From NCBI RefSeq assembly GCF_019711315.1, contig NZ_CP081294.1:2294001-2358000 (forward strand): a stretch of DNA of 64,000 bases, read 5' to 3'. Positions 1 to 64,000 of this stretch are shown piece after piece. This DNA is from Qipengyuania gelatinilytica. Its GTDB lineage: Bacteria; Pseudomonadota; Alphaproteobacteria; Sphingomonadales; Sphingomonadaceae. Positions within the stretch are counted from its first letter, which is position 1, and each line of letters starts with the position of its first letter. The position numbers and the translations under genes are program-made. A model generated the notes under the pieces. The model was not told the DNA's origin and did no database searches. It was given only the letters and a program-made list of their open reading frames with translations.

Positions 1-234
1 TATCGCCCGCTGGCGCGATCTGCCGTTTACCGCCCTTCCGTCTGGGGCGAGATTATCGTCCTGATCTTCGACGAATTCGGACGCAGTATCTCACGCAGCG
101 ATGCGGTGCGAATGGCGGAAGCGCTCATGGATGGCGAACCGATCAACATCGGCGGTATTCACGCATCGTCGTGTGCAGATAGCGAAGAACCCGTGTGGAC
201 TTTCGCGCCCGAAAATCCGCGGCGGACCGGCTAG
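1..234 (+). CDS. 3' end of an unrecognised protein (truncated by window edge)
   Basis: Frame 1 is open from the first base to a TAG at 232-234, giving 77 C-terminal residues. The segment includes EIIVLIFDEFGRSISRSDA and ends EEPVWTFAPENPRRTG. I do not recognise the family and see no catalytic motif. It is probably real: it reads straight into the convergent eda gene, and the two stop codons share the single palindrome CTAG at 231-234, a tight convergent arrangement. The N-terminus and any domain are outside the window. Confidence 0.5.
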   Translation, partial: YRPLARSAVYRPSVWGEIIVLIFDEFGRSISRSDAVRMAEALMDGEPINIGGIHASSCADSEEPVWTFAPENPRRTG

Positions 235-845
235 CCGCCCAGCGCGGCAGCTTCGCGGGCTACCTTTTCGACTGCTGCCTCGTCGACTGCACCGCGCGGC
301 GCGACCCAGCTTCCACCGACACACAGTACGGGATCGAAGGCGAGCCACTCCGGTGCATTCTCGAGCGTAATCCCGCCGGTCGGGCAGAAACGGCACTGGC
401 CGAAGGGCGCAGCAAGGGCTTTGAGGGCGGGAAGTCCGCCAGCAGCCATCGCCGGGAAGAACTTGAAGTGGGTGAGCCCCAGGTCGAGCCCGCGCATGAT
501 GTCGCCGGCATTGGCGATGCCGGGCAGGAAGGGGATGCCCTCGCGGATCGCTGCCTTGCCGAGTGGTTCGGTCAGGCCAGGCGACACGATGAATTCGCTG
601 CCCGCATCGATTGCGGCGGCCAGTTCCTGCTGGTTGGTGACCGTACCCGCACCGACGATCGCCCCGTCGACCTGCTTCATCGCGCGGATTGCGTCGAGCG
701 CCGCGGGCGTCCGCAAGGTCACTTCGAGAACGCGCAAGCCGCCTGCGACCAGTGCACGGGCGAGGGGGACGGCATGCTCCACCTCGTCGACCACGATCAC
801 CGGAATGACCGGCGCGGTCTGCATGATGTCGGCGATAGCGGTCAT
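231..845 (-). CDS. eda: KDPG/KHG aldolase (2-dehydro-3-deoxyphosphogluconate aldolase)
   Basis: A 204-residue class I aldolase that cleaves 2-keto-3-deoxy-6-phosphogluconate to pyruvate and glyceraldehyde 3-phosphate, the last step of the cytoplasmic Entner-Doudoroff pathway. Visible landmarks are the general acid/base Glu41 and phosphate-binding Arg45 in RVLEVTLRTP, the GAGTV loop at 65-69, and the Schiff-base Lys128 in THFKFFPA. Length matches the family. It is the last gene of zwf-edd-glk-eda: its ATG overlaps the glk TGA (ATGA), which suggests translational coupling. It ends head-on against the partial gene at the window start, sharing CTAG. Confidence 0.97.
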   Translation of the reverse strand: MTAIADIMQTAPVIPVIVVDEVEHAVPLARALVAGGLRVLEVTLRTPAALDAIRAMKQVDGAIVGAGTVTNQQELAAAIDAGSEFIVSPGLTEPLGKAAIREGIPFLPGIANAGDIMRGLDLGLTHFKFFPAMAAGGLPALKALAAPFGQCRFCPTGGITLENAPEWLAFDPVLCVGGSWVAPRGAVDEAAVEKVAREAAALGG

Positions 846-1813
846 GTGTGTTCTCTTGCGAAAGCGGCAGCGGCGCCGAACAGGCCCGGCTGCGGATGGA
901 TGATGAGTTTGACGGGGATCGAGGCCATCAGCTCCTGAAAGCGCCCCTTGGCCTTGAACCTTTCGGCAAAGCCCGATTTGAGCAGGGTCTCGCGAATGCG
1001 GTAGCCGAGACCGCCAGCGATCACGACGCCGCCGAAACCGCCCTGGGCCAGCGCGATATCTCCGGCGACGCTGCCCAGCGACATGCAGAAACGGTCGACC
1101 GCTGCGGCAGCCAGGCTGTCGCTGCCATCCTGTCCGCGCGTCCAGATCGCGATATCGTCTTCCTCGGCGACGGGCTTGCCCTCCATCGCGGCGAGCGTTT
1201 GGTAGATGTCCGAGATAGCGGGGCCCGCCACCACTCGCTCCACCGAAACGCGGTTATGGCGCTTGCGAAGGCGGGCGAGGATCGCGTCGTCGATCTGGTC
1301 GAGCGGGGCGAAATCGATATGGCCGCCCTCGGTCGCCGAGACGCGGTAGGTGCCGTCGGGCTCGCGATAGAGATGCGCGACGCCGAGCCCCGTGCCCGGG
1401 CCGAGCACGCTCAGCCTTCCCGTGGGTGCGAGCGGCTTGTCCGGACCGGTGAGGTGGATGAACTGGTCTTCGCCGACACGCGCAACCGCATGTGCCACGG
1501 CTTCGAAGTCATTGACGATGCAATAGTTTTCTACGCCCAGCTTTTCCTGCACCAGCGCCGGACGGATGATCCAGGGATTGTTGGTGAAACGGATGACGTC
1601 GCCGCCCACGGGGCCTGCGATGGCCATCGAGACGCGCGGCGGGAGCGAACCGCCCATACGGTCGCGATAATCCTCCCATGCGGTCTGGAAGCTGGCGTGA
1701 TCCTTGGTGTGGATCGTTTCGGGTTCGGTGAGGCTGATCGAGCCGTCATCGGCGATCGTCGCGATGGCGAAACGGGCATGGGTTCCGCCGATATCTACGC
1801 TTACCAGTTCCAT
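842..1813 (-). CDS. glk: glucokinase (ATP-dependent, bacterial Glk family)
   Basis: A 323-residue glucokinase that phosphorylates glucose to glucose 6-phosphate, feeding zwf in the same operon. The phosphate-1 motif DIGGTHARF is at 7-15, the catalytic-base segment NDFEA at 101-105, the adenosine-side loop GPGTGLG at 138-144, and EGGH at 162-165. The reading frame stays open upstream, but those extra residues lie inside edd. The ATG at 1813 starts 1 bp after the edd stop and begins with the expected MELVSVDIGG, so I use it. The stop overlaps the eda start. No ROK-type zinc motif is seen, consistent with the proteobacterial Glk family. Confidence 0.95.
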   Translation of the reverse strand: MELVSVDIGGTHARFAIATIADDGSISLTEPETIHTKDHASFQTAWEDYRDRMGGSLPPRVSMAIAGPVGGDVIRFTNNPWIIRPALVQEKLGVENYCIVNDFEAVAHAVARVGEDQFIHLTGPDKPLAPTGRLSVLGPGTGLGVAHLYREPDGTYRVSATEGGHIDFAPLDQIDDAILARLRKRHNRVSVERVVAGPAISDIYQTLAAMEGKPVAEEDDIAIWTRGQDGSDSLAAAAVDRFCMSLGSVAGDIALAQGGFGGVVIAGGLGYRIRETLLKSGFAERFKAKGRFQELMASIPVKLIIHPQPGLFGAAAAFAREHT

Positions 1814-1814
1814 C

Positions 1815-3629
1815 TTACAGCCCCGCAATTGCCAGCATCGAGGACGCGCCCTGTTCGGCGCCGTCGGCGCCATGCCTGAACATGGCGAAGTATTCGCGGC
1901 CCATTCCGGTCTCGGTCTGCGGCTCGGGCGCGGCATCGCGGCTATCGAGGTCGGCGTCGGTCGATAGCGTACCGGTTTCGGCGCAGACCTTCACGATATC
2001 GCCGTCACGCAGCTTGGACAGCGGTCCGCCGCCCAGCGCTTCGGGAGTGCAATGGATGGCAGCGGGCACCTTGCCGCTCGCGCCGGACATGCGCCCGTCG
2101 GTGACGAGCGCCACGCGGTAGCCGCGGTCCTGCAGGACGCCGAGGGCAGGGGTGAGCTTGTGCAGCTCGGGCATGCCATTGGCGCGGGGCCCCTGATAGC
2201 GGACGACCACGACGACATCGCGGTCGAGTTCACCCTTCTTGAAGGCCTCGTTCACGCTCGGCTGGTCTTCGAAGATCCGGCACGGAGCCTCGATCGTCCA
2301 GCGTTCGCGCTCGACCGCGGAGGACTTGAAACAGGCTCGACCGAGATTGCCCTCGACGAGGCGCATGCCGCCATCGGCCTGGAAGGGATCGGAGGCTGGG
2401 CGAAGCATCTCGGTATCGCCGCTCGGACCCGGATCGCGCCAGACCAGTTCGTCACCATCCATGCCGGGTTCGCGTGAATAGGCCTCGAAGCCGCCTTCCG
2501 CGACGGTCAGGATATCCGCATGGGCAAGCCCTTCGTCGAGCAGCGTGCCGATGACATATCCCATGCCGCCGGCATCGTGGAAGTGGTTCACGTCGCCCGA
2601 TCCGTTGGGATAGACGCGTGCGACCAAGGGAACCGCCGACGACAGTTCCGACAAGTCGGTCCAGTCGAATTTGATGCCTGCTGCGCGGGCCATGGCGGGA
2701 ATGTGGATCGCGTGGTTGGTCGACCCGCCGGTGGCAAGCAGGCCGATCGCCGCGTTGATGATCGCCTTTTCGTCGACGACGCGGCCCAGCGGGCGGAAGT
2801 CGTCGCCGTCCTTGCGGAGTTCGGCCAGGCGGTGCGTGGCCTTGCGGCTCATTTCCTGCCGCAGTTTCGCACCTGGCGGGACGAAGGCCGCGCCCGGAAT
2901 GTGGAGACCCATCATCTCCATCATCATCTGGTTCGAATTGGCGGTGCCGTAGAATGTGCAGGTGCCGGGCGAATGGTAGCTGCCCATTTCGCTCGCGAGC
3001 AATTCGTCGCGCCCGACCTTGCCTTCGGCGTATAGCTGGCGGGTGCGCTGCTTTTCCTTGTTCGAAATGCCGGTTCCCATCGGACCCGAGGGCACGAATA
3101 CGGCCGGGAGGTGCCCGAAGCGCAGCGCGCCCATAAGCAGGCCCGGGACGATCTTGTCGCAAATGCCCAGCAGCGCAACGCCATCATACATGGCGTGGCT
3201 GAGCGCGACGATCGTGGACAAGGCGATGGTGTCGCGGCTGAAAAGCGACAGTTCCATGCCGGCCTCACCCTGCGTCACCCCGTCGCACATGGCCGGTGTG
3301 CCGCCTGCGACCTGGACCGTGGCGCCCACTTCGCGCGCCCAGATCTTCATCCGCTCGGGATAGCGATAGTACGGCTGGTGGGCCGAAAGCATGTCGTTAT
3401 AGGCGGTCACGATGCCCAGGTTGGGCCCGCGGGCCGCCTTGATCGCATCCTGGTCTTCCTCTGCCCCCGCGAAGGCGTGGGCGAGATTGGAGCAGGAGAG
3501 CGAGTGGCGGTTGATCTGCTTGTCGCCCTCGCGGTCCATCAACTCGAGATAGTCCCCGCGCGACTTGCGCGAGTTTTCGATCACGCGCTGCGTGACCCGG
3601 TGGATCGTGTCTTTCAGCGGCTTAGTCAT
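1815..3629 (-). CDS. edd: phosphogluconate dehydratase
   Basis: A 604-residue iron-sulfur dehydratase of the IlvD/Edd family that converts 6-phosphogluconate to KDPG. Cysteines expected to hold the cluster are C115 (CDG), C157 (ICDK) and C224 (GTCTFYGTANSNQ), in the usual order. YNDMLSAHQPY near residue 80 and SGPMGTGISNKEK near 181-193 are also family-typical. The length and the TIHRVTQRVIENS N-terminus fit Edd rather than IlvD. The gene overlaps the zwf 3' end by 8 bp and is followed by glk after 1 bp, so all four genes must be one transcript. Confidence 0.97.
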   Translation of the reverse strand: MTKPLKDTIHRVTQRVIENSRKSRGDYLELMDREGDKQINRHSLSCSNLAHAFAGAEEDQDAIKAARGPNLGIVTAYNDMLSAHQPYYRYPERMKIWAREVGATVQVAGGTPAMCDGVTQGEAGMELSLFSRDTIALSTIVALSHAMYDGVALLGICDKIVPGLLMGALRFGHLPAVFVPSGPMGTGISNKEKQRTRQLYAEGKVGRDELLASEMGSYHSPGTCTFYGTANSNQMMMEMMGLHIPGAAFVPPGAKLRQEMSRKATHRLAELRKDGDDFRPLGRVVDEKAIINAAIGLLATGGSTNHAIHIPAMARAAGIKFDWTDLSELSSAVPLVARVYPNGSGDVNHFHDAGGMGYVIGTLLDEGLAHADILTVAEGGFEAYSREPGMDGDELVWRDPGPSGDTEMLRPASDPFQADGGMRLVEGNLGRACFKSSAVERERWTIEAPCRIFEDQPSVNEAFKKGELDRDVVVVVRYQGPRANGMPELHKLTPALGVLQDRGYRVALVTDGRMSGASGKVPAAIHCTPEALGGGPLSKLRDGDIVKVCAETGTLSTDADLDSRDAAPEPQTETGMGREYFAMFRHGADGAEQGASSMLAIAGL

Positions 3630-5070
3630 CGTGCCAGGTAACCCCGTCGCGTTCGGCCAGCGCTACTGCCGCGCTCGGCCCCCAAGTACCGGCTGCATAG
3701 GTCTTGGGCTTGATTTCGTTTTCGGCCCACAGGGCGCGGATGTGGTCGATCCAGTCCCATTGCGCCTCCACCTCGTCGCGGCGGACGAATAGCGTCTGGT
3801 CGCCGTGGATGAGGTCCAGTAGCAGGCGCTCGTAGGCGATACGGCGCACCACGTCGGAAAAGGCATCGGGCATGGCGATGTCGAGCGGGACCGGGCGCAG
3901 GCGCAGCCCGTCGCTGCCGAGGCCCGGCACCTTGGCCATCATGGAAAGCTGGATGTTTTCCTTCGGCTGGATCTCGATCACCAGCCGGTTGGGTTCGGTC
4001 TTCGCCCCGCGGCCCTCGAAGATCGAATGCGGGATGCAGCGGAACTGCACGACGATTTCGGTCACGCGGCGCGGCATGCGCTTGCCGTGGCGCAGGTAGA
4101 AGGGCACGCCCCGCCAGCGCCAGTTGTCGACATGGGCTTTCACCGCGACATAGGTCTCGGTGTCGCTGTCCTTGCCCAGCTCCTCGTCATAGCCGGGCAC
4201 GCTTTTCCCATCGACGGCACCAGCGCGGTACTGGCCGGTCACGACCTCGTTCGCCTTGATCGGGCGAAGGGCGCGTAGGACCTTGACCTTCTCGTCGCGC
4301 ACCGCCGTGGCGTCGAAGCTTGTCGGCGGTTCCATCGCGACCAGTGCGAGCAGCTGGAGAATGTGGTTCTGCACCATGTCGCGCAGCGCGCCGCTGTCGT
4401 CGTAATAGGCAACACGCGATTCAAGCCCGACCGTCTCGGCCACGCTGATCTGCACATGCTCGATATAGTTGGAGTTCCAGACCGGCTCGAGCAGGATATT
4501 GGCAAAGCGCAGCGCCAGGAGGTTCTGCACCGTCTCCTTGCCTAGGTAATGGTCGATCCGGAAAATGCGGTCTTCGGTAAAGGCCTTGGCCACCGCATCG
4601 TTGATCTCGCAGCTCGAGCCGAGATCGGTGCCGAGCGGCTTTTCAAGCGCGATGCGGGCATTGCCCCTGGTCAGGCCGACACGTTCAAGGCCGGCGATTG
4701 TCGGTTCGAACAGGCTCGGCGCAGTCGACAGGAAGATGGCGAGGCCGTTGTATTCGCCGACTTCCCTGGCCAGCTCGTCATAGCCTTCGGGCGTCGTCGC
4801 ATCGACCGGAACGTAGCTCAGCCGGTTGAGGAAATCGGCCATCGGACCGCGGCGGTTCTTCGGAAGGTATTTCTCCAGCGCTTTGCGCGCGAAATCGCGA
4901 AATTCCTTCGTGCTCATCTCGGAACGCGCGGTCGCGACGATGCGAAGGTTCGGATCGAGCAGGTTGTCCGCGTGAAGCGCGCAAAGCGACGGCAGGAGCA
5001 TGCGCTGCGAAAGGTCGCCGGTGGCTCCGAACAGGAGCAGGCGGTCGGCGGTGAATGTCAGCTCTTGCAT
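3622..5070 (-). CDS. zwf: glucose-6-phosphate 1-dehydrogenase
   Basis: A 482-residue dehydrogenase that oxidises glucose 6-phosphate to 6-phosphogluconolactone with NAD(P)+. The nucleotide-binding GATGDLSQR is at 15-23, EKPLG at 143-147 and the substrate motif RIDHYLGKE at 171-179. It is first in the zwf-edd-glk-eda operon. The lactonase gene pgl, often adjacent in other bacteria, is not in this cluster or window, so lactone hydrolysis must be encoded elsewhere or be spontaneous. The 82 bp upstream show no obvious HexR-like palindrome. The transglutaminase-like gene upstream points the same way and may or may not be co-transcribed. Confidence 0.97.
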   Translation of the reverse strand: MQELTFTADRLLLFGATGDLSQRMLLPSLCALHADNLLDPNLRIVATARSEMSTKEFRDFARKALEKYLPKNRRGPMADFLNRLSYVPVDATTPEGYDELAREVGEYNGLAIFLSTAPSLFEPTIAGLERVGLTRGNARIALEKPLGTDLGSSCEINDAVAKAFTEDRIFRIDHYLGKETVQNLLALRFANILLEPVWNSNYIEHVQISVAETVGLESRVAYYDDSGALRDMVQNHILQLLALVAMEPPTSFDATAVRDEKVKVLRALRPIKANEVVTGQYRAGAVDGKSVPGYDEELGKDSDTETYVAVKAHVDNWRWRGVPFYLRHGKRMPRRVTEIVVQFRCIPHSIFEGRGAKTEPNRLVIEIQPKENIQLSMMAKVPGLGSDGLRLRPVPLDIAMPDAFSDVVRRIAYERLLLDLIHGDQTLFVRRDEVEAQWDWIDHIRALWAENEIKPKTYAAGTWGPSAAVALAERDGVTWHDD

Positions 5071-5152
5071 GGTGCCTTCATCGGCGTAGCTCTCCCTTTG
5101 ATGCTTGGCCTATCAGTGCCCCGCATCATGCGCCATAGCGTCGCATTCCTAT

Positions 5153-5956
5153 TCACTTGTCGAGAGTTCGCACCCTGACCGAACTCGACTTGAAGTCGTT
5201 TGCCCCGAAGCTGGTCAGGAAGCTCACGTCTGCCGCATCGCGACCGACGCCGATCTTCGCGGTCTGGGCAGGGTCGGCCATGCCGGTTGCATCGACCAGT
5301 TGCCAGGTACCGCCGCCGGGTGTTTCGGGGTCGTTGAGGAAGACCTCGGCGACCGCGTGGAAGTCGGGCGGGTCGACGCCGGGAGCATAACAGGCGACAT
5401 AGCGGGCGGGGATCGTGCTCGCGCGGGCCAGCGTCACGAGCGTATGCGCATAATCGCGGCAAATGCCGCGGCGTTCGATGAAGGTGTCTAGGGCAGTGGT
5501 GTGCGAACCGGAAGCGCCGGGCACATATTGGTAGTTCTGCCGGATCCAGTCACGGATGGCGGCAATGCGCGCCCCGCCATCGGTACCGCCGAATTCATCC
5601 TCGACAAAGGTTTGGAAGCGGTCTGCCGGGCAGTAGCGACTGTCGAAGAGGTATTCCACGGCTTCGCCGGGCATTTCATGCGGAGGCAGGCGCTTCAAGC
5701 TGGCGAGGTCGGGCAGCTGCCGCTGGGGCTCGACCTCGGCCTCGTATGCGACCTCGAAATCGCCTTCCGCGCGGATCCAGATGCGCTCGCCGATATCGTC
5801 CTGTGCCGGCACGCGCGCGCAATGCTGGGAATCCGAAAGGTGCGTCTTCGATGACAGGATCGCCTGCTCGGGTATCGTCGCAGCTTCGAACTGCAGCAAC
5901 ACGTCGGTAGGGCGCGGTAGGTGGAAGGTGAAGCGCGTTTCAATCCCGATAGGCAT
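5153..5956 (-). CDS. transglutaminase-like cysteine protease-fold protein
   Basis: About 267 residues from ATG 5956; a TTG three codons upstream is the alternative start, and neither has a strong ribosome-binding site. An N-terminal beta-rich half is followed by a transglutaminase core with the triad visible: Cys166 in RRGICRDYAH, His200 in DFHAVAEVF and Asp222 in WQLVDATGMADP. Such proteins (transglut_core, bacterial type) are usually cytoplasmic or of unknown substrate, and no signal peptide is visible here. The gene sits 82 bp upstream of zwf on the same strand. The catalytic residues imply an active thiol enzyme (protease or amidase-like), but the substrate cannot be inferred. Confidence 0.8.
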   Translation of the reverse strand: MPIGIETRFTFHLPRPTDVLLQFEAATIPEQAILSSKTHLSDSQHCARVPAQDDIGERIWIRAEGDFEVAYEAEVEPQRQLPDLASLKRLPPHEMPGEAVEYLFDSRYCPADRFQTFVEDEFGGTDGGARIAAIRDWIRQNYQYVPGASGSHTTALDTFIERRGICRDYAHTLVTLARASTIPARYVACYAPGVDPPDFHAVAEVFLNDPETPGGGTWQLVDATGMADPAQTAKIGVGRDAADVSFLTSFGANDFKSSSVRVRTLDK

Positions 5957-6030
5957 GGTCCACAAACGTCGCAGACAGCCTAAAGTTTCGGCGGGCAGCA
6001 GGCTGGGAGAAAAACCTCAGCCCGGAAACG

Positions 6031-6055
6031 AAAAAGGGCCCCGCGAAGGGACCCT
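6031..6055 (-). terminator. rho-independent terminator after the 11-codon ORF
   Basis: Read on the minus strand, AGGGTCCC pairs with GGGGCCCT (7 Watson-Crick pairs plus one T-G) around a 5-nt loop, followed directly by TTTTT. It lies 26 bp beyond the stop of the 11-codon ORF and about 75 bp upstream of the transglutaminase-like gene. It could end a short transcript or act as an attenuator for the downstream genes. Confidence 0.75.
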
Positions 6056-6081
6056 CTCGTATGATATAAGCTCGATTGGGC

Positions 6082-6117
6082 TTACTTGCCCATCAGCCAT
6101 TCCCAGATATTGAACAT
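6082..6117 (-). CDS. 11-residue Trp-containing micropeptide with consensus Shine-Dalgarno
   Basis: A 12-codon frame (stop included) encodes MFNIWEWLMGK, on the minus strand. A full AGGAGG Shine-Dalgarno lies 5 nt upstream of the ATG, the best-matching ribosome-binding site I found in the window, and that is why I believe it is translated. The Shine-Dalgarno is inside a hairpin (6121-6145), and an intrinsic terminator follows (6031-6055). The W-E-W pair recalls tryptophan-rich leader peptides such as peTrpL, but the next gene downstream is a transglutaminase-like protein, not trp biosynthesis. Function is unknown: leader peptide, small membrane-active peptide, or dual-function sRNA are all open. 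Confidence 0.55.
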   Translation of the reverse strand: MFNIWEWLMGK

Positions 6118-6120
6118 GTA

Positions 6121-6151
6121 GGCCTCCTGTTGATTTCCAGGAGCCTTTTTT
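6121..6151. other. hairpin hiding the micropeptide Shine-Dalgarno; T-tailed on the plus strand
   Basis: GGCTCCTG and CAGGAGGCC (minus-strand reading) form an 8-bp stem with one bulged G and an 8-nt loop. The 3' arm contains the AGGAGG ribosome-binding site of the 11-codon ORF. Read on the plus strand, the same stem is followed by TTTTTT and would be an intrinsic terminator, although no plus-strand gene lies upstream. The plus-strand role would be to block antisense transcription into the GGDEF/EAL gene. Confidence 0.55.
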
Positions 6152-6181
6152 CATTAACCATAACTGTTTGTAAAGTGTTAA

Positions 6182-8524
6182 CTATGCTTCAAGCGCATCA
6201 TCCTTATCGGAAGCGTTGAATTTCAATAGGTTAGTCAGAGATAACGGTCGCGACAGAACATAGCCCTGAACGTAGTGGCAGCCGATTTCGTTAAGGATTT
6301 TCAGGGTTTCCGTGTCTTCGGCACCCTCTGCGACGATAGTGATTCGCGCTTCTTTACCCATTGCCACGACACTTGCCGCAATCGCCTTTGCTTTTTGGCT
6401 TTTGGCCAGGTTCGAAACGAATAGTCGGTCGATTTTCAGTTCGTCGAACGGCAGTTCGAAGAAGGTCTCGTAATTGGCCGCACCGGTGCCGAAATCATCC
6501 ATCGAAATGCGGACGCCAAGGGCCTTCAATTCATTGAGGATGGTGGAGGCCGTCGCAAGATCGCCGATGCGCGAGGTTTCGGTTACTTCCAGAATCAGGA
6601 AGCGCGGATCGAAGCCCGAGGCCTGCAATGCGTTGCGTACGATCCCGACGATCCGCATGTCGCCGAGCAGTGTCGCGGACATGTTGACCGACATCGATAC
6701 CGTGCGGCCGCGGAAATGCATGAGCCTTGCCGCGCTGCAGGCGCTTTGCAGCACATATCGGGTCAGGTGCTCCATGCGTCCGGCTTTCTCGCACTGGGCG
6801 ATGAAATGCATCGGCGGAATGAAGCCACGTGCCGGATCATGCCAGCGCACCAGCGCCTCCACCCCGGTCATGGTGTTGTGCATGGTATCGATCTTGGGCT
6901 GGTAGACACAGTAGATCTCGCCAGCCTCCATCGCTTCGTCGATGCGTGCGCGAAGCGAGATGTCCCACAGCTGGTCGAAATGCGATCCGGTTTCCGCGAT
7001 CTTGATCGGGTTGAGGGCTTCGGAACTTTCCTCTGCTGCGGCGAGCGCGGCGGCCAGGCGGGTCGAAGGATCGCCGTCGAGGCGGGCCACGCCGAAGCTG
7101 ATGCCGACGTCGACCGACGAACCCGCAACACTGATGGGCGCGGCAAAGATTGCACGCAGGCCTTCCAGATGATCTACCAGCGCCTCGGTATCGTCTTCCT
7201 TGGTGTGCCAGGCCAGATGGTGGCCTTCGTAGAAGATCGCCAATTCGCTGTCGGAAGCCCGCAGCCGATCGACAAGCTTGAGGATATATTGCGAGCGGTC
7301 CTCGCGCGCGAGCGTCTTGAGGACGTGTTCGTATCCATGAATGCGGGCCACGACGATGTGGCCGTGCGTCAGATTGTTCTTGAGCGCGCTGACCTCGAGC
7401 GCGCGCAGGCGCGGCAGGCCGGTCTCGTTGTCGACCAGCGCGAGCCGGTCCTTGAGCTGGGCACGCGAGCGGAACAGGCCGTAGACCGCGATAAGCGCGA
7501 GGCAGTAGGACAGCTCCATCCGAACGCCGATGTGGCTGCCGAGGTAGAGAGCTGCCGGGATACACAGGACAAGTGCAGCATAGCCGATCTGTCGGCGCTT
7601 GCGTTTGCGAACTGCGATGATCATCGCGCCCAGCAGGAGGGCGAAGATTGTCAGCGCACGCAGCCCGCCGACAAAGCCGGTCCGGCCGGCCCAGAGAGTC
7701 TCGGCGGCATAGATACTGACGTAACTTGGCGGTACGCCGTAATTGCCCGGGACCTTGATCAGGGTATCGGCAACGCTTTCACCTTCACCAATAATGACCG
7801 TGCGGCCGGCAAGATTGAGGTTCGCTCCATTTTCCGCGAACCCGGCGAGCTCGAACCCAGCAATATCTTCCGAAGGGATGGTGTAATCGATCTGGAACTC
7901 GCCGGGGCGCGCATCATCAATGCCGGCAAGAGATGCCGAAAGCGAGGGATATCGCTTGCCGTCGACTGTATGCCCGTATTCATCGGTCCACGCGAAGCCG
8001 AGCCAGTTTGTCGCCCTGCGCGTGACAACCCGGGCACTGTTTCCGCCGATCGCATCGGTGGTACGCCGCGTCCTCAGGCCGAGGGTGGTAGACCGCTCTA
8101 CGAGATCGACGAGCGCCACGCGCGGACCGAGAGCAGCGATCGCCTCCGCCAGCTCCTGATCGCTTTCTTTGGTCGAGGCTTGGTCGAATACAACATCGAT
8201 ATAGATCTTGCCTACGCCCTGGCGTTCCAAGTCGCGGAGCGTTTCGGCCAGTTCGATGCGCCGGTGATCCAGCGCAGGATCTTCCATATCTCCGGGTGCG
8301 CCGATGAAGACGATTTCCCCCGACGGGGAGTGGTTCGCGAGCTTCGACTGGAACAGCCAGCTGAACTGATCGAGGGGTTCGAGGGCCACGAAAAACAGCA
8401 AGGCGAGCGAAACCGCACCTGCATAGAGCAGGTGGCGCAGGCGTCCCAGCAAGCCCTTCGAAATGCCGGAAGTCGGCGTTTCGCTTGGGCCGGGGCCTTC
8501 TACAAAGGCGCTTCGGTCGTTCAT
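6182..8524 (-). CDS. CHASE2 - degenerate GGDEF - EAL membrane protein (likely c-di-GMP phosphodiesterase)
   Basis: A 780-residue protein with one N-terminal membrane helix (about 31-50), a periplasmic CHASE2-type sensor (about 55-290), three further helices (about 295-355), then GGDEF-like and EAL domains. The GGDEF signature is lost: YEGHHLAW stands at the active-site position, so cyclase activity is unlikely. The EAL domain looks intact: EALVRW, the N of VNMSATL, EVTETS, DDFGTG, the K of KIDRLFV, VAEGAED and QGYVLSRP. The best call is a sensor-controlled c-di-GMP hydrolase whose GGDEF may serve as a regulatory domain. It ends 65 bp before the micropeptide ORF on the same strand. Confidence 0.9.
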   Translation of the reverse strand: MNDRSAFVEGPGPSETPTSGISKGLLGRLRHLLYAGAVSLALLFFVALEPLDQFSWLFQSKLANHSPSGEIVFIGAPGDMEDPALDHRRIELAETLRDLERQGVGKIYIDVVFDQASTKESDQELAEAIAALGPRVALVDLVERSTTLGLRTRRTTDAIGGNSARVVTRRATNWLGFAWTDEYGHTVDGKRYPSLSASLAGIDDARPGEFQIDYTIPSEDIAGFELAGFAENGANLNLAGRTVIIGEGESVADTLIKVPGNYGVPPSYVSIYAAETLWAGRTGFVGGLRALTIFALLLGAMIIAVRKRKRRQIGYAALVLCIPAALYLGSHIGVRMELSYCLALIAVYGLFRSRAQLKDRLALVDNETGLPRLRALEVSALKNNLTHGHIVVARIHGYEHVLKTLAREDRSQYILKLVDRLRASDSELAIFYEGHHLAWHTKEDDTEALVDHLEGLRAIFAAPISVAGSSVDVGISFGVARLDGDPSTRLAAALAAAEESSEALNPIKIAETGSHFDQLWDISLRARIDEAMEAGEIYCVYQPKIDTMHNTMTGVEALVRWHDPARGFIPPMHFIAQCEKAGRMEHLTRYVLQSACSAARLMHFRGRTVSMSVNMSATLLGDMRIVGIVRNALQASGFDPRFLILEVTETSRIGDLATASTILNELKALGVRISMDDFGTGAANYETFFELPFDELKIDRLFVSNLAKSQKAKAIAASVVAMGKEARITIVAEGAEDTETLKILNEIGCHYVQGYVLSRPLSLTNLLKFNASDKDDALEA

Positions 8525-8770
8525 CCGAGGCGCTTATGCGCTCATTAAGTTTAAGAATGTTTTGACGCGGCCGCGTTTTTTTCACGGGATGCGCCCGAAA
8601 GCTGGCCTCACAATGGTTAAAGGCGGGGTAGGATATTGTATTAACGGCTCGCGCCGTTTTCCCCGCAGCGACGAAATCCGGCGCGCGATTAACCGTTTGG
8701 ATTCAGTCGGCTGGATGAAACCCTACGGCGTGCTTCAACAGGGTTAACCTGTCCGTGTGGGCTATGCGCT

Positions 8771-10144
8771 TCAGGCGATGACACCGAAAAGGTCGTGTTC
8801 GTCCGCGTCCTCGACCTTGACCGAAACGATTTCACCAGCGGCAAGGGTTTCGGGTACGTTGCGCAAATAGACCGCGCCGTCGATCTCCGGTGCGTCGGCC
8901 TGGCTGCGGCCGGTTGCGCCAATATCGCCGTCCTCGTCCGGCTCACCCACCTCATCGATGATGACCGGCATGGTCATGCCGACCTTGGCAGCGAGTTTCT
9001 CCGCGCTGATCCGCGCTGTCACTTCCATGATGCGCGCGTAGCGTTCTTCCTTCACGGCCTCGGGCACGTGATCGGGCAGGGCATTGGCCTGAGCGCCCTC
9101 GACGGGTTCGAAGCGGAACGCCCCGACACGGTCGAGCTGCGCTTCCTCGAGCCAGTCGAGCAGGTACTGGAAGTCTTCCTCGGTCTCTCCGGGGAAACCG
9201 ACGACGAAGCTGGAGCGGACCGCAATCTCGGGGCAGATCTCGCGCCAGCCCTTGAGCCGGTCGAGGACCTTGGCCTCGTTGGCGGGACGCTTCATCGCGC
9301 GCAAGACCTTGGGGCTGGCGTGCTGGAAGGGAATGTCGAGATAAGGCGTCAGCAGCCCCTCGGCCATGAGCGGGATGACCGCATCGACATGCGGGTAGGG
9401 GTAGACATAGTGCAGCCGCACCCACGGCGGGGTCCCGTTACCGATGTCCAGCTGGCCCAGTTCGCGGGCGAGATCGGTCATGTGGGCGCGGACCTCGTGG
9501 CCCTTCCACATCCGGCTCTCGTGGCGCGTGTCTACGCCATAGGCGCTCGTGTCCTGGCTGATGACGAGCAGTTCCCTGGTGCCCGCCGCAACCAGCTTTT
9601 CCGCTTCGCGCAGCACCGCATCGATCCGGCGGCTGGCAAGTTTTCCTCGTAGGTCGGGGATGATGCAGAAGGCGCAGGAGTGATTGCAGCCTTCGGAAAT
9701 CTTCAGGTAGCTGTAGTGACGCGGCGTCAGCTTCACGTCGGGCTGCGGGATAAGGTCGATATAGGGGCCCTGGCTGGGCGGGGCATGTTCGTGGACTGCC
9801 TCGACGACCTGTTCGTACTGGTGCGCACCGGTCACTGCGAGCACTTGCGGATGTGCCGCGCGGATAGCTTCGGCCTCGTCGCCCATGCATCCCGTCACGA
9901 TGACGCGGCCGTTCTCCGAAATGGCCTCGCCGATGGCGGCAAGGCTTTCTTCCTTTGCGCTGTCGAGGAAGCCGCAGGTGTTGACCAGCACCACGTCGGC
10001 GCCGGCATAATCGGGGCTCATCGCATAGCCGTCGGCGCGTAGGCGCGTGAGGATGCGCTCGCTATCGACCAGCGCCTTGGGGCAGCCGAGGGAAACCATG
10101 CCGACCTTCTTCTGGTCGGGGATCGGGGTGGTGGTGGTATTCAT
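8771..10144 (-). CDS. rimO: ribosomal protein S12 methylthiotransferase
   Basis: A 457-residue radical-SAM methylthiotransferase that modifies an aspartate of ribosomal protein S12. The UPF0004 domain carries C21, C57 and C86 (one [4Fe-4S] cluster), the radical-SAM motif is C153-x3-C157-x2-C160 (CNHSCAFC), and a TRAM-like domain forms the last 70 residues. [12 protein letters not shown] and IISDLRGK-like text (here [12 protein letters not shown]) separate RimO from MiaB. It appears monocistronic. The 246 bp between it and the CHASE2 gene contain no gene or clear terminator that I can see. Confidence 0.95.
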
Positions 10145-10235
10145 GCCAATGTCCGTGGATTTGCGCGCGCCCCTACACGCCTTCGCGCATTTGCGCTAGC
10201 ACAAGCGTGGGTCGGTTCTGGGAGGGAGAGATGAG

Positions 10236-10646
10236 ATGGATCTTCTGGACGTAAACTGGCTGGCCGTTGTCCTGGCAGCGCTGGCGGGCTTTGTCGTGGG
10301 CGGCATCTGGTACGGGCCGGTCATGGGCAAGAGCTGGATGGTGGCCGTCGGCAAGACCGAGGACGACCTGAAGGGCGTCAACCCGCTCAAGACTTACGGC
10401 CTGACCTTCCTGCTGGCACTGCTGGCAAGCTGGACCTTGGCGCATACCTTCGCGAGCTACGCCGTCGACCTCTCGGTAATGGTCAAGGTGCTGACCGCAG
10501 TCGGCGTCGCTGTGGGTTTCATTCTTCCTGCGCTCTGGACGAACTATCTTTTCCAGGATGCCAAGAAGCCGCTTTACTGGATCGACGGCGGCTACTGGCT
10601 GTTTTTCTATATCGCCATGGGACTGGTTCATGCGTTTCTTGCGTGA
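10236..10646 (+). CDS. DUF1761 family membrane protein
   Basis: A 136-residue protein with four predicted membrane helices, starting with WLAVVLAALAGFVVGGIWYG, the usual DUF1761 opening. A GGAGGG ribosome-binding site at 10221-10226 lies 9 nt before the ATG. No function is established for the family. It is divergent from rimO with 91 bp between the starts, so the two may share a promoter region. Nothing in the sequence suggests a partner. Confidence 0.8.
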   Translation: MDLLDVNWLAVVLAALAGFVVGGIWYGPVMGKSWMVAVGKTEDDLKGVNPLKTYGLTFLLALLASWTLAHTFASYAVDLSVMVKVLTAVGVAVGFILPALWTNYLFQDAKKPLYWIDGGYWLFFYIAMGLVHAFLA

Positions 10647-10670
10647 ATTGTGATCAGTGGCCGCGCTGAT

Positions 10671-10700
10671 TTGACCTGGCTGGACTAGAGTGCTTAGAGT
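10671..10700 (+). promoter_or_regulatory. sigma70-like promoter for the first small secreted protein
   Basis: TTGACC (10671-10676) and TAGAGT (10695-10700) are separated by 18 bp and lie 32 bp before the ATG at 10733. The same TTGACC/TAGAGT pair occurs upstream of clpX, which supports these as the local housekeeping hexamers. Confidence 0.45.
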
Positions 10701-10732
10701 TTTCGGCAAGTTTCAGCCAAAGGGGAAGAAAT

Positions 10733-11032
10733 ATGTCGAAAGCATTTTATTGCGCAGCTGTCGGATTGGTTCTGGCGGCGACCCCTGCCTCCGCAGGCGA
10801 CGACGAGAAGCCCCAGATGCTGCGCGCCAAGGACGCGCACCAGGCTGCATCGATGAAGCTGTCGGAAGAGAACAAGGATGCCCGGATCTGCGTGCGCCAG
10901 AAACAGCTCGGCAGCCGCGTCCGTTTCAACCGCATCTGCATGCAGCAGCATGAATGGAAGGCCTATCTCGTGTCGCTCGATGCGATGGATGACGAGTGGA
11001 ACAATGCTGCCAAGGGCGAACTGATCAAATAG
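10733..11032 (+). CDS. small secreted protein, tandem paralogue 1
   Basis: A 99-residue protein with a signal peptide (hydrophobic core FYCAAVGLVLAATP, cleavage after ASA). The mature part is charged and holds two cysteines in ARICVRQKQLGSRVRF...RIC followed by an EW pair. This C-x-x-x-x-x-x-GSR...R-x-C...EW layout resembles small sphingomonad periplasmic proteins usually annotated as hypothetical; the resemblance is from memory and unverified. The gene at 11118 is a clear paralogue that keeps the same block almost unchanged. A disulfide between the two cysteines is plausible in the periplasm. Function unknown. Confidence 0.75.
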   Translation: MSKAFYCAAVGLVLAATPASAGDDEKPQMLRAKDAHQAASMKLSEENKDARICVRQKQLGSRVRFNRICMQQHEWKAYLVSLDAMDDEWNNAAKGELIK

Positions 11033-11117
11033 CTGCCGTCCTTGCCCGCTCGGCCAGTTTGACCGGCAGGCACCTCTATGGCAGCCTTGGCAAGTTCCTG
11101 AAACAAGGAGACCTGCG

Positions 11118-11453
11118 ATGCTTAAACTTGGTTTTTCTGCGGCGCTTGCCGTGTCGTTCCTGGCCGTTCCCGCATTTGCCGGCGATGACGAAGGTGACGA
11201 TGAACCGCAGTATGTCTACGCCAAGGACGCGCATCGTGCCGCCAAGCTGAAGCTTTCGGACGAGAACAAGGACGCGCGTATTTGCGTGCGGCAGAAGCAG
11301 CTTGGCAGCCGCGTTCGCTTCCAGCGCATCTGCATGCCGCAGGAAGAATGGATCGCCTATGTCGCTTCCCTCGAGGACATGAACCGCGAGTGGAACAACG
11401 CAGGCAAGGGCCTGCCGCCCGAAACCGATTTCGTCGGACCGGCAGGGCCCTAA
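11118..11453 (+). CDS. small secreted protein, tandem paralogue 2
   Basis: A 111-residue secreted protein with signal peptide (LKLGFSAALAVSFLAVPAFA). It shares ENKDARICVRQKQLGSRVRF with the product of 10733, then RICM and an EW pair, and differs mainly in an acidic N-terminal insert (GDDEGDDEP) and a C-terminal extension. AAGGAG precedes the ATG. The duplicated unit seems to include the leader, since both genes have TTTGACC and GGCAAGTT-C upstream in the same order. Cysteine spacing is identical in both. The function of the pair is unknown. Confidence 0.75.
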   Translation: MLKLGFSAALAVSFLAVPAFAGDDEGDDEPQYVYAKDAHRAAKLKLSDENKDARICVRQKQLGSRVRFQRICMPQEEWIAYVASLEDMNREWNNAGKGLPPETDFVGPAGP

Positions 11454-11487
11454 CCGTAGCTGGTGCCAAGCGGCACGGGAACGCGTC

Positions 11488-12600
11488 TTAGGTGGAGCGG
11501 TTCTCGTGCCCGTCGCCCTTGGTCTCTCCATTGGGCGTAGCGACGATCTCCACGATGATGTCGCCCTTCTGCAGGTTCTGGCATTCTTCTTCCCAGAAAC
11601 CGATCGCGCGGCCGCCGCGATAGATGCGCAGGCCCCGACCGCCGCTGTGCAGGTCGCTGATCGCACAGCCGCATTCGTCCTTGGTTACCTCGCGTTCGAC
11701 CAGCTGCACGCGGCCCGAAACGCTGGCGAGATCGGCGAGATAATCGGCGATATGTTCGCCCTTCGCGCTGCCTGCCAGCAGCAGGCCGGTAAAGCGTACC
11801 GGGTTGATGACATTGTTCGCACCCGCCTGCCTGGCGAGGGATTCGTTGTCGTCCGCGCGCACGACGACGCTGATCGGGACATTGGGCGCGAGCGCGCGGA
11901 CAGTCAGGGTAATCAGGATGGTCGTGTCGTCGCGGCCTGCCGAAATCAGCACGTTCTGCGCTTCGCCAATCCGCACCGCCTTCAGTGTCTCGTCGCGCGT
12001 GGCATCCGCGGCCATGACATTGCAGCCGAGCGATTCGGCGGCCAGCAAACGCTCCTCGCTGGGGTCGATGACCACGATGCAGCTGGGGTCGGTGCCGCGC
12101 TCGATGAGCTCGGCCACCGCTTCGGAACCCGAAACCCCGTAACCGAGCACCACGATGTGGTTGGATAGCTTTTCCTGGATGCGGGCCATGCGGAATTTTT
12201 CCCAGCTGCGTTTGATGATGAAATTATACGCCGTGCCGACGAAGATGAAGAACACGGCGAAGCGAATGGGCGTGACGATGACGGCTTCCACCAGGCGAGC
12301 GCGGTCCGAAATCGGCGCAATATCGCCGAAGCCGGTGGTGGTGATGGAAATCATCGTGAAGTAAATCACGTCGAGGAAGCTGACCTCGCCATCGAGGTTG
12401 TCGACCAGCCCTTCGCGGTCCCACCAGTGGATCATCACGACGATACTGATGAGGAAGAGCGCGGCCCCGAGACGAATGCCGAGGTCCCCCCAGACGGGAA
12501 TCTTTGTCGCGCGACGCAGCGGCTGGAAACGCGGCCCGCGATATACGCGTCCACTCCCGCCACCCGCAGTAATCTGGTCGAGTTGCTTTTTCTCGCTCAT
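11488..12600 (-). CDS. two-TM potassium channel with RCK (TrkA-N/TrkA-C) domains
   Basis: A 370-residue ion channel: TM1 about 41-58, selectivity filter TTTGFGD at 87-93, TM2 about 105-127, then a Rossmann RCK domain (LGYGVSGSE at 152-160) and a TrkA-C-like C-terminus. The filter is the potassium signature with F in place of Y. Such MthK-like channels pass K+ and are gated by ligands bound to the cytoplasmic RCK ring. The gene follows surE by 43 bp on the same strand and may be co-transcribed with serS-surE. The N-terminal 35 residues are cytoplasmic and basic. Confidence 0.9.
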   Translation of the reverse strand: MSEKKQLDQITAGGGSGRVYRGPRFQPLRRATKIPVWGDLGIRLGAALFLISIVVMIHWWDREGLVDNLDGEVSFLDVIYFTMISITTTGFGDIAPISDRARLVEAVIVTPIRFAVFFIFVGTAYNFIIKRSWEKFRMARIQEKLSNHIVVLGYGVSGSEAVAELIERGTDPSCIVVIDPSEERLLAAESLGCNVMAADATRDETLKAVRIGEAQNVLISAGRDDTTILITLTVRALAPNVPISVVVRADDNESLARQAGANNVINPVRFTGLLLAGSAKGEHIADYLADLASVSGRVQLVEREVTKDECGCAISDLHSGGRGLRIYRGGRAIGFWEEECQNLQKGDIIVEIVATPNGETKGDGHENRST

Positions 12601-12643
12601 TCGCCCCTCAGTTGGGCGAGGGCGCCTGTGCGGTCAAGCACCT

Positions 12644-13408
12644 TCAATCGCTGTAACGCTCGCCGAGCGCCTGTAGCGACGCATGGTGGGTAAGGTCGAG
12701 CTGCAGCGGAGTGACCGAAACGTAACCGTCTGCAATCGCTTCGAGATCGGTGCCGTGATCGGGCGTGTGCTCGATCGCCTGCAGGCCGAACCAGTAATAT
12801 TTGAACCCCCTCGGGTCGCGGCCCTCGACCACCGTGCCGCGTGAATAGTCGTGGAAGCCCTGTGCCACGGCGCGGATGCCCTTTACCTCGTCCGGCGCAC
12901 GTGGCGGGAAGTTGACATTGACCAGCGTGCGGTCGGGCAGCGGCGTTTCGAGCAGCGGGCCGAGGACCTTTGCTCCCCACGCTTCGGCAGCGGCGAAGGA
13001 CATGTCGTGGCCCGCATCGTCGCGGCCGATTACCTGGCTCATCGCGATGGAGCGGATACCCGCCAGCGCTCCCTCGATGGCGGCGGAAACGGTGCCCGAA
13101 TAGGTGATGTCGTCGCCGAGGTTGGCGCCGCGATTGACGCCCGACAGGATAAGGTCGGGCGCGCCGTCCATCACTTGCCTCAGGCCCATGGTGACCGAAT
13201 CCGTCGGCGTGCCGGTGACCGAGTAGCGGCGCTCGCCATGCTTCCTCAGGCGAACCGGCTTGGTGAGCGTGAGCGCATGACCCATGCCCGACTGTTCCTC
13301 GTCGGGCGCGCAGATCCAGATGTCGTCCGAGAACTGCCGCGCGATCGCCTCCAGCACCTCGAGGCCGGGGGCAAGGATGCCGTCGTCATTGGTCAGGAGG
13401 ATTTTCAC
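12644..13408 (-). CDS. surE: 5'/3'-nucleotidase SurE
   Basis: A 254-residue survival protein that removes phosphate from nucleoside 5'/3'-monophosphates. Metal site residues are D8-D9 (LTNDDGI), S40 (EEQSGMGHA) and N92 ([12 protein letters not shown]). The start is GTG at 13408, overlapping the serS TGA (GTGA); the frame runs open far upstream through serS, but nothing there resembles SurE. The serS-surE order is common in alphaproteobacteria, where pcm often follows. Here a K+ channel gene follows instead. Confidence 0.95.
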
Positions 13409-14685
13409 GTTTGCGGCTCCAGCCTGGTTACGCCGCCCATATAGGGGGCGAGGACATCGGGCACGGTCACGCTGCCGTCTTCTTCCTGATAATTCTCCAT
13501 CACCGCCACGAGCGTACGGCCTACCGCGAGCCCGGAGCCGTTGAGCGTGTGGACGAAGCGCGTCTTCTTCTCGCCTTCGGGCTTGTAGCGGGTGTTCATG
13601 CGGCGAGCCTGGAATTCGCCGGTGTTCGAGCAGGAGGAAATCTCGCGATAGGCACCCTGTCCGGGCAGCCAGACCTCGAGATCGTAGGTCTTGCGCGCGC
13701 CGAAGCCCATGTCGCCGACGCATAGCAGCACCTTGCGATAGGGCAGGTCCAGTGCCTGCAGGATACTCTCGGCACAGCCGGTCATGCGCTCGTGCTCTGC
13801 CTCGCTGTCCTCCGGGCGGCAGATGCTGACGAGTTCGACCTTTTCGAACTGGTGCTGGCGGATGAAGCCGCGCGTGTCGCGTCCTGCCGAGCCTGCCTCG
13901 CTGCGGAAGCAGAGCGTGTGCGCGGTGAGACGGATGGGCTGAGTGGGTTCGTCGATGATCTGCCCTGCAACCGACGCGGTCAGTGGGACTTCCGATGTCG
14001 GGATCAGCCAGCGGCCATCGGTGGTCTGGAAGCTGTCCTCGGCGAACTTCGGCAGCTTGTCTGTGCCGTACATGGCATTGTCGTTCACCAGCACCGGCGG
14101 ATTGCATTCGGTATAGCCGTTTTCGCGGGTCTGCTGGTCGAGCATGAACTGGGCGAGGGCGCGGTGTAGGCGCGCCATGTCGCCGCGCAGGAAAGTGAAG
14201 CGCGCACCCGACAGCGCCGCGCCGGTTTCGAAATCCATCCCCAGCGCCAGGCCGATATCGGCGTGTTCCTTGGGCTCGAAGGCGAAGTCGCGCTTTTCGC
14301 CCCACACGGCCACTTCGACATTGTCCTCCTCGTCCGCACCATCGGGTACATCGTCTGCCGGAATGTTGGGCAGGCGGGCGAGCAGGTCGTTGAGCTGCGC
14401 AGCGGCAGCGGTTTCGGCCTCTTCCCACTGGGGCATGCTCGCCTTGATCTCGGCGACTTCCGCCTTGAGCGCCTCGGCCTTGTCCTTGTCGCCCTGGCCC
14501 ATGGCCTGTCCGATCGCCTTGGAGGCCTCGTTGCGGCGGCTCTGCGCTTCCTGGACGCGGGTCTGCGCCTCGCGCTTCTTGGCGTCGAGTGCCACGATCT
14601 GGTCGGCAACGGGCTCGCCGCCGCGCCGCGTCATAGCGGCATCGAAGGCTTCGGGATTGGCTCTGATGAAAGCGATATCGTGCAT
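13405..14685 (-). CDS. serS: serine--tRNA ligase
   Basis: A 426-residue class II aminoacyl-tRNA synthetase. The N-terminal long coiled-coil arm (about 30-110, rich in K/E/A) contacts tRNA-Ser. The catalytic core shows TSEVPLT, motif 2 in [33 protein letters not shown] and motif 3 near [14 protein letters not shown]. All are in the normal order and at usual length. It is first in a serS-surE operon and leaves 100 bp to the TonB-receptor terminator. Nothing unusual was noted. Confidence 0.97.
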
Positions 14686-14724
14686 GGGCCGCGCTATGCC
14701 GATTGTGCGGGCGCTTTTCCAGTC

Positions 14725-14765
14725 AAGAAAAAGGGCGGCGAAGCGGGTGTACCGCTTGCCGCCCT
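14725..14765 (-). terminator. intrinsic terminator of the TonB-dependent receptor gene
   Basis: On the minus strand GGGCGGC-A-AGCGG pairs with CCGCT-T-CGCCGCCC-type sequence around a short loop and is followed by TTTTTCTT. It lies about 20 bp after the receptor stop at 14786. Confidence 0.8.
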
Positions 14766-14785
14766 AGTCTTGGATGAGGCCAGCC

Positions 14786-17122
14786 TCAGTAGTTGAAGGT
14801 CACCGTCGCGAAGACCTGACGCGGATTGCCGTAGAAGGCGGTCAGCGTGCCTTCGGGGCCAAGCGTCGGGATCGGGAAGCCATTGGCCCCGTTGACGATC
14901 TCGCCGGTCACCGGATCGGTCGCGACGAAGGTGTAGCCGCTCGTCTTGTATTCCTTGTCGAGCAGGTTCTTGCCGTAGATGCCGAGGCTCCAGTTGCCCG
15001 AAGGCGCGGTGTAGACCGCGCTGGCATCGAGCAGGCCGTAACCGTCCTGGTCGAGATAGGGGTTGGGGATCTCGAACTGGCTCGTCTTGCTCCGGTAGGA
15101 GAAGGTCGTGCCGAAATAGAGATCGCCTTCGCCGAGCATGGTTTCGTAGCTGGCGGTGATGCTGCCGGTGAATTCGGGTGTGTTCTGCACCACGCGGAAG
15201 TCGGCGACATCGGTAGGCGTATTGCCGATATTCGTGATGTATTCGTCGTAGTCCGCGTCGATATAGCCGAGCGAACCGGACAGGTTGAACCCGCCGCTCA
15301 AGTTGGTGCGTGCTTCCAGCTCCAGCCCCTTGAAGGTCGCCTTACCCGCATTGGACACGACACCGCAGAAGGTGGGCAGTCCGGCCACCGTGCAGGCTAC
15401 CGAACCCGGGATCTGCACATCGGTGTAATCGGCATAGAAGGCCGCAGCCGCGATGCTCAGCAGACCCAGGTCGCCTTTGTAGCCGACTTCGTAGCTGTCG
15501 ACCTCTTCGGGTGCGAAGCTCAGGAACGATGCAACCTCGGCATCGGTCGGCGCGCCCGGAATGGCTGCCGGAGCGTTCGCACCGACACCGCGCGGGTCGA
15601 AACCGCCACCCTTGAAGCCCTTGGAATAGCTTGCGTAGATGTTGTGGTCCGGCGTCGGCATGTAGCTGATCGAAGCGCGCGGGGTGAACTTCTTGAACTC
15701 GCGGCTGCCGTTGAAATCGGTGCTGGGGGCGCCGAAGGGCACGCCCGCGCCGCCGAAGATCGGCGAACCGCCGCCGAGGTAGTTCTGGCGCAGGATGTCC
15801 GCGCTACGCTCGTCCCAGGTGTAGCGACCGCCCACCGACAGGCTGAACTGTTCGGTCAGGTCGAAGGTGAAGTCACCGAAGACGGCATAGGTCTGGGTGT
15901 CGACATCGGCCCGCGTGAAAGCGGTCAGGCCGGGGAAGGTCGTGAAGATGCGAACGTCGAACAGCGTGTCGGCCTTGGCATCGAGGTAATAGAAGCCGAC
16001 GAGGCCCGTCAGCGCGCCGCCATCGTCCCACAGCAGCTGCACTTCCTGGCTCAGCTGTTCGTTGAGATAGGCACCGGGCACGTCGAGATCGACGGCGGGA
16101 AGCGCGTCGAAATCGATCGGCGTATAGCTGTCATCCTTGCGCCATGCCGAGATCGAGCGCAGCGTAAGGGCTTCACCCAGTTCCAGTTCGGCATGCATCG
16201 AGACGCCATAGCTTTCGACGTCCTGTTCCGGATCGTTCAGGGCGCCGCGCGTGTCGTAGACGTTGTCGAGCACCGGGGCGCCCGACGAAAGGCCGGGGAT
16301 GAGGCGGTGGCCGCCGCGCGGATTGCTCTTGTCGCGGGTGTAGTCGCCCTGGATACGGATGAAGCCGGGCTCGTCATAGCCGCCGACTTCAAGGCTCAGG
16401 CGGCCGGCCCAGATGTCCTTGTTGTAGTTTTCGAGACCCGTGGTGAGGTTGTCACCGAAACCGCCTCGCGAAAGGCGAGCCAGCGAACCGCCGATACGCG
16501 CCTGATCGCCCAGCGGTGTCGATGCGGTGATCACGCCTTCGGCCTGGTCATAGGTGCCGTAGGTGGCGCGGGCGCTGATCGCGGTCTCGAGGGGCAGGCG
16601 CTTCGTCACATATTTGACTGCGCCGCCGATCGTGTTGCGGCCGTAGAGCGTACCCTGCGGACCGCGCAGGACTTCGATCCGCTCGACGTCGTAGATGTCA
16701 AGCACCGCCGCTTGCGGACGGTTGAGGTAGACGTCGTCGAGATAGATGCCGACGCCCTGTTCGAAGCCCGATACCGGGTCCTGCTGGCCGATGCCGCGGA
16801 TGAAGGCCGACAGGGTCGAATTGGTCGCGCGGCTCGCTTCGAGCGTCACGTTCGGCACCGACTGGGCGATGTCGGTGATATCGAGCGCGCCACGCTGGGC
16901 CAGCTCTTCACCGCTGATCGCGGTAACGGCGATCGGAACGTCGACGAGGCGTTCTTCCCTGCGCCGCGCGGTCACGACGATAACGTCACTTTCGTCCGTC
17001 TCGACCACGGTCGTATCCGTCTCGGTGACATCTTCCGATTGCGCGGCAGCCGGAGTGGCGAATGCCAGGGTGGCGGTGCCTGCCAGCAGGATGGCGGACA
17101 GGTGGCGTCGTTCGAATTGCAT
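14786..17122 (-). CDS. TonB-dependent outer-membrane receptor
   Basis: A 778-residue receptor with signal peptide (cut near PAAAQ), a TonB-box-like stretch (ESDVIVVTARRREE, about 43-56), a plug domain (VPIAVTAISGEELAQRG, IRGIGQQDP, VERIEVLRGPQGTLYGRN near 160) and a 22-strand barrel ending in an aromatic VTFNY. It belongs to the large sphingomonad family resembling ferric or carbohydrate/aromatic importers; the substrate cannot be told. A TetR gene reads divergently, and a 14-bp palindrome sits between the two, so local TetR control is likely. Confidence 0.92.
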   Translation of the reverse strand: MQFERRHLSAILLAGTATLAFATPAAAQSEDVTETDTTVVETDESDVIVVTARRREERLVDVPIAVTAISGEELAQRGALDITDIAQSVPNVTLEASRATNSTLSAFIRGIGQQDPVSGFEQGVGIYLDDVYLNRPQAAVLDIYDVERIEVLRGPQGTLYGRNTIGGAVKYVTKRLPLETAISARATYGTYDQAEGVITASTPLGDQARIGGSLARLSRGGFGDNLTTGLENYNKDIWAGRLSLEVGGYDEPGFIRIQGDYTRDKSNPRGGHRLIPGLSSGAPVLDNVYDTRGALNDPEQDVESYGVSMHAELELGEALTLRSISAWRKDDSYTPIDFDALPAVDLDVPGAYLNEQLSQEVQLLWDDGGALTGLVGFYYLDAKADTLFDVRIFTTFPGLTAFTRADVDTQTYAVFGDFTFDLTEQFSLSVGGRYTWDERSADILRQNYLGGGSPIFGGAGVPFGAPSTDFNGSREFKKFTPRASISYMPTPDHNIYASYSKGFKGGGFDPRGVGANAPAAIPGAPTDAEVASFLSFAPEEVDSYEVGYKGDLGLLSIAAAAFYADYTDVQIPGSVACTVAGLPTFCGVVSNAGKATFKGLELEARTNLSGGFNLSGSLGYIDADYDEYITNIGNTPTDVADFRVVQNTPEFTGSITASYETMLGEGDLYFGTTFSYRSKTSQFEIPNPYLDQDGYGLLDASAVYTAPSGNWSLGIYGKNLLDKEYKTSGYTFVATDPVTGEIVNGANGFPIPTLGPEGTLTAFYGNPRQVFATVTFNY

Positions 17123-17182
17123 GTGATTTTCCCTCCCGGATTATCTCTCGCCACCCCCAATATTGAAAACTGAACCACCTTT

Positions 17183-17196
17183 CAAGTTTGAACTTG
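17183..17196. promoter_or_regulatory. perfect 14-bp palindrome between TonB receptor and TetR (candidate operator)
   Basis: CAAGTT-TG-AACTTG is a perfect inverted repeat in the 120-bp divergent region. It overlaps a second dyad TTCAA-GT-TTGAA at 17181-17192. Position and symmetry suit a dimeric TetR binding site controlling both directions. Confidence 0.5.
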
Positions 17197-17245
17197 CAAT
17201 TAGCCACCGTGATCGATTAGCCAAGGCCGAGAGAGGGGAACGGTT

Positions 17246-17857
17246 ATCGCTGCACAGCCGCCTGCTGCCGCTAAGGCACCGCGTACCGAACGGGGACGCA
17301 AGACGCTGCGCAAGTTGCTCGATGCGGCGGCTGGCGAGTTCGGCGATCACGGCTTCCACGAGGCATCGATCAGTTCGATAACGCGGCGGGCCGGCGTGGC
17401 CCTGGGAAGTTTCTACACCTATTTCGACAGCAAGGACGCGATCTTCCGCGCGCTGGTCCAGGACATGAGCGAGGCGGTAAAGGTTGCCGCGCGCGAGGCG
17501 ATCGTGCCTGACATGCAGCCGCTCGAAATCGAGCGTGCAGCGTTGCAGGCCTTCCTCGAGTTCGCGGGCGAACATAAGGAAGTCTACCGGATCATCGACG
17601 AGGCGGAATTCGTCGATCCGCAAAGTTATCGCGACCATTATGAAACCGTGGCTGCACGCATTCGCGAGCGTCTCGAGACGGGAGGCGCAAAGGGCGAATT
17701 GCGCCACGGTCTCGGCGAGATCGAGGCCTGGGCACTGATGGGAATGAACGTCTTCCTCGGCCTTCGTTATGCCATCTGGCGCGAGGAGGGCGATCCCGAC
17801 AGCGAGGGTGTCGCCCGTGCTGCGAATGCGATGCTCGCCAAGGGTGTCGCGCGGTAG
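17246..17857 (+). CDS. TetR family transcriptional regulator (start codon unclear, possible ATC)
   Basis: The recognisable TetR N-terminal HTH runs from GRKTLRKLLDAAAGEFG through ISSITRRAGVALGSFYTYF, and a C-terminal ligand/dimer domain follows. The frame is open from 17213, yet the only ATG/GTG/TTG near the start is TTG 17315, which would remove half of HTH helix 1 and has no ribosome-binding site. GAGAGGGGA at 17231-17239 is a strong Shine-Dalgarno, and the codon at normal distance is ATC 17246 (then GCT GCA). I list that as the likely start, giving about 203 residues. It probably regulates itself and the divergent receptor. The conservative alternative is 17315-17857 (180 residues). Confidence 0.8.
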   Translation: MAAQPPAAAKAPRTERGRKTLRKLLDAAAGEFGDHGFHEASISSITRRAGVALGSFYTYFDSKDAIFRALVQDMSEAVKVAAREAIVPDMQPLEIERAALQAFLEFAGEHKEVYRIIDEAEFVDPQSYRDHYETVAARIRERLETGGAKGELRHGLGEIEAWALMGMNVFLGLRYAIWREEGDPDSEGVARAANAMLAKGVAR

Positions 17858-17865
17858 CCGATCAC

Positions 17866-17890
17866 GGAACGGATGAAGCTCCTGGCCGTT
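17866..17890 (+). promoter_or_regulatory. EcfG-type (general stress response) promoter
   Basis: GGAAC (17866-17870), 16-bp spacer, CGTT (17887-17890): a perfect match to the alphaproteobacterial EcfG consensus GGAAC-N16/17-CGTT. It lies 22 bp upstream of the ATG at 17913 and begins 8 bp after the TetR stop. Confidence 0.7.
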
Positions 17891-17912
17891 GTTAGGGCAA
17901 AGGAGATTTCAT

Positions 17913-18170
17913 ATGATCGGTAAGGTAATCGGAGCATTCGTGGGCGACAAACTCGCCAAGCAGACCAGTGGCCTCGGCGGTGCCGGCGGCGCCGCGCTCG
18001 GCGTGGTCGCGGCATCGGTGCTTCGCCGCATGAGCTTGCCCGCAATGCTTGCGCTTGGCGCAGGCGGTTATGTCGCGAAGAAGGTGTTCGAGAAGAAGAG
18101 TTCCGAGCAGGGCGGTACGACGACCGCAAGCGAGCCGGCAAGCAAGGCCAGGGCGCGCAAGGCAGCATAA
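17913..18170 (+). CDS. small glycine-rich membrane protein, putative EcfG target
   Basis: An 85-residue protein with a Gly/Ala-rich hydrophobic middle (SGLGGAGGAALGVVAASV and LPAMLALGAGGYV) and a charged Lys/Arg/Ser tail. The ATG at 17913 follows AAAGGAGA by 8 nt; the upstream in-frame TTG has no such site. No family is recognised, though the glycine-zipper look recalls small stress-induced membrane proteins. A perfect EcfG promoter lies directly upstream and an intrinsic terminator at 18192 follows, so it is a single-gene stress transcript. Confidence 0.75.
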   Translation: MIGKVIGAFVGDKLAKQTSGLGGAGGAALGVVAASVLRRMSLPAMLALGAGGYVAKKVFEKKSSEQGGTTTASEPASKARARKAA

Positions 18171-18191
18171 CGAGGCTGCCAAACAGGACTG

Positions 18192-18220
18192 AAGGGCCGT
18201 CCGCTTGGGCGGCCCTTTCC
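18192..18220 (+). terminator. intrinsic terminator of the small membrane-protein gene
   Basis: AAGGGCCG-T-CC pairs with GG-G-CGGCCCTT around GCTT, followed by a short T run. It lies 22 bp downstream of the stop at 18170. Confidence 0.65.
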
Positions 18221-18233
18221 ATATGGGACGCAT

Positions 18234-18249
18234 GCGGCAAACTTGCCGC
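18234..18249. promoter_or_regulatory. perfect 16-bp inverted repeat upstream of the LOV gene
   Basis: GCGGCAA-AC-TTGCCGC lies 28 bp before the LOV gene ATG. It is not followed by T residues, so it looks more like a protein-binding site than a terminator. Confidence 0.4.
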
Positions 18250-18277
18250 GCTGAATGATTGGGACTAGTTCGATCAG

Positions 18278-18823
18278 ATGAGCGCGCACTTCTCGATCGA
18301 GGACCCGCTTGGCGGGATGAGCGACCTGTTCAGGGACAGCAAGATATCGCTTTCCCTGGCCGATTACACGCGGGACGATTGCCCGCTGATCGGGATTAAT
18401 GCGCGCTTCGCCGAGCTGTCCGGTTATTCGGCTTCGGAATGCTTGGGGAGGAACTGCAGGTTTCTCCAGCCCGAGGGCGGAGCCGGCCCGGTACGCGAGA
18501 GAATGCGGGCCTTCCTGCATGAGGAGGAAAAGGATCACTCCCGCTTCGTCGTGCCCAATGTGCGCAAGGACGGGACGCCGTTCCTGAATTTGCTCTACAT
18601 GTCGAAACTGCAGCGGGACGGGCGCACGGCGCTGATCCTGGGATCGCAATTCGATATCAGCAGGGCCAACGCTAACGACAGCGAGATCTATGACCGCGCC
18701 TTGCACGAAGATTTGATCAACCTCAAACTATTGACTGAAAAAACGAATTGGAGTCTTGTAACCAGCCTCGAGGCGCTCGCTTCGAGCCATGCGATCATAG
18801 CACAGGCGAGGATCGATCCTTAG
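18278..18823 (+). CDS. short LOV-domain blue-light photoreceptor
   Basis: A 181-residue single-domain protein. The LOV photocycle motif is intact: GRNCRFLQ at 57-64 with the adduct-forming Cys60. The FMN-contact residues are at the expected places: N94 and N104 in NVRKDGTPFLN, and Q124 in GSQFDIS. A helical tail of about 50 residues follows, typical of a dimerising or signalling J-alpha region, with no attached output domain. The next gene, 25 bp downstream, is a CheB-CheR-HWE kinase, so the LOV protein probably acts in trans on that kinase. Erythrobacter relatives are known for LOV-kinases, but here the sensor is a separate polypeptide. Confidence 0.9.
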   Translation: MSAHFSIEDPLGGMSDLFRDSKISLSLADYTRDDCPLIGINARFAELSGYSASECLGRNCRFLQPEGGAGPVRERMRAFLHEEEKDHSRFVVPNVRKDGTPFLNLLYMSKLQRDGRTALILGSQFDISRANANDSEIYDRALHEDLINLKLLTEKTNWSLVTSLEALASSHAIIAQARIDP

Positions 18824-18848
18824 CCATTGAATAAGGGCGGGCGTAGCT

Positions 18849-21800
18849 GTGGCCGAAGAGAATGCTGGCAAGACTACTTTTCCGATAATCGGTGTCGGGG
18901 CTTCGGCGGGTGGCCTCGAAGCCCTGCGGTCGATGTTCAGCGGATACAGCGAAGAGCTTCGGATGGCCTTCGTGGTGGTCCAGCATCTCGACCCGACGCA
19001 CGAATCGCTGATGGCCCAGCTTATCGAGCGCTATACCCCGATGGAGGTGAAGCAGGCTGAGGGCGGCGAGAAGATCGAGCCCAACCATATCTACGTTATC
19101 CCGCCCGGCCATGGCCTGGCCGTGGAGGACGGTGTCCTGAAACTTACGGAATTCACAGATCCGCGCGGGATGCGTCGCCCGATCGACGACTTCTTCGAAA
19201 GCCTGGCGCGAGACCGCGACAACAATGCCGCCTGCGTCATACTGTCGGGTACAGGAGCCGACGGCAGCAGGGGACTCAGGCTCATCAAGGAGCGTGGCGG
19301 CATCTGCGTCGTACAGGAGCCGGAAACCGCGGCCTATGATGGAATGCCCGCAGCGGCCATCGGCACGGGGCTGGTCGACATCAAATGCCCCCCTAGCGAG
19401 ATACTCAAATACCTCGCCGACTTCTTCGAGCGCGGACATCTGGCCGAAGCTGCTGAAACCGACGACGGCCGAATCGCAGACCACGTGATCGAGCTGTGCG
19501 AGATCTTGCGCGACCGCGTCGGCCACGATTTCAGCGGATACAAGCGTAGCACCCTTAATCGCCGGGTGGCGCGCCGCATGCAGGTTCTGGGCATCGACGA
19601 GGGCAAGGAATACGTCGACCATCTGCGGGAAAACGAGAGCGAGTGCCGCGCCCTGCTGCGAGATCTCCTGATCAACGTCACGCAGTTCTTCCGCGATCCC
19701 AAGCATTTCGAGGTATTGCAAGAAACGGTGATCGACAGCCTCGTGGCACAGGCGAGGGATGGAGAGGATATCCGCGTCTGGGTGCCCGGTTGTTCGAGCG
19801 GTGAGGAAGCCTACTCCATTGCCATGATGTTCGCCGATTCCAGCGAGCGGCAGGGCAAGCGTCCCTATGTCCAGATATTCGCCACCGATATCGACGAGGG
19901 CATGCTTTCGATCGCCCGATCGGCGACCTATTCGCTGTCATCCTTGAATGACATCCCCAACCGCTATCAGGAAAAATACGTCTTCGGCGGCACAGACCGC
20001 TTTTCGATTTCGCCGCGCATCAGGGACATGGTTCGCTTCAGCGAACACAACGTTGTTCGCGATCCGCCCTACTCCAAGATCAGTCTTATCAGCTGCCGCA
20101 ATTTGTTGATCTATTTCAACGAAGACCTGCAGAAGCTGACCTTGCCGTTATTCCATTTCGCCCTTGCCGAGGACGGCTACCTGTTTCTCGGCTCGTCTGA
20201 AACGATCGGACGACACGACGATCTTTTCGAGACAGCGGAACAGAGCACGCGGATATTCCGCAAGAAGAACGTGAAGGGCAATTACACGCTCCGCCTTCCA
20301 GGTGAGATGGCCCGCACTTCAAAGTTGCGGACGAGAAATCCCGAAGAAGGCGCGCCGCGCAACAACCGTCCGAACGAACTTCAGGCGCTCAAGATTCTCG
20401 CGGATCGCTACTCGCCCGTGAGCCTCCTCGTCGACCATGAAGGCATGCTGCTCGAACGTTGGGGGTCGGCAGGACGCTACCTAGAATTTCCCGATCGCAT
20501 CGAGCGGAACGTGCATGTCCCGACGCTTGCGCGGCCCGGACTGCGTGAAGTCATTTCGCCGCTTATCCGCAAGGTCAAGGAAACCGGACGGCGAGCGGCT
20601 GCCAAGAACATCCAGATACGTACCGACTTCGGGACTATCGAGGCCCGCATCGTTTGTGAGGAGGTCCAGTCTTCCGGTTTCCTGCTGGTCATCCAGGAGA
20701 CCGGTGCGCTGCAGCTTTCGGAAGTCGATGATTTCGACGAATTCGATCTGGAAGACGGGCAGCGGCAGTTTCTCGAAGAGGAGCTGCAGGCAACGCGGCA
20801 TCGCCTCCGTTCGACCGTCGAGGAACTCGAGACCACGAATGAGGAGCTGAAGAGCTCCAACGAAGAAATGATGTCGATGAACGAGGAGCTCCAGTCGACC
20901 AACGAGGAGCTCACCACCGTCAACGACGAGCTCAAAAACAAGGTCGACCAGCTCACTGTTGCCAACTCCGATCTCAAGAACTTCTTCGACAGCACTCAGC
21001 TCGCGGTGCTCGTTGTCGACCCCGATCTCCGTCTGCGCAGCTATACCGACGAAGCGCTCGATCTTTTCCCCATCGACAAGAGCTATATCGGCCAGCAGCT
21101 TGGTGAATTGCCGCACCGGCTGGCTTCCACCGAGTTCGTCAATCTCGCGCGCGAGGCTGCCAGCTCGGGCAGGCAACGCGAAATTAGCCTACATTCGAAG
21201 GAGCTCGATGCAGAGCTTATCCTGCGCGTCATCCCTTATCGCCTGCTAGATGGGGAGGTCGAAGGTGCGACACTTGTCTTCACGGATGTCACCCAGGCGC
21301 TGTCGCTTGAGCGCGATCTGCGCGAGGAACGCGAACGTCTGAGGCTGGCTCTCGAGGTCGCGAAAATCGGCATCTGGGAATACGAGCCCAAGACCGATCG
21401 TACGGTCCTAGACGGGACGGAGCGCCAGCTCCTCAATCTTTCGGATGACGACCCCGGCGATTCGATGGAGCCGATCCTCGATCTGCTGTCGGAGGACGAC
21501 CGCAGCCGTATCAACCGTGCCCTGCGTATTGCGATCGACGGCGGCGAGATTTTCGACGAGACTTTCCGTCTCCCGCTAGCCGATGGCGAATTCCGCTGGC
21601 TGCACGGGCTTGGCAAGCCGATCGAAATCGCTGGCGAACGCAAGTTCATCGGGGTGACTTTCGACATCACGCCGGAGCGCGCGATCCTGGCCCAGCGGGA
21701 TCTCATGATCCGCGAGATGAACCACCGGGTGAAGAACCTGTTCTCGGTCATCTCGGCGATGGTCAGCATTTCGTCGCGCGGCGCGGACGATGTGAAGGAA

Positions 21801-22271
21801 TTCGCGACCGCACTTCGCGACCGTATCCATGCGCTCGGGCGCTCGCATGCGCTCACCACGCCCCGGCCCGAAGGGCGGCCGGGCGAAGTGGAACTGAAGG
21901 ACCTGGTCGAAACGGTACTCGAGCCGAGCCGAGGTGGACAGAAAATCTCGATGCCCTCCAGCATCGTGGAGGTCGGCGACGAGCAGGTGACTTCGCTGGC
22001 GCTCATCTTCCACGAATGGGCGACGAACTCGGCCAAATATGGAGCCCTGTCGAGCGAGTATGGATCGATCGACATCGATTGGACTGTCGATGACGGCGAA
22101 ATCTCAATTCAGTGGATCGAGAAAGGGCCAGCTTCGGAAGGCGACGATGTCGCAGGTTTCGGAACGCGCCTCATCGAAACCGCGGCGCGCCAGCTACATG
22201 GCAAGGCCACAGGCGAAGCGACCGACGAGGGATACCGGCGGACACTCGTCTACCCTACCTCATCCCAGTGA
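18849..22271 (+). CDS. CheB-CheR-PAS-PAS-HWE hybrid sensor histidine kinase
   Basis: A 1140-residue cytoplasmic fusion starting at GTG 18849. Domains: CheB methylesterase 12-195 with Ser19 (GASAGG), His46 (QHLDP) and Asp138 (GTGADGS); CheR methyltransferase about 215-480 with VWVPGCSSGEEAYSIA; a coiled coil about 640-715 of EELxxTNEEL repeats; two PAS domains (about 720-940); then an HWE/HisKA_2 kinase with phospho-acceptor His959 (MNHRVKNLFS) and an ATPase domain with HEWATNSAKYG and GFGTRL. Both chemotaxis-type active sites look intact, although no che cluster or MCP is nearby. HWE kinases often feed the general stress response. LOV precedes it and a REC-only regulator converges behind it. 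Confidence 0.93.
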   Translation: MAEENAGKTTFPIIGVGASAGGLEALRSMFSGYSEELRMAFVVVQHLDPTHESLMAQLIERYTPMEVKQAEGGEKIEPNHIYVIPPGHGLAVEDGVLKLTEFTDPRGMRRPIDDFFESLARDRDNNAACVILSGTGADGSRGLRLIKERGGICVVQEPETAAYDGMPAAAIGTGLVDIKCPPSEILKYLADFFERGHLAEAAETDDGRIADHVIELCEILRDRVGHDFSGYKRSTLNRRVARRMQVLGIDEGKEYVDHLRENESECRALLRDLLINVTQFFRDPKHFEVLQETVIDSLVAQARDGEDIRVWVPGCSSGEEAYSIAMMFADSSERQGKRPYVQIFATDIDEGMLSIARSATYSLSSLNDIPNRYQEKYVFGGTDRFSISPRIRDMVRFSEHNVVRDPPYSKISLISCRNLLIYFNEDLQKLTLPLFHFALAEDGYLFLGSSETIGRHDDLFETAEQSTRIFRKKNVKGNYTLRLPGEMARTSKLRTRNPEEGAPRNNRPNELQALKILADRYSPVSLLVDHEGMLLERWGSAGRYLEFPDRIERNVHVPTLARPGLREVISPLIRKVKETGRRAAAKNIQIRTDFGTIEARIVCEEVQSSGFLLVIQETGALQLSEVDDFDEFDLEDGQRQFLEEELQATRHRLRSTVEELETTNEELKSSNEEMMSMNEELQSTNEELTTVNDELKNKVDQLTVANSDLKNFFDSTQLAVLVVDPDLRLRSYTDEALDLFPIDKSYIGQQLGELPHRLASTEFVNLAREAASSGRQREISLHSKELDAELILRVIPYRLLDGEVEGATLVFTDVTQALSLERDLREERERLRLALEVAKIGIWEYEPKTDRTVLDGTERQLLNLSDDDPGDSMEPILDLLSEDDRSRINRALRIAIDGGEIFDETFRLPLADGEFRWLHGLGKPIEIAGERKFIGVTFDITPERAILAQRDLMIREMNHRVKNLFSVISAMVSISSRGADDVKEFATALRDRIHALGRSHALTTPRPEGRPGEVELKDLVETVLEPSRGGQKISMPSSIVEVGDEQVTSLALIFHEWATNSAKYGALSSEYGSIDIDWTVDDGEISIQWIEKGPASEGDDVAGFGTRLIETAARQLHGKATGEATDEGYRRTLVYPTSSQ

Positions 22272-22287
22272 GGCTATTGCAGTAGTC

Positions 22288-22638
22288 CTAGTTGAGAGCG
22301 CCCGCGATCGCGGCGGCTATTTCGTCGGGGGATGCGGGTTTGTCGATGCGGCCACACGAGGCGAATTCCTCGCGCAATTCCTCGTGGTTCAGGTTCGCGC
22401 TGACGAAAACCACCGGCCTGCCATGCTCCACGATCTTGCGCGCGAGCGGCCACACCGGACTGCCACCAACGTCGATATCGAGCAGCGCAACATCGGGAGG
22501 AGAACCAGACTCGATGGCGGAAATGGCATCTTCGATGGTGGTGGATTCCGAATGCACCCCGTAACCGAGATCTTCCACTGTCATTACGAGATCGAAAAGC
22601 ACAAGTGCCTCGTCATCGACGATCATCACATCGGCCAT
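22288..22638 (-). CDS. single-domain response regulator (REC only)
   Basis: 116 residues form one receiver domain: acidic pocket D8-D9 (IVDDE), phospho-acceptor D54 (ALLDIDVGG), S80 (VFVSAN) and K100 (IDKPAS). There is no output domain, and it is not of the FATGUY type. The ATG at 22638 gives the usual REC start; the frame continues upstream but through a promoter. It converges on the HWE kinase gene (17 bp between stops) and is the obvious candidate partner. A perfect EcfG promoter 43 bp upstream makes it part of the general stress regulon, suggesting feedback on kinase output. Confidence 0.9.
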   Translation of the reverse strand: MADVMIVDDEALVLFDLVMTVEDLGYGVHSESTTIEDAISAIESGSPPDVALLDIDVGGSPVWPLARKIVEHGRPVVFVSANLNHEELREEFASCGRIDKPASPDEIAAAIAGALN

Positions 22639-22680
22639 TCTCGAATGCTTCCCCGGTTTATTCCCAATTCGTGCGGTCCG

Positions 22681-22706
22681 AACGCGCGGAGCCTCGAAAT
22701 CGTTCC
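22681..22706 (-). promoter_or_regulatory. EcfG-type promoter of the response regulator
   Basis: On the minus strand GGAAC (22706-22702), 17-bp spacer, CGTT (22684-22681): a perfect consensus match. Transcription would start near 22673, about 35 nt before the ATG at 22638. Confidence 0.72.
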
Positions 22707-22818
22707 ACACGAACGGCCGCTTTTTGCGCAAGGGCGTTGCGTTGCAAATGCCAACGGCCGCGAACGGCCTCCACGCGGACGAGGAGAGCGTCCTGGCGAT
22801 CCGGTATGGGGTGGGAAA

Positions 22819-22893
22819 TGGTGGGCGCGGCAAGGATTGAACTTGCGACCCCACCCGTGTGAAGGGTGTGCTCTACCACTGAGCTACGCGCCC
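22819..22893 (-). tRNA. tRNA-Val (anticodon CAC)
   Basis: A 75-nt cloverleaf on the minus strand with encoded CCA. Acceptor GGGCGCG pairs with CGCGCCC, the D arm contains GCTC...GAGC, the anticodon stem CACCC/GGGTG encloses TTCACAC (anticodon CAC), and the T arm contains GTTCAATCC. CAC reads valine GUG codons. Confidence 0.95.
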
Positions 22894-22964
22894 GCCCGAA
22901 TGCGGCGCCAGAGCGCCGGGCAGGGGCGGGCCTTTACGCTGCGAATCGCAAGGTTGCAAGCACC

Positions 22965-24845
22965 TCAGTCGGCGAAAAATGCCGCCAGGCGCGCGAAGAA
23001 GCCATCGACCGTGCGTGCCCCCTGTGCCCTCGCCGAAGCCGGGGCCGGGCAGGCGAGGCAATAGGCCTGCGCGCCGCGCGTCGTCAGCAGTCGCTGCGCA
23101 TCGTTCACGATCATGCCTGCACGCGCGCTTTCGCCTTCGGCAAGCATGGCAAAGACGTCGCGGCTGCCCGTTTCTTCCTCGCCCATGAGCAGCTGGCGCA
23201 GGATCGTGTCGGCGGTGCTGGCCTGATCGCCCAGATAGGAAGCGTGCCATTCCCCGGCTGCAAGATCCGCCTGGCCGGCAACCCACGCCAGCGCTTCGTC
23301 CACGCCGCCGTACTCGTCGACAAGACGAAGCTGGCGAGCAGTGCCGCCGTCCCACACGCGGCCCTGGCCGACGGCATCGACCTGCTCGGTCGTCATGCCG
23401 CGCGCTTCGGCGACGCGGGTGATGAAGTCGGTATACCCGTTTTCGATGGAAGCCTGCAGGATCCGGTCTACATCGGGCGTGAAGCCGCCGATCAGGTCGG
23501 GCTGGCCCGAGAGGGGGCTAGTCCGCACGCCATCGGCGTTCACACCGATGCTGGCCGCTGCTTCCTCGAACGTCGGGAGCACGGCAAAGATGCCGATCGA
23601 GCCGGTGATCGTATCGGGCTCTGCAAAAATCCTGTCCGCAGGGGTGGAGACCCAGTAACCGCCGCTCGCAGCGACATTGGCCATCGATACGGCGACAGGA
23701 ATATCGCGTTCCTTGTGGCGCAGGATCGCGTCGCGGATTTCTTCCGAAGCGAGCACCGAACCGCCCGGGGAATCGACGCGGACCACCAGCCCTGCAAAGT
23801 CGCGATCAAGCGCTTCGTCGAGGAGGTCGGCGATGCGCGTACCGCCTGCCGTACCCGGGCCTGCCTCGCCGTCGACGATCTCGCCGGCGATGGTGACGAC
23901 GCCGATTGCCTTGCCGCTCCTGTCCCACGGATTGGCTTCGAGCCAGGCATCGAGCGGGGTCGAGGGATAGGCGCCGGGCAGGTCGCTCCAATCGTCTTCG
24001 CCGACCAGTTCAGCCACGCGCTTGCCGAAGTCTACGCGGCTGCCGAGCTTGTCGACCAGCCCAGCGCTTAGCGAGGCTGCTGCAAGATCGCCATTGGCGG
24101 CCTCGACCCATTCGGCCGGGGTCTTGGTCACGAGATCCAGATCGATTGCGGGACGGGCTGCTTTCACATTGGCCTGCCACTCTTCCCACAGCGCGCCATA
24201 GAGCGCATTCGCATTCTCACGCGCGGGTTCGGACATGCCGGTCTGGGTGTAGGGTTCGACCGCGCTCTTGTAGGTGCCGACCTTGTAGACGCGGGCGTTG
24301 ATCTTCAGCTTGTCGAGCAGGCCCGCATAATAGAGGCGATTGCCTCCGGGACCGGCGACGACCGCGCCGCCGAGCGGATTGAGCCAGACCTCGCTGGCAT
24401 GCGCGGCGAGGAACACCCCGTCATCGGCATAGGCGGTCGCATAGGTGAGCACGGGCTTTTGAGCCGCACGCACCCGGTCGAGCGCTTCGCCGATATCCTG
24501 CAGGTGGACCTGGCCTGCACCGAGGAAACCGTCGAGGTCGAGCACGACGGCGGTAATCCGGTCGTCTTCTGCTGCCTTGTCGATTGCGCGGACGAGATCG
24601 CGCGCCTGGTATTCGCCAACGGGCGCCGACTGGGAAAGGAGAGCCGCGATCGGGTCGATCGGCGTGCGCTCTTCGACGACAACGCCATCGAGATCGAGCA
24701 GGAGAGCGCCTTCGCGAACCTGTGCCGGGCTGGGGCGTGCGGTGAGGACCGCGAATAGGGCCCAGAAGAACAGCAGCATGAAGAGGAGCACGAGGCCGTC
24801 CTTGATGCCGACCAGCAAGCGCCAGACCTTGCCTGCAAAACCCAT
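22965..24845 (-). CDS. sppA: signal peptide peptidase SppA (67-kDa type)
   Basis: A 626-residue membrane-anchored serine peptidase that degrades cleaved signal peptides. One N-terminal helix (about 18-36), then two tandem ClpP-like S49 domains. The catalytic Lys lies in VYKVGTYKSAVEPYT (first repeat) and the Ser in AASGGYWVST (second repeat), as in the E. coli 67K enzyme. VDSPGGSV and TITGSIGIF are further family markers. The product ends in a Cys/Ala/Arg tail of unclear role. It is divergent from pyrB and downstream of tRNA-Val on the opposite side. Confidence 0.94.
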   Translation of the reverse strand: MGFAGKVWRLLVGIKDGLVLLFMLLFFWALFAVLTARPSPAQVREGALLLDLDGVVVEERTPIDPIAALLSQSAPVGEYQARDLVRAIDKAAEDDRITAVVLDLDGFLGAGQVHLQDIGEALDRVRAAQKPVLTYATAYADDGVFLAAHASEVWLNPLGGAVVAGPGGNRLYYAGLLDKLKINARVYKVGTYKSAVEPYTQTGMSEPARENANALYGALWEEWQANVKAARPAIDLDLVTKTPAEWVEAANGDLAAASLSAGLVDKLGSRVDFGKRVAELVGEDDWSDLPGAYPSTPLDAWLEANPWDRSGKAIGVVTIAGEIVDGEAGPGTAGGTRIADLLDEALDRDFAGLVVRVDSPGGSVLASEEIRDAILRHKERDIPVAVSMANVAASGGYWVSTPADRIFAEPDTITGSIGIFAVLPTFEEAAASIGVNADGVRTSPLSGQPDLIGGFTPDVDRILQASIENGYTDFITRVAEARGMTTEQVDAVGQGRVWDGGTARQLRLVDEYGGVDEALAWVAGQADLAAGEWHASYLGDQASTADTILRQLLMGEEETGSRDVFAMLAEGESARAGMIVNDAQRLLTTRGAQAYCLACPAPASARAQGARTVDGFFARLAAFFAD

Positions 24846-24958
24846 GAAATCTCGTCCTTTGCCTTCGTTCTTGCCCTCTGACGTAGGGAAGGGGAGGGCA
24901 ATGTGCCACAGGAATATGCTTGAGGGTGCGAAACCACTCGACTAAGGGCGTGGCTTTA

Positions 24959-25984
24959 ATGACAAGTTCGGACACATCGCCCCACGCGGCCCGCTATCCT
25001 GCGGGTGCGCTGGCCTTTCCGCATCGCGACCTGCTCGGCATCGGCCAGCTGGAGCGGCACGAAATCCTGTTCCTGCTGGACGAGGCGGAACAATGGGTCG
25101 CCCTCAACCGGCAGCGCACCAAGCACAGCGATGCGTTGGCCGGCCTGACGATCATCAATGCCTTCTTCGAAAACTCGACGCGCACGCTGCTGAGCTTCGA
25201 GATTGCAGGCAAGCGGCTGGGCGCCGACGTGGTCAATATGCACGCCGCGCAGTCGAGCGTGAAGAAGGGCGAGACGCTGATCGACACGGCCATTACGCTC
25301 AATGCCATGCGTGCCGATGCCATCGTGATCCGCCACGGATCGAGCGGGGCGACCGGGCTGATTGCGGACAAGGTCGATTGCCCGGTCCTCAATGCGGGCG
25401 ACGGCCAGCACGAGCACCCGACACAGGCGCTGCTCGACGCGCTGGCGCTGCGCCACGCCCTGCGCGACCGCGGCGAGACGGCCGACGATTTCACCGGCCT
25501 CGTCATCGTGATCTGCGGCGATATCCTGCACAGCCGCGTGGCGCGTTCCAACCTGCTGTGCCTCCAGGCGCTCGGTGCGACGGTACGCCTCTGCGCACCG
25601 CCCGCGCTCATGCCGAGCGGGATCGAGGGCATGGGAGCCGAGGTCTTCCATGATTTCGACGCCGCGCTTCACGGGGCGGACGTGGCGATGATGCTGCGTC
25701 TCCAGACCGAGCGGATGAGCGGCCAGTTCATTCCCTCGGCGCGCGAGTATCACCACCTCTATGGCCTCACGAAAGCGCGCCTCGAAAAGGCGAAATCGGA
25801 TACGCTGGTCATGCACCCGGGACCGATGAACCGGGGTGTGGAGATCGATAGCGAGGTCGCCGACATGATCGACCGTTCGATCATCACCCGGCAGGTCGAG
25901 ATGGGCGTGGCGATCCGCATGGCCTGCCTCGACGTGCTCACGCGCCGTGCACGCGGGGTCGAGGGATGGGGAGACGTCGCATGA
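24959..25984 (+). CDS. pyrB: aspartate carbamoyltransferase catalytic subunit
   Basis: 341 residues; forms carbamoyl-aspartate in pyrimidine synthesis. The carbamoyl-phosphate loop is [13 protein letters not shown] (STRT at 73-76); [23 protein letters not shown] and MHPGPMNRG follow in order. The start is taken at ATG 24959, where the conserved text begins; an upstream in-frame start adds only 13 residues. The TGA overlaps the next ATG (ATGA), so pyrB and the dihydroorotase-like gene are translated together, matching the known ATCase/pseudo-DHOase dodecamers of many bacteria. No pyrI is nearby. Confidence 0.96.
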
Positions 25985-27210
25985 AACAACCCAACCCCAT
26001 CACCATCACGAACGCCCGCATCGTAACGCCCGATGGCGTGCAGGAAGGCTCGCTGCGCCTCGAGGATGGCAAGATCGCCGCGGTCGGCTATGCCGCTGCA
26101 AGCGAGGGTGAAAGCCTCGATGCACGCGGCAAGCTGGTCGCGCCCGGTCTCGTCGATCTGGGCGTCTTCGCCGTCGACAAGCCCGCCTTCCATTTCGGCG
26201 GGATTACCCGTGCCGCCTTGATGCCCGACCAGTCGCCGATGCTCGATCTGCCGAGCCGCGTTTCGTATATTTCCAAGAGCGGGAAGCCCGATTTCTGGGT
26301 TCACCCTCTGGCCGCGGCGACCCGCGGTCTGGAAGGGCGCGAAATCGCAGAGATCGCGCTGATGCGCGATGCCGGGGCGAGGGGCGTCTCTACCGGACGC
26401 CAATGGATTGCCGATAGCGGCGTCATGCTGCGGCTGCTGCAATATGCCGCCATGCTCGACATGCCCGTCGTGACCCATGCCGAAGATGCGGCTCTCGTGG
26501 GCGAAGCTGTTGCCACGGCAGGCGAATATGCCACGCGCAGGGGCCTGCCGAGCGCACCGGCTGAGGCAGAGGCCATCGCCATTGCGCGCGACCTGGCGCT
26601 TGCCGGGATGGCGGGTGCGCGGATTCATTTCCGGCAGGTGACGACACGTGCCGGCCTCGAACTCGTTCGCAAGGCCAAGGCCTCAGGCCAGCAGATCACT
26701 GCGGGCGTTACGCCGGCCCATTTCATGTTGTCCGACCTTGCGACCGCAGAATTCCGCACCTTTGCGCGCCTCTCTCCGCCGCTGCGTAGCGAGGACGACC
26801 GACAGGCTGTGCGCGAAGCGATCGCCGATGGTACGATCGATGTCATCGCGAGCGGGCACGATCCGCGCGGGCCGGAAGACAAGCGACTGCCGTTCGCCGA
26901 TGCCGAACCGGGCATGGCAGGGGCAGAGACGCTGCTGGCCATGACGCTCTCGCTCGTGCGCGATGAGGTGATCGACCTGCCGCGCGCCTTCGACCTCGTC
27001 AGCCGCAATCCTGCGCGCCTGCTGGGTGTCGAAGCCGGTGAGCTGAAGGCAGGGCTCGAAGCCGACATCGCGCTGATCGATGCCGACAAGCCTTGGGTCA
27101 TCCAGAGCGCGAAGATGGAAGCCAGCGCGGGCAACACGCCTTTCGATGGCCAGCCGACGCAGGGCAGCGTGCTCAAGCTGTGGAAGGGCGGCGTCGAAGT
27201 CGCGCTGTGA
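25981..27210 (+). CDS. dihydroorotase-like pseudoenzyme (PyrC')
   Basis: A 409-residue amidohydrolase-fold protein coupled to pyrB. The frame matches a type I dihydroorotase, but metal ligands are missing. The HxH at the end of strand 1 is replaced ([10 protein letters not shown] where LIDLHVHxR is normal), the third-strand His appears as Gln in FRQVTT, and the catalytic Asp as Gly in [16 protein letters not shown] keeps one His. Inactive DHOases encoded after pyrB are known to be needed for ATCase assembly in Pseudomonas-type complexes, and that is the likely role. An active pyrC must exist elsewhere in the genome. Confidence 0.9.
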
Positions 27211-27222
27211 CCCCTCGCGAAT

Positions 27223-27257
27223 AAGAAAAGCCCCTCCCGGTCGGAACCGGAAGGGGC
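27223..27257 (-). terminator. intrinsic terminator of the TPR-SPOR lipoprotein gene
   Basis: On the minus strand GCCCCT-T-CCGGT pairs with ACCGG-G-AGGGGC around a 4-nt loop, followed by TTTTCTT. It serves the gene ending at 27286. On the plus strand the same stem could slow transcripts leaving pyrC'. Confidence 0.8.
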
Positions 27258-27285
27258 AAGGCTCGGTGGTATTTCTGGTTCGCGC

Positions 27286-28620
27286 TTAGCGCGCTGCGAC
27301 CCTTACGGCACCGTTATCGAGAAGTGCGCCCGGCAGCGGGTTGTCCTGGGCGTAGGCGATGCAGCCGCCGCCCTTGCCCTTGACGCTGGAGCACATGGAG
27401 CGCGCCGTGTCCTTGGCGTATCCGGTGGCGGCTACGCGGAAGTAGAGGCGGCCGTTGACGCGTGCGCGGCTGATGGTGCGCTCTGCATCGGCCAGTTCGG
27501 GATACATGGCCTGGAACTTGTCCCAGCCAGCCAGCGCGTCTTCCATCGTGAAGTAGGAACCGAGCTGGATGTTGTAGTCACCCTTGGCGACAGCGAGGCG
27601 CGGCGCAGGCTTTGCGGCAGGTGCCGGCTTCGAAGCTGCAGCGGGTTTCGCGATCGGCTTGGAAACCTCATCTTCACTATCAAGGGACGCAACCACGACC
27701 GGCTTGTCCGCAGCCGGCTTGGCCGGAACGAAACGCGGCTCGTCTGCGGCCGGAGCAGCAGGCGCTGCACCGGCGAAAGTTGCCTCGGCATCGACGTCGA
27801 AGCTCTCGACTTCCTCAGCCGGTACGGCTGCGGGAAGTTCGGCTGCGAATGCGAAACCGCTGTCCGCCTGTTCGACGTTTTCCGAAGCGAGCATGTCGAC
27901 ACTGGGGTTGTTGTTGAGCGCAAGCATCGTCGGGAGGCCCGGATCGTTCTGGATCTCGACGTCCAGCAGGCTCGCGATGCGGGTGCGATACTGTTCGGGA
28001 CGCGCGATTGCGCCCCATTCGGCCATGCGATCGCCAACCTTGTCGGCCGGAACGTCTTCGGCAACCATGATGCGCGCTTCGCGCCACTGGCCGCTCATTG
28101 CATAGGCATAGGCGAGGTTCTGGCGAACCTTGGGCGTGTTCTGGCCGCCGCGAAGGGCGTTCGACAGGACATGCACGCCGCGCTGCGGCTGGCCGGCGAG
28201 TGCGATGGCAAGGCCGTAGTCGGCCGGATCGATCACAGCTTCATGACGCTCGAGCGTGTAGATCGCGGCAGGACGGTCGCCCATGCCGGTCTGTGCGAGC
28301 GAGAGGCTGATGACCGTACGCGGCGAGGTGTCGCCGAGCTCGATCGCGTCCGAGAATGCCTGGGCTGCCGACGCAAAGCGACCGGCTTCCAGATAGGCAT
28401 TGCCCAGAAGGGTGCGGGTGTAGGCATCGCGCGGGCTGGCAAGGACTGCGGCTTCCGCGTGGTCGACCGCCTTGTCGCCCTTGCCCTTCTTCAGCGCGGT
28501 TTCGGCCTTGGCGGCAGAATGCGCGGCAGTGGGCGCGACCTTGCCCGTGCAGCCGGCGAGGGCGGTCGATGCAAGTGCCGTGGTGACGGCAAGCCGGATC
28601 AAGGTGTTCCTGTTGGTCAT
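27286..28620 (-). CDS. TPR and SPOR-domain lipoprotein
   Basis: 444 residues. A lipobox (ASTALAGC, Cys near 23) predicts a lipoprotein. Several TPR-like helix pairs follow (about 35-230), then a low-complexity Ala/Pro/Lys linker, and a C-terminal SPOR-type domain beginning GDYNIQLGSYFTMEDALAGW. SPOR domains bind denuded peptidoglycan at division sites, so a cell-wall or division role is likely. It lies downstream of RHH and ParA genes with short gaps and is the last gene before a terminator. The start is ATG 28620, preceded by GAGGGG at 8 nt. Confidence 0.87.
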   Translation of the reverse strand: MTNRNTLIRLAVTTALASTALAGCTGKVAPTAAHSAAKAETALKKGKGDKAVDHAEAAVLASPRDAYTRTLLGNAYLEAGRFASAAQAFSDAIELGDTSPRTVISLSLAQTGMGDRPAAIYTLERHEAVIDPADYGLAIALAGQPQRGVHVLSNALRGGQNTPKVRQNLAYAYAMSGQWREARIMVAEDVPADKVGDRMAEWGAIARPEQYRTRIASLLDVEIQNDPGLPTMLALNNNPSVDMLASENVEQADSGFAFAAELPAAVPAEEVESFDVDAEATFAGAAPAAPAADEPRFVPAKPAADKPVVVASLDSEDEVSKPIAKPAAASKPAPAAKPAPRLAVAKGDYNIQLGSYFTMEDALAGWDKFQAMYPELADAERTISRARVNGRLYFRVAATGYAKDTARSMCSSVKGKGGGCIAYAQDNPLPGALLDNGAVRVAAR

Positions 28621-28659
28621 TACTTTACCCCTCAAAAGGCGATCCCACGTCCTTCAAAT

Positions 28660-29391
28660 TCAATGTGAGCGCTGCTGCACCTGGGCAGCAAGGCTGGCGA
28701 TTTCCGGCATTTCGGCCAAAAGGCCGTCAAGAGCATCGGTCACCAGCTGCTGCGCGCTGCTGCCGCGAACGGTGCAGGCAAGACGCAGCATCAGGTGACG
28801 TTCCGGGTCGAGACGCAGCGTGAAGGCCGCGCGCTTCCCCTTGCTCGCCGCGCTGCTACGCGTGGCGGGCTTTGTCTTGTTCTTCTTGGGCGCAGCAATC
28901 GCCGAAGCATCGAAACGGACTCCCGTCTTCTGTTCCGGTTCGGCGGCGTCGCCTTCGTCCCGGCTGGCGAGCCGGCTGGTGATCTTGTCGATCGATTCGC
29001 GCACCTGGTTCGCAGACGGCGATTCTTCACCATGGCGTGCGTTGATCGGGACGATATCGGCACCCTCGGAAGGCTGCTCGTCATTGTCCTGTGCGAAATC
29101 GGTCTCTTCGACCTGCTCGACCGGACCGGCCTGGATCAGGCTCGATTCGGACAGCGAGGGCGCCTTGGGCATGATGCGGCGCGCTTCGCCTGCAACGCTT
29201 GCGGCTTCGGGGTAGGCAGGCGACGGGGCATCTTCACCCATGTCGTTCCACCCCAGGTCCTCGAGATTGGCAGCTGCCGCTACGCCGTCGACCGGGCCGA
29301 GGGCCGCGGACTGCGGACGCATGGCAGGCTTCGCGCCGCCCTTGCGTGCAAGCAGGGTCGAGGAAAGAGATGCGAAATTGGCGTCTGACAT
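28660..29391 (-). CDS. protein with C-terminal ribbon-helix-helix-like domain, next to ParA
   Basis: 243 residues. The first 170 are acidic, Pro/Ala-rich and likely disordered. A basic stretch (PKKNKTKPATRSSAASKGKR) precedes a compact segment RAAFTLRLDPERHLMLRLAC...SAQQLVTDALDGLL that looks like a ribbon-helix-helix fold. It could bind DNA or a partner of the adjacent ParA ATPase in place of a ParB. No family name is recognised. Gaps to ParA (31 bp) and to the TPR-SPOR gene (39 bp) imply one operon. Confidence 0.65.
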   Translation of the reverse strand: MSDANFASLSSTLLARKGGAKPAMRPQSAALGPVDGVAAAANLEDLGWNDMGEDAPSPAYPEAASVAGEARRIMPKAPSLSESSLIQAGPVEQVEETDFAQDNDEQPSEGADIVPINARHGEESPSANQVRESIDKITSRLASRDEGDAAEPEQKTGVRFDASAIAAPKKNKTKPATRSSAASKGKRAAFTLRLDPERHLMLRLACTVRGSSAQQLVTDALDGLLAEMPEIASLAAQVQQRSH

Positions 29392-29422
29392 CCGGCTGGC
29401 CTCCGCCTTTCCTTAGTTGCTC

Positions 29423-30139
29423 TTACTGGGCCACCCGGCGACCGAAGCCGCCGGCGGGGCGATATGCACCGGGCTGCTGCGCCTGCTGATTCGGCGCAGA
29501 GAAGACGGTGCGGCGGAACTGCTTTTCGAGCCGATCCGAAATATACTTCCAGAGAGCGGTGACCTCTGCCGCCGAACGGCTTTCCGGGTCGACTTCCATC
29601 ACCGTGCGGCCGTCGATCATCGAGGCAGCGAAATCGGTGCGATGGTGGAGGGTGATCGGGGCAACGGTGCCGTGCTGCGAGAGCGCGACGGCTGCTTCCG
29701 AAGTGATCTTGGCCTTGGGCGTTGCAGCGTTGACCACGAAGATCAGCGGCTTGCCGGCGCGTTCGCACAGGTCGACCGTTGCGCCAACGGCACGAAGATC
29801 GTGCGGGCTGGGACGAGTCGGAACCACGATCAGCTCGGCAACCGAGATCACCGACTGGATCGCCATGGTGATCGCCGGCGGCGTATCGATGACGGCAAGC
29901 TTAAAGCCCTGCTGGCGGAGAATCGCCAGGTCGGCTGCGAGCCGTGCGACGGTGGTCTGGGCGAAGGCGGGCAATTCCGCTTCACGTTCGTTCCACCAGT
30001 CGGCAAGCGACCCCTGCGGGTCGATGTCGATCAGGACGACCGGGCCAGCGCCCGCTCGCTGGGCCTGAACGGCCAGATGTCCGGAGAGCGTGGTTTTACC
30101 CGATCCGCCCTTCTGCGATGCCAAAGCCAGTACACGCAA
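29423..30139 (-). CDS. ParA/MinD-family ATPase (orphan)
   Basis: 238 residues with the deviant Walker A QKGGSGKTT (9-17), a Walker A' region LIDIDPQGSLADWW, and Walker B AVIDTPP. It starts at TTG 30139, well placed after GGGGGA at 7 nt. The C-terminus is Gln/Pro/Arg-rich (QQAQQPGAYRPAGGFGRR). Chromosome-segregation ParA is normally beside parB and gidB, which are absent, so this is an orphan ParA of the kind that positions protein cargo. Its operon mates are an RHH-like protein and a SPOR lipoprotein, with another SPOR gene divergent at 30352. Confidence 0.9.
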   Translation of the reverse strand: MRVLALASQKGGSGKTTLSGHLAVQAQRAGAGPVVLIDIDPQGSLADWWNEREAELPAFAQTTVARLAADLAILRQQGFKLAVIDTPPAITMAIQSVISVAELIVVPTRPSPHDLRAVGATVDLCERAGKPLIFVVNAATPKAKITSEAAVALSQHGTVAPITLHHRTDFAASMIDGRTVMEVDPESRSAAEVTALWKYISDRLEKQFRRTVFSAPNQQAQQPGAYRPAGGFGRRVAQ

Positions 30140-30351
30140 GGCTAGGTCCCCCTATAGCGCCTGTAACAATCATTATGCCGCTGGTGTGCGGCGGTCTCGA
30201 ATTGAGGGGATCGCAGACTACCCCTAATTTAAGGTTAATCCTGTTAAACATTCCGCATCGCCCGGGTGGCTGCGAGATGTTAACGCACGGCCTGCTATTC
30301 CGTGGAGCGAGGCGGGACGGGTCCCGCTCCCACTTGGATCGGGGCAGACTT

Positions 30352-31317
30352 ATGATGATGGCGGGTAAATATTTGGTGGCATTGGGCTCTGCGGCAATCG
30401 CGGTGGTATGCGCAGGGCCCGCGCTTGCGGACACACGATCCGGCGTGATCGCCTGGAATGCTGGCGATTATAGTGCCGCGGTCCGCGAATGGCAGGCGCC
30501 CGCCGCGCAAGGCGATGCGAATGCCCAATTCAACCTCGCGCAGGCCTATCGGTATGGCCGGGGCGTGTCGCAGGACCTCACCCGCGCCGAGGAATATTAT
30601 GCCGCCGCAGCCGCATCGGGGCACGAGGATGCGGCCGATCTTTATGGTATCCTGCTGTTCCAGCGTGGAGCCGAGGCAGAGGCGCTCCCCTATTTGCGCA
30701 CGGCCGCGAGGCGCGGGAATACGGCGGCGCGGTATTTTCTCTCGCTCGCGCATTTCAATGGCGACGTGGCTGAAAAGGACTGGCCGCTTGCCTATGCCCT
30801 TGCGTCGCTCGCCGATGTCGGAGGCCTTACGCAAGCCACCCGCGCGCTCGGTCGCATGGATCCTTATCTTTCCGCCGAACAGAAGCGCGAGGCGCTGATG
30901 CTGGCAGAGCAGATCGGCGAGAGCGAGCTCGCCCCAAAGCGCGACATCGCCCTCATGGCCATTGCTTCTGGTGCCGCGGCCGACCCGACCCGGCAAGTGC
31001 AAGTCCCTGCGCGCACCGCATCTCCCGCACCCGCCACGGCTCCGCCTGCGGTTGCGACACCTACCCGTACCGCAGCTACCGACAGGACGGCGGGTCAGTG
31101 GAAGGTTCAACTCGGCGCCTTCGGCGTGCCGGGGAATGTCGGACGCATGTGGAACAGTGTCGCCGCGCTCCCCGAGATCGAGGGGCGCGAGCGGATCGAG
31201 AAGCCGGCAGGGCGGCTCACGATCTTGCAGGCGGGCGGCTATGCAAGCCGTTCGGAGGCGAATGCCGCCTGCGCCGCGCTGAAGCGCAGAGGACATGATT
31301 GTCTTGTGACCCGGTGA
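30352..31317 (+). CDS. SEL1-repeat and SPOR-domain periplasmic protein
   Basis: 321 residues from ATG 30352 (two more ATGs follow at once). A signal peptide ends near AGPALA, then SEL1-like repeats (NAGDYSAAVREWQAPAAQGD, AQFNLAQAYRYGRGV, ADLYGILLFQRG) run to about 190, an Ala/Pro/Thr linker to about 240, and a C-terminal SPOR-type domain (GQWKVQLGAFG...LQAGGY). It is divergent from the parA operon across 212 bp, and both flanks carry SPOR proteins, hinting at a shared envelope or division role. The open frame continues upstream of the signal peptide but without coding character. Confidence 0.87.
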   Translation: MMMAGKYLVALGSAAIAVVCAGPALADTRSGVIAWNAGDYSAAVREWQAPAAQGDANAQFNLAQAYRYGRGVSQDLTRAEEYYAAAAASGHEDAADLYGILLFQRGAEAEALPYLRTAARRGNTAARYFLSLAHFNGDVAEKDWPLAYALASLADVGGLTQATRALGRMDPYLSAEQKREALMLAEQIGESELAPKRDIALMAIASGAAADPTRQVQVPARTASPAPATAPPAVATPTRTAATDRTAGQWKVQLGAFGVPGNVGRMWNSVAALPEIEGRERIEKPAGRLTILQAGGYASRSEANAACAALKRRGHDCLVTR

Positions 31318-31350
31318 TCCAGCCACCTTCCCTGATTCGTCGATACCGCT

Positions 31351-32637
31351 ATGGGTGAGGGGGATGATGCAGGACACAGCCCGCTCGTGAGCGACACGAC
31401 ACCCGACATGATCCAGCCTATCGCCGAAAGTGGCGAACGGATCGAAAGCCTCGACTTCGTGCGCGGGGTCGCGGTTCTGGGCATCCTCGTGGCGAATATC
31501 ATCGCCATGGGGCAGCCGTTCGAGGCCGCTTTCTTCCCGGGTGCCTTCACGCTGACGCCGACCGATCTGGATATGCAGCTGTGGGTCGGACAATTCGTCC
31601 TGATCGACGGAAAGATGCGCGGGCTCTTCAGCCTGTTATTCGGGGCGGGGCTGTACCTCTTCCTCGAAAAGAGCTGGGAAAGCGGACGCACCCTGGGCTT
31701 ACAGGCGCGGCGGTTGTTCTGGCTCGGCTGCTTCGGCCTCATCCATTACTACTTCATCTGGGCGGGAGACATCCTGTTCCTCTACGCAGTGTGCGGCTTC
31801 GGCGTGATCGCGCTTTCGGGCCTGTCGGCCAAGTTGCAGCTGGCGTTTGGCGTGATCGGCTACCTGACAGGCGCGATGTTCTTTGCGCTGGTGAACTTCA
31901 TCACCATGCGTGCCATTGCAAATGACGGAACGCTCGAGGGCATGGGGGGCGCTTTCATGGAGGCAGCCGAATACGGGCTCTACGATGCGCAGGTCGAAAC
32001 AGCGATCCGGCAGCATGGCACCTATCTCGATTTCGTGGCGCATACTTTCGAGGTGCACGCCACCGAGCCGTTCGCCAGCCTGCTCGACGGGGCGATGGAG
32101 GCCCTGCCACTGATGGCGATCGGCATGGCGCTTTATCGTTTCGGCCTGTTCGAGGGCAGGATGAATGGCCGCAGGCTGCTTGCAGCCTCGTGGACAGGCT
32201 TTCTCGTCGGTGGCGCGGCGCTGCTCTGGATTGCCCTCGACACTCTCGAAGGCGGTATCGGCTATTATGAGGGTCTCGCCGCATCAACCGGGTGGGCGCC
32301 CCTGCCGCGCCTCGTCATGATGCTCGGCATGCTGGGGCTGCTGGTCAGCTACGCGCCGCAGGCAAGCGGGCGGATCGGGCAAAGCATCAAGGCTGCGGGC
32401 AGGACGGCTTTCACCAACTACCTTGGCGCTTCGATCGTGATGCTGTTCGTCTTCGGCAACTGGGGCCTGGACCTGTTCGGCGAGCTGTCACGGACCTCGC
32501 TCTACGGTGTCGTGGCCCTGGCCTGGATCGTAATGCTCCTTTGGTCGCGCCTCTGGCTGGAGCATTATCGATACGGCCCGCTCGAGTGGCTGTGGCGCTG
32601 CCTGACCTACGGCAGGGTGTTCCAGCTCCGCCGCTGA
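31351..32637 (+). CDS. DUF418 family multi-spanning membrane protein
   Basis: 428 residues with about 10 membrane helices and the DUF418-typical opening SGERIESLDFVRGVAVLGIL, the core LFGAGLYLF, and the C-terminal half TAFTNYLGASIV with W-E-H-x-R-x-GPLEWLWR. Some DUF418 members are linked to acyl transfer or transport, but no function is established. Alternative starts at GTG 31387 or ATG 31408 would remove only the poorly conserved N-terminus. It ends 70 bp before bfd. Confidence 0.85.
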   Translation: MGEGDDAGHSPLVSDTTPDMIQPIAESGERIESLDFVRGVAVLGILVANIIAMGQPFEAAFFPGAFTLTPTDLDMQLWVGQFVLIDGKMRGLFSLLFGAGLYLFLEKSWESGRTLGLQARRLFWLGCFGLIHYYFIWAGDILFLYAVCGFGVIALSGLSAKLQLAFGVIGYLTGAMFFALVNFITMRAIANDGTLEGMGGAFMEAAEYGLYDAQVETAIRQHGTYLDFVAHTFEVHATEPFASLLDGAMEALPLMAIGMALYRFGLFEGRMNGRRLLAASWTGFLVGGAALLWIALDTLEGGIGYYEGLAASTGWAPLPRLVMMLGMLGLLVSYAPQASGRIGQSIKAAGRTAFTNYLGASIVMLFVFGNWGLDLFGELSRTSLYGVVALAWIVMLLWSRLWLEHYRYGPLEWLWRCLTYGRVFQLRR

Positions 32638-32648
32638 TTGCTTGCTAT

Positions 32649-32663
32649 TGCGAATAAGTCGCA
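32649..32663. promoter_or_regulatory. Fur-like dyad 1 upstream of bfd
   Basis: TGCGA-ATAAG-TCGCA is a perfect 5-bp inverted repeat with a 5-bp centre. It resembles the TGCGAAT-centred iron-box form reported for alphaproteobacterial Fur-type regulators. It lies about 45 bp before the bfd ATG. Confidence 0.45.
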
Positions 32664-32674
32664 TTATACCTGCT

Positions 32675-32693
32675 TTTGCGGATCAATCGCAAA
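32675..32693. promoter_or_regulatory. Fur-like dyad 2 upstream of bfd
   Basis: TTTGCG-GATCAAT-CGCAAA is a perfect 6-bp inverted repeat with a 7-bp centre, 15 bp before the bfd ATG. Together with dyad 1 it makes iron-responsive control of bfd likely. Confidence 0.5.
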
Positions 32694-32707
32694 GGATTCT
32701 ACGGCGC

Positions 32708-32902
32708 ATGTACACCTGCATCTGCAATGCCATTCGGGAAAGCGAGCTGCGCAACGTGGCGCGCCGTTGTCCGGGCGATGCAGAGGCTTGCTACGCTGCC
32801 CTGGGCAAGCGCCCGGCTTGCGGGACCTGCCTCGACGAAGCCGATGCGATCATCTTCGAAGAGCGCGAATTGGCCTTCGAACCGACCACTGTCGCAGCCT
32901 AG
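32708..32902 (+). CDS. bfd: bacterioferritin-associated ferredoxin
   Basis: A 64-residue [2Fe-2S] protein with cluster cysteines C4, C6, C38 and C41 (TCIC...CGTC), the Bfd pattern C-x-C-x31-C-x2-C. Bfd reduces the ferric core of bacterioferritin to release iron. bfr follows after 123 bp. ATG 32708 is chosen because Bfd proteins begin directly with MYxCIC. Two Fur-like dyads lie upstream and a hairpin with TTTT follows. Confidence 0.93.
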   Translation: MYTCICNAIRESELRNVARRCPGDAEACYAALGKRPACGTCLDEADAIIFEERELAFEPTTVAA

Positions 32903-32912
32903 TTTCCGCTAC

Positions 32913-32927
32913 TGAAAATCGCTCTCA
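32913..32927. promoter_or_regulatory. possible Fur site between bfd and bfr
   Basis: TGAAAATCGCTCTCA matches the TGA-N9-TCA frame of classical Fur boxes with partial inner symmetry. It is weaker than the two sites before bfd. Confidence 0.25.
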
Positions 32928-32929
32928 AC

Positions 32930-32949
32930 TGGCGGAATTCCGCCATTTT
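32930..32949 (+). terminator. short intrinsic terminator after bfd
   Basis: TGGCGG-AATT-CCGCCA is a perfect 16-bp palindrome followed by TTTT, 27 bp after the bfd stop. It would separate bfd from bfr or lower read-through. Confidence 0.55.
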
Positions 32950-33025
32950 CTCGCTGTCCGGCCTTCTTTCCGCCGCATGGAGCGCGCATAGCTTCGCAAG
33001 CAATATCCAAGCGGAGAAGTGAGCC

Positions 33026-33517
33026 ATGAAGGGCGATCCCAAGGTCATCGAGTTTCTCAACAAGGCACTCACCAACGAGCTGACCGCGATCAACCAGTAC
33101 TGGCTGCACTACCGTGTCCTCGCCGATTGGGGCGTGACCAAGCTTGCCGAATACGAACGTCACGAATCGATCGACGAGATGAAGCATGCCGACGTGCTGG
33201 CAGAGCGGATCCTCTTCCTCGGCGGCCTTCCCAACTTCCAGGCCATCCACAAGCTCAAGGTGGGCGAGACGGTGGAGGAAATTCTCAAGGCCGATCTCGC
33301 AGTCGAGATGGAAGCGATCCCGCTACTCAAAGACGCGATTTCCCATTGCGAGGAAGTCCGCGACTACACCACCCGCGAAATCTTCGAGCGCATCCTGGAA
33401 AGCGAGGAAGAGCATGTCGACTTCCTCGAAACACAGTTCGACATGATCGAACGCATGGGGCTGCAGAATTACGTGCAGCTCAATTCCAAGGCTGCCGGCG
33501 AGGGCGACGAGGGCTAG
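33026..33517 (+). CDS. bfr: bacterioferritin
   Basis: 163 residues, 24-mer iron storage protein. Ferroxidase ligands are E18 (TNELTAINQYW), E51 and H54 (DEMKHAD), E94 and E127; the haem ligand Met52 is present, so it is haem-binding Bfr rather than ferritin. GGAG precedes the ATG by 6-7 nt. The stop codon overlaps that of the convergent small gene (CTAG, 33514-33517). Its pairing with bfd and the iron-box-like sites fits standard iron storage and release. Confidence 0.97.
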   Translation: MKGDPKVIEFLNKALTNELTAINQYWLHYRVLADWGVTKLAEYERHESIDEMKHADVLAERILFLGGLPNFQAIHKLKVGETVEEILKADLAVEMEAIPLLKDAISHCEEVRDYTTREIFERILESEEEHVDFLETQFDMIERMGLQNYVQLNSKAAGEGDEG

Positions 33518-33726
33518 TTCGGCCCCAGCGCCCAGAAGCTTGCATGATCGCCGCCGTGCTTCGTCAGCCGGCCAAGCCGGCGCTCGCCCTCCCACAGCTC
33601 CGCACACCCCTCGTGCATGTTGATGTCCGCAATGGCGAGGGCAGTGGGCACGTCCAGTGCCTCGACAATCATGGGGCCGCCACTGCTCGAGCGCCGTTCT
33701 TCAATCGACACGTGAATGCGCGTCAT
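33514..33726 (-). CDS. small hypothetical protein
   Basis: 70 residues starting at ATG 33726, which is preceded by AGGAGA. It begins MTRIHVSIEERRSSSGGP and ends GDHASFWALGPN, mixed charged and hydrophobic, with no signal peptide or membrane segment. No family is recognised. It faces bfr tail to tail with a 4-bp stop overlap. Upstream 131 bp show no clear promoter. Confidence 0.65.
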   Translation of the reverse strand: MTRIHVSIEERRSSSGGPMIVEALDVPTALAIADINMHEGCAELWEGERRLGRLTKHGGDHASFWALGPN

Positions 33727-33857
33727 GGCGTTCTCCTGTCTTGCTGGGGCGCATTGATGCGCAGGTCGAATGAACAGGACGCAACCGCCCACCTACGGTC
33801 TCGCCGCAGGAACCTCCTGCCCCTGTTCGGGCGCTATTTAACGGCGAACCGAATTCT

Positions 33858-35636
33858 CTAAAGCCGGTCCATCGAGAGCCAGTCGGTCTCGCCCTGCCAG
33901 ATCTCGTCGAGCTTGGCCTTGGCTGCGCGGGCCTCCAGCCGGTTGCCTGCCGCAGCCTGCGCTTTCGACAGGCCATAGAGCGCCCAGCCATTGTTCGGGG
34001 CCAGGAACAAGGCCTTGCGGAAGGCGGCGACGGCGTCTTCGTGACGACCCATCTTGTAGAGCGCCGCGCCGCGCGATTGCGCGACGGGGTAATACCAGAA
34101 GGGCGGCTCGGAATAGGGGATGGTCGCCTCGATACTCTCGGCCAGCTCGAAATAGCGCACTGCCGCTGCCGCATCGCCGCTTGCCAGCGCCAGTCGCCCG
34201 CGCGCGGCAAGGCCCGCCAGCTTGACGATATCGGGAGCGGGGAAGCCCTGCTCGGTCATGGCCTGCACCTCGGGTGCGTCGATCATCGCGTCGATCTGGC
34301 CGATCACGTCCTCGGCCGAAGCTTCGTCACCCGCCAGTGCATGGCCGACGGCCCGCGCATAGAGCCGCATCGCGTCCACATAGGCGAGGTCGGACTTCTC
34401 GCTGGTCAGGGCTAGGATTGCCTGCGGCGAACCCGTCTGGGCGAGCGCGAAATGCGGCGCGGCATGGATCGCCTGCACCCAGGCTAGCTGGCGCGCGATA
34501 TCGGCATCGAGGATCCCTTCCAGCCGTGCGGTCTCGCTCGCCACCGCCTGCATGTTTCCGACCATCTGCGCGCTGGTCAGCAGGAAATGGACGTTATGCG
34601 GATAGTAGCCGTAACGATAAAGCGCGTCCTCGGGTGCGCTGGCGAGATAGGCCTCATCGGCGCGCGCGGCGGCGATATTCGCCTCGATCGAATCCCCGTA
34701 GCGTCCGATCCGGTAGTAAATATGCGCGGGCATGTGGACGAGATGGCCCAGCGCGCGCGGTCCGCTGCGATTGAGCTCGTCCGCGGCCGCTTCCGCCCGC
34801 TTGGGATCGGGTCCGTTTTCGAGCAGGTGGATGAGCAGGTGCGAAGCCTGCGGATGCTGCGGATTGCGCGCGAGAACGGTCTCTATGCGTTCGACCGCCT
34901 TGCCGATGCGTGGCTGCGCTTCCTTGCCTTCCGTCCAGTAGTTCCACGGCGTCGTGTTCATCGCCGCTTCTGCTGCGAGAATCTGGAGGTCGTCGTTGCT
35001 GGCATTGGCATCGGCCAGCGCTGCCATCGCATCCGCATATTGCGCGTCGAGCGCGGCACGATCTGCATTAAGCGAATAGCGTTGTTTTTGCGCAGCGATG
35101 ATCGCCCGCTCGGTCTCGCTTGCATTCGCGGCGAGTTCGGTCGCGCGTTCGAGCGCTGCCAGCGCATCGCGGTTCGCGGCGTCGTCCATCCCGGCGTTGA
35201 TGTTCGGACCATTGGCAAGCGCCACGCCCCACCAGCACATGGCGCAGTCGGGTGCGAGACGGGCAGCTTCGCGGAATGAGCGGATCGCGGCCTTGTGGTT
35301 GAAGCCGTAAGTCAGCGCGATGCCTTGGTCGAAATAGCTGCGCGCTTCGCCCGTTAGCCCGGTGACCGGAATGTCGTAGCGCCCGGTGTTTCCGATCAGG
35401 CCGATGGTGGCCGCAGTCGCAAGCTGGCTTGCACCGAAGGACCTTGCCAGCTCGAGCCGCCGGTCTAGCGCAGCGGCTCCTGTGAAGAAGCCCCTGCAGG
35501 CGTTGCGGCCGGGCAGGGTGGGGTCGAGTGCCGCGAGCTGGGCCTCGCTCAGCGCGGCAGACGTGGGCGAACTCATCGGGCCTGACAGCGCGAGGGGAGC
35601 GGCGAGGGCAATGCCCAAGGTGATGGGGGTTTTCAT
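33858..35636 (-). CDS. large secreted TPR-repeat protein
   Basis: 592 residues from ATG 35636 (GGAG 7 nt upstream). A signal peptide (GIALAAPLALSGPMS) precedes TPR-like repeats (FDQGIALTYGFNHKAAIRSFREA; late repeats near 515-560). A CxxCW motif lies in PDCAMCWWGVALANGPNIN near residue 130, and MPAHIYYRIGRY near 320. Such long TPR proteins with CxxCW are seen in many proteobacteria and have no assigned role. The two cysteines could form a redox pair or a haem/metal site. Monocistronic. Confidence 0.82.
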   Translation of the reverse strand: MKTPITLGIALAAPLALSGPMSSPTSAALSEAQLAALDPTLPGRNACRGFFTGAAALDRRLELARSFGASQLATAATIGLIGNTGRYDIPVTGLTGEARSYFDQGIALTYGFNHKAAIRSFREAARLAPDCAMCWWGVALANGPNINAGMDDAANRDALAALERATELAANASETERAIIAAQKQRYSLNADRAALDAQYADAMAALADANASNDDLQILAAEAAMNTTPWNYWTEGKEAQPRIGKAVERIETVLARNPQHPQASHLLIHLLENGPDPKRAEAAADELNRSGPRALGHLVHMPAHIYYRIGRYGDSIEANIAAARADEAYLASAPEDALYRYGYYPHNVHFLLTSAQMVGNMQAVASETARLEGILDADIARQLAWVQAIHAAPHFALAQTGSPQAILALTSEKSDLAYVDAMRLYARAVGHALAGDEASAEDVIGQIDAMIDAPEVQAMTEQGFPAPDIVKLAGLAARGRLALASGDAAAAVRYFELAESIEATIPYSEPPFWYYPVAQSRGAALYKMGRHEDAVAAFRKALFLAPNNGWALYGLSKAQAAAGNRLEARAAKAKLDEIWQGETDWLSMDRL

Positions 35637-35726
35637 GGTCGGTCTCCGTCCGCGACCCATGAAAGTGGATACTGTTCTGTTCTGTTGTGCGGCGAGATTA
35701 GCACCGACCCGCCGATTCGGCCAGAT

Positions 35727-36245
35727 TCACGGGCCGTAGGTGCGCTCTGCCATTCGTTCGCGATTGCGCCGTGCTGCCACCCGTGTCTCGAGCAGGAAGG
35801 ATGCTAGGCCGGCCATCAGCAGGCCCATGGTGATGAGCCATGTGAGCGCGACGAAGGTGCCGAGCGGGGCCTTCACGAAGGCGCTTACGAACAGCAGCAT
35901 GATGACGATGCTGATCGTGAAAGCCGATGCCGTACTCAGCATCACAGCTCGCTGGGCATGGATACGCCGCTTTTCGAGCGCGGGGATTTCGACCAGCAGG
36001 TCGTTGGTTTCATCGTCGCCGCCGACCTTGAGGATCTTCTCGATCTTGTTGGCGACCCAGATGAGCCGGTTGGTCATGACATTCATGACCGCGCCGATGC
36101 CTGCGAGCAGGAAAGCCGGGGCCATCGACAGCTGGACCACGTTCTGCACGCGGATCGAGGAGCTGGTGCGTTCGAGCAGCTCGATCCCCGGGATCAGCAG
36201 GAGCGCGTCAGTCACGGCCTTCACCGCCGCTGAATTTGCCGCCAC
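35727..36245 (-). CDS. DUF2721 family membrane protein
   Basis: Up to 172 residues, with three membrane helices (about 38-60, 100-122 and 128-150), the DUF2721 pattern (VQNVVQLSMAPAFLLAGIGAVMNV, then RLIWVANKI and the RRIHAQRA segment). Starts are uncertain: GTG at 36245, 36224 or 36215 all lie within der, whose stop is at 36208. GTG 36215 begins nearest to conserved text and gives 162 residues. The overlap implies coupling to der, but no function is known. Confidence 0.8.
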   Translation of the reverse strand: MAANSAAVKAVTDALLLIPGIELLERTSSSIRVQNVVQLSMAPAFLLAGIGAVMNVMTNRLIWVANKIEKILKVGGDDETNDLLVEIPALEKRRIHAQRAVMLSTASAFTISIVIMLLFVSAFVKAPLGTFVALTWLITMGLLMAGLASFLLETRVAARRNRERMAERTYGP

Positions 36246-37647
36246 CTCCGCGGTTCGAATCGTAGGGGTTCTTGGGGCTCTTCAGCACGACGCGCACCGG
36301 CACGGCATCGAAGCCGAGCTTTGCGCGGATGCCGTTGACGAGATACCGCTCGTAGCTCTTGGGCAGATCGTCGAGGCGCGTGCCGAAGACCACGAAGCGC
36401 GGCGGGCGCACGCTCGCCTGCGTGATGTAGCGCAGCTTGATCCGGCGACCGCCCGGTGCAGGCGGTGGATTGGCGGCCAGCGCGTCGTCGAACCAGCGGT
36501 TCAATGCAGCGGTCGGCACGCGGCGGCTCCATGCCTCGCGGATTTCGAAGGCGGCCGACAGCATGGTGTCGAGGCCCTTGCCGGTCTTCGCCGACACGGC
36601 GAACAGCGGAACGCCGCGAACCTGCGAAAGCCCTTCGTTGAGCGCCTCGCGAATGCCGTTGAACAGCGAGGAGGCATTCTCCGCGATGTCCCACTTGTTG
36701 ATCGCGACCATCAGCGCGCGACCTTCTTCCAGCGCATGGGCGGCGATCTTGAGGTCCTGGTGCTCGAGTCCCTTGGTGGCATCGAGCAGGAGGATGACGA
36801 CTTCGGCAAAATCGATCGCACGGCGGGCATCGGCGACCGAGAGCTTTTCCAGCTTTTCGGTGACCTTGGCGCGCTTGCGCATGCCGGCCGTGTCGATCAG
36901 CCTGATCTCGCGCGTCTCGTTCGTCTTGGGATCGTGCCATTCGTAATCGACCGCAATCGAATCGCGCGTGATCCCGGCTTCGGGGCCGGTCAGCAGGCGA
37001 TCCTCGCCGAGCAGGCGGTTGATGAGCGTGGACTTGCCCGCATTGGGGCGGCCGACGATGGCGAGCTTAAGCGGACCGGAAAGGTCTTCGTCATCCATCT
37101 CAGCTTCGAGCTCTGCTGCGGCTTCCGCCGCCTCTGCCTTCGCACCGATGATCGGCCACAGGCCGGTGAAGAGGTCGGCGATGCCTTCGCCATGTTCGGC
37201 GGAAATGCCGAGCGGCTCGCCAAGGCCGAGGCTGTAGCTTTCGAGGATCCCCGGTTCGGCAGCCTTGCCCTCCGCCTTGTTGCACACGAGTACGACCGGC
37301 ACGTCCTGCCCGCGCAGCCACCGGCCGATTTCCTCGTCCAGCGGGGTGAGGCCGGCGCGCGCATCGACCACGAACAGCGCGGCATCGGCGCCTTCGAGGC
37401 TGACTTCGGTCTGCTTGCGCATGCGGCCCGGAAGACTGTCGGGATCCTCGTCTTCCCAGCCGGCGGTGTCGACGATGGTGAATTCCAGGCCCGCAATCTC
37501 GGCATCGCCCATACGCCGGTCACGCGTGACGCCCGGCTGGTCGTCGACCAGCGCGAGCTTCTTGCCGACGAGCCGGTTGAACAGCGTCGACTTGCCGACA
37601 TTGGGCCGGCCGATGATGATGACGGTGGGTTTTTCGATTGCTGTCAT
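36208..37647 (-). CDS. der: ribosome biogenesis GTPase Der (EngA)
   Basis: 479 residues with two tandem GTPase domains and a KH-like C-terminal domain. G1 motifs GRPNVGKST (about 13-21) and GRPNAGKST (about 212-220), G3 DTAGWED and DTAGMRK, G4 CNKAEG and NKWD. Der acts in late 50S subunit maturation. ATG 37647 begins MTAIEKPTVIIIGRP; the longer frame upstream adds no conserved residues. It overlaps the DUF2721 gene downstream. Confidence 0.96.
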   Translation of the reverse strand: MTAIEKPTVIIIGRPNVGKSTLFNRLVGKKLALVDDQPGVTRDRRMGDAEIAGLEFTIVDTAGWEDEDPDSLPGRMRKQTEVSLEGADAALFVVDARAGLTPLDEEIGRWLRGQDVPVVLVCNKAEGKAAEPGILESYSLGLGEPLGISAEHGEGIADLFTGLWPIIGAKAEAAEAAAELEAEMDDEDLSGPLKLAIVGRPNAGKSTLINRLLGEDRLLTGPEAGITRDSIAVDYEWHDPKTNETREIRLIDTAGMRKRAKVTEKLEKLSVADARRAIDFAEVVILLLDATKGLEHQDLKIAAHALEEGRALMVAINKWDIAENASSLFNGIREALNEGLSQVRGVPLFAVSAKTGKGLDTMLSAAFEIREAWSRRVPTAALNRWFDDALAANPPPAPGGRRIKLRYITQASVRPPRFVVFGTRLDDLPKSYERYLVNGIRAKLGFDAVPVRVVLKSPKNPYDSNRGGGGKFSGGEGRD

Positions 37648-37860
37648 GATGGTGCCTTGCGGGCAGGTGGGCGCAAATCGCGGCTTATGCAAGTTTGCTG
37701 GGGTGGTCCTGCGGGGCGGAACGCTTGGAACACGGTCCTGAACGGAAAAGTCCCGCCGCGCGCATTTCGTGCCCTGAGAGCGGAAATACGCGGCTTGCGG
37801 GACCGGAAAGCTCTCAAGCCGCCCGCATTGGCACGGGCGGAAGAAAACGGGAAAGCCGGA

Positions 37861-38145
37861 TCAGTCGGCCTTCGCAACAGGCGGTTCGTCGCCCATGTCT
37901 TCGAACCAAGCCTCGACCGGGCCGTTGAGCTTCAGCGTCAGCGGGTTGCCGTGGCGGTCCATGGTCTTGCCGGCCTGCACGCGTACCCAGCCTTCGGAAA
38001 TATTGTATTCCTCGATATCGGTGCGGGTACGGCCCTTGAACCGGATGCCCACGCCGCGCTGGAGCACGTCGACGTCGAAATGCTTGCTCTTCGGGTTCAC
38101 CGAGAGGTGCAGGGGCGGGGTCTGGGCTTTGGTTTCTTCGGTCAT
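37861..38145 (-). CDS. DUF3297 family protein
   Basis: 94 residues, soluble and small. DUF3297 landmarks are LHLSVNPKSKHFD, VGIRFKGRTR, EYNISEGWVRV and GNPLTLKLNGPVEAWFED. The family is widespread in alpha- and gammaproteobacteria, and its role is unknown. There are 213 bp to der with only a weak GC hairpin and no convincing terminator. Confidence 0.85.
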   Translation of the reverse strand: MTEETKAQTPPLHLSVNPKSKHFDVDVLQRGVGIRFKGRTRTDIEEYNISEGWVRVQAGKTMDRHGNPLTLKLNGPVEAWFEDMGDEPPVAKAD

Positions 38146-38184
38146 GGCGCGCGCCTGTAATGCGCGCGGGGCGGCGCGGCAAGA

Positions 38185-38358
38185 TCAATCGGGCGGCAGC
38201 GGCGTTTCGAGCGGCGAGGGGCCGGGCTCGTCGAAATCGGGCGGCGTCGGGTCGATCGAAGGCGGTTCTTCCATCGGTGCCTCGTTCGGCTGGGTGCCGG
38301 GCGGCATTTCCGGCGGCGCACCGGGATTGATGATGTCCGGATCGGGCTGGGTAGCCAT
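38185..38358 (-). CDS. small proline-rich acidic protein
   Basis: 57 residues, too short for most gene finders. It starts MATQPDPDIINPGAPPEM and ends PGPSPLETPLPPD, with about one third proline plus many Asp/Glu and almost no basic residues. GAGGAGAG lies 7 nt before the ATG. It begins 12 bp after the stop of the gene at 38371-38619, which has similar composition, so the two form a small operon behind an EcfG promoter. It is likely disordered and its function is unknown. Confidence 0.65.
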   Translation of the reverse strand: MATQPDPDIINPGAPPEMPPGTQPNEAPMEEPPSIDPTPPDFDEPGPSPLETPLPPD

Positions 38359-38370
38359 GGTTGTCTCTCC

Positions 38371-38619
38371 TCAGTCGGGCGGAAGCATGGTTGCGGTATC
38401 GGCTGCCAGTTCGCCTTCACCGTCGCGCCCGCCTTCCATTGCGGGGCGCAAGGCGCGCTCCGTCTCGATGTCGATTTCATCCGGCGCCGAACGGTCGGCA
38501 AGGACATCGCCCTCGGTTTCGCCATCGGCTTCCATTTCGGCGGCGGTTTTGGGGGAGACATCGGGCGCGATGACGGGCGGCGTTGCCGGAGGGATCTTGG
38601 GGGTTTCGTAGTCGCTCAT
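38371..38619 (-). CDS. small acidic protein, putative EcfG target
   Basis: 82 residues beginning MSDYETPKIPPATPP, rich in Glu/Asp/Pro/Ala and poor in aromatic residues. It is likely disordered and no domain is recognised. The ATG at 38619 follows an AAAGGA site. A perfect EcfG promoter (GGAAC-N17-CGTT) lies 24-49 bp upstream, so it should be induced with the general stress response. The C-terminus ends MLPPD, as the next gene ends LPPD, suggesting related ancestry. Confidence 0.75.
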   Translation of the reverse strand: MSDYETPKIPPATPPVIAPDVSPKTAAEMEADGETEGDVLADRSAPDEIDIETERALRPAMEGGRDGEGELAADTATMLPPD

Positions 38620-38642
38620 CGGAGTAGTCCTTTCGCGTGGAA

Positions 38643-38668
38643 AACGATTGGACGCATAACACTGTTCC
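38643..38668 (-). promoter_or_regulatory. EcfG-type promoter of the small acidic protein pair
   Basis: On the minus strand GGAAC (38668-38664), 17-bp spacer, CGTT (38646-38643), a perfect consensus. The ATG at 38619 is 24 nt beyond the -10 element. Confidence 0.72.
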
Positions 38669-38770
38669 TTGAACCCTCGCCGCGCTTGCCCTTTTGGTCG
38701 CATCCGACTAGAGGCACGCGCCTATATGCGCGGCGAACCCTCGTTAGCGCAGGGCTTCGCTTTCAAGTTT

Positions 38771-38855
38771 GCGGGCGTGGCGGAATTGGTAGACGCGCTG
38801 GTTTTAGGTACCAGTATCGAAAGATGTGGGGGTTCGAGTCCCTTCGCCCGCACCA
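38771..38855 (+). tRNA. tRNA-Leu (anticodon TAG)
   Basis: 85 nt with encoded CCA. Acceptor GCGGGCG pairs with CGCCCGC, the anticodon stem CTGGT/ACCAG encloses TTTAGGT (anticodon TAG), a short variable arm follows, and the T arm is GGGTTCGAGTCCC. The D-arm start TGGCGGAATTGGTAGACGC is typical of leucine tRNA. Confidence 0.96.
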
Positions 38856-38915
38856 GTTCCGCTCATCGCAAACTCTCGCACAGACAGACAGTACAAACTT
38901 ACGAGTTCTACACCC

Positions 38916-40493
38916 ATGCAGATCAAAGAAACCGCCAACGAAGGCCTCAAGCGGGCCTATGCCATCACCATCCCGGCCAAGGAAATCGAAGCCCGCGTCG
39001 ATGGCGAGGTGAAGAAGGTCGCCCCGCAGGTGAAGATGCCTGGCTTCCGCCCCGGCAAGGTCCCCGCGAACCTGATCCGCAAGATGCATGGCGAGCAGAT
39101 GCACGCCCAGGCCGTGAACGACATGATTCGCGAATCGGTCGACAAGACCATGGCCGACAACAAGCTCAAGCCGGCGATGCAGCCGAAGGTCGAGCTGGGC
39201 GAAGGCTACGAGGAAGGCAAGGACGCCACCCTCACCGTCGAACTCGAAGTGCTTCCCGAAGTCGAAGCGCCGAGCACCGACGATCTCAAGATCGAGCGCC
39301 TGACCGTTCCGGTTTCCGACGAGGAAGTCATGGACGCGATCGGCAAGCTTGCCGAGAACAACAAGAGCTACAAGGACGCCGCCAAGACCAAGAAGGCAGC
39401 CGAAGGCGACCAGCTGATCATCGATTTCGTCGGCCGTGTCGACGGCGAGGAATTCGAAGGCGGCAAGGCCGAAGACGCAGCCCTCGTGCTTGGCTCGGGC
39501 ATGTTCATCCCCGGCTTCGAAGACCAGCTGACCGGCGTGAAGACCGGCGACACCAAGACCATCGAAGTGACCTTCCCCGAAGATTACCAGGCGACCCACC
39601 TCGCCGGTAAGAAGGCGGAATTCGACGTCACCGTGAAGCAGGTGAAGGTCGAAGGCGAAACCAAGCTCGACGACGATTTTGCCAAGAACTTCGGCCTCGA
39701 CGGTATCGACAAGCTCAAGGAACTGCTGCGCGGCCAGCTCGAGCAGGAAACTGCCGGCCTCACCCGCACGCAGATGAAGCGTTCGCTGCTCGACCAACTG
39801 GCTGCCGGCCACGACTTCGCCGTGCCGCAGAGCATGGTCGATGCCGAATTCGACCAGATCTGGGCCCAGCTCCAGCAGGAAGCCGCTCGTTCGGAAAACC
39901 CCGAAGAGATGCTCAAGGAAATGGACGCCGAGAAGGACGACTACCGCAACATCGCCGAACGCCGCGTGCGCCTTGGCCTGCTGCTGTCGGAAATCGGCCA
40001 GGCCAACAACGTCCAGGTCACCCCGAACGAAATGAGCATGCTGATCCAGCAGGCTGCACAGCAGTATCGCCCGGAAGACCGTGAGCGGTTCATGCAGTAC
40101 ATCCAGCAGGAGCCGATGGCTGCTGCACAGCTTCGCGCACCGCTCTATGAAGACAAGGTCGTCGACTTCCTGTTCGACAAGGCCGAGATCACCGACCGCG
40201 AAGTGACGCGCGAGGAACTCGAAGCCGCAATCGAAGCGGACGAAGGCGAAGAAGCCAAGAAGCCGGCCAAGAAGAAGGCTGCTGCGAAGAAGGCTCCGGC
40301 CAAGAAGGCGGCTGCCAAGAAGTCCGACGACAAGAAGGACGAGAAGAAGCCTGCTGCAAAGAAGGCCCCCGCCAAGAAGGCTCCGGCAAAGAAGGCCGCT
40401 GCCAAGAAGGACGAGGGCGAGAAGAAGCCCGCAGCCAAGAAGGCTCCGGCCAAGAAGAAGGCCCCGGCCAAGAAGGCTGCTGCCAAGAAGTAA
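38916..40493 (+). CDS. tig: trigger factor with Lys/Ala-rich C-terminal tail
   Basis: 525 residues: ribosome-binding domain with GFRPGKVP at 43-50, FKBP-type PPIase domain (about 155-240; [28 protein letters not shown]), then the substrate-cradle C-domain to about 440. The last 80 residues are PAKKA/AAKK repeats with a few Asp/Glu, like a histone H1 tail, making the protein longer than the usual 430-450. The start ATG 38916 lacks a clear Shine-Dalgarno. It sits 60 bp behind tRNA-Leu and ends at a bidirectional terminator. clpP-clpX lie 4 kb away rather than adjacent. Confidence 0.95.
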
Positions 40494-40520
40494 GCTTCCG
40501 GCTGGCTAGACCGAATATCG

Positions 40521-40556
40521 AAAGGGCGGCGGGAGCGATCCTGCCGCCCTTTTGCT
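40521..40556 (+). terminator. bidirectional intrinsic terminator between tig and the CPA1 antiporter
   Basis: AAAGGGCGGC pairs with GCCGCCCTTT (40521-40552) with extra inner pairs GGGA/TCCT-like and a GCGA loop. T-rich on the plus side and A-rich on the minus side, it can serve both converging genes. Confidence 0.85.
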
Positions 40557-41916
40557 ATTCCGGCTTGGCGTGAGGCTCGACGGCCAACCGGCTTTCGTCC
40601 GGTGCGAGGCAGTCCATTTCCTCTTCCTGCCCGTCATGGATATGCGCGCGGCGCTTTTCGACATAGGCGATGAAGGGGCCGGCGATAATGCCGTGGCACA
40701 CAATCGAAAGCAGGATCGTGAAGCTCGCGGTAGCCCAGAGCACGTCCAGCCCCTCGAATGCCGCGTGGTTCTGGCCGTAGGCGAGGTAGTAGATCGACCC
40801 CATCCCGCGCACGCCGAGGAAAGCGACCGCGAGCTTGCCGATGGTCGGCAGGTCGCTGAGCGCCTCCGACATCAGCCCTGCGACCGGGCGGATCACGAAA
40901 ACCAGCGCAATCCCGACCAGCGCGGCCGGCCAGGTCAGCGCATCGAGCACGCCGCTTGCCAGCATGGCGCCGAAGCCGAAGAGGACGGCGACCAGCACGA
41001 TCTGCTCGATCTGGTCGATGAAATGGTGGCTGAGTTTGTGATAGCGGCTGCGGTTCTCGCGCTGGCGTGCGGTCACAGCGCCCACGAACACCGCGAGGAA
41101 ACCGTAACCCTCCACCAGTTCTGCCAGCCCGTAGCCCAGCAGCAGCGTGCCGAGCACGATCAGCCCCTCGCTGGTGCTGTATTTCGGCTGGGTCTCGCTA
41201 TCCTCTTCGATATCCTTGACCGCCGCATCGGCCTCGCGTTCGAAGACATACCATGCGCCCGCTCGGCCGACCGCCCAGCCGACAGCCACGCCTGCCGCGA
41301 TCCGCCACACGAGATCGAGGGCCACCCATTCGAGCGTCCACGCACCGAGCGAGGTCATGCCGACCGCAGCGATGGCGAGGTAGGTGAAGGGGAAGGCGAG
41401 CCCATCGTTCAGGCCCGCCTCGACCGTCAGCGAAAAGCGCACGTCGTGCCGCTCGTTCTCGCCCGGAGGCCCGACCTGCACGCTCCGCGCAAGGACCGGA
41501 TCGGTCGGCGCCATCGCCGCACCCAGCAGCAGCGCGCTGGCAACGGGTAGCCCGAGCGCCCACCAGCCCAGAAAGGCGACGGCTGCTATGGTGAGCGGCA
41601 TGGCGATCACCAGCAGCGGCCAGATCTGTCGCCAGTTCTTCCAGCTGACAGGCCGGTCGATCGCAATACCCGCCGCCATCAGCGAGGCGATGACGATGAA
41701 CTCCGTGATGTATTCAAGGGCAAGCGCGTCGAAGCCGTCGAAGGTCGGGTTGATATGGGGCAGGTCGAACGGCAGCGAATAAAGCGCATATCCGGCCGCG
41801 ACATAGACGATGGGCAGCGACAGCCAGAACCGCGCCAGCCACTTTTCCAGCGGCACTGCCAGCATCAGGCCGAGCCCGAAAATGACGAACATCAAGATGC
41901 GCGGGTCGAATTCCAC
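40555..41916 (-). CDS. CPA1-type Na+(K+)/H+ antiporter
   Basis: 453 residues with 11-12 membrane helices. The NhaP/CPA1 signatures are GAAMAPTDP at 132-140 and the acidic transport motif VEAGLNDG at 165-172. A C-terminal charged cytoplasmic tail ([20 protein letters not shown]) could be regulatory. It exchanges external protons for internal Na+ or K+ across the inner membrane. Convergent with tig, sharing a terminator. Confidence 0.9.
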
Positions 41917-41957
41917 CGCGGCACAGTGACAGCGCCCCGGTGAATTGCAAGCGCGCC

Positions 41958-44096
41958 CTAGAAACTGCCCGCGACGCTGAACCGGAAGATCGGACCCAGC
42001 CGCTCATCCTGCTCTTCGCTGAACAGGATCAGGCCGTCGCTTCGCGGTCCGTCGAAGACAGTGCGGTCGAAATACCTGCGCCCGCCGAGTAAATTGGCAG
42101 CGGTGAGGTTCACGGTCAGGCCGAACACGTCCTTGTGCTCGATGAACAGGTCGGCGAAGACCGGGCCTTCGTAGTCGCGCGAGACCTCCGAAAAGCGGAA
42201 TCTGGGGCGAATGCGATTGTAATTCAGGCTGGCGCCCCATGCGAAATCGGTGCCGGGCACATCGTGGCGCAGGTCGATCTCCAGCTCGCGGTCCGCACGG
42301 CCGGAGAAGTCGCGCAGCGCACCCGTCAGCGGGTCGAGCACCTCGCCTTCCTCATATTCCAGTCGCAGGTCGAGCTGCGCACCCTTCCAGCCCAGCTGGG
42401 CAAGGCGCAGGGTCGTAGTCCATTCGAGCTCGGTCCGGCGGGCCTCGTCGATATTGCCGCGCGCCTCGCCGCCGCCTGCAAGCGGGACGAGATCGGTATA
42501 GTCTTCGATCCAGCGCTGCTCGGCCACGAAGGTGGTCGATCCCCATTCGCCCAGCGTCTTGGCGACCTCGAGTGTGACTTCCCAGGTCTGCGAGGGGACC
42601 AGCTCGTTATTGCCCGCGTTCTCATTGTCCTGTTCCAGCGTCACGCTGGCGAGGAAGTCCTCGAAGTCGAGCTGGCCGACACGGCGCTCGAGCGCGAGCG
42701 AGATGTCGAGCCCATCCTCCGGCTGCCATGCAAGCGAGGCGGAACCCTTGGGGCGCCGGAAGCTGCGCGAATTGGCTGCCGATCCGGTCTGCCGGATCTT
42801 GGAATATTCGCCGCCAACGGAAGCCTGAAGCGCCAGGCTGGAAGTCAGCTGGCGGCTGTAGCTCAGGATCGCCTCGTAGCGATCCTCGGTCACGCCGCCG
42901 GTTCCTTCGGGGAAGGGGATCTCGACGAATTCGCCGTTCGCATCGAGCTCGAACAGGCTGCTGATCCGTTCGAGGCGATTGAAGGCGGCTTCGCCCGCCA
43001 GCTGGAATTCGCCGCCGAGCATCGGCCAGTTGTATTCGAAACGGCCGATCCGCTCGCCATCGCCGCCGCCCACCGCGAAGCGGCTACCGGTCGCCGGCGT
43101 CCCATCGCGCGGCGTGTCGATCAGGGTGGAAGAAGAGACTTCCTCGTCCCATGCCTCCAGCCCGATCAGCTTCAGCTGGCCGGGGCCGAGCGGGAAGCTG
43201 AAATCGCCGGAAATCTCGTATTCGGGAGAGCCGCCGTCGCGCGCATTGAAGCGGTCGACCACCGTGCCATCGGCAAAGGTGCGCGTTTCATTGCGCACGC
43301 GGTCGAAAAAGCTGCGGGCGAAATAGCCGTTGAGATTGGCGGTTGTGCCGCCGCCGAAATCGTAGCTAAGCGCGCCGCTCACGCGCGGTACGTCGAATGC
43401 GCCGACAAAGACCGTGTCTTCGCGCAGGATCTGTGCGCCGCTGGCATCGCGGAAGATGGTGGGCCCGGTCGCGCCGAAGCGGTTGTTGTTGTTCTCGAGC
43501 GCGAAAGTGTAGCCGAGCGCGCCGCTGGTACCCGAGATGGAGATCTCGCCGCCGTACCATTCGGGATCGACCTCGGTCGTGCGCACCGCGCCTTCCCATA
43601 AGAACTGCCCCGTCAAGCCGCCCGAGCGCACCACGACATTCGCCACCAGCCCGACCAGGCCGGGAATGTCGAGCGCGGTCCCGTCGAGCAATTCGATCCG
43701 CACGACCTTGCTTGCAGGGATGCGGCGCAACTGGTCGCGGACGCTGTCGGACTTGGAGGTCAGGCGCGAACCGTTGACGAGGACGTTCTCATCGGCCTGG
43801 CCGAAACCGCGACCACCGCCGCCACCGCCTCCGGAAATCTGGAAACCGGGCAGGCGGTCGACCATGTCCAGCGCGTTGCGCGGGGCGAACTGCTCGAAAT
43901 AGGAGGGCTCGAATGTGCGGCCATCCATCGTGGCCGAGAGCTTTTCATTGCCCTCTTCATCGGTCCTCACATTGCCCGATATCTGGCCGTCGGTATCATC
44001 CGCTGCATGCGCGTGCACGGGCGCAGCCAGCGCGAGCGCAGCGCACGAAACGACGGGGGCTGCGAGAAGCAGCAGTCTGGCAGGGCTTGTAGCGAT
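41958..44096 (-). CDS. TonB-dependent receptor, plug with Gly-rich loop (start unclear, possible ATC)
   Basis: About 712 residues from ATC 44096. The signal peptide runs [22 protein letters not shown] to near HAHA; then the plug ([51 protein letters not shown]) and a barrel ending SVAGSF. The frame continues to ATG 44237, but those 47 residues (Cys/Arg/His-rich) are not signal-like, overlap the clpP upstream region and have no good ribosome-binding site. AAGAGGA at 44113-44107 is well placed for the ATC. The plug resembles short-plug sphingomonad receptors. The alternative start is 44237. Confidence 0.85.
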
Positions 44097-44323
44097 GGTT
44101 TGCGAGTCCTCTTGAGCTTCGCCCTCGTGCTTGCCGTGCAGGATGTGAAGACCGGTTCGACAGATGCCGATCCGGAACCGATGAATGGCAGTCCGGCTTC
44201 GCTGCGATAACAGCCGCCGACAGCATGTGTTCCGCATCCTTGGGCAAAGTGATGCTTAACCCCCTTGAACATCGCGCCGCCTATCGCGACATAGGCGCAC
44301 GATATTTTTACGGAAGGATTTTC

Positions 44324-45037
44324 ATGATCGACCTGTTCGGAAGCGACGCACACGGCAGCCAGGGCCAGTTTGACCGCGATCCCCTCACCGGGGCGCTTGT
44401 TCCGACGGTGGTCGAGCAGTCGAGCCGCGGCGAACGCGCGTTCGATATTTTCAGCCGCCTGCTGCGCGAACGCATCGTCTTCGTCACCGGCCAGGTGGAA
44501 GACAACATGGCTTCGCTGATCGTGGCCCAGCTGCTGTTCCTCGAGAGCGAAAACCCCTCCAAGCCGATCAGCATGTACATCAACTCGCCCGGCGGCGTGG
44601 TGACCGCCGGCATGGCGATCCACGACACCATGCAGTACATCAAGCCGCGCGTTTCGACCGTCTGCATCGGCCAGGCCGCCTCGATGGGCAGCTTCCTGCT
44701 GGCCGCCGGCGAGCCGGGCATGCGCATCGCGCTCCCGAACGCCCGCATCATGGTCCACCAGCCCTCGGGCGGTGCCCGCGGCATGGCGTCGGACATCGAA
44801 ATCCAGGCGCGCGAGATCCTTCGTATCCGCAAGCGCATGAACGACCTTTACGTCCAGTACACCGGCAAGAGCCTCGATGAGATCGAAAAGGCGATGGACC
44901 GCGACACCTTCCTCGAAGCGGAAGAAGCGATGAAGTTCGGCCTCGTGGACAAGGTCTTCGAAGCGCGTCCGGAAACCGAAGGCGACGACGAACCGACCAA
45001 GGACGAAGACAAGGGTTCGGGCGGCGCGCCCGAATAA
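44324..45037 (+). CDS. clpP: ATP-dependent Clp protease proteolytic subunit
   Basis: 237 residues with the serine protease triad S120 ([11 protein letters not shown]), H145 ([11 protein letters not shown]) and D194 (MDRDTF). It forms the barrel that degrades proteins fed by ClpX or ClpA. GGAAGGAT precedes ATG 44324, whereas the upstream in-frame start is unsupported. The C-terminal 25 residues are acidic and form a longer tail than in E. coli. clpX follows after 177 bp. Confidence 0.97.
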
Positions 45038-45142
45038 TCCAGTCAAATCAGCGTCCCATGACGGGACTGTTGCATTAATGTCCTAGGAATTCGGCAACCC
45101 TGCGCCTTCAGCTTATGGCAAGGGGTTGCTGGTAGGTACATA

Positions 45143-45170
45143 TTGACCGAATCCCGCACCGGCCTAGAGT
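45143..45170 (+). promoter_or_regulatory. sigma70-like promoter for clpX
   Basis: TTGACC (45143-45148) and TAGAGT (45165-45170) with a 16-bp spacer, 44 bp before the clpX ATG. The TTG that could extend the clpX frame is in fact this -35 hexamer, which argues against the longer start. Confidence 0.5.
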
Positions 45171-45214
45171 CGGCGAATCCCTGTATTCAAGGGCTGGCGG
45201 GGGCAGAGCAGGAA

Positions 45215-46471
45215 ATGACCAAGTTGAGCGGAACCGATAATAAGTCCACGCTGTACTGCAGCTTTTGCGGGAAATCGCAGCACGAAGTGCGCAAGCTTAT
45301 TGCTGGCCCGACCGTGTTCATCTGCGACGAATGCGTGGAACTGTGCAACGACATCATTCGCGAAGAAACGAAGGCCGGTATCTCGGGCCGCAAGGACGGC
45401 GATGTGCCGACCCCTGCGGAAATCTTCGAAACGCTGAATGACTATGTGATCGGCCAGGATCGCGCCAAGCGCGTCCTCTCGGTTGCGGTGCACAACCACT
45501 ACAAGCGCCTCAAGCACGGCGGCAAGGCTGGCGACGTCGAACTCGCCAAGTCGAACATTCTGCTCGTCGGCCCGACCGGCTGCGGCAAGACGCTGCTCGC
45601 GCAGACGCTCGCGCGCACCTTCGACGTGCCCTTTACCATGGCCGACGCTACCACGCTGACCGAAGCCGGTTACGTTGGCGAAGACGTGGAGAACATCATC
45701 CTCAAGCTGCTGCAGGCTTCCGACTACAATGTCGAGAAGGCGCAGCACGGGATCGTCTACATCGACGAAATCGACAAGATCACCCGCAAGGCCGAAAACC
45801 CCTCGATCACGCGCGACGTGTCGGGCGAAGGCGTGCAGCAGGCGCTGCTCAAGCTGATGGAAGGCACCACCGCTTCCGTCCCGCCGCAGGGTGGCCGCAA
45901 GCATCCGCAGCAGGAATTCCTGCAAGTCGACACCACGAACATCCTGTTCATCTGTGGCGGCGCATTCGCGGGTCTGGAAAAGATCATTGCCGACCGCCTT
46001 CAGAAGCGTTCGATCGGCTTCGGCGCGCATGTCGCCGACCCGGATAAGCGCCGCATCGGCGAGCTGCTCGAAAAGGGCGAACCGGAAGATTTGCTCAAGT
46101 TCGGCCTGATCCCCGAATTCGTCGGTCGTCTGCCGGTTATCGCCACGCTGCGCGATCTCGACACGGACGCGCTGATCACAATTCTGACCGAACCGAAGAA
46201 CGCACTGTGCAAGCAGTACGCAAAACTGTTCGAGCTGGAAAACGTGGAGCTGACCTTCAAGCCGGACGCGCTCAAGAAGATCGCCGAGAAGGCCATCGCC
46301 CGCAAGACGGGTGCCCGCGGCCTGCGTTCGATCGTCGAAGGCATCCTGCTCGACACGATGTTCGACCTGCCCGACATGGACGGCGTCACGGAAATCGTGA
46401 TCGATGCCGATGTGGTCGAAGGCAAGAAGGACCCGATCCAGGTCCACGGTCCGAAGGAAGAAGCCGCTTAA
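45215..46471 (+). CDS. clpX: ATP-dependent Clp protease ATP-binding subunit
   Basis: 418-residue unfoldase. The N-terminal zinc finger has C15, C18, C37 and C40 ([18 protein letters not shown]); Walker A GPTGCGKT at 119-126; Walker B YIDEID; pore and sensor regions ([21 protein letters not shown]) follow. It delivers ssrA-tagged and regulatory proteins to ClpP. The start ATG 45215 follows AGCAGGAA. It has its own promoter and ends at an intrinsic terminator. Confidence 0.97.
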
Positions 46472-46495
46472 TCAGCCTTCCTCGCAGAGTTATCC

Positions 46496-46532
46496 AAGCG
46501 CCGCGCAGTCCACCGACTTCGCGGCGCTTTTC
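46496..46532 (+). terminator. intrinsic terminator of clpX
   Basis: AAGCGCCGCG pairs perfectly with CGCGGCGCTT (10 bp) around a 14-nt loop, then TTTT. It starts 25 bp after the clpX stop. Confidence 0.85.
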
Positions 46533-46544
46533 GTTCGGGACGAC

Positions 46545-46587
46545 AAAAAAGACCCCGCCTGACCGATGGGGTGGGTCGGGCGGGGCC
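46545..46587 (-). terminator. intrinsic terminator of the fasciclin gene
   Basis: On the minus strand GGCCCCGCC pairs with GGCGGGGTC-type sequence around a long loop, followed by TTTTTT. It lies about 60 bp past the fasciclin gene stop. Confidence 0.75.
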
Positions 46588-46643
46588 AGGACCGCCGCTC
46601 TACGGATGTTGGTGACCGGAGCGACGGGGAGGGGAAGGAGACG

Positions 46644-47216
46644 TTATCCGGGAAGGAAGACGCCGTTCGTGACGTGGATCACACCGTTGGTGGTCTTCAC
46701 GTCGGCCATGGTCACCGTGCTGGTGCGGTTCACACCGTCGGTGATCACGATGTTGTTGTCGCCCGAGAAGCTGGCGGTCAGTTCCTCGCCGGCGACGGTC
46801 TCAAAGGTGTAGCTGCCACCGTTCTGCTGGATCGCTGCGGACAGCTTGGCTGCAGGCACGCGGCCGGCAACGACGTGGTATTTCAGGATGTCCTGCAGGT
46901 CGTGCTTGTTTTCCGGCAGGAGCAGCGTGTCGACGGTGCCAGCGGGCAGCGCTGCGAATGCGTCGTCGGTCGGCGCGAAGACCGTGAACGGTCCGGGCGA
47001 GGACAGCGTGTCGACGAGATCGGCGGCCCGGACCGCTGCGACCAGCGTTTCGTGCACGCCGGTGCCGACTGCGGTCTCGACGATGTTCTTCTGCGCCTGC
47101 GCCGGCTTCGACTTGTGATGATCGGCAACAGCCGGGGTGGCGGTGGCCAGTGCGAAGCTGCCCATAGCGAGGACGGAAGCGACCGCGGCGGCCTTGAGCG
47201 GATTGGAAAACGACAT
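46644..47216 (-). CDS. fasciclin (FAS1) domain secreted protein
   Basis: 190 residues with a signal peptide (SVLAMGSFALATATPAVA) and one FAS1 domain: H1 motif GPFTVFAPTDDAFAALP, YHVVAG, and H2-like NGVIHVTNGVFLPG at the end. FAS1 proteins are extracytoplasmic adhesion or sensing modules. The downstream position behind an ECF sigma/RskA-like anti-sigma pair parallels the mycobacterial SigK-RskA-MPT70/83 system. The start ATG 47216 follows GGAGTTACACA, and that ribosome-binding site is buried in a strong leader hairpin (47220-47267). Confidence 0.92.
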   Translation of the reverse strand: MSFSNPLKAAAVASVLAMGSFALATATPAVADHHKSKPAQAQKNIVETAVGTGVHETLVAAVRAADLVDTLSSPGPFTVFAPTDDAFAALPAGTVDTLLLPENKHDLQDILKYHVVAGRVPAAKLSAAIQQNGGSYTFETVAGEELTASFSGDNNIVITDGVNRTSTVTMADVKTTNGVIHVTNGVFLPG

Positions 47217-47219
47217 TGT

Positions 47220-47267
47220 GTAACTCCTTGTGTTCACAAGTCCCGTCCAACTTGTGCAGGGAGTTAC
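47220..47267 (-). promoter_or_regulatory. leader hairpin sequestering the fasciclin ribosome-binding site
   Basis: In the minus-strand RNA, GTAACTCC (47267-47260) is perfectly complementary to GGAGTTAC (47227-47220), the segment that contains the GGAG ribosome-binding site 7 nt before the ATG. An inner stem CACAAGT/ACTTGTG (7 bp, 47256-47235 region) stacks inside. A second CACAAG copy beside the ribosome-binding site offers an alternative pairing. This looks like a translational switch such as an RNA thermometer or protein-controlled leader; it is a prediction by eye. Confidence 0.5.
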
Positions 47268-47298
47268 GCAGGCCATCGCAGGCCGGATGCAAAGATTT

Positions 47299-48024
47299 TC
47301 AGATTTTCTGCAGGCGCCCTTGTGCGACGACCGGTCCGGCGGCTGCTTCGGGCGGTTTTCCGCCCAACGGCTCACGCGTGAGAAGCAGTGGAGAGCCGTC
47401 GGCCATCTTGGCCGCGACTTCGGGCGAGAGGGCGACGCGGCGCTCTTCGCCCGGGGCGATCACGCCGAGCGACATAAGCGGGCTGTCGTCCTGCGGATCG
47501 AGCCACAATTCGTGATCGTGGACGCCATCGGCGGTCAGGCCGCTGGCCGAAACGAATAGCTCCTCGCGCTCGGGCAGGTAAGTGACCGCCAGGCGCAACG
47601 CGGTGTCGCCGATGGGGATCGAGGCGGCGAGCGGTGCGGCTTCGATAGTGTCCGGGCCGACAACCGGTGCGGGCGTTTGCGAAGGTGACAGGACCAGCAG
47701 CGATATGGCTGCGACGGCTGCTGCCGCGGCAAGTCCCGTCGCCATCTTCCAGCGCTTGATGCGCGCGTTGAGTGAAATAACCTCTGCACTGTCCGACGCG
47801 CCATCGAGTTCGGAAGCGATGCGCTGCCAGACTTCTTCACGCGGGGTCTGCGGGGCAATCTCGTCGAGCAAAGCGGCAAGGCGGTCCTGCCACAAGGCGA
47901 CATCGGCTGCGAAGGTAGCGTCGGAGGCCTCGCGTGCGCGCGCAGCCAGCAGGTCTTCGCCTTCGAGCAGGCCGAGCACATATTCGGCCGCCATCACGGT
48001 GTCGGGATGCGGATCGTCTGTCAT
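47299..48024 (-). CDS. anti-sigma factor, RskA family
   Basis: 241 residues: N-terminal cytoplasmic zinc-free anti-sigma domain (AAEYVLGLLEGED, LWQDRLAALLDE), one membrane helix about 98-118 (MATGLAAAAAVAAISLLVL), and a C-terminal periplasmic RskA-type domain (APGEERRVAL, TREPLGGKPPEAAAGPVV). RskA proteins bind their ECF sigma until regulated proteolysis releases it. The ATG overlaps the sigma TGA (ATGA), so both are made together. The fasciclin gene lies 82 bp downstream. Confidence 0.9.
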   Translation of the reverse strand: MTDDPHPDTVMAAEYVLGLLEGEDLLAARAREASDATFAADVALWQDRLAALLDEIAPQTPREEVWQRIASELDGASDSAEVISLNARIKRWKMATGLAAAAAVAAISLLVLSPSQTPAPVVGPDTIEAAPLAASIPIGDTALRLAVTYLPEREELFVSASGLTADGVHDHELWLDPQDDSPLMSLGVIAPGEERRVALSPEVAAKMADGSPLLLTREPLGGKPPEAAAGPVVAQGRLQKI

Positions 48025-48590
48025 CGTCCGACCTCCAGACATGTCTTCAGTTTCATCAACCCGCGGCGCACCCAGCTCTTGATCGTGCCGAGCGGCGTAC
48101 CGGTGTTCTCGGCGATCTCGGCATAGGTGGAACCGTCGAAAAACGCCGTGCGGATCGCGTCACGCGATTTGTCGTCGAGCTTCTCGAGGCAGGTGTGGAC
48201 ACGTTCGTCACGCTCTGCATCGATCAGCATGTCTTCTGCAAGCGGTGCAGGATCGCTGATGGGCGCGGCTTCTTCTTCGGGCACGCTGCCGCCACGCACC
48301 TTGCCGACGCGCAGGCGGTCTATCGCGCGGTTGCGCGCGAAGGTGGCCAGCCAGCTGATCGGGCTCGCCCGTTCGGGGTCGTAGCGATCGGCGCGGCGCC
48401 AGAGTGTGAGGTAGACGTCCTGCAAGGCGTCCTCTGCTTCCTTTCTATCCTTCAAGATACGGAGGCAGATTCCAAAAAGTTTCGTCGAGGTCGCGCGATA
48501 GATCTCTTCCAGCGCCGCACGGTCGCCACCTGCGAGCCGGGCCATGGCCGACTTCAGCCTTTCACGGGCTTCGCTGGTGGCGCGCTTCAT
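48021..48590 (-). CDS. RNA polymerase ECF sigma factor (SigK/RskA-linked type)
   Basis: 189 residues with sigma2 (LFGICLRILKDRKEAEDALQDV, then PISWLATFARNRAIDRLR, about 35-95) and sigma4 (GSTYAEIAENTGTPLGTIKSWVRRGL, about 150-178). ATG 48590 overlaps the CDF transporter TGA (TGATG), and its own stop overlaps the anti-sigma start. It should be held by the RskA-like partner and probably activates this operon and the fasciclin gene. A TTG two codons upstream is a less likely start. Confidence 0.92.
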   Translation of the reverse strand: MKRATSEARERLKSAMARLAGGDRAALEEIYRATSTKLFGICLRILKDRKEAEDALQDVYLTLWRRADRYDPERASPISWLATFARNRAIDRLRVGKVRGGSVPEEEAAPISDPAPLAEDMLIDAERDERVHTCLEKLDDKSRDAIRTAFFDGSTYAEIAENTGTPLGTIKSWVRRGLMKLKTCLEVGR

Positions 48591-49519
48591 CAGCAACCCG
48601 TGTCGCTATGCACGCGCGATTGTTCGATCTGGATGGTGGCGTGGTTGATCCGGTGATGATGCTTCAGCTCTGTCGAAATCTCGCGGAGGAAGCCGTCGCC
48701 CGGATGCGGGCCGGGCATCACCAGATGCGCGGTGAGCGCGGTTTCGGTCGTCGACATCGGCCAGATATGGAGGTCGTGGATTTCCTTCACCCCTTCCAGG
48801 CCTGCGAGATATCCGCGCACCGCGCTTTCCGAAATACCCTTGGGCACGCCGAGCAGGCTCATGGCTACGCTATCCTTGAGCAGGCCCCAGGTTCCCCAGG
48901 CGATCACCGCGACGATCAGGATGCTGACCAGCGGATCGATCCAGAGTGCGTCCGTCATCAGGATCGCGATGCCGGCAAGGACCACGCCCACGCTGACCAG
49001 CGCGTCGGCCGCCATGTGCAGGAATGCGCCGCGGATATTGATGTCGTGCTTGCGCCCGCGAAGGAAGAGCAGGGCGGTGCCGGTATTGATCAGAATACCG
49101 ATGCCCGCGACGATGACCATGGTCATGCCTTCGACCGGCGCTGGGTCTGCCATGCGGTGGATGGTCTCGAATGCGATCGCGCCGATGGCGACCAGCAGCA
49201 GCCCTGCATTGGCGAGCGCGGCAAGGATGGTAGAGCTCTTGTAACCATAGGTAAAACGCTCGGTCGGCGGCTTCTTCGCCGCAATGCTGGCTCCCCATGC
49301 GAGCAGCAGGGCGAGGACATCGGAAAGATTGTGCCCCGCATCGGCGATCAGCGCCATCGAGCCCGAGATCCAGCCATAGGCCGCCTCGACGATGACGAAG
49401 CCGGTGTTGAGGATGATGCCGATCAGGAAGGCCTGGCCGAAGTCGGCCGGGGCATGGCTGTGCCCGGCATGGCCGTGGCCATGATCGTCAGCGTGGTCGT
49501 GGCTGTGACCCAGTCCCAA
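48590..49519 (-). CDS. CDF (CzcD/ZitB-type) divalent metal efflux transporter
   Basis: 309 residues, six membrane helices, with a His-rich N-terminus (GHSHDHADDHGHGHAGHSHA) and metal-site residues in ALIADAGHNLSDV and HMAADALVSVG. It exports zinc or related cations in exchange for protons. The start is TTG 49519, placed 9 nt after GAGGGG; a further TTG upstream lies inside that ribosome-binding site. A Zur-like dyad is 110 bp upstream. Overlap with the sigma gene suggests a metal- or envelope-stress operon. Confidence 0.9.
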   Translation of the reverse strand: MGLGHSHDHADDHGHGHAGHSHAPADFGQAFLIGIILNTGFVIVEAAYGWISGSMALIADAGHNLSDVLALLLAWGASIAAKKPPTERFTYGYKSSTILAALANAGLLLVAIGAIAFETIHRMADPAPVEGMTMVIVAGIGILINTGTALLFLRGRKHDINIRGAFLHMAADALVSVGVVLAGIAILMTDALWIDPLVSILIVAVIAWGTWGLLKDSVAMSLLGVPKGISESAVRGYLAGLEGVKEIHDLHIWPMSTTETALTAHLVMPGPHPGDGFLREISTELKHHHRINHATIQIEQSRVHSDTGC

Positions 49520-49627
49520 TCTGGCTCTCCCCTCTTCCAAAGCCGCCAGAGCGATGTGCGCGTTGCGCTCCGTTCAATCAAGGAAAATCACGTAAAAACA
49601 ATATGATACGGAATAACAAGCCTTTGA

Positions 49628-49642
49628 TGTTATAGTATTACA
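49628..49642. promoter_or_regulatory. Zur-like dyad upstream of the CDF exporter
   Basis: TGTTATA-G-TATTACA is a 7-1-7 dyad with one mismatched pair and matches the GTTATA-N-TATAAC Zur core at 11 of 12 defined positions. It sits in an A/T-rich patch about 110 bp before the CDF start. Confidence 0.4.
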
Positions 49643-49701
49643 CGACGAGTGCAAGCATTAAGCCCGTGAAACTGCACAGCTTTTGGATTGGGGCTCTTCG
49701 C

Positions 49702-50373
49702 CTATTCGTAAACGCAGGTGTCGAGACCGTCGCGGGCGACAACGCCGATCCGCGCTTCGATCGTGCGTCCGTGACCGCGCAACCAGCCTTTTGGATTGGT
49801 CACCGAACGTTCCTTGGGCAGCGGGAGGGCGGCGGCCATCTTGGCAGCCTCCAGCCTCGTCAGCGAGTTGGCGCTCTTCTGGTAATAGCGCTGTGCGCCG
49901 GCTTCGGCGCCATAGGTCCCGATGCCGGTCTCCGCGACATTGAGATAGACTTCCATGATCCGCCGCTTGCCCCAGACATTCTCGATCAGGAAGGTGAACC
50001 AGGCCTCCAGGCCCTTGCGGAAATAGCCGCCGCCCTGCCACAGGAAGACATTCTTGGCGGTCTGCTGGCTGATCGTGGAACCGCCACGGATCCGGCCGCC
50101 CTTGGCATTGCTGGCCATGGCTTTCGCAATCGCTTCGGCATCGAACCCGTCATGGCTGCAGAATTTGCCGTCCTCCGCTGCGATCACCGCGCGCACGAGA
50201 TTGCGGTCGATGTCCGACAGCGGCTCCCAGTCCTTGGTGATGCCATTGCCGTCCATCACCATGGTCGCAGTGACGGGAACGGGCACGAACTTGAATAGCG
50301 CCACCAACACGAAGCTGAGGGCGATGAACCCGATAGCGAACTTGAACAGGAAAAGTGTCACGCGGCGCAGCAT
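49702..50373 (-). CDS. mtgA: monofunctional peptidoglycan glycosyltransferase
   Basis: 223 residues with one N-terminal membrane anchor (LFKFAIGFIALSFVLVALF) and a GT51 domain: catalytic Glu in AVIAAEDGKFCSHDGFD, GGSTISQQTAKN, RKGLEAWFTFLIE, and LNVAETGIGTYG. It polymerises lipid II in the periplasm. ATG 50373 follows AAGGA by 7-8 nt; the longer frame starts at a TTG inside the rpoH terminator stem. Confidence 0.95.
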   Translation of the reverse strand: MLRRVTLFLFKFAIGFIALSFVLVALFKFVPVPVTATMVMDGNGITKDWEPLSDIDRNLVRAVIAAEDGKFCSHDGFDAEAIAKAMASNAKGGRIRGGSTISQQTAKNVFLWQGGGYFRKGLEAWFTFLIENVWGKRRIMEVYLNVAETGIGTYGAEAGAQRYYQKSANSLTRLEAAKMAAALPLPKERSVTNPKGWLRGHGRTIEARIGVVARDGLDTCVYE

Positions 50374-50389
50374 CGAGTGGTCCTTACGC

Positions 50390-50427
50390 AAAAGCGGCGC
50401 GGAAGGTCCATCCTCCCGCGCCGCTTT
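50390..50427 (-). terminator. intrinsic terminator of rpoH
   Basis: AAAGCGGCGCGG and CCGCGCCGCTTT form a perfect 12-bp stem with a 13-nt loop, ending in TTTT on the minus strand, 19 bp past the rpoH stop. Confidence 0.85.
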
Positions 50428-50445
50428 ATCTCTGGTTGTCGGCGT

Positions 50446-51351
50446 TTACGCGACGCCGGGCAGCAGCCTTTCGCCAGCAATTGCCTTCATCGCCTTCTGC
50501 AGCTTTTCAAAGGCCCGCACCTCGATCTGGCGGATGCGTTCGCGGCTGACGTTGTAGACCTGGCTCAATTCTTCGAGCGTCTGCGGGTTTTCCGTCAGGC
50601 GGCGTTCGGTGAGGATGTGCTGTTCACGCTCGTTCAAGGCGTCCATCGCCTCGAGCAGCATGTCGTGGCGCACTTCCTTTTCCTCGGCATCGGCGACGGT
50701 TTCGTCCTGCAGCGGACGATCGTCCGTCAGCCAGTCCATCCATTCGCCCGAACCTTCTTCGCCATTGCGCATCGGCACGTTGAGCGAACCGTCACCGCCC
50801 ATCATCATCCGGCGGTTCATGTTGACCACTTCCTGCTCGGGCACGCCGAGGGTGGTTGCGATCTCGTTCACATCGTCCGGATGCAGATCGGTGTCTTCAT
50901 AGGCATCGAGGTTCTTCTTCATGCGGCGCAGGTTGAAGAACAGCTTCTTCTGCGCGGCGGTCGTGCCCATCTTCACGAGGGACCACGAACGAAGGATATA
51001 TTCCTGGATCGATGCCTTGATCCACCACATGGCATAGGTGGCGAGGCGGAAGCCGCGATCGGCTTCGAATTTCTTCACGCCCTGCATCAGGCCGACATTG
51101 CCTTCGGAAATGAGGTCCGAAACGGGCAGGCCGTAGCCGCGATAGCCCATGGCGATCTTCGCCACGAGACGCAGGTGCGAGGTAACGAGCTGCGCTGCAG
51201 CTTCGCTGTCTTCGTGCTCTTCGTAACGCTTGGCGAGCATGTATTCCTGCTCCTGCGTCAGCACGGGATATTTCTTGATTTCGGAGAGATAGCGATTGAG
51301 GCTCTGCTCACCGCCGAGCGCCGGTACGCTCAAACTTCTGGTACTGCTCAC
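50446..51351 (-). CDS. rpoH: heat-shock sigma factor RpoH (sigma32)
   Basis: 301 residues from GTG 51351, where the conserved SSTRSLSVPALGGEQSLNRY begins; an upstream ATG at 51405 would add 18 unconserved residues. Region 2 includes LVTSHLRLVAKIAMGYRGYGLPVSDLISEGN-type text and the -10 melting segment FATYAMWWIK-like (here LATYAMWWIKASIQEYILRS). The RpoH box is near AAQKKLFFNLRRMK, and region 4 ends VYNVSRERIRQIEVRAFEKL. It directs heat-shock transcription. Monocistronic with a strong terminator. Confidence 0.95.
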   Translation of the reverse strand: MSSTRSLSVPALGGEQSLNRYLSEIKKYPVLTQEQEYMLAKRYEEHEDSEAAAQLVTSHLRLVAKIAMGYRGYGLPVSDLISEGNVGLMQGVKKFEADRGFRLATYAMWWIKASIQEYILRSWSLVKMGTTAAQKKLFFNLRRMKKNLDAYEDTDLHPDDVNEIATTLGVPEQEVVNMNRRMMMGGDGSLNVPMRNGEEGSGEWMDWLTDDRPLQDETVADAEEKEVRHDMLLEAMDALNEREQHILTERRLTENPQTLEELSQVYNVSRERIRQIEVRAFEKLQKAMKAIAGERLLPGVA

Positions 51352-51473
51352 TTTAACCCTGACCTTTCTTGCGTCGACCTCTTTCGCCGGACCCCTGATG
51401 GGCATCCGTTCTTTCGGGCCACGCGGTTACATATAGCGCAAGCCGCCTTAACTTGCACTGACTTTCGTCGATA

Positions 51474-52418
51474 TCAACGTGCGGTTTCGTCGATCAGTTC
51501 CCGCATGTCGGCGGGCAATTCGGCGCAGAAATCCAGGCTTTCGCCGCTGATAGGATGTATGAATCCGAGTCGTGCCGCGTGAAGCGCCTGACGCCTGAAA
51601 TCCAGTGCCTCCAGGACCGGGCGAAGGGCCTTCGGAGTGCGACCGTAAACCGGATCTCCCAATAGCGCATGGCCGATGGATGCACAGTGAACGCGTACCT
51701 GGTGCGTGCGCCCGGTTTCGAGCCGGCATTCGATCAGCGATGCATGATCGAGGCGCTTCTCGGTCTCGTAATGCGTGACGGCGTGCTTTCCGCGCGTGCT
51801 CTCGTCGGGCAGCACGGCCAATTTCCTGCGGTCCTTGTCCGACCTTCCGATCCGGCCCGAAACCGTGCCCGACGGCGGATTGGGATGGCCTGCGCAAACG
51901 GCGAGATAGCGCCGCGTTATCGAATGGTCGGCGAACTGTTTCGCCAGTCCTTCATGTGCAGCATCGCTCTTGGCGACCACCAGCAGGCCCGACGTATCCT
52001 TGTCGATCCGGTGCACGATACCCGGCCGCGCAACACCGTTGATGCCCGAGAGCCTGCCCGCACAATGGTGCAGTAGCGCATTGACCAGCGTCCCGTCCGG
52101 ATTACCGGCTGCGGGATGGACGACCATGCCCGCCGGCTTGTTGACCACCAGCAGGTGATCGTCCTCGAACACGATATCGAGCGGGATGTCCTGCGGTTCG
52201 GCCTCGAGCGGTTCGGGCGGGGGCAGCGCGATGCGGTAACTCTCGCCGCCCGAGAGCTTGGCGGAGCCGGATTTTGCCGGTTTCCCGCCGATTTCGACGG
52301 CCCCTTGCGCGATCAGCCCCTTGACCCGTTCGCGCGACAGCCCGCTTGCCTCCGCCAGCGCCTTGTCGAGGCGTCCGGCATTTTCGAGCGTTCCGGTGAG
52401 GACATCGGGCGTGGACAT
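51474..52418 (-). CDS. rluD: 23S rRNA pseudouridine synthase RluD family
   Basis: 314 residues: N-terminal S4 domain (RLDKALAEASGLSRERVKGLI, about 15-60) and pseudouridine synthase core with catalytic Asp in VHRIDKDTSGLLV near residue 145, then RYLAVCAG and GRTHQVRVHCASIGHALLGDP. The RluA/RluD class modifies 23S rRNA helix 69 positions; the exact target is inferred from similarity. It is divergent from the JAMM gene with only 16 bp between starts. Confidence 0.92.
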   Translation of the reverse strand: MSTPDVLTGTLENAGRLDKALAEASGLSRERVKGLIAQGAVEIGGKPAKSGSAKLSGGESYRIALPPPEPLEAEPQDIPLDIVFEDDHLLVVNKPAGMVVHPAAGNPDGTLVNALLHHCAGRLSGINGVARPGIVHRIDKDTSGLLVVAKSDAAHEGLAKQFADHSITRRYLAVCAGHPNPPSGTVSGRIGRSDKDRRKLAVLPDESTRGKHAVTHYETEKRLDHASLIECRLETGRTHQVRVHCASIGHALLGDPVYGRTPKALRPVLEALDFRRQALHAARLGFIHPISGESLDFCAELPADMRELIDETAR

Positions 52419-52434
52419 GCTAGGGCCATGCGCG

Positions 52435-52830
52435 ATGGCGCTCCAAGTCTCAAGCGAAGTTGTCGACCGGCTGCTGGCAGAAGCGCGCAGTGCGCACCCG
52501 CGCGAATGCTGCGGTATCCTGCTGGGCGAGGGGGATCGCATTGCCGCGATAGCGGTCGCGGATAATGTGCATCGCGCGCCCGAAACGCACTTCGAAATCG
52601 ACCCGCAGGCGCTCGTCGATGCGCATCGCGCGGCGCGTCAGGACGGGCCGCAGGTGATCGGCTATTACCACTCGCATCCGAACGGACGGGCACAGCCATC
52701 GGCCACCGATCTGGAGCTTGTCGCGGGCGACGAGGCAGTCTGGGCAATAATCGCGGCAGGTGAAGTGCGCTTTTTCCGCAGCGGGGCTGGCGGTTTTACT
52801 GCGCTTCCCTATGAAGTTCAGGACAGCTAG
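52435..52830 (+). CDS. JAMM/MPN+ metalloprotease-like protein (M67 family)
   Basis: 131 residues forming a single JAMM domain with the full motif: E24 (RECCGILLG), H79-S-H81-P (YYHSHPNG), S89 and D92 (PSATDLE). That is the zinc-protease signature of bacterial M67 proteins, several of which act on ubiquitin-like sulfur carriers; no such carrier gene is near. ATG 52435 is 16 bp from the divergent rluD start. chpT follows 35 bp downstream. The substrate is unknown. Confidence 0.88.
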   Translation: MALQVSSEVVDRLLAEARSAHPRECCGILLGEGDRIAAIAVADNVHRAPETHFEIDPQALVDAHRAARQDGPQVIGYYHSHPNGRAQPSATDLELVAGDEAVWAIIAAGEVRFFRSGAGGFTALPYEVQDS

Positions 52831-52865
52831 AAGGCTGCGCCTAAAGCGTATCTACGGGATTTTTA

Positions 52866-53525
52866 ATGAAAGACAGTGAATCGATCGACCTCGCGGCAAT
52901 GCTTTGCTCGCGCCTGTGCCATGACATGCTCAGCCCGGTCGGCGCGCTCAGCAACGGGCTCGAGTTGCTGGCGATGGAAACCGATCCCGAAATGCGCAAG
53001 AGCGTGATCGAGCTGCTCGAACAGAGCTCGAAGACCTCCACCAACAAGCTGAAGTTCTTCCGTCTCGCGTTCGGCGCTGCCGGTGGCTTCGGCGACCGCG
53101 TGGACGTGGAAGAGCCCAAGGCGCTGATCGATGCGCTGGTGGCGGACAAGGACAAGATCGAGGTAAATTGGGCGATCGAGACGGCCAATCTCGCCAAGCC
53201 CGCGGTCAAGGTCCTGCTCAACTTCGCGCAGATCGCGATCGACGCGCTGGTGCGCGGCGGTTCGCTCGACATCGGGGCCGAAGTAAGAGGCAAGAACTGC
53301 GAGATCGTGGTGCGCGCTACCGGCACGAAAATCGGCTTCGACGAGAGCATTGGCAAGGCGCTCGACGGCAGCTTGCCCAGCTCCGAACTCTCCAGCCGCA
53401 CGGCGGCAGCGCATATGATCGCCTTGCTGGCCGAACAGGCCGGCGGCGGGCTGCAATATGCCAGGACCGACGAGACACTTGTGCTCGGCGCGGTCCTGCC
53501 CGAAGCAGAAGGCCTGATCGGGTGA
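52866..53525 (+). CDS. chpT: ChpT-type histidine phosphotransferase
   Basis: 219 residues, a DHp-like helix hairpin and a degenerate ATPase-like domain. The phosphorylated His19 is in LCSRLCHDMLSPVGALSNG, the ChpT signature. ChpT shuttles phosphate from CckA to CtrA and CpdR, controlling the alphaproteobacterial cell cycle. The GTGA overlap with the amidase gene (53522-53525) shows tight coupling to a cell-wall enzyme. Confidence 0.9.
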   Translation: MKDSESIDLAAMLCSRLCHDMLSPVGALSNGLELLAMETDPEMRKSVIELLEQSSKTSTNKLKFFRLAFGAAGGFGDRVDVEEPKALIDALVADKDKIEVNWAIETANLAKPAVKVLLNFAQIAIDALVRGGSLDIGAEVRGKNCEIVVRATGTKIGFDESIGKALDGSLPSSELSSRTAAAHMIALLAEQAGGGLQYARTDETLVLGAVLPEAEGLIG

Positions 53526-54232
53526 GCGGCAGCGAGCTGGTTCACGCAGAACGGCTGTCGCCCAATTTCGACGACCGCAGCCTGCCGATCAGCATGGTCG
53601 TCATCCATTACACCGAGATGCTCGGCGCCGAAAAAGCGCTAAAGCGGATGTGCGATGGCGAGGCGAAGGTCAGTGCCCACTACTTGATCGCCGAAGATGG
53701 CACGGTCACGAGGCTGGTGCCTGAAGACAAGCGCGCCTGGCACGCGGGCGTCGCCTATTGGCGCGGCCATAAGGATGTGAACTCGGCCAGTATCGGGATC
53801 GAACTCGACCACCCGGGCCACCTCCACGGCTACCGCGACTTTTCGGAAGCCCAGTTCGAGGCGCTCGTCCCGCTGGTGGCGCGCATGGTCAAGCAATACG
53901 ACATTCCGCGCGCCAATGTGGTCGGGCATTCCGACGTCGCGCCGCAGCGCAAGATCGATCCGGGCGAACTTTTCCCGTGGGATCGGTTGGCCGAATACGG
54001 CCTGTGCCTCCCGCGCCCGGAGAAGCTCGAGCGCGGCGACCCGTTCGACAATGATGCAAGCTTCTACCTCGCGCTCGAACGCTTCGGTTACGACATTTCA
54101 GACGGTCACAAGGCGGTGGAAGCCTTCCAGCGCCGCTGGCGTCCGGAAAAGATCGACGGCATGATCGACGGACAGGTGCGCGCGATCCTGTTCCAGCTGC
54201 TGCTGGACCGCGACCGGGGTAGAACACGCTAA
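53522..54232 (+). CDS. N-acetylmuramoyl-L-alanine amidase (Amidase_2, AmpD/AmiD-like)
   Basis: 236 residues from GTG 53522. The Amidase_2 domain carries zinc histidines H29 (VVIHYTE) and the one in NVVGHSDVAPQRKIDPG, with WHAGVAYWRG and SIGIELDHPG between. A C-terminal peptidoglycan-binding-like helix bundle is near HKAVEAFQRRWRP. No signal peptide is evident, which favours cytoplasmic AmpD-like recycling, although AmiD-type domains are usually exported. It overlaps chpT. Confidence 0.9.
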   Translation: MSGSELVHAERLSPNFDDRSLPISMVVIHYTEMLGAEKALKRMCDGEAKVSAHYLIAEDGTVTRLVPEDKRAWHAGVAYWRGHKDVNSASIGIELDHPGHLHGYRDFSEAQFEALVPLVARMVKQYDIPRANVVGHSDVAPQRKIDPGELFPWDRLAEYGLCLPRPEKLERGDPFDNDASFYLALERFGYDISDGHKAVEAFQRRWRPEKIDGMIDGQVRAILFQLLLDRDRGRTR

Positions 54233-54242
54233 GGAGAATTCA

Positions 54243-54947
54243 ATGAGGGTCGCAGCCCTGATGCCAATTATCGTATCCTCACTGGTCGCCAGCGGTGCCA
54301 CCGCGCAGGAAGAAGACCGGTCGCGCGCCGCGACACCTATTGCGGTCGCCGACTGGGGCCCCAAGGTTCAGCAAGACTATCCGAGCCTGGCGCTGAGGAA
54401 CGGCGAACAAGGTACCGTTACCATGCGGATCACAATCGACGTTACGGGCAGGGTCAGCGCGTGTGAGGTGACGACGTCGAGCGGTTCGACGTCGCTTGAC
54501 GCAGCCGGATGCCGCGCGATGATGATCCATGCCCGGTTCAATCCGGCGCTAGACAAGAACGGCAATCCGATCGCGTCGACTTCTACTCAGTCGATCCGCT
54601 ACCTCCTTCCCGAGGGCGCCAAGCCGATGCATTTCGCGCCCCCCTCTCCGATCGATGAATCGGAGTGGCGCAATAAGGTGTTCGACGAGGCCTTTGTTAC
54701 CGATATTGAAGCTACCGAGACCGGAAGCGCACTGTTTCTTTTGACGATCGACGAGCAAGGCGCCCCGGTTGGATGCGGCATGCTGTGGCCGAGCGGCGAT
54801 GCAGATCTTGACCGCAGGACCTGCGGTCGTCTGCTCGCACAAGCCCGTTTCCTGCCCGCCCGATTGAAGGATGGCGACACGATTCCAGGTTCCTATTCGG
54901 TCGCCTATCCCTCTCTCGAAGCCGTGAAGGCAAGTTCGCAAAACTGA
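54243..54947 (+). CDS. secreted protein with two TonB-C-like repeats
   Basis: 234 residues with a signal peptide (LMPIIVSSLVASGATA). Two repeats resemble the TonB C-terminal fold: first GTVTMRITIDVTGRVSACEV...LDAAGCRAMMIHARFNPA, second SALFLLTIDEQGAPVGCGML...LDRRTCGRLLAQARFLPA. Each repeat holds a pair of cysteines at similar places. There is no inner-membrane anchor beyond the signal, unlike true TonB, so energy transduction is unlikely. It follows the amidase by 10 bp. Function unknown. Confidence 0.78.
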   Translation: MRVAALMPIIVSSLVASGATAQEEDRSRAATPIAVADWGPKVQQDYPSLALRNGEQGTVTMRITIDVTGRVSACEVTTSSGSTSLDAAGCRAMMIHARFNPALDKNGNPIASTSTQSIRYLLPEGAKPMHFAPPSPIDESEWRNKVFDEAFVTDIEATETGSALFLLTIDEQGAPVGCGMLWPSGDADLDRRTCGRLLAQARFLPARLKDGDTIPGSYSVAYPSLEAVKASSQN

Positions 54948-54986
54948 TTGTCCTTGGCTTTGAGCCAGCCTGCAACTATTCGCATC

Positions 54987-55377
<391 letters not shown>

Positions 55378-55418
55378 ATCATCCGGAACATGTGGCCTCT
55401 CTGTCGATTGGGCCGGTC

Positions 55419-56201
55419 ATGAGCACTCTCACGCATCGCAGCGCCCTGCAGCGCATCGCCATCATCCTCGCCGTCGTCGTCCAGATCGGCGCCACCTTCC
55501 TGCCGCAGCTCGGCTTCGGCGAGCCGATCGGTGATCGTTCGGACAGCGTGCGCACGCTGATCACGCCTTCGGGATGGGCCTTTGCGATCTGGGGACCACT
55601 GTTCTTCGGTTCCGCGGTATATGCCATCTGGCAGGCCTTGCCGGGGCAGCGCGACAACGTCCTGCTCGACCAGATCGGCTGGCCGTCGGTGGTAGCGCTC
55701 TCGATGCAGGGTATCTGGGCAACCTATACGCAGTTCGAGAACCTCACAGTGATCTCGGCGATCATCATCCTTACCTCGCTGGTCGCACTGCTGGTGATCG
55801 TCCGCAGGATCGTGGCCTTCGAACGCCCCATGAGCCGTTCCGAGCGAATCATCGTGGCGGTCACTTTCAGCGCGCTTGCGGCGTGGCTGACGGCCGCCAG
55901 CATCGTGAATATTTCCGCGACGCTCGCCTATTACGGCATCGGCGGCGAGTTCCGGTATCCGATGATCACCTCGATCATCGTGGCGATCGGCGGTGTCATC
56001 GCGGCGATCGCCGTCGCGCGCAGCCGCGGCAACCCGTGGTACGCGCTCGTGTTCTGCTGGGCGCTACTGGCGATCTATTTCCGCGGCGGACAGGAAAGCG
56101 GCGCGATCGCGCTGGCCTGCCTCGTCTCGGGCGTGCTCGTGGTTGCAGCTGTCGTGCTCGGCCTGAAGCCGCGCGCCAACCGTTACCACTGGTTCGGCTG
56201 A
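55419..56201 (+). CDS. multi-spanning membrane protein, TspO/MBR-like motif
   Basis: 260 residues with about seven membrane helices. ITPSGWAFAIWGPLFFGS at about 48-65 resembles the W/P-rich loop of TspO-related proteins and their larger relatives, but the protein is longer than classic TspO and the link is tentative. C-terminal helices include WYALVFCWALLAIYF and a GLKPRANRYHWFG tail. It starts 42 bp downstream of rnpB with no strong ribosome-binding site; the function is not clear. Confidence 0.7.
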   Translation: MSTLTHRSALQRIAIILAVVVQIGATFLPQLGFGEPIGDRSDSVRTLITPSGWAFAIWGPLFFGSAVYAIWQALPGQRDNVLLDQIGWPSVVALSMQGIWATYTQFENLTVISAIIILTSLVALLVIVRRIVAFERPMSRSERIIVAVTFSALAAWLTAASIVNISATLAYYGIGGEFRYPMITSIIVAIGGVIAAIAVARSRGNPWYALVFCWALLAIYFRGGQESGAIALACLVSGVLVVAAVVLGLKPRANRYHWFG

Positions 56202-56213
56202 GCGGGGCGGCGT

Positions 56214-57524
56214 TCAGCCGCGCCCGATGCTCGTATATTCGAAGCCGGCCGCGCGGACTTCGTCCGGACGATAGATATTGCGCAGGTCGACGAGGACGGG
56301 CGCCTTGGCGAGGTCCTTCACGCGGTCGAGGTCGAGCGCACGGAAAGCGTCCCACTCGGTCACGATGGCGATCACGTCGGCATCCTTGATCGCGGCATAG
56401 GGATCCTCGACCATGGTAACCTCAGGCATCAGCGGCCTGGCCAGTTCCATGCCTTCGGGGTCGTATGCTTCGACAGTCACGCCTGCATCGGTCAGCGTCT
56501 GCGCCACCGCGATAGCGGGGCTGTCACGCATGTCGTCCGTATTGGGCTTGAAGGTCAGGCCGAGCAGAGCGACTTTCTTGCCGCGCGCATTGTCTGCACC
56601 GCCCAGCGCATCGAGCACCTTGCGGCCCATGGCGCGCTTGCGCGTGTCGTTGACTTTGACCACCGCTTCCACGATGCGCGTCGGGCTGTCGTAATCCTCT
56701 GCCGTCTTGAGCAGCGCGAGCGTGTCCTTGGGGAAGCACGATCCGCCATAACCGGGCCCTGCATGGAGGAATTTCGAACCGATGCGGTTGTCCATGCCGA
56801 TGCCGCGGCTGACGTCCTGCACGTCCGCGCCTACCTTTTCACACAGGTCCGCCATCTCGTTGATGAAGGTGATCTTGGTGGCGAGGAAAGCGTTGGCGGC
56901 GTATTTGATCAGCTCGCTGGTGCGGCGACCGGTGAACAGGATCGGAGATTCATTGAGGAACAGCGGGCGGTAGACAGCGCGCATGGTCTCGCGGCCGAAA
57001 TCGTCCTCGGCACCGATCACGATGCGGTCGGGGCGCTTGAAGTCGCCGATGGCGGCGCCTTCGCGCAGGAATTCGGGGTTGGAGACAACCGAGAACTTGT
57101 GGCTCGTGCCGCTGTCCTTGAGGATGCGCTCGACCTCGTCGCCGGTGCCGACCGGTACGGTCGACTTGGTCACGACAACCGCGTCATTTGCGAGATGTTC
57201 GCCGATTTCCCTGGCCACGGCATAGACGAAGGAGAGGTCGGCATGGCCGTCGCCGCGGCGGCTGGGCGTGCCGACCGCGATGAAGATCGCGTCCGCGCTC
57301 TTGATCCCTTCGGCAAGGCTGGTGGTGAAGGTCAGGCGGCCGGCCTTGACGTTGCTGCCAACCAGCTCGGCAAGTCCCGGTTCGTAGATCGGCATGATCC
57401 CGTCATGCAGGCGATCGATCTTGGACTGGTCCTTGTCGATACATACGACGTCGTGACCGAAATCGGCGAAGCAAGCCCCCGAAACGAGGCCCACATAGCC
57501 CGAACCAACCATTGCGATCTTCAT
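56214..57524 (-). CDS. ugd: UDP-glucose 6-dehydrogenase
   Basis: 436 residues. NAD-binding GSGYVGLVSGACFA at 8-21, STVPVGTG at 121-128, catalytic Lys207 (ELIKYAANAFLATK) and nucleophile Cys263 (GPGYGGSCFPKDT). It oxidises UDP-glucose to UDP-glucuronate for exopolysaccharide or lipid sugar synthesis. Its ATG follows directly on the stop of the metallophosphatase gene (adjacent, no gap), so the pair is an operon. Confidence 0.95.
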   Translation of the reverse strand: MKIAMVGSGYVGLVSGACFADFGHDVVCIDKDQSKIDRLHDGIMPIYEPGLAELVGSNVKAGRLTFTTSLAEGIKSADAIFIAVGTPSRRGDGHADLSFVYAVAREIGEHLANDAVVVTKSTVPVGTGDEVERILKDSGTSHKFSVVSNPEFLREGAAIGDFKRPDRIVIGAEDDFGRETMRAVYRPLFLNESPILFTGRRTSELIKYAANAFLATKITFINEMADLCEKVGADVQDVSRGIGMDNRIGSKFLHAGPGYGGSCFPKDTLALLKTAEDYDSPTRIVEAVVKVNDTRKRAMGRKVLDALGGADNARGKKVALLGLTFKPNTDDMRDSPAIAVAQTLTDAGVTVEAYDPEGMELARPLMPEVTMVEDPYAAIKDADVIAIVTEWDAFRALDLDRVKDLAKAPVLVDLRNIYRPDEVRAAGFEYTSIGRG

Positions 57525-58328
57525 CTACGCATCCACCTTTTCGATAGAGATTTCGCCATCTTCGCTAGCGACGGCCTGAATGATGCGGCGCCTATCGCCT
57601 TCCAGCACCATTGCGGTCAAGCGCCCCGTTCGGAATGCCCCGGTGTCTATTCCGATACGATGTTCGCGGTCCTCGACATTCTCGAAGATCGTATGGCCGT
57701 GAATGATGACATGGGTGAGGGGTTCTTCGTGGCGCAGGAACCGCTCGCGGATCCACAGCATGTCCTTGCGTTGCTGCGCATCGACGGGGAACGCCGGATT
57801 TACCCCGGCATGGACGAGGGCATAGTCGCCGACGAGGATGATTTCCTCGAAGGAGGCCAGGAACTCGCGATCTTCCTGCGGGACGATCTTGCGCATCACC
57901 TTCTGGACTTCGGCGACCTTGAGCTTGTTGTATTCCTTGCGCTTCAGCCCGTAGCTGAGCACCGTCTCGCGTCCGCCATGCTTGAGGAAGTGGCGCAGGA
58001 TCTCGTCGTTGTCGAAGCCCTGGAGGAACATCTCCTCGTGGTTTCCGGCAAGGTAGCGCACCTTGCGCTTCTTGCCCCACTTGCGGGCCAGTTTGATGAC
58101 ACCGGCGCTATCGGGGCCGCGATCGACGAGATCGCCGAGGAACACCACCGTCGTATCGGCAGCCGCTGCGGCGGCATCGTCCTGCTCGATCGCATCCTTG
58201 AGCTTCTCGAGCAGGTCGCGGCAGCCATGGATGTCGCCGATGACATACCAGCGTTCGCCATCGGGCACGCGCGCGATGCGTCGTGCGGGCGGCGCCTTGC
58301 CGAAGAGTTTGCGGATGGTTTCGAGCAT
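57525..58328 (-). CDS. serine/threonine-type metallophosphoesterase
   Basis: 267 residues from ATG 58328 (GTG 58349 is an alternative; neither has a clear ribosome-binding site). Metal motifs GDIHG at 31-35, GDLVDRG at 65-71 and GNHEE at 95-99, later HAGVNP and IHGHT, match the PrpA/ApaH-like PPP family. The substrate (phosphoprotein or dinucleotide) cannot be told. It is directly upstream of ugd with zero gap, which hints at control of polysaccharide precursor supply. Confidence 0.88.
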   Translation of the reverse strand: MLETIRKLFGKAPPARRIARVPDGERWYVIGDIHGCRDLLEKLKDAIEQDDAAAAAADTTVVFLGDLVDRGPDSAGVIKLARKWGKKRKVRYLAGNHEEMFLQGFDNDEILRHFLKHGGRETVLSYGLKRKEYNKLKVAEVQKVMRKIVPQEDREFLASFEEIILVGDYALVHAGVNPAFPVDAQQRKDMLWIRERFLRHEEPLTHVIIHGHTIFENVEDREHRIGIDTGAFRTGRLTAMVLEGDRRRIIQAVASEDGEISIEKVDA

Positions 58329-58359
58329 GCTTGCTATGTGCGGGGTCACTTGGGGTGGA

Positions 58360-58374
58360 GACCACTTAGTGGTC
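58360..58374. repeat. 15-bp perfect palindrome upstream of the phosphatase-ugd operon
   Basis: GACCACT-T-AGTGGTC lies 31 bp before the phosphatase start, within the 275-bp divergent gap to the porin gene. It may be an operator, but I cannot assign a regulator. The rest of the gap holds no gene or clear promoter. Confidence 0.35.
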
Positions 58375-58603
58375 CGGCTCGGAGCCTACAAGCTTTGCCG
58401 GACGGGCAGCAGTGTTTCGCAGTTGCACAATAGCCACGCTATATGTTGCAGTAGCGAAAAGTTTTACCGGACATCTTGCGCGACTCCCGACAGTGATGCA
58501 CGATCATTTCGATTTCGCCTGAGGATCCTTTCCCAATAAATCCAAGGCCCGGCGAAAACGCAGGTGGGACGAAGCACCAAACCGAACCTTTAAGGAGTTC
58601 GAA

Positions 58604-59371
58604 ATGCTCACGTCCTTTCGCGGCACTCTCGCCGCTTCGATTACCGCACTCTCCCTCGGCGTCGCTGCACCAGCGATGGCGCAATCCGCCGACGAGGCGG
58701 AGGAAACCACCGAAGACAGTGCCTATACCGTTTCCGCCAATGTCGCGCTGACGACCGATTACCGTTTCCGCGGCGTGTCGCTCTCGGGCGGCGATCCCGC
58801 AATCCAGGGCGGTCTCGACGTCGGCCATGAAAGTGGATTCTACGTCGGCGTCTGGGCCTCCTCGATCGAGGGTGGCGATGCCTATGGCGAGATGGAATTC
58901 GACATTTACGGCGGCTGGTCCGGCGATGTGGCCGAAGGCGTCACGGTCGATGTCGGCCTGCTCTACTACGCCTATCCGACCGAGGAGCTCGGCCTCGATA
59001 CCGATTACTGGGAGCCCTATGCTTCGGTCGGTTTCAACCTCGGCCCGGCTGAAGCCACGGTCGGTGCGGCCTATGCCTTCGAGCAGGATTCGCTCGGCGG
59101 TGACGACAACCTCTACCTCTACACCGACGTGGGCTTCAGCCTGCCGAACACTCCGATCTCGCTGAGCGGCCACCTCGGTTACACCGACGGCGTTCTCGCT
59201 CCGCCGCTTCTGGCAGGTGACGCGGACGACAGCGGACTCGACTGGTCCATCGGCGCGAGCGTTTCGTCCGGTATTGTGGAAGTCGGGGTTGCCTATGTCG
59301 GCGTCGAAGGTCCTTCTATCGACGGTTTTACCGATGACGCGCTTGTCGGGACGATCACCGCCAGTTTCTGA
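58604..59371 (+). CDS. TorF family putative porin (Gcw_chp)
   Basis: 255 residues with signal peptide (SLGVAAPAMAQ). The Gcw_chp hallmark is DYRFRGVSLSGGDPAIQGGL followed by SGFYVGVWAS and alternating beta-strand patterns with acidic turns, ending TITASF. It is an outer-membrane barrel of the family and its solute is unknown. AAGGAG precedes the ATG. A terminator hairpin follows at 59392. Confidence 0.88.
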   Translation: MLTSFRGTLAASITALSLGVAAPAMAQSADEAEETTEDSAYTVSANVALTTDYRFRGVSLSGGDPAIQGGLDVGHESGFYVGVWASSIEGGDAYGEMEFDIYGGWSGDVAEGVTVDVGLLYYAYPTEELGLDTDYWEPYASVGFNLGPAEATVGAAYAFEQDSLGGDDNLYLYTDVGFSLPNTPISLSGHLGYTDGVLAPPLLAGDADDSGLDWSIGASVSSGIVEVGVAYVGVEGPSIDGFTDDALVGTITASF

Positions 59372-59391
59372 GAATTCGCTGGCGATGGTTG

Positions 59392-59419
59392 GGGGCGCGC
59401 TTTCGGGCGTGCCCCTTTT
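59392..59419 (+). terminator. intrinsic terminator of the porin gene
   Basis: GGGGCGCGC pairs with GCGTGCCCC (9 bp with one G-T) around TTTCGG and is followed by TTTT, 20 bp after the stop. Confidence 0.8.
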
Positions 59420-59441
59420 CCTTTGCGTGGTGCGCGCCTAG

Positions 59442-59888
59442 ATGGCCGGTATGGCCAAATATCTCCACAGCATGATCCGCGTTTCCGATCCGGAAGCCAC
59501 CGTCGCCTTCTTCAAGCTGATCGGCGTCGAGGAAGTCCGCCGCTTCGACAACGAGAAGGGCCGCTTCACGCTGATCTTCCTTGCCGCACCGGGACAGGAA
59601 GGCGTGGCCGAGGTGGAACTGACCTACAACTGGCCCCCGGAAGACGGCAGCGCGCCGGAAGAATATTCGGGCGGCCGCAATTTCGGCCACCTCGCCTATC
59701 GGGTGGAGAATATCTACGACACCTGCCAGCGCCTGGTGGATGCGGGGCACACCATCAACCGCCCGCCGCGTGACGGCCACATGGCCTTCGTGCGCACGCC
59801 GGACGGCATCTCCATCGAATTGCTGCAGGACGGCTATCTCGACCCGGTGGAACCCTGGGCGAGCATGGAAAATACCGGCAGCTGGTAA
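59442..59888 (+). CDS. gloA: lactoylglutathione lyase (glyoxalase I)
   Basis: 148-residue VOC-fold enzyme that converts the methylglyoxal-glutathione adduct to S-lactoylglutathione. Metal ligands are His9 (KYLHSMIRV), Glu in AEVELTYNW, His in RNFGHLAYRV and Glu in SIELLQDG. The protein is a little longer than the E. coli enzyme. An in-frame ATG three codons in is an alternative start. It is convergent with nhaA. Confidence 0.9.
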   Translation: MAGMAKYLHSMIRVSDPEATVAFFKLIGVEEVRRFDNEKGRFTLIFLAAPGQEGVAEVELTYNWPPEDGSAPEEYSGGRNFGHLAYRVENIYDTCQRLVDAGHTINRPPRDGHMAFVRTPDGISIELLQDGYLDPVEPWASMENTGSW

Positions 59889-59912
59889 GCCGCCGGTAAT
59901 GCAGCCAGGAGC

Positions 59913-61133
59913 CTATTCCTCGACGTAGGGGTTCTTGGCATCGTCCGGATGATCTGTGGTCATCCGGAGGATGGTGAAGCCGACCACGGCCGAAATCAGC
60001 GAGCCCATGAGAATGCCGATCTTGGCTTCCTCGACCAGCAATGCGTTGCCGGCGAACGCCAGGCCGCTGATGAACAGCGACATGGTGAAGCCGATGCCGC
60101 ACAGGATCGACACGCCCCAGATTTCGGGCCAGCTCGCCTGGTCGGGTCGCGGCGCGAAGCCCAAGCGGTCGGCCACCCAGATGGCCGAGAAGATACCCAC
60201 CTGCTTGCCGAGGAAGAGGCCTGCTGCAATCGCCAGCGGAAGCGGCGCCAATATGCCTGCCACGCCCAGGTCGCCAAGATGCACACCAGCATTGGCGAAG
60301 CCGAAGACCGGCACGATCAGATAGGCGCTCCACGGAGCGAGATTGTGCTCCATGATCTCGACCATGGTCTCGTCGTCCTTGCCGATCATGGGAATGGTCA
60401 GCGCCGCGACAACGCCCGCGATGGTCGCGTGCACGCCCGAATTCAGCACCAGGAACCACAGCACGATCGCAGCGAGGATGAAGGGCCAGTAGGCCTTCAC
60501 CTTCATCTTGTTCATCGCGAACATGGCCGCGGTGACGAGCGCGGCCCCGATCAGCCAGGTCATCTTGATCTTGGCGGTATAGAACAGCGCGATCACCATG
60601 ACTGCACCGATATCGTCGACGATGGCGACGGTCAGCAGGAATAGGCGCAGCGACGCGGGTACGCGGCTGCCGAGCAGGCCGAGCACACCCATCGCAAAGG
60701 CAATGTCCGTCGCCGCCGGGATCGCCCAGCCGCGCGTCAGTTCGCCAGCGCCTTCGGCATTGACGAAGAAGAGATATACGAGCGCGGGGATTGCCATGCC
60801 CGCCGCTGCGGCCAGGACCGGCATGCGCCGCTGCTGCGCAGTCGAAAGCTGCCCCTCGATCCATTCGCGCTTCACTTCGAGCCCGACGACGAAGAAGAAG
60901 ATCGCCATCAACCCGTCGTTGATCCACAAATGCATCGTGTTCAGCTTGAACACGGAAGCGTCGAACATCTCGCCGTGGAAGAGGTGATGATATTCGTCTG
61001 CAAACGGAGAGTTGGCTGCCAGCATCGCGGCAATCGCGACGAGGATGAGCAGGATGCCTGCCGAAGCGTCGCTGACGAACAGCGCGCGGACGGGGGCGAA
61101 TACGATGCGGAATGCTGAAGGACGTTCACTCAT
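59913..61133 (-). CDS. nhaA: Na+/H+ antiporter NhaA
   Basis: 406 residues with 12 helices. The paired acidic residues of the ion site are D173-D174 in VAIVDDIGAVMV, and D143 lies in PAATDIAFAMGVLG; SGVHATIAGV and GFTMSLFISGLAF follow. It exports Na+ (or Li+) in exchange for two protons at alkaline pH. This is the second antiporter in the window besides the CPA1 type at 40555, which fits a marine or saline lifestyle. Confidence 0.95.
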   Translation of the reverse strand: MSERPSAFRIVFAPVRALFVSDASAGILLILVAIAAMLAANSPFADEYHHLFHGEMFDASVFKLNTMHLWINDGLMAIFFFVVGLEVKREWIEGQLSTAQQRRMPVLAAAAGMAIPALVYLFFVNAEGAGELTRGWAIPAATDIAFAMGVLGLLGSRVPASLRLFLLTVAIVDDIGAVMVIALFYTAKIKMTWLIGAALVTAAMFAMNKMKVKAYWPFILAAIVLWFLVLNSGVHATIAGVVAALTIPMIGKDDETMVEIMEHNLAPWSAYLIVPVFGFANAGVHLGDLGVAGILAPLPLAIAAGLFLGKQVGIFSAIWVADRLGFAPRPDQASWPEIWGVSILCGIGFTMSLFISGLAFAGNALLVEEAKIGILMGSLISAVVGFTILRMTTDHPDDAKNPYVEE

Positions 61134-61220
61134 GTCGAGAGGCTCTTTTTCTCAATAGATGCCCCGTTGCAAGGGCGGATTCTGCGCGATAGAGATTGGG
61201 CAGGGGAAAAAGGGGTCGCA

Positions 61221-62618
61221 ATCATCTCGCAGATAACGCTTTTGGAGGTCTTGGCGCTCGTCCAGACCGAGCTGCTGCTGTTCGCAGCCGTCTTCTTCGC
61301 GATCGGCCTGGCTGACGAACTGGCGATCGATATCGCCTATCTGTGGTGCCGGCTGACCGGGAGGGCACGGACACAAAGGGTGCCGGAAGAGGCGCTTGCG
61401 AAAAACATGCTGAGAGGAATGGCCGCGGTCTTCATCCCGGCCTGGCGCGAAGACGCCGTTATCGGCTCCACCCTCGTGCATGCACTGGCTGCATGGCCGC
61501 AGGAAGACCTGCGCATCTACGTCGGCTGCTATCGCAACGATGCCGAAACGATTGCCTCGGTCGTGGCCGCTGCGCGCGGGGATGACCGGGTCCGGCTCGT
61601 CGTGGTCGGCGAGGACGGCCCGACCTGCAAGGCGCATTGCCTCAACCGGCTTCACGAAGCACTCGCACAGGACGAGGCACGTTCGGGCACGAAAGCGCAC
61701 ATGGTCGTGCTGCACGATGCCGAGGACATGGTCGATCCAGCGGCGCTCCCCATTCTCGACCACGCGATCTGGAATGCGGATTTCGTGCAGCTGCCAGTCA
61801 TGGCCTTGCCGCCGTCCGATTCGCGCTGGATCGCGAGCCACTATTCCGACGAATTCGCCGAAGCGCATGCCAAGCACATGGTCGTTCGCGATGCACTGGG
61901 CTGCGCGATCCCGGGCGCAGGTGTCGGCTGTGCAATCGGTCGCCAGATGCTGGCCAAGCTTGCCGCAGAAGCTGGGGGCCAGCCTTTCGCGCAAGGCGCG
62001 CTGACAGAGGATTACGAACTGGGAATACGCGTAAACGCGGCGGGCGGTTCGAGCCGTTTCCTCAGGCTGCGAACCGACGACGGCCGACTGATCGCCACGC
62101 GCGCCTATTTCCCGGACCGACTGGTAACCGCAGTGCGCCAGAAGACCCGCTGGACGCATGGTATCGCGCTGCAGGGTTGGGACCGGCTCGGCTGGGAGGG
62201 CAACGCCCTCCAGCGCTGGATGACCTTCCGCGACCGGCGCGGACCGCTTGTCGCCTTGCTGCTTTTCATCGGCTACGCGCTGCTGGTCTCCGGGACGGTC
62301 TCCGCCTTCGCATCAAGGGCCGGACTTGTGCAGCCCGTAGATTTGTCGCCGGCGCTGGAGGGGCTGCTGATGCTGACCTTCGCCGGTCTTGTCTGGCGGA
62401 CCGGGCTGCGCGCCGTCTTCACGGCTCGCGAATACGGGTTTGCAGAAGGACTTCGGGCGATCCCACGCGTCGTGGTCTCCAACGTCATTTCCATCATGAG
62501 CGGCAGGCGCGCGCTTGCCGGCTACATCCGTACCTTGAGAGGCGCGCCGGTGGTCTGGGACAAGACCGAGCACAGGGCCCATCCGGCCCGGATATTTGCT
62601 GAGGAGAAGTCGGCATGA
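61221..62618 (+). CDS. NfrB-like membrane glycosyltransferase (start unclear, possible ATC)
   Basis: About 465 residues. An N-terminal helix is followed by a GT2-type domain (VFIPAWREDAVIGSTL, RIYVGCYRNDAET, DxD-like LHDAEDMVD, QTRWTHGI-like RQKTRWTHGIALQG), with two or more helices near 355-400. Family resemblance is to the N-terminal part of NfrB (exopolysaccharide export/phage N4 adsorption). In frame the first TTG (61167) has no ribosome-binding site, whereas AAAAAGGGG (61207-61215) places ATC 61221 five nt on. Its stop overlaps the next ATG. The C-terminal stretch is AHPARIFAEEKSA. Confidence 0.8.
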   Translation: MISQITLLEVLALVQTELLLFAAVFFAIGLADELAIDIAYLWCRLTGRARTQRVPEEALAKNMLRGMAAVFIPAWREDAVIGSTLVHALAAWPQEDLRIYVGCYRNDAETIASVVAAARGDDRVRLVVVGEDGPTCKAHCLNRLHEALAQDEARSGTKAHMVVLHDAEDMVDPAALPILDHAIWNADFVQLPVMALPPSDSRWIASHYSDEFAEAHAKHMVVRDALGCAIPGAGVGCAIGRQMLAKLAAEAGGQPFAQGALTEDYELGIRVNAAGGSSRFLRLRTDDGRLIATRAYFPDRLVTAVRQKTRWTHGIALQGWDRLGWEGNALQRWMTFRDRRGPLVALLLFIGYALLVSGTVSAFASRAGLVQPVDLSPALEGLLMLTFAGLVWRTGLRAVFTAREYGFAEGLRAIPRVVVSNVISIMSGRRALAGYIRTLRGAPVVWDKTEHRAHPARIFAEEKSA

Positions 62619-62929
62619 GCGCACAGGCAAAACCGGCACGGGGCCGGCCGCTTATCTTCCTTGTGACCGTGGCGTTGATATGGGTGACCGTGCGCGCGAT
62701 CGCCTGGCAGATGCCGGCAACTCCGACGCTACCCGAGGCAGCGACGCCCGCACCACGACAGTTGGTTTCAGTCCCGGTCGAGGCGTCCAAGGCAGAAACT
62801 GTCACCGACCCTGACACACTTGTCGAGGGCCTCGAGCCTGTCCCCGGCGCACACGAGCACAGCCGTTTCATCGACAGCTCGGTCGCCGCCGGTCACGACA
62901 TGCTGTGGATGTCCGCTTCGCAGGATTAA
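62615..62929 (+). CDS. single-TM small protein coupled to the NfrB-like gene
   Basis: 104 residues starting at ATG 62615, overlapping the glycosyltransferase TGA, with GAGGAG before it. One membrane helix (about 13-32, LIFLVTVALIWVTVRAIAW) is followed by a periplasmic Pro/Thr/Glu-rich part. No family is recognised. The tight coupling suggests a subunit or assembly partner of the polysaccharide enzyme. Confidence 0.75.
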   Translation: MSAQAKPARGRPLIFLVTVALIWVTVRAIAWQMPATPTLPEAATPAPRQLVSVPVEASKAETVTDPDTLVEGLEPVPGAHEHSRFIDSSVAAGHDMLWMSASQD

Positions 62930-63019
62930 GGTCTCCGCAACACTCCAAAAACGCAGTTGTGCAGGGTCGGACAATCGTTCGGCTTTCATAGAAGGTCGCC
63001 CTGCGATAGGGCGGTCCCC

Positions 63020-63928
63020 ATGGACGTCTACCTGCCCATCGCGAACCTCTCGGTAAACGGTCTCTGGATCGTTGCCCTCGGTGCGCTGACCGGCGTCCTG
63101 TCGGGCCTGTTCGGCGTCGGCGGCGGGTTCCTGACCACGCCGCTGCTGATCTTCTACGGCATTCCGCCGACCGTCGCGGCCGCATCCGCTTCGACGCAGG
63201 TCACCGGTGCGAGTGTCTCGGGTGTTCTTGCGCATGGCAAGCGCAAGGGGGTCGATTACCGCATGGGCGCCGTCATGGTTGGCGGCGGTATCATCGGTGC
63301 AGGCATCGGCGCGCTGCTGTTCCGTTTCTTCCGCGCGATCGGCCAGATCGATGTGGTCATCAATGCGCTCTATGTCGTGCTGCTCGGGTCGATCGGCATA
63401 TTGATGGCGCGCGAATCATGGCAATTGCTGCGCAAGTCGAGCGGCACGAAACAGGCGGCGCGCAGGCGGCATCACCCGCTGGTTGCGAACCTGCCGTGGC
63501 GCTGGCGGTTCTACGGCTCGGGCCTGTATATTTCCCCGCTCGCGCCGCTGATCGTCGGCGTCGCCGTGGGAATCCTGACCATGCTCATGGGTGTGGGCGG
63601 CGGCTTTATCCTCGTGCCGGCCATGCTCTACATCCTCGGGATGAGCGCCAATGTCGTCGTCGGCACCAGCCTGTTCAACATCCTGTTCGTCACCATCGCC
63701 ACCACGGTCATGCATTCGCTGACGACGCGCGCGGTCGACATTGTCCTCGTTGCGCTGCTCCTGATCGGGTCGGTTACCGGTGCGCAGTTCGGTTCACAGC
63801 TTGCGGTCAAGGCGAAGCCGGAGGTCCTCCGTCTGGTCCTAGCCAGCATCGTGCTGCTGATCGCCTTCCGCATGTTCCTCGGACTGTTCTACCAGCCCGA
63901 TGAAATCTACACGATCTATCCGCTGTGA
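63020..63928 (+). CDS. TauE/SafE-type sulfite/organosulfonate exporter family (TSUP)
   Basis: 302 residues with about 8 helices and two TauE/SafE-typical repeats, SGLFGVGGGFLTTPLL near 30-45 and MLMGVGGGFILVPAML near 200. The protein exports sulfite or related anions, though the substrate is not proven. ATG 63020 begins the normal sequence. The TGA overlaps the GTG of the following gene (63925-63928), which looks like the TIGR02186 gene that often accompanies TSUP in alphaproteobacteria. Confidence 0.9.
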   Translation: MDVYLPIANLSVNGLWIVALGALTGVLSGLFGVGGGFLTTPLLIFYGIPPTVAAASASTQVTGASVSGVLAHGKRKGVDYRMGAVMVGGGIIGAGIGALLFRFFRAIGQIDVVINALYVVLLGSIGILMARESWQLLRKSSGTKQAARRRHHPLVANLPWRWRFYGSGLYISPLAPLIVGVAVGILTMLMGVGGGFILVPAMLYILGMSANVVVGTSLFNILFVTIATTVMHSLTTRAVDIVLVALLLIGSVTGAQFGSQLAVKAKPEVLRLVLASIVLLIAFRMFLGLFYQPDEIYTIYPL

Positions 63929-64000
63929 GGGCGCTGCTGCTCCTGTTCGCCGCGCTGATGCTCAGCGGCCAGCGCGATCCGGTCCTCGTGCCGGAGGTTT
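63925..64000 (+). CDS. N-terminus of a TIGR02186-like membrane protein (truncated by window edge)
   Basis: Only 25 codons are visible from GTG 63925: MRALLLLFAALMLSGQRDPV and LVPEV, a signal peptide and the start of a mature chain. This matches the start of TIGR02186 (Alph_Pro_TM) proteins that follow TauE/SafE genes. The identification rests on position and 25 residues and is tentative. Confidence 0.5.
   Translation, partial: MRALLLLFAALMLSGQRDPVLVPEV

Follow-up and report, generated by a model that had tools for sequence, protein, structure and literature searches.

A LOV gene that stands free of any effector, directly before a kinase gene with fused CheB and CheR domains, raises the question of whether it encodes the light sensor of that kinase, and of what the methylation enzymes of such a kinase would act on. 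The locus lies within the window, the whole 64,000-nucleotide stretch of DNA that was analysed. A first-pass annotation had described it as a LOV gene, a CheB-CheR-HWE kinase gene and a convergent gene for a single-domain receiver (REC), and the open reading frames were found where it placed them, with 25 bp between the LOV stop and the start of a kinase of 1140 residues. The kinase stop and the REC end are tail to tail and 16 bp apart, and the mechanically called REC frame extends farther upstream than the ATG chosen here.

18194-18215, + strand: terminator-like element, a G+C-rich inverted repeat and then a run of T, separating the upstream gene from LOV (read from the sequence)
18278-18823, + strand: LOV gene, ATG start, 181 aa (ORF call); the AlphaFold model of its product shows the LOV core (residues 16-130, approximately), the J-alpha helix (132-154) and a further helix (170-179); no effector domain
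18849-22271, + strand: kinase gene, GTG start, 1140 aa (ORF call and Pfam)
22288-22638, - strand: REC gene, ATG at 22638, end at 22288, 116 aa (PF00072, 2.9e-8)

The LOV protein carries the motif GRNCRFLQ, which includes Cys60, and in its 181 residues only PAS families were matched in Pfam (PAS_9). Asn59, Cys60, Arg61, Leu63, Gln64, Asn94, Asn104 and Gln124 are invariant in all 32 aligned LOV homologues, so the earlier description of Cys60 and the FMN contacts as intact holds. With its adduct cysteine in GXNCRFLQ and these contacts, the protein is predicted to be photoactive, and it has the architecture of a short LOV protein, with no fused effector and with helical extensions (residues 132-154 and 170-179 in the model). 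The mean pLDDT of the model is 82.8, with values of 48-73 from residue 161 onward. Profile matches in the PDB are LOV proteins, RsLOV first, and Foldseek likewise ranks RsLOV highest (identity 24-27%; TM-scores reaching 0.77 on the query and 0.80 on the target). Neither protein belongs to the LOV histidine kinase family NF052306, which requires a single chain with both LOV and kinase and a score above 450: the LOV protein scores 74 bits and the kinase 110 bits.

The LOV gene with this C-terminal tail is present in 31 of 397 genomes of the family (own genome included), and a kinase of this clade lies directly downstream on the same strand in all 31, which represent 16 genus codes. The first-pass annotation had named as evidence against its reading a LOV gene elsewhere without this kinase in relatives; within the family the two are adjacent in 31 of 31. 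Tailed LOV genes were counted as matches of at least 126 bits that reach residue 179-180, a threshold set after the gap was seen; this excludes 26 lower matches (99 bits or less, tail uncovered; two of these, G649 and G130, have frames some 230 aa long) as well as a remnant in G026 (108 bits). In a 32nd genome there is a deletion remnant. The distance between the matched stretches of LOV and kinase is 14-217 bp in 25 genomes and 873-951 bp in six. Gene order is the same in two named relatives, and the flanking genes are mostly different among the 17 loci compared. At two loci a Crp/Fnr-type gene has been inserted (L039, by Pfam; L042, by membership of the same BLAST group), yet the linkage is kept. 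The LOV-linked kinases form one clade comprising 32 of the 42 rows of the kinase tree, with one label change and a moderate SH-aLRT support of 88; the tree comes from a quick search and has long branches at L079 and L086. A plain LOV histidine kinase split by a frameshift was ruled out by the separate start, the LOV protein's own tail and the same split in 31 of 31.

The LOV gene could instead be a co-transcribed passenger, the kinase sensing through its own PAS-like domains while the LOV protein acts elsewhere, as RsLOV and DsLOV do on photosynthesis genes, or simply shares the regulation of the operon. The nearest solved fold is that of RsLOV, and RsLOV and DsLOV influence photopigment genes, the accessible part of the report on them naming no kinase partner (PMC4335406); related CheB-CheR-HWE kinases without a LOV gene also exist (L046, L047). 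We nevertheless consider the passenger explanation rather unlikely, because a linkage of 31 in 31 over 16 genus codes, amid flanks that mostly differ and despite the Crp/Fnr-type insertions, argues against it. LOV and kinase are inherited as a pair, and most likely they act in trans as sensor and kinase. Adjacency of genes in itself reports co-inheritance, not binding. At class level, a search for the tailed LOV with E-values up to 1e-25 gave matches in four of 385 genomes: the own genome, LOV domains in frames of 577 and 401 aa, and a short LOV of 199 aa in G447. Among the ORFs listed for the 17 kb that surround this G447 gene none is of kinase size (the largest being 697 aa), so outside the family there are short LOV proteins that lack this kinase.

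The Pfam order of domains in the kinase is CheB, CheR_N, CheR, PAS_10, PAS_3 and HWE_HK. Residues of about 508-617, passed over by Pfam and by the first-pass annotation, appear in the model to adopt a further PAS-like fold.

18888-19412, + strand: CheB methylesterase, residues 14-188, Ser19/His46/Asp138 (PF01339, 2.7e-55; CheB chains matched in the PDB)
19488-20255, + strand: CheR methyltransferase, residues 214-469 (PF03705, PF01739; aligned to solved CheR structures)
20370-20699, + strand: extra PAS-like domain, residues about 508-617 (strand and helix order in the AlphaFold model)
20760-20993, + strand: continuous helix, residues 638-715, candidate methyl-accepting region (conservation profile and AlphaFold model)
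20985-21293, + strand: PAS domain, PAS_10/PAS_4 (Pfam)
21336-21668, + strand: PAS domain, PAS_3 (Pfam and AlphaFold model)
21696-22262, + strand: HWE DHp and ATP-binding domains, His959, Glu1056/Asn1060, Trp1089-x-Glu1091 (PF07536)

The active sites checked are conserved, in line with the earlier description of the methylesterase and methyltransferase domains as active-looking. In an alignment of 34 kinases, two of them without LOV, the CheB residues Ser19, His46 and Asp138 are kept in 33 rows (the remaining row has a gap there), and Arg282, Gly314, Glu319, Asp347, Asn418 and Tyr422 of CheR and His959, Glu1056, Asn1060, Trp1089 and Glu1091 of the HWE kinase are kept in all 34. These residues are taken as the catalytic ones, and the CheB triad was placed by its motif. 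The CheB domain has the Ser-His-Asp triad of a methylesterase, and the CheR domain the SAM-binding fold and the conserved residues common to solved CheR proteins. The HWE assignment rests on 55.9 bits against a Pfam cut-off of 22.8, together with the H-box His, the N-box Glu and Asn and the Trp-x-Glu sequence. The model of the whole kinase has a pTM of 0.45, with the coil in low confidence. The three PAS-like domains of the kinase could be the real sensors, in place of LOV. CheB-CheR fused to a kinase is a common class, entered in databases under names like 'CheB/CheR fusion protein'.

The best-conserved part of the kinase is the coil lying between CheR and PAS, with a mean column identity of 0.945 as compared with 0.56-0.79 in the catalytic domains. 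It is a single helix (residues 638-715) in the AlphaFold model, at a pLDDT of about 40-61. Glu-Glu pairs occur every seven residues at 658, 665, 672, 679 and 686, and a sixth at 644 is in the same register; none of 20,000 shuffles matched six pairs in one heptad register. Among 190 genomes of the class Alphaproteobacteria, 19 contain 23 coil-bearing ORFs, in which CheR is in the same frame in 21, split over two frames in one and absent in one. In a set of 240 proteins (the best 120 of 7977 and the best 120 of 3614), the 238 with CheR keep 5-8 Glu-Glu pairs, whereas the two without CheR, from one clade, keep three, most pairs being gone and the heptads retained; one of these two also lacks the CheB histidine. 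The coil was not found in eight of 120 proteins, which were dropped from the count made with an anchor pattern, and a second count took all 240.

The first-pass statement that no chemotaxis receptors are nearby is true of the window; beyond it, the genome has five MCP-signal and two CheW-domain matches and a che cluster, some 43-53 kb upstream of LOV, that includes a CheR and a CheB. The fused CheB-CheR is not encoded with MCP, CheA and CheW genes, and a chemotaxis role for it was dropped since the genome has its own CheR/CheB set. That the fused enzymes modify ordinary chemoreceptors and so couple light to taxis or adaptation is a most improbable explanation: the MCP-signal matches and the che cluster would allow it, but this cluster brings its own CheR and CheB, the kinase holds a conserved candidate substrate in cis, and the coil accompanies fused CheR in the class sample. 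Because of the separate che cluster, the fused CheB-CheR needs another substrate. We suggest, tentatively and with some doubt, that kinases with fused CheB and CheR are self-contained receptors capable of adaptation, whose own CheR and CheB would act on the coil by reversible carboxyl methylation and so set the gain of the kinase without chemoreceptors; here, with a detachable blue-light sensor, this would supply the general stress response with a light signal that adapts. Among the open-access matches listed, no proposal of a substrate for CheB-CheR fusion kinases was found in the titles and the beginnings of the abstracts.

In the REC protein, Asp9, Asp54 and Lys100 are invariant in 14 of 14 sequences and Ser80 nearly so. 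Models of the PhyR and LovR type match it weakly. Its best NCBIfam match is the PhyR family, which combines a sigma-like domain with a receiver (NF006623, above 240 bits); REC is a receiver domain alone and reaches 45 bits, far below the cut-off of 240, and its assignment as PhyR was dropped. It was also rejected as a FATGUY receiver of the SdrG or MrrA kind, the stretch in the place of the motif reading F-V-S-A-N. Upstream of the gene is a candidate promoter element.

22681-22706, - strand: EcfG-type sequence GGAAC-N17-CGTT, 68 nt before the start codon of REC (pattern search)

The published EcfG motif is GGAAC-N17-20-GTT (PMC6599016), and the pattern used for testing was GGAAC-N16/17-N-GTT, at most 160 nt upstream. 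It precedes 12 of 20 convergent REC genes and 0 of 20 LOV genes at the same loci, the 12 not being independent, since they include the remnant L044 (outside the tree) and the close relatives L007, L008 and the window itself. By comparison, it occurs in 110 of 14,000 random windows and upstream of 11 of 264 script-called genes, five of these being genes of the module. The starts were assigned by script, so that some RECs lacking the motif may have wrong starts, and at L069 and L070 a start codon was not found. The window contains the stricter form with CGTT four times, where 1.04 occurrences would be expected, and two of 100 shuffles reached four. The pattern is also matched 79-139 nt upstream of five of nine co-directional RECs, but these matches are read as coding sequence because they lie inside the kinase frame, which ends about 10-30 bp before REC. 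The LOV gene of the window lacks the motif; outside the 20 convergent loci a match lies within 200 nt of LOV in four (L039, L042, L067 and L070), and a match at the L066 LOV gene is an artefact of position.

On the kinase tree the convergent rows with the motif are 10 of 10 in the window's clade and one of nine elsewhere, plus the remnant L044, and the link to stress is therefore shown mainly for the window's clade. The genome itself encodes PhyR (366.9 bits, cut-off 240) and an ECF sigma gene, and the EcfG pattern also occurs before PhyR, in the sigma-factor gene region and before another receiver gene. Judged by the promoter motif, REC would be made under the general-stress sigma factor. The output of the pathway, which had been called unknown, now has a lead in this motif and in the PhyR and ECF sigma genes, mainly for the window's clade.

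The proposed synteny of LOV, kinase and REC thus stands for LOV and kinase (31 of 31) and is looser for REC. At 35 loci REC is convergent in 20 and co-directional in nine (two without LOV), and in six a search reaching 900 bp from the kinase end did not find it; for these reasons REC is not an obligate partner. It might serve some unrelated neighbour as output, or be a gene of the general stress response placed there by chance, given that its orientation varies, that it was not found beside the kinase in six loci and that its promoter motif is not common to LOV. We think this improbable, in that 29 of 35 loci have a REC no more than 900 bp from the end of the kinase, two LOV-less kinases included, amid flanking genes that otherwise mostly differ.

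On balance we lean slightly towards a split blue-light sensory unit, in which LOV would signal in trans to the kinase and the kinase to REC or PhyR, with the coil methylated in cis. (i) LOV would bind FMN and form a cysteinyl adduct in blue light, as its invariant residues suggest. (ii) LOV may act in trans on the kinase through its helical C-terminal tail or by changing its dimer state in the light, consistent with the 31 of 31 linkage. (iii) The HWE kinase would pass phosphate to REC, to PhyR-type receivers or to both. (iv) REC, under the general-stress sigma factor, may form a feedback or phosphate-sink branch like that of LovR with LovK, to which its motif, gene position and the logic of the family point. 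(v) The fused CheR and CheB would reversibly methylate the Glu-Glu pairs of the coil, providing chemoreceptor-like adaptation to steady input. In some marine bacteria the LOV-kinase pair would thereby probably feed light information into the general stress response. As the same genome has an ordinary fused LOV-HWE kinase, the split unit is an addition and not a replacement. Few partners of short LOV proteins are known, and this family gains a fixed partner gene, which makes the partner question directly testable; CheB-CheR fusion kinases, a common class, gain a testable job. If the coil is methylated in cis, methylation-based adaptation would extend beyond chemoreceptor arrays and could couple to light and stress signalling.

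The methylation helices of chemoreceptors have Glu-Glu pairs at the seven-residue spacing seen in the kinase coil; they differ in that the kinase matches no MCP-signal family in Pfam and has the enzymes fused in cis. CheB/CheR fusion kinases ('two-component system, chemotaxis family, CheB/CheR fusion protein') are alike in CheB, CheR, PAS, HWE and coil, and the clade described here differs by its dedicated upstream LOV gene. The LOV-HWE kinases (EL346, LovK, Brucella LOV-HK; NF052306), which in Alphaproteobacteria are connected with the PhyR/EcfG stress response by the parts consulted of two reports (PMC12148442, PMC5964349), share the LOV photochemistry residues and the HWE kinase, whereas here LOV is separate and the kinase also contains CheB and CheR, a coil of methylation-like type and three domains resembling PAS. 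LovK-LovR, SdrG and MrrA likewise present a single-domain receiver beside an HWE kinase and a stress-sigma promoter, and LovR acts as a phosphate sink according to the accessible portion of PMC5964349; REC, in contrast, has no close match to the LovR model and no FATGUY-like sequence, and is usually convergent and not in the operon. RsLOV of Rhodobacter sphaeroides and DsLOV are without effectors, as is the LOV protein here, but the family described here is set apart by a C-terminal tail of its own and by a kinase gene as its fixed partner; short LOV proteins are described, in the part of PMC4335406 available, as only probably acting through a partner protein. For the action in trans there is a parallel in H-NOX, where, by the available text of PMC8738867, a free-standing sensor gene adjoins a kinase gene and its product controls autophosphorylation in trans; H-NOX is a gas-sensing heme protein, and its likeness to the LOV-kinase pair is an analogy of mechanism.

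Gene positions proposed for three neighbouring genes of the window in the first-pass annotation are borne out by the open reading frames:

18278-18823 (+), LOV protein
18849-22271 (+), CheB-CheR-PAS-HWE kinase
22288-22638 (-), REC, a single receiver

The LOV protein has 181 residues, with PAS_9 as its top Pfam match and LOV proteins as its best matches in the PDB. Its AlphaFold model (mean pLDDT 82.8) comprises a LOV core and a J-alpha helix (residues 132-154), with a second helix at 170-179 that is less certain, and the nearest solved fold is that of RsLOV, a short LOV protein. In the kinase, Pfam and AlphaFold together place CheB, CheR and a PAS-like domain that has no Pfam match, in this order, before a long helix, which is followed by two PAS domains and the HWE kinase. 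The residues checked in the three enzyme domains are conserved across 34 aligned kinases, those of CheB in 33, with a gap there in one row. REC is a plain receiver in which the acidic residues, Asp54 and Lys100 are present.

The adjacency of the LOV and kinase genes exceeds chance neighbourhood. Among 397 genomes of the same family, including that of Q. gelatinilytica, a tailed LOV (a short LOV protein with its own C-terminal tail, as in the window) occurs in 31 genomes from 16 genus codes, and the synteny search suggested earlier as a check found the kinase clade 3' of it on the same strand in 31 of 31. The gap between matched stretches is 14-217 bp in 25 of these genomes and 873-951 bp in six, all of genus code g37; in the two inspected (L039 and L042) it contains one related gene, and the same six loci lack REC beside the kinase. 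In genome G627 the kinase reaches the contig end. Flanking genes are common only to the three closest relatives and to three pairs (L036/L037, L038/L041 and L039/L042) among 17 loci compared, and the LOV-linked kinases form a single clade adjoining the LOV-less ones (SH-aLRT 88 in a quick tree). The LOV-kinase unit is a real, inherited, split light-input unit, in which light would be sensed in trans. Departures from the usual arrangement include:

L039:9503-10273, Crp/Fnr-type regulator gene (Pfam) between LOV and kinase, with a matching gap in L042
L044:7960-9110 (genome G026), a remnant in which an internal deletion runs from LOV residue ~95 into the kinase end

In the remnant, LOV is cut past residue ~95, the kinase end alone is left and REC is intact. 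A class-wide draw of 385 genomes contained no tailed LOV beyond the Q. gelatinilytica genome, and one short LOV of another family in that draw had no nearby ORF of sufficient length for this kind of kinase. In protein databases, LOV and kinase of these families both appear under the names Thalassococcus and Litorisediminicola, genera of the Rhodobacterales, on contigs whose lengths agree between the two lists; this suggests horizontal transfer of the pair. One stop codon is marked inside the matched frame in each of G754 and G665 (kinase) and G638 (LOV), which may be local artefacts or decay; separately translated spans of the G754 and G665 kinases contain none. The LOV-less relatives L082 and L079 have a second CheB-like stretch (tblastn) 5' of the CheB-CheR kinase on the same strand.

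Over 32 LOV-linked rows, the mean column identity reaches 0.945 in kinase residues 655-712; the values in the same rows are 0.79 (CheB), 0.72 (CheR), 0.63 (DHp) and 0.56 (ATP-binding domain). Residues 655-712 fall within one helix (638-715, the coil) predicted by AlphaFold at low confidence, with heptads that are mostly N-E-E-[L/M]-x-[S/T]-x. All 32 rows keep the five Glu-Glu pairs between 658 and 687 unchanged, and none of 20,000 shuffles reached the six-pair heptad register. Ten LOV-less CheB-CheR kinases, some of them hybrid kinases of another type as judged by their C-terminal ends, have the first pair in 7-8 cases and the other pairs in 9-10. A search with the coil alone in 190 alphaproteobacterial genomes gave 23 ORFs in 19 genomes, and a CheR domain lies 5' of the coil in the same frame in 21 of these; in G378, CheR is split across two frames, and in G337, CheB and the coil are present and CheR is absent. 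Among the matches listed, 19 of the 21 CheR matches in frames of at least 1000 aa have the coil; G212 has a divergent coil with Glu-Glu pairs still visible, and no coil was found in G238. Proteins of the G337 type are as follows:

L087:3088-4962 (G337), P0245, P0246, CheB-coil-PAS-HWE proteins without CheR and with few Glu-Glu pairs

Both the protein of G337 and a close relative keep the heptads but are down to 3 Glu-Glu pairs, whereas the nearest CheR-bearing relative has 8; over the eight heptads compared, the numbers are 3 and 7. One of the two CheR-less proteins has also lost the CheB histidine. In two lists of the best 120 each, the 238 proteins that carry CheR all have 5 to 8 pairs. Both the co-occurrence of coil and CheR and the pair counts test the idea that the coil may be methylated in cis by the fused CheR; the CheR-less proteins stand for a single evolutionary loss and are suggestive, no proof. 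The genome has a separate chemotaxis cluster, with CheA, CheW, a CheY-like receiver, CheB, CheR and MCPs, so that the fused CheB and CheR domains are unneeded there. Inside that cluster, a GGDEF-EAL protein gene (L073:6265-7857) has an MCP on one side and the CheR gene on the other.

Of 35 loci (the remnant and two LOV-less kinases included), 29 have REC no more than 900 bp from where the kinase ends, convergent in 20 and co-directional in nine. The co-directional order, seen in the two LOV-less relatives and among the early branches of the LOV clade, points to a probable later inversion of REC. For Sphingomonas melonis the published EcfG motif is GGAAC-N17-20-GTT (PMC6599016). Twelve of the 20 convergent loci have the form GGAAC-N17/18-GTT at 33-69 nt 5' of the REC start; it occurs before none of the 20 LOV genes of these loci and in 110 of 14,000 random 160-nt windows. 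On the kinase tree it is clustered, with 10/10 convergent rows of the window's clade and 1/9 others; the motif-bearing remnant, counted in the 12, is absent from the tree. Within the window's clade the two boxes are constant and the spacers vary, which speaks for selection. An EcfG-type motif (17866-17890), kept in L007 and L008, also marks the start of the small gene just 5' of LOV (17889-18170), and a terminator-like repeat lies between this gene and LOV.

Elsewhere in this genome the pattern precedes PhyR and a further receiver gene and is present in the region of the sigma-factor gene, which makes it meaningful here. Two loci elsewhere in the genome are relevant:

L075:4265-9509, general stress locus with receiver gene, PhyR, CHASE-HWE kinase and ECF sigma gene, and three EcfG-type motifs
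L076:6672-7793, fused LOV-HWE kinase of the ordinary type (373 aa, GQNCRFLQ)

Judged by its promoter pattern, REC would be a member of the general stress regulon, and the unit would plug into that regulon, with phosphotransfer and a stress output to be expected. The fused kinase, besides the split unit, gives the genome at least two likely blue-light inputs.

Among the titles and abstract starts listed (up to 20 papers per listing, with few subscription journals covered), none described the pairing of a LOV protein and a CheB-CheR-HWE kinase, or a substrate of fused CheB-CheR. Caulobacter LovK and LovR are controlled by the stress sigma factor and draw phosphate out of the pathway (PMC5964349), and by analogy such draining is the likeliest model for REC. 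Short LOV proteins probably signal via a partner protein, according to PMC4335406, and H-NOX with its adjacent kinase (PMC8738867) is the nearest analogy of mechanism to the LOV-kinase pair. We regard the unit as a new form of LOV-HWE stress photoreceptor.
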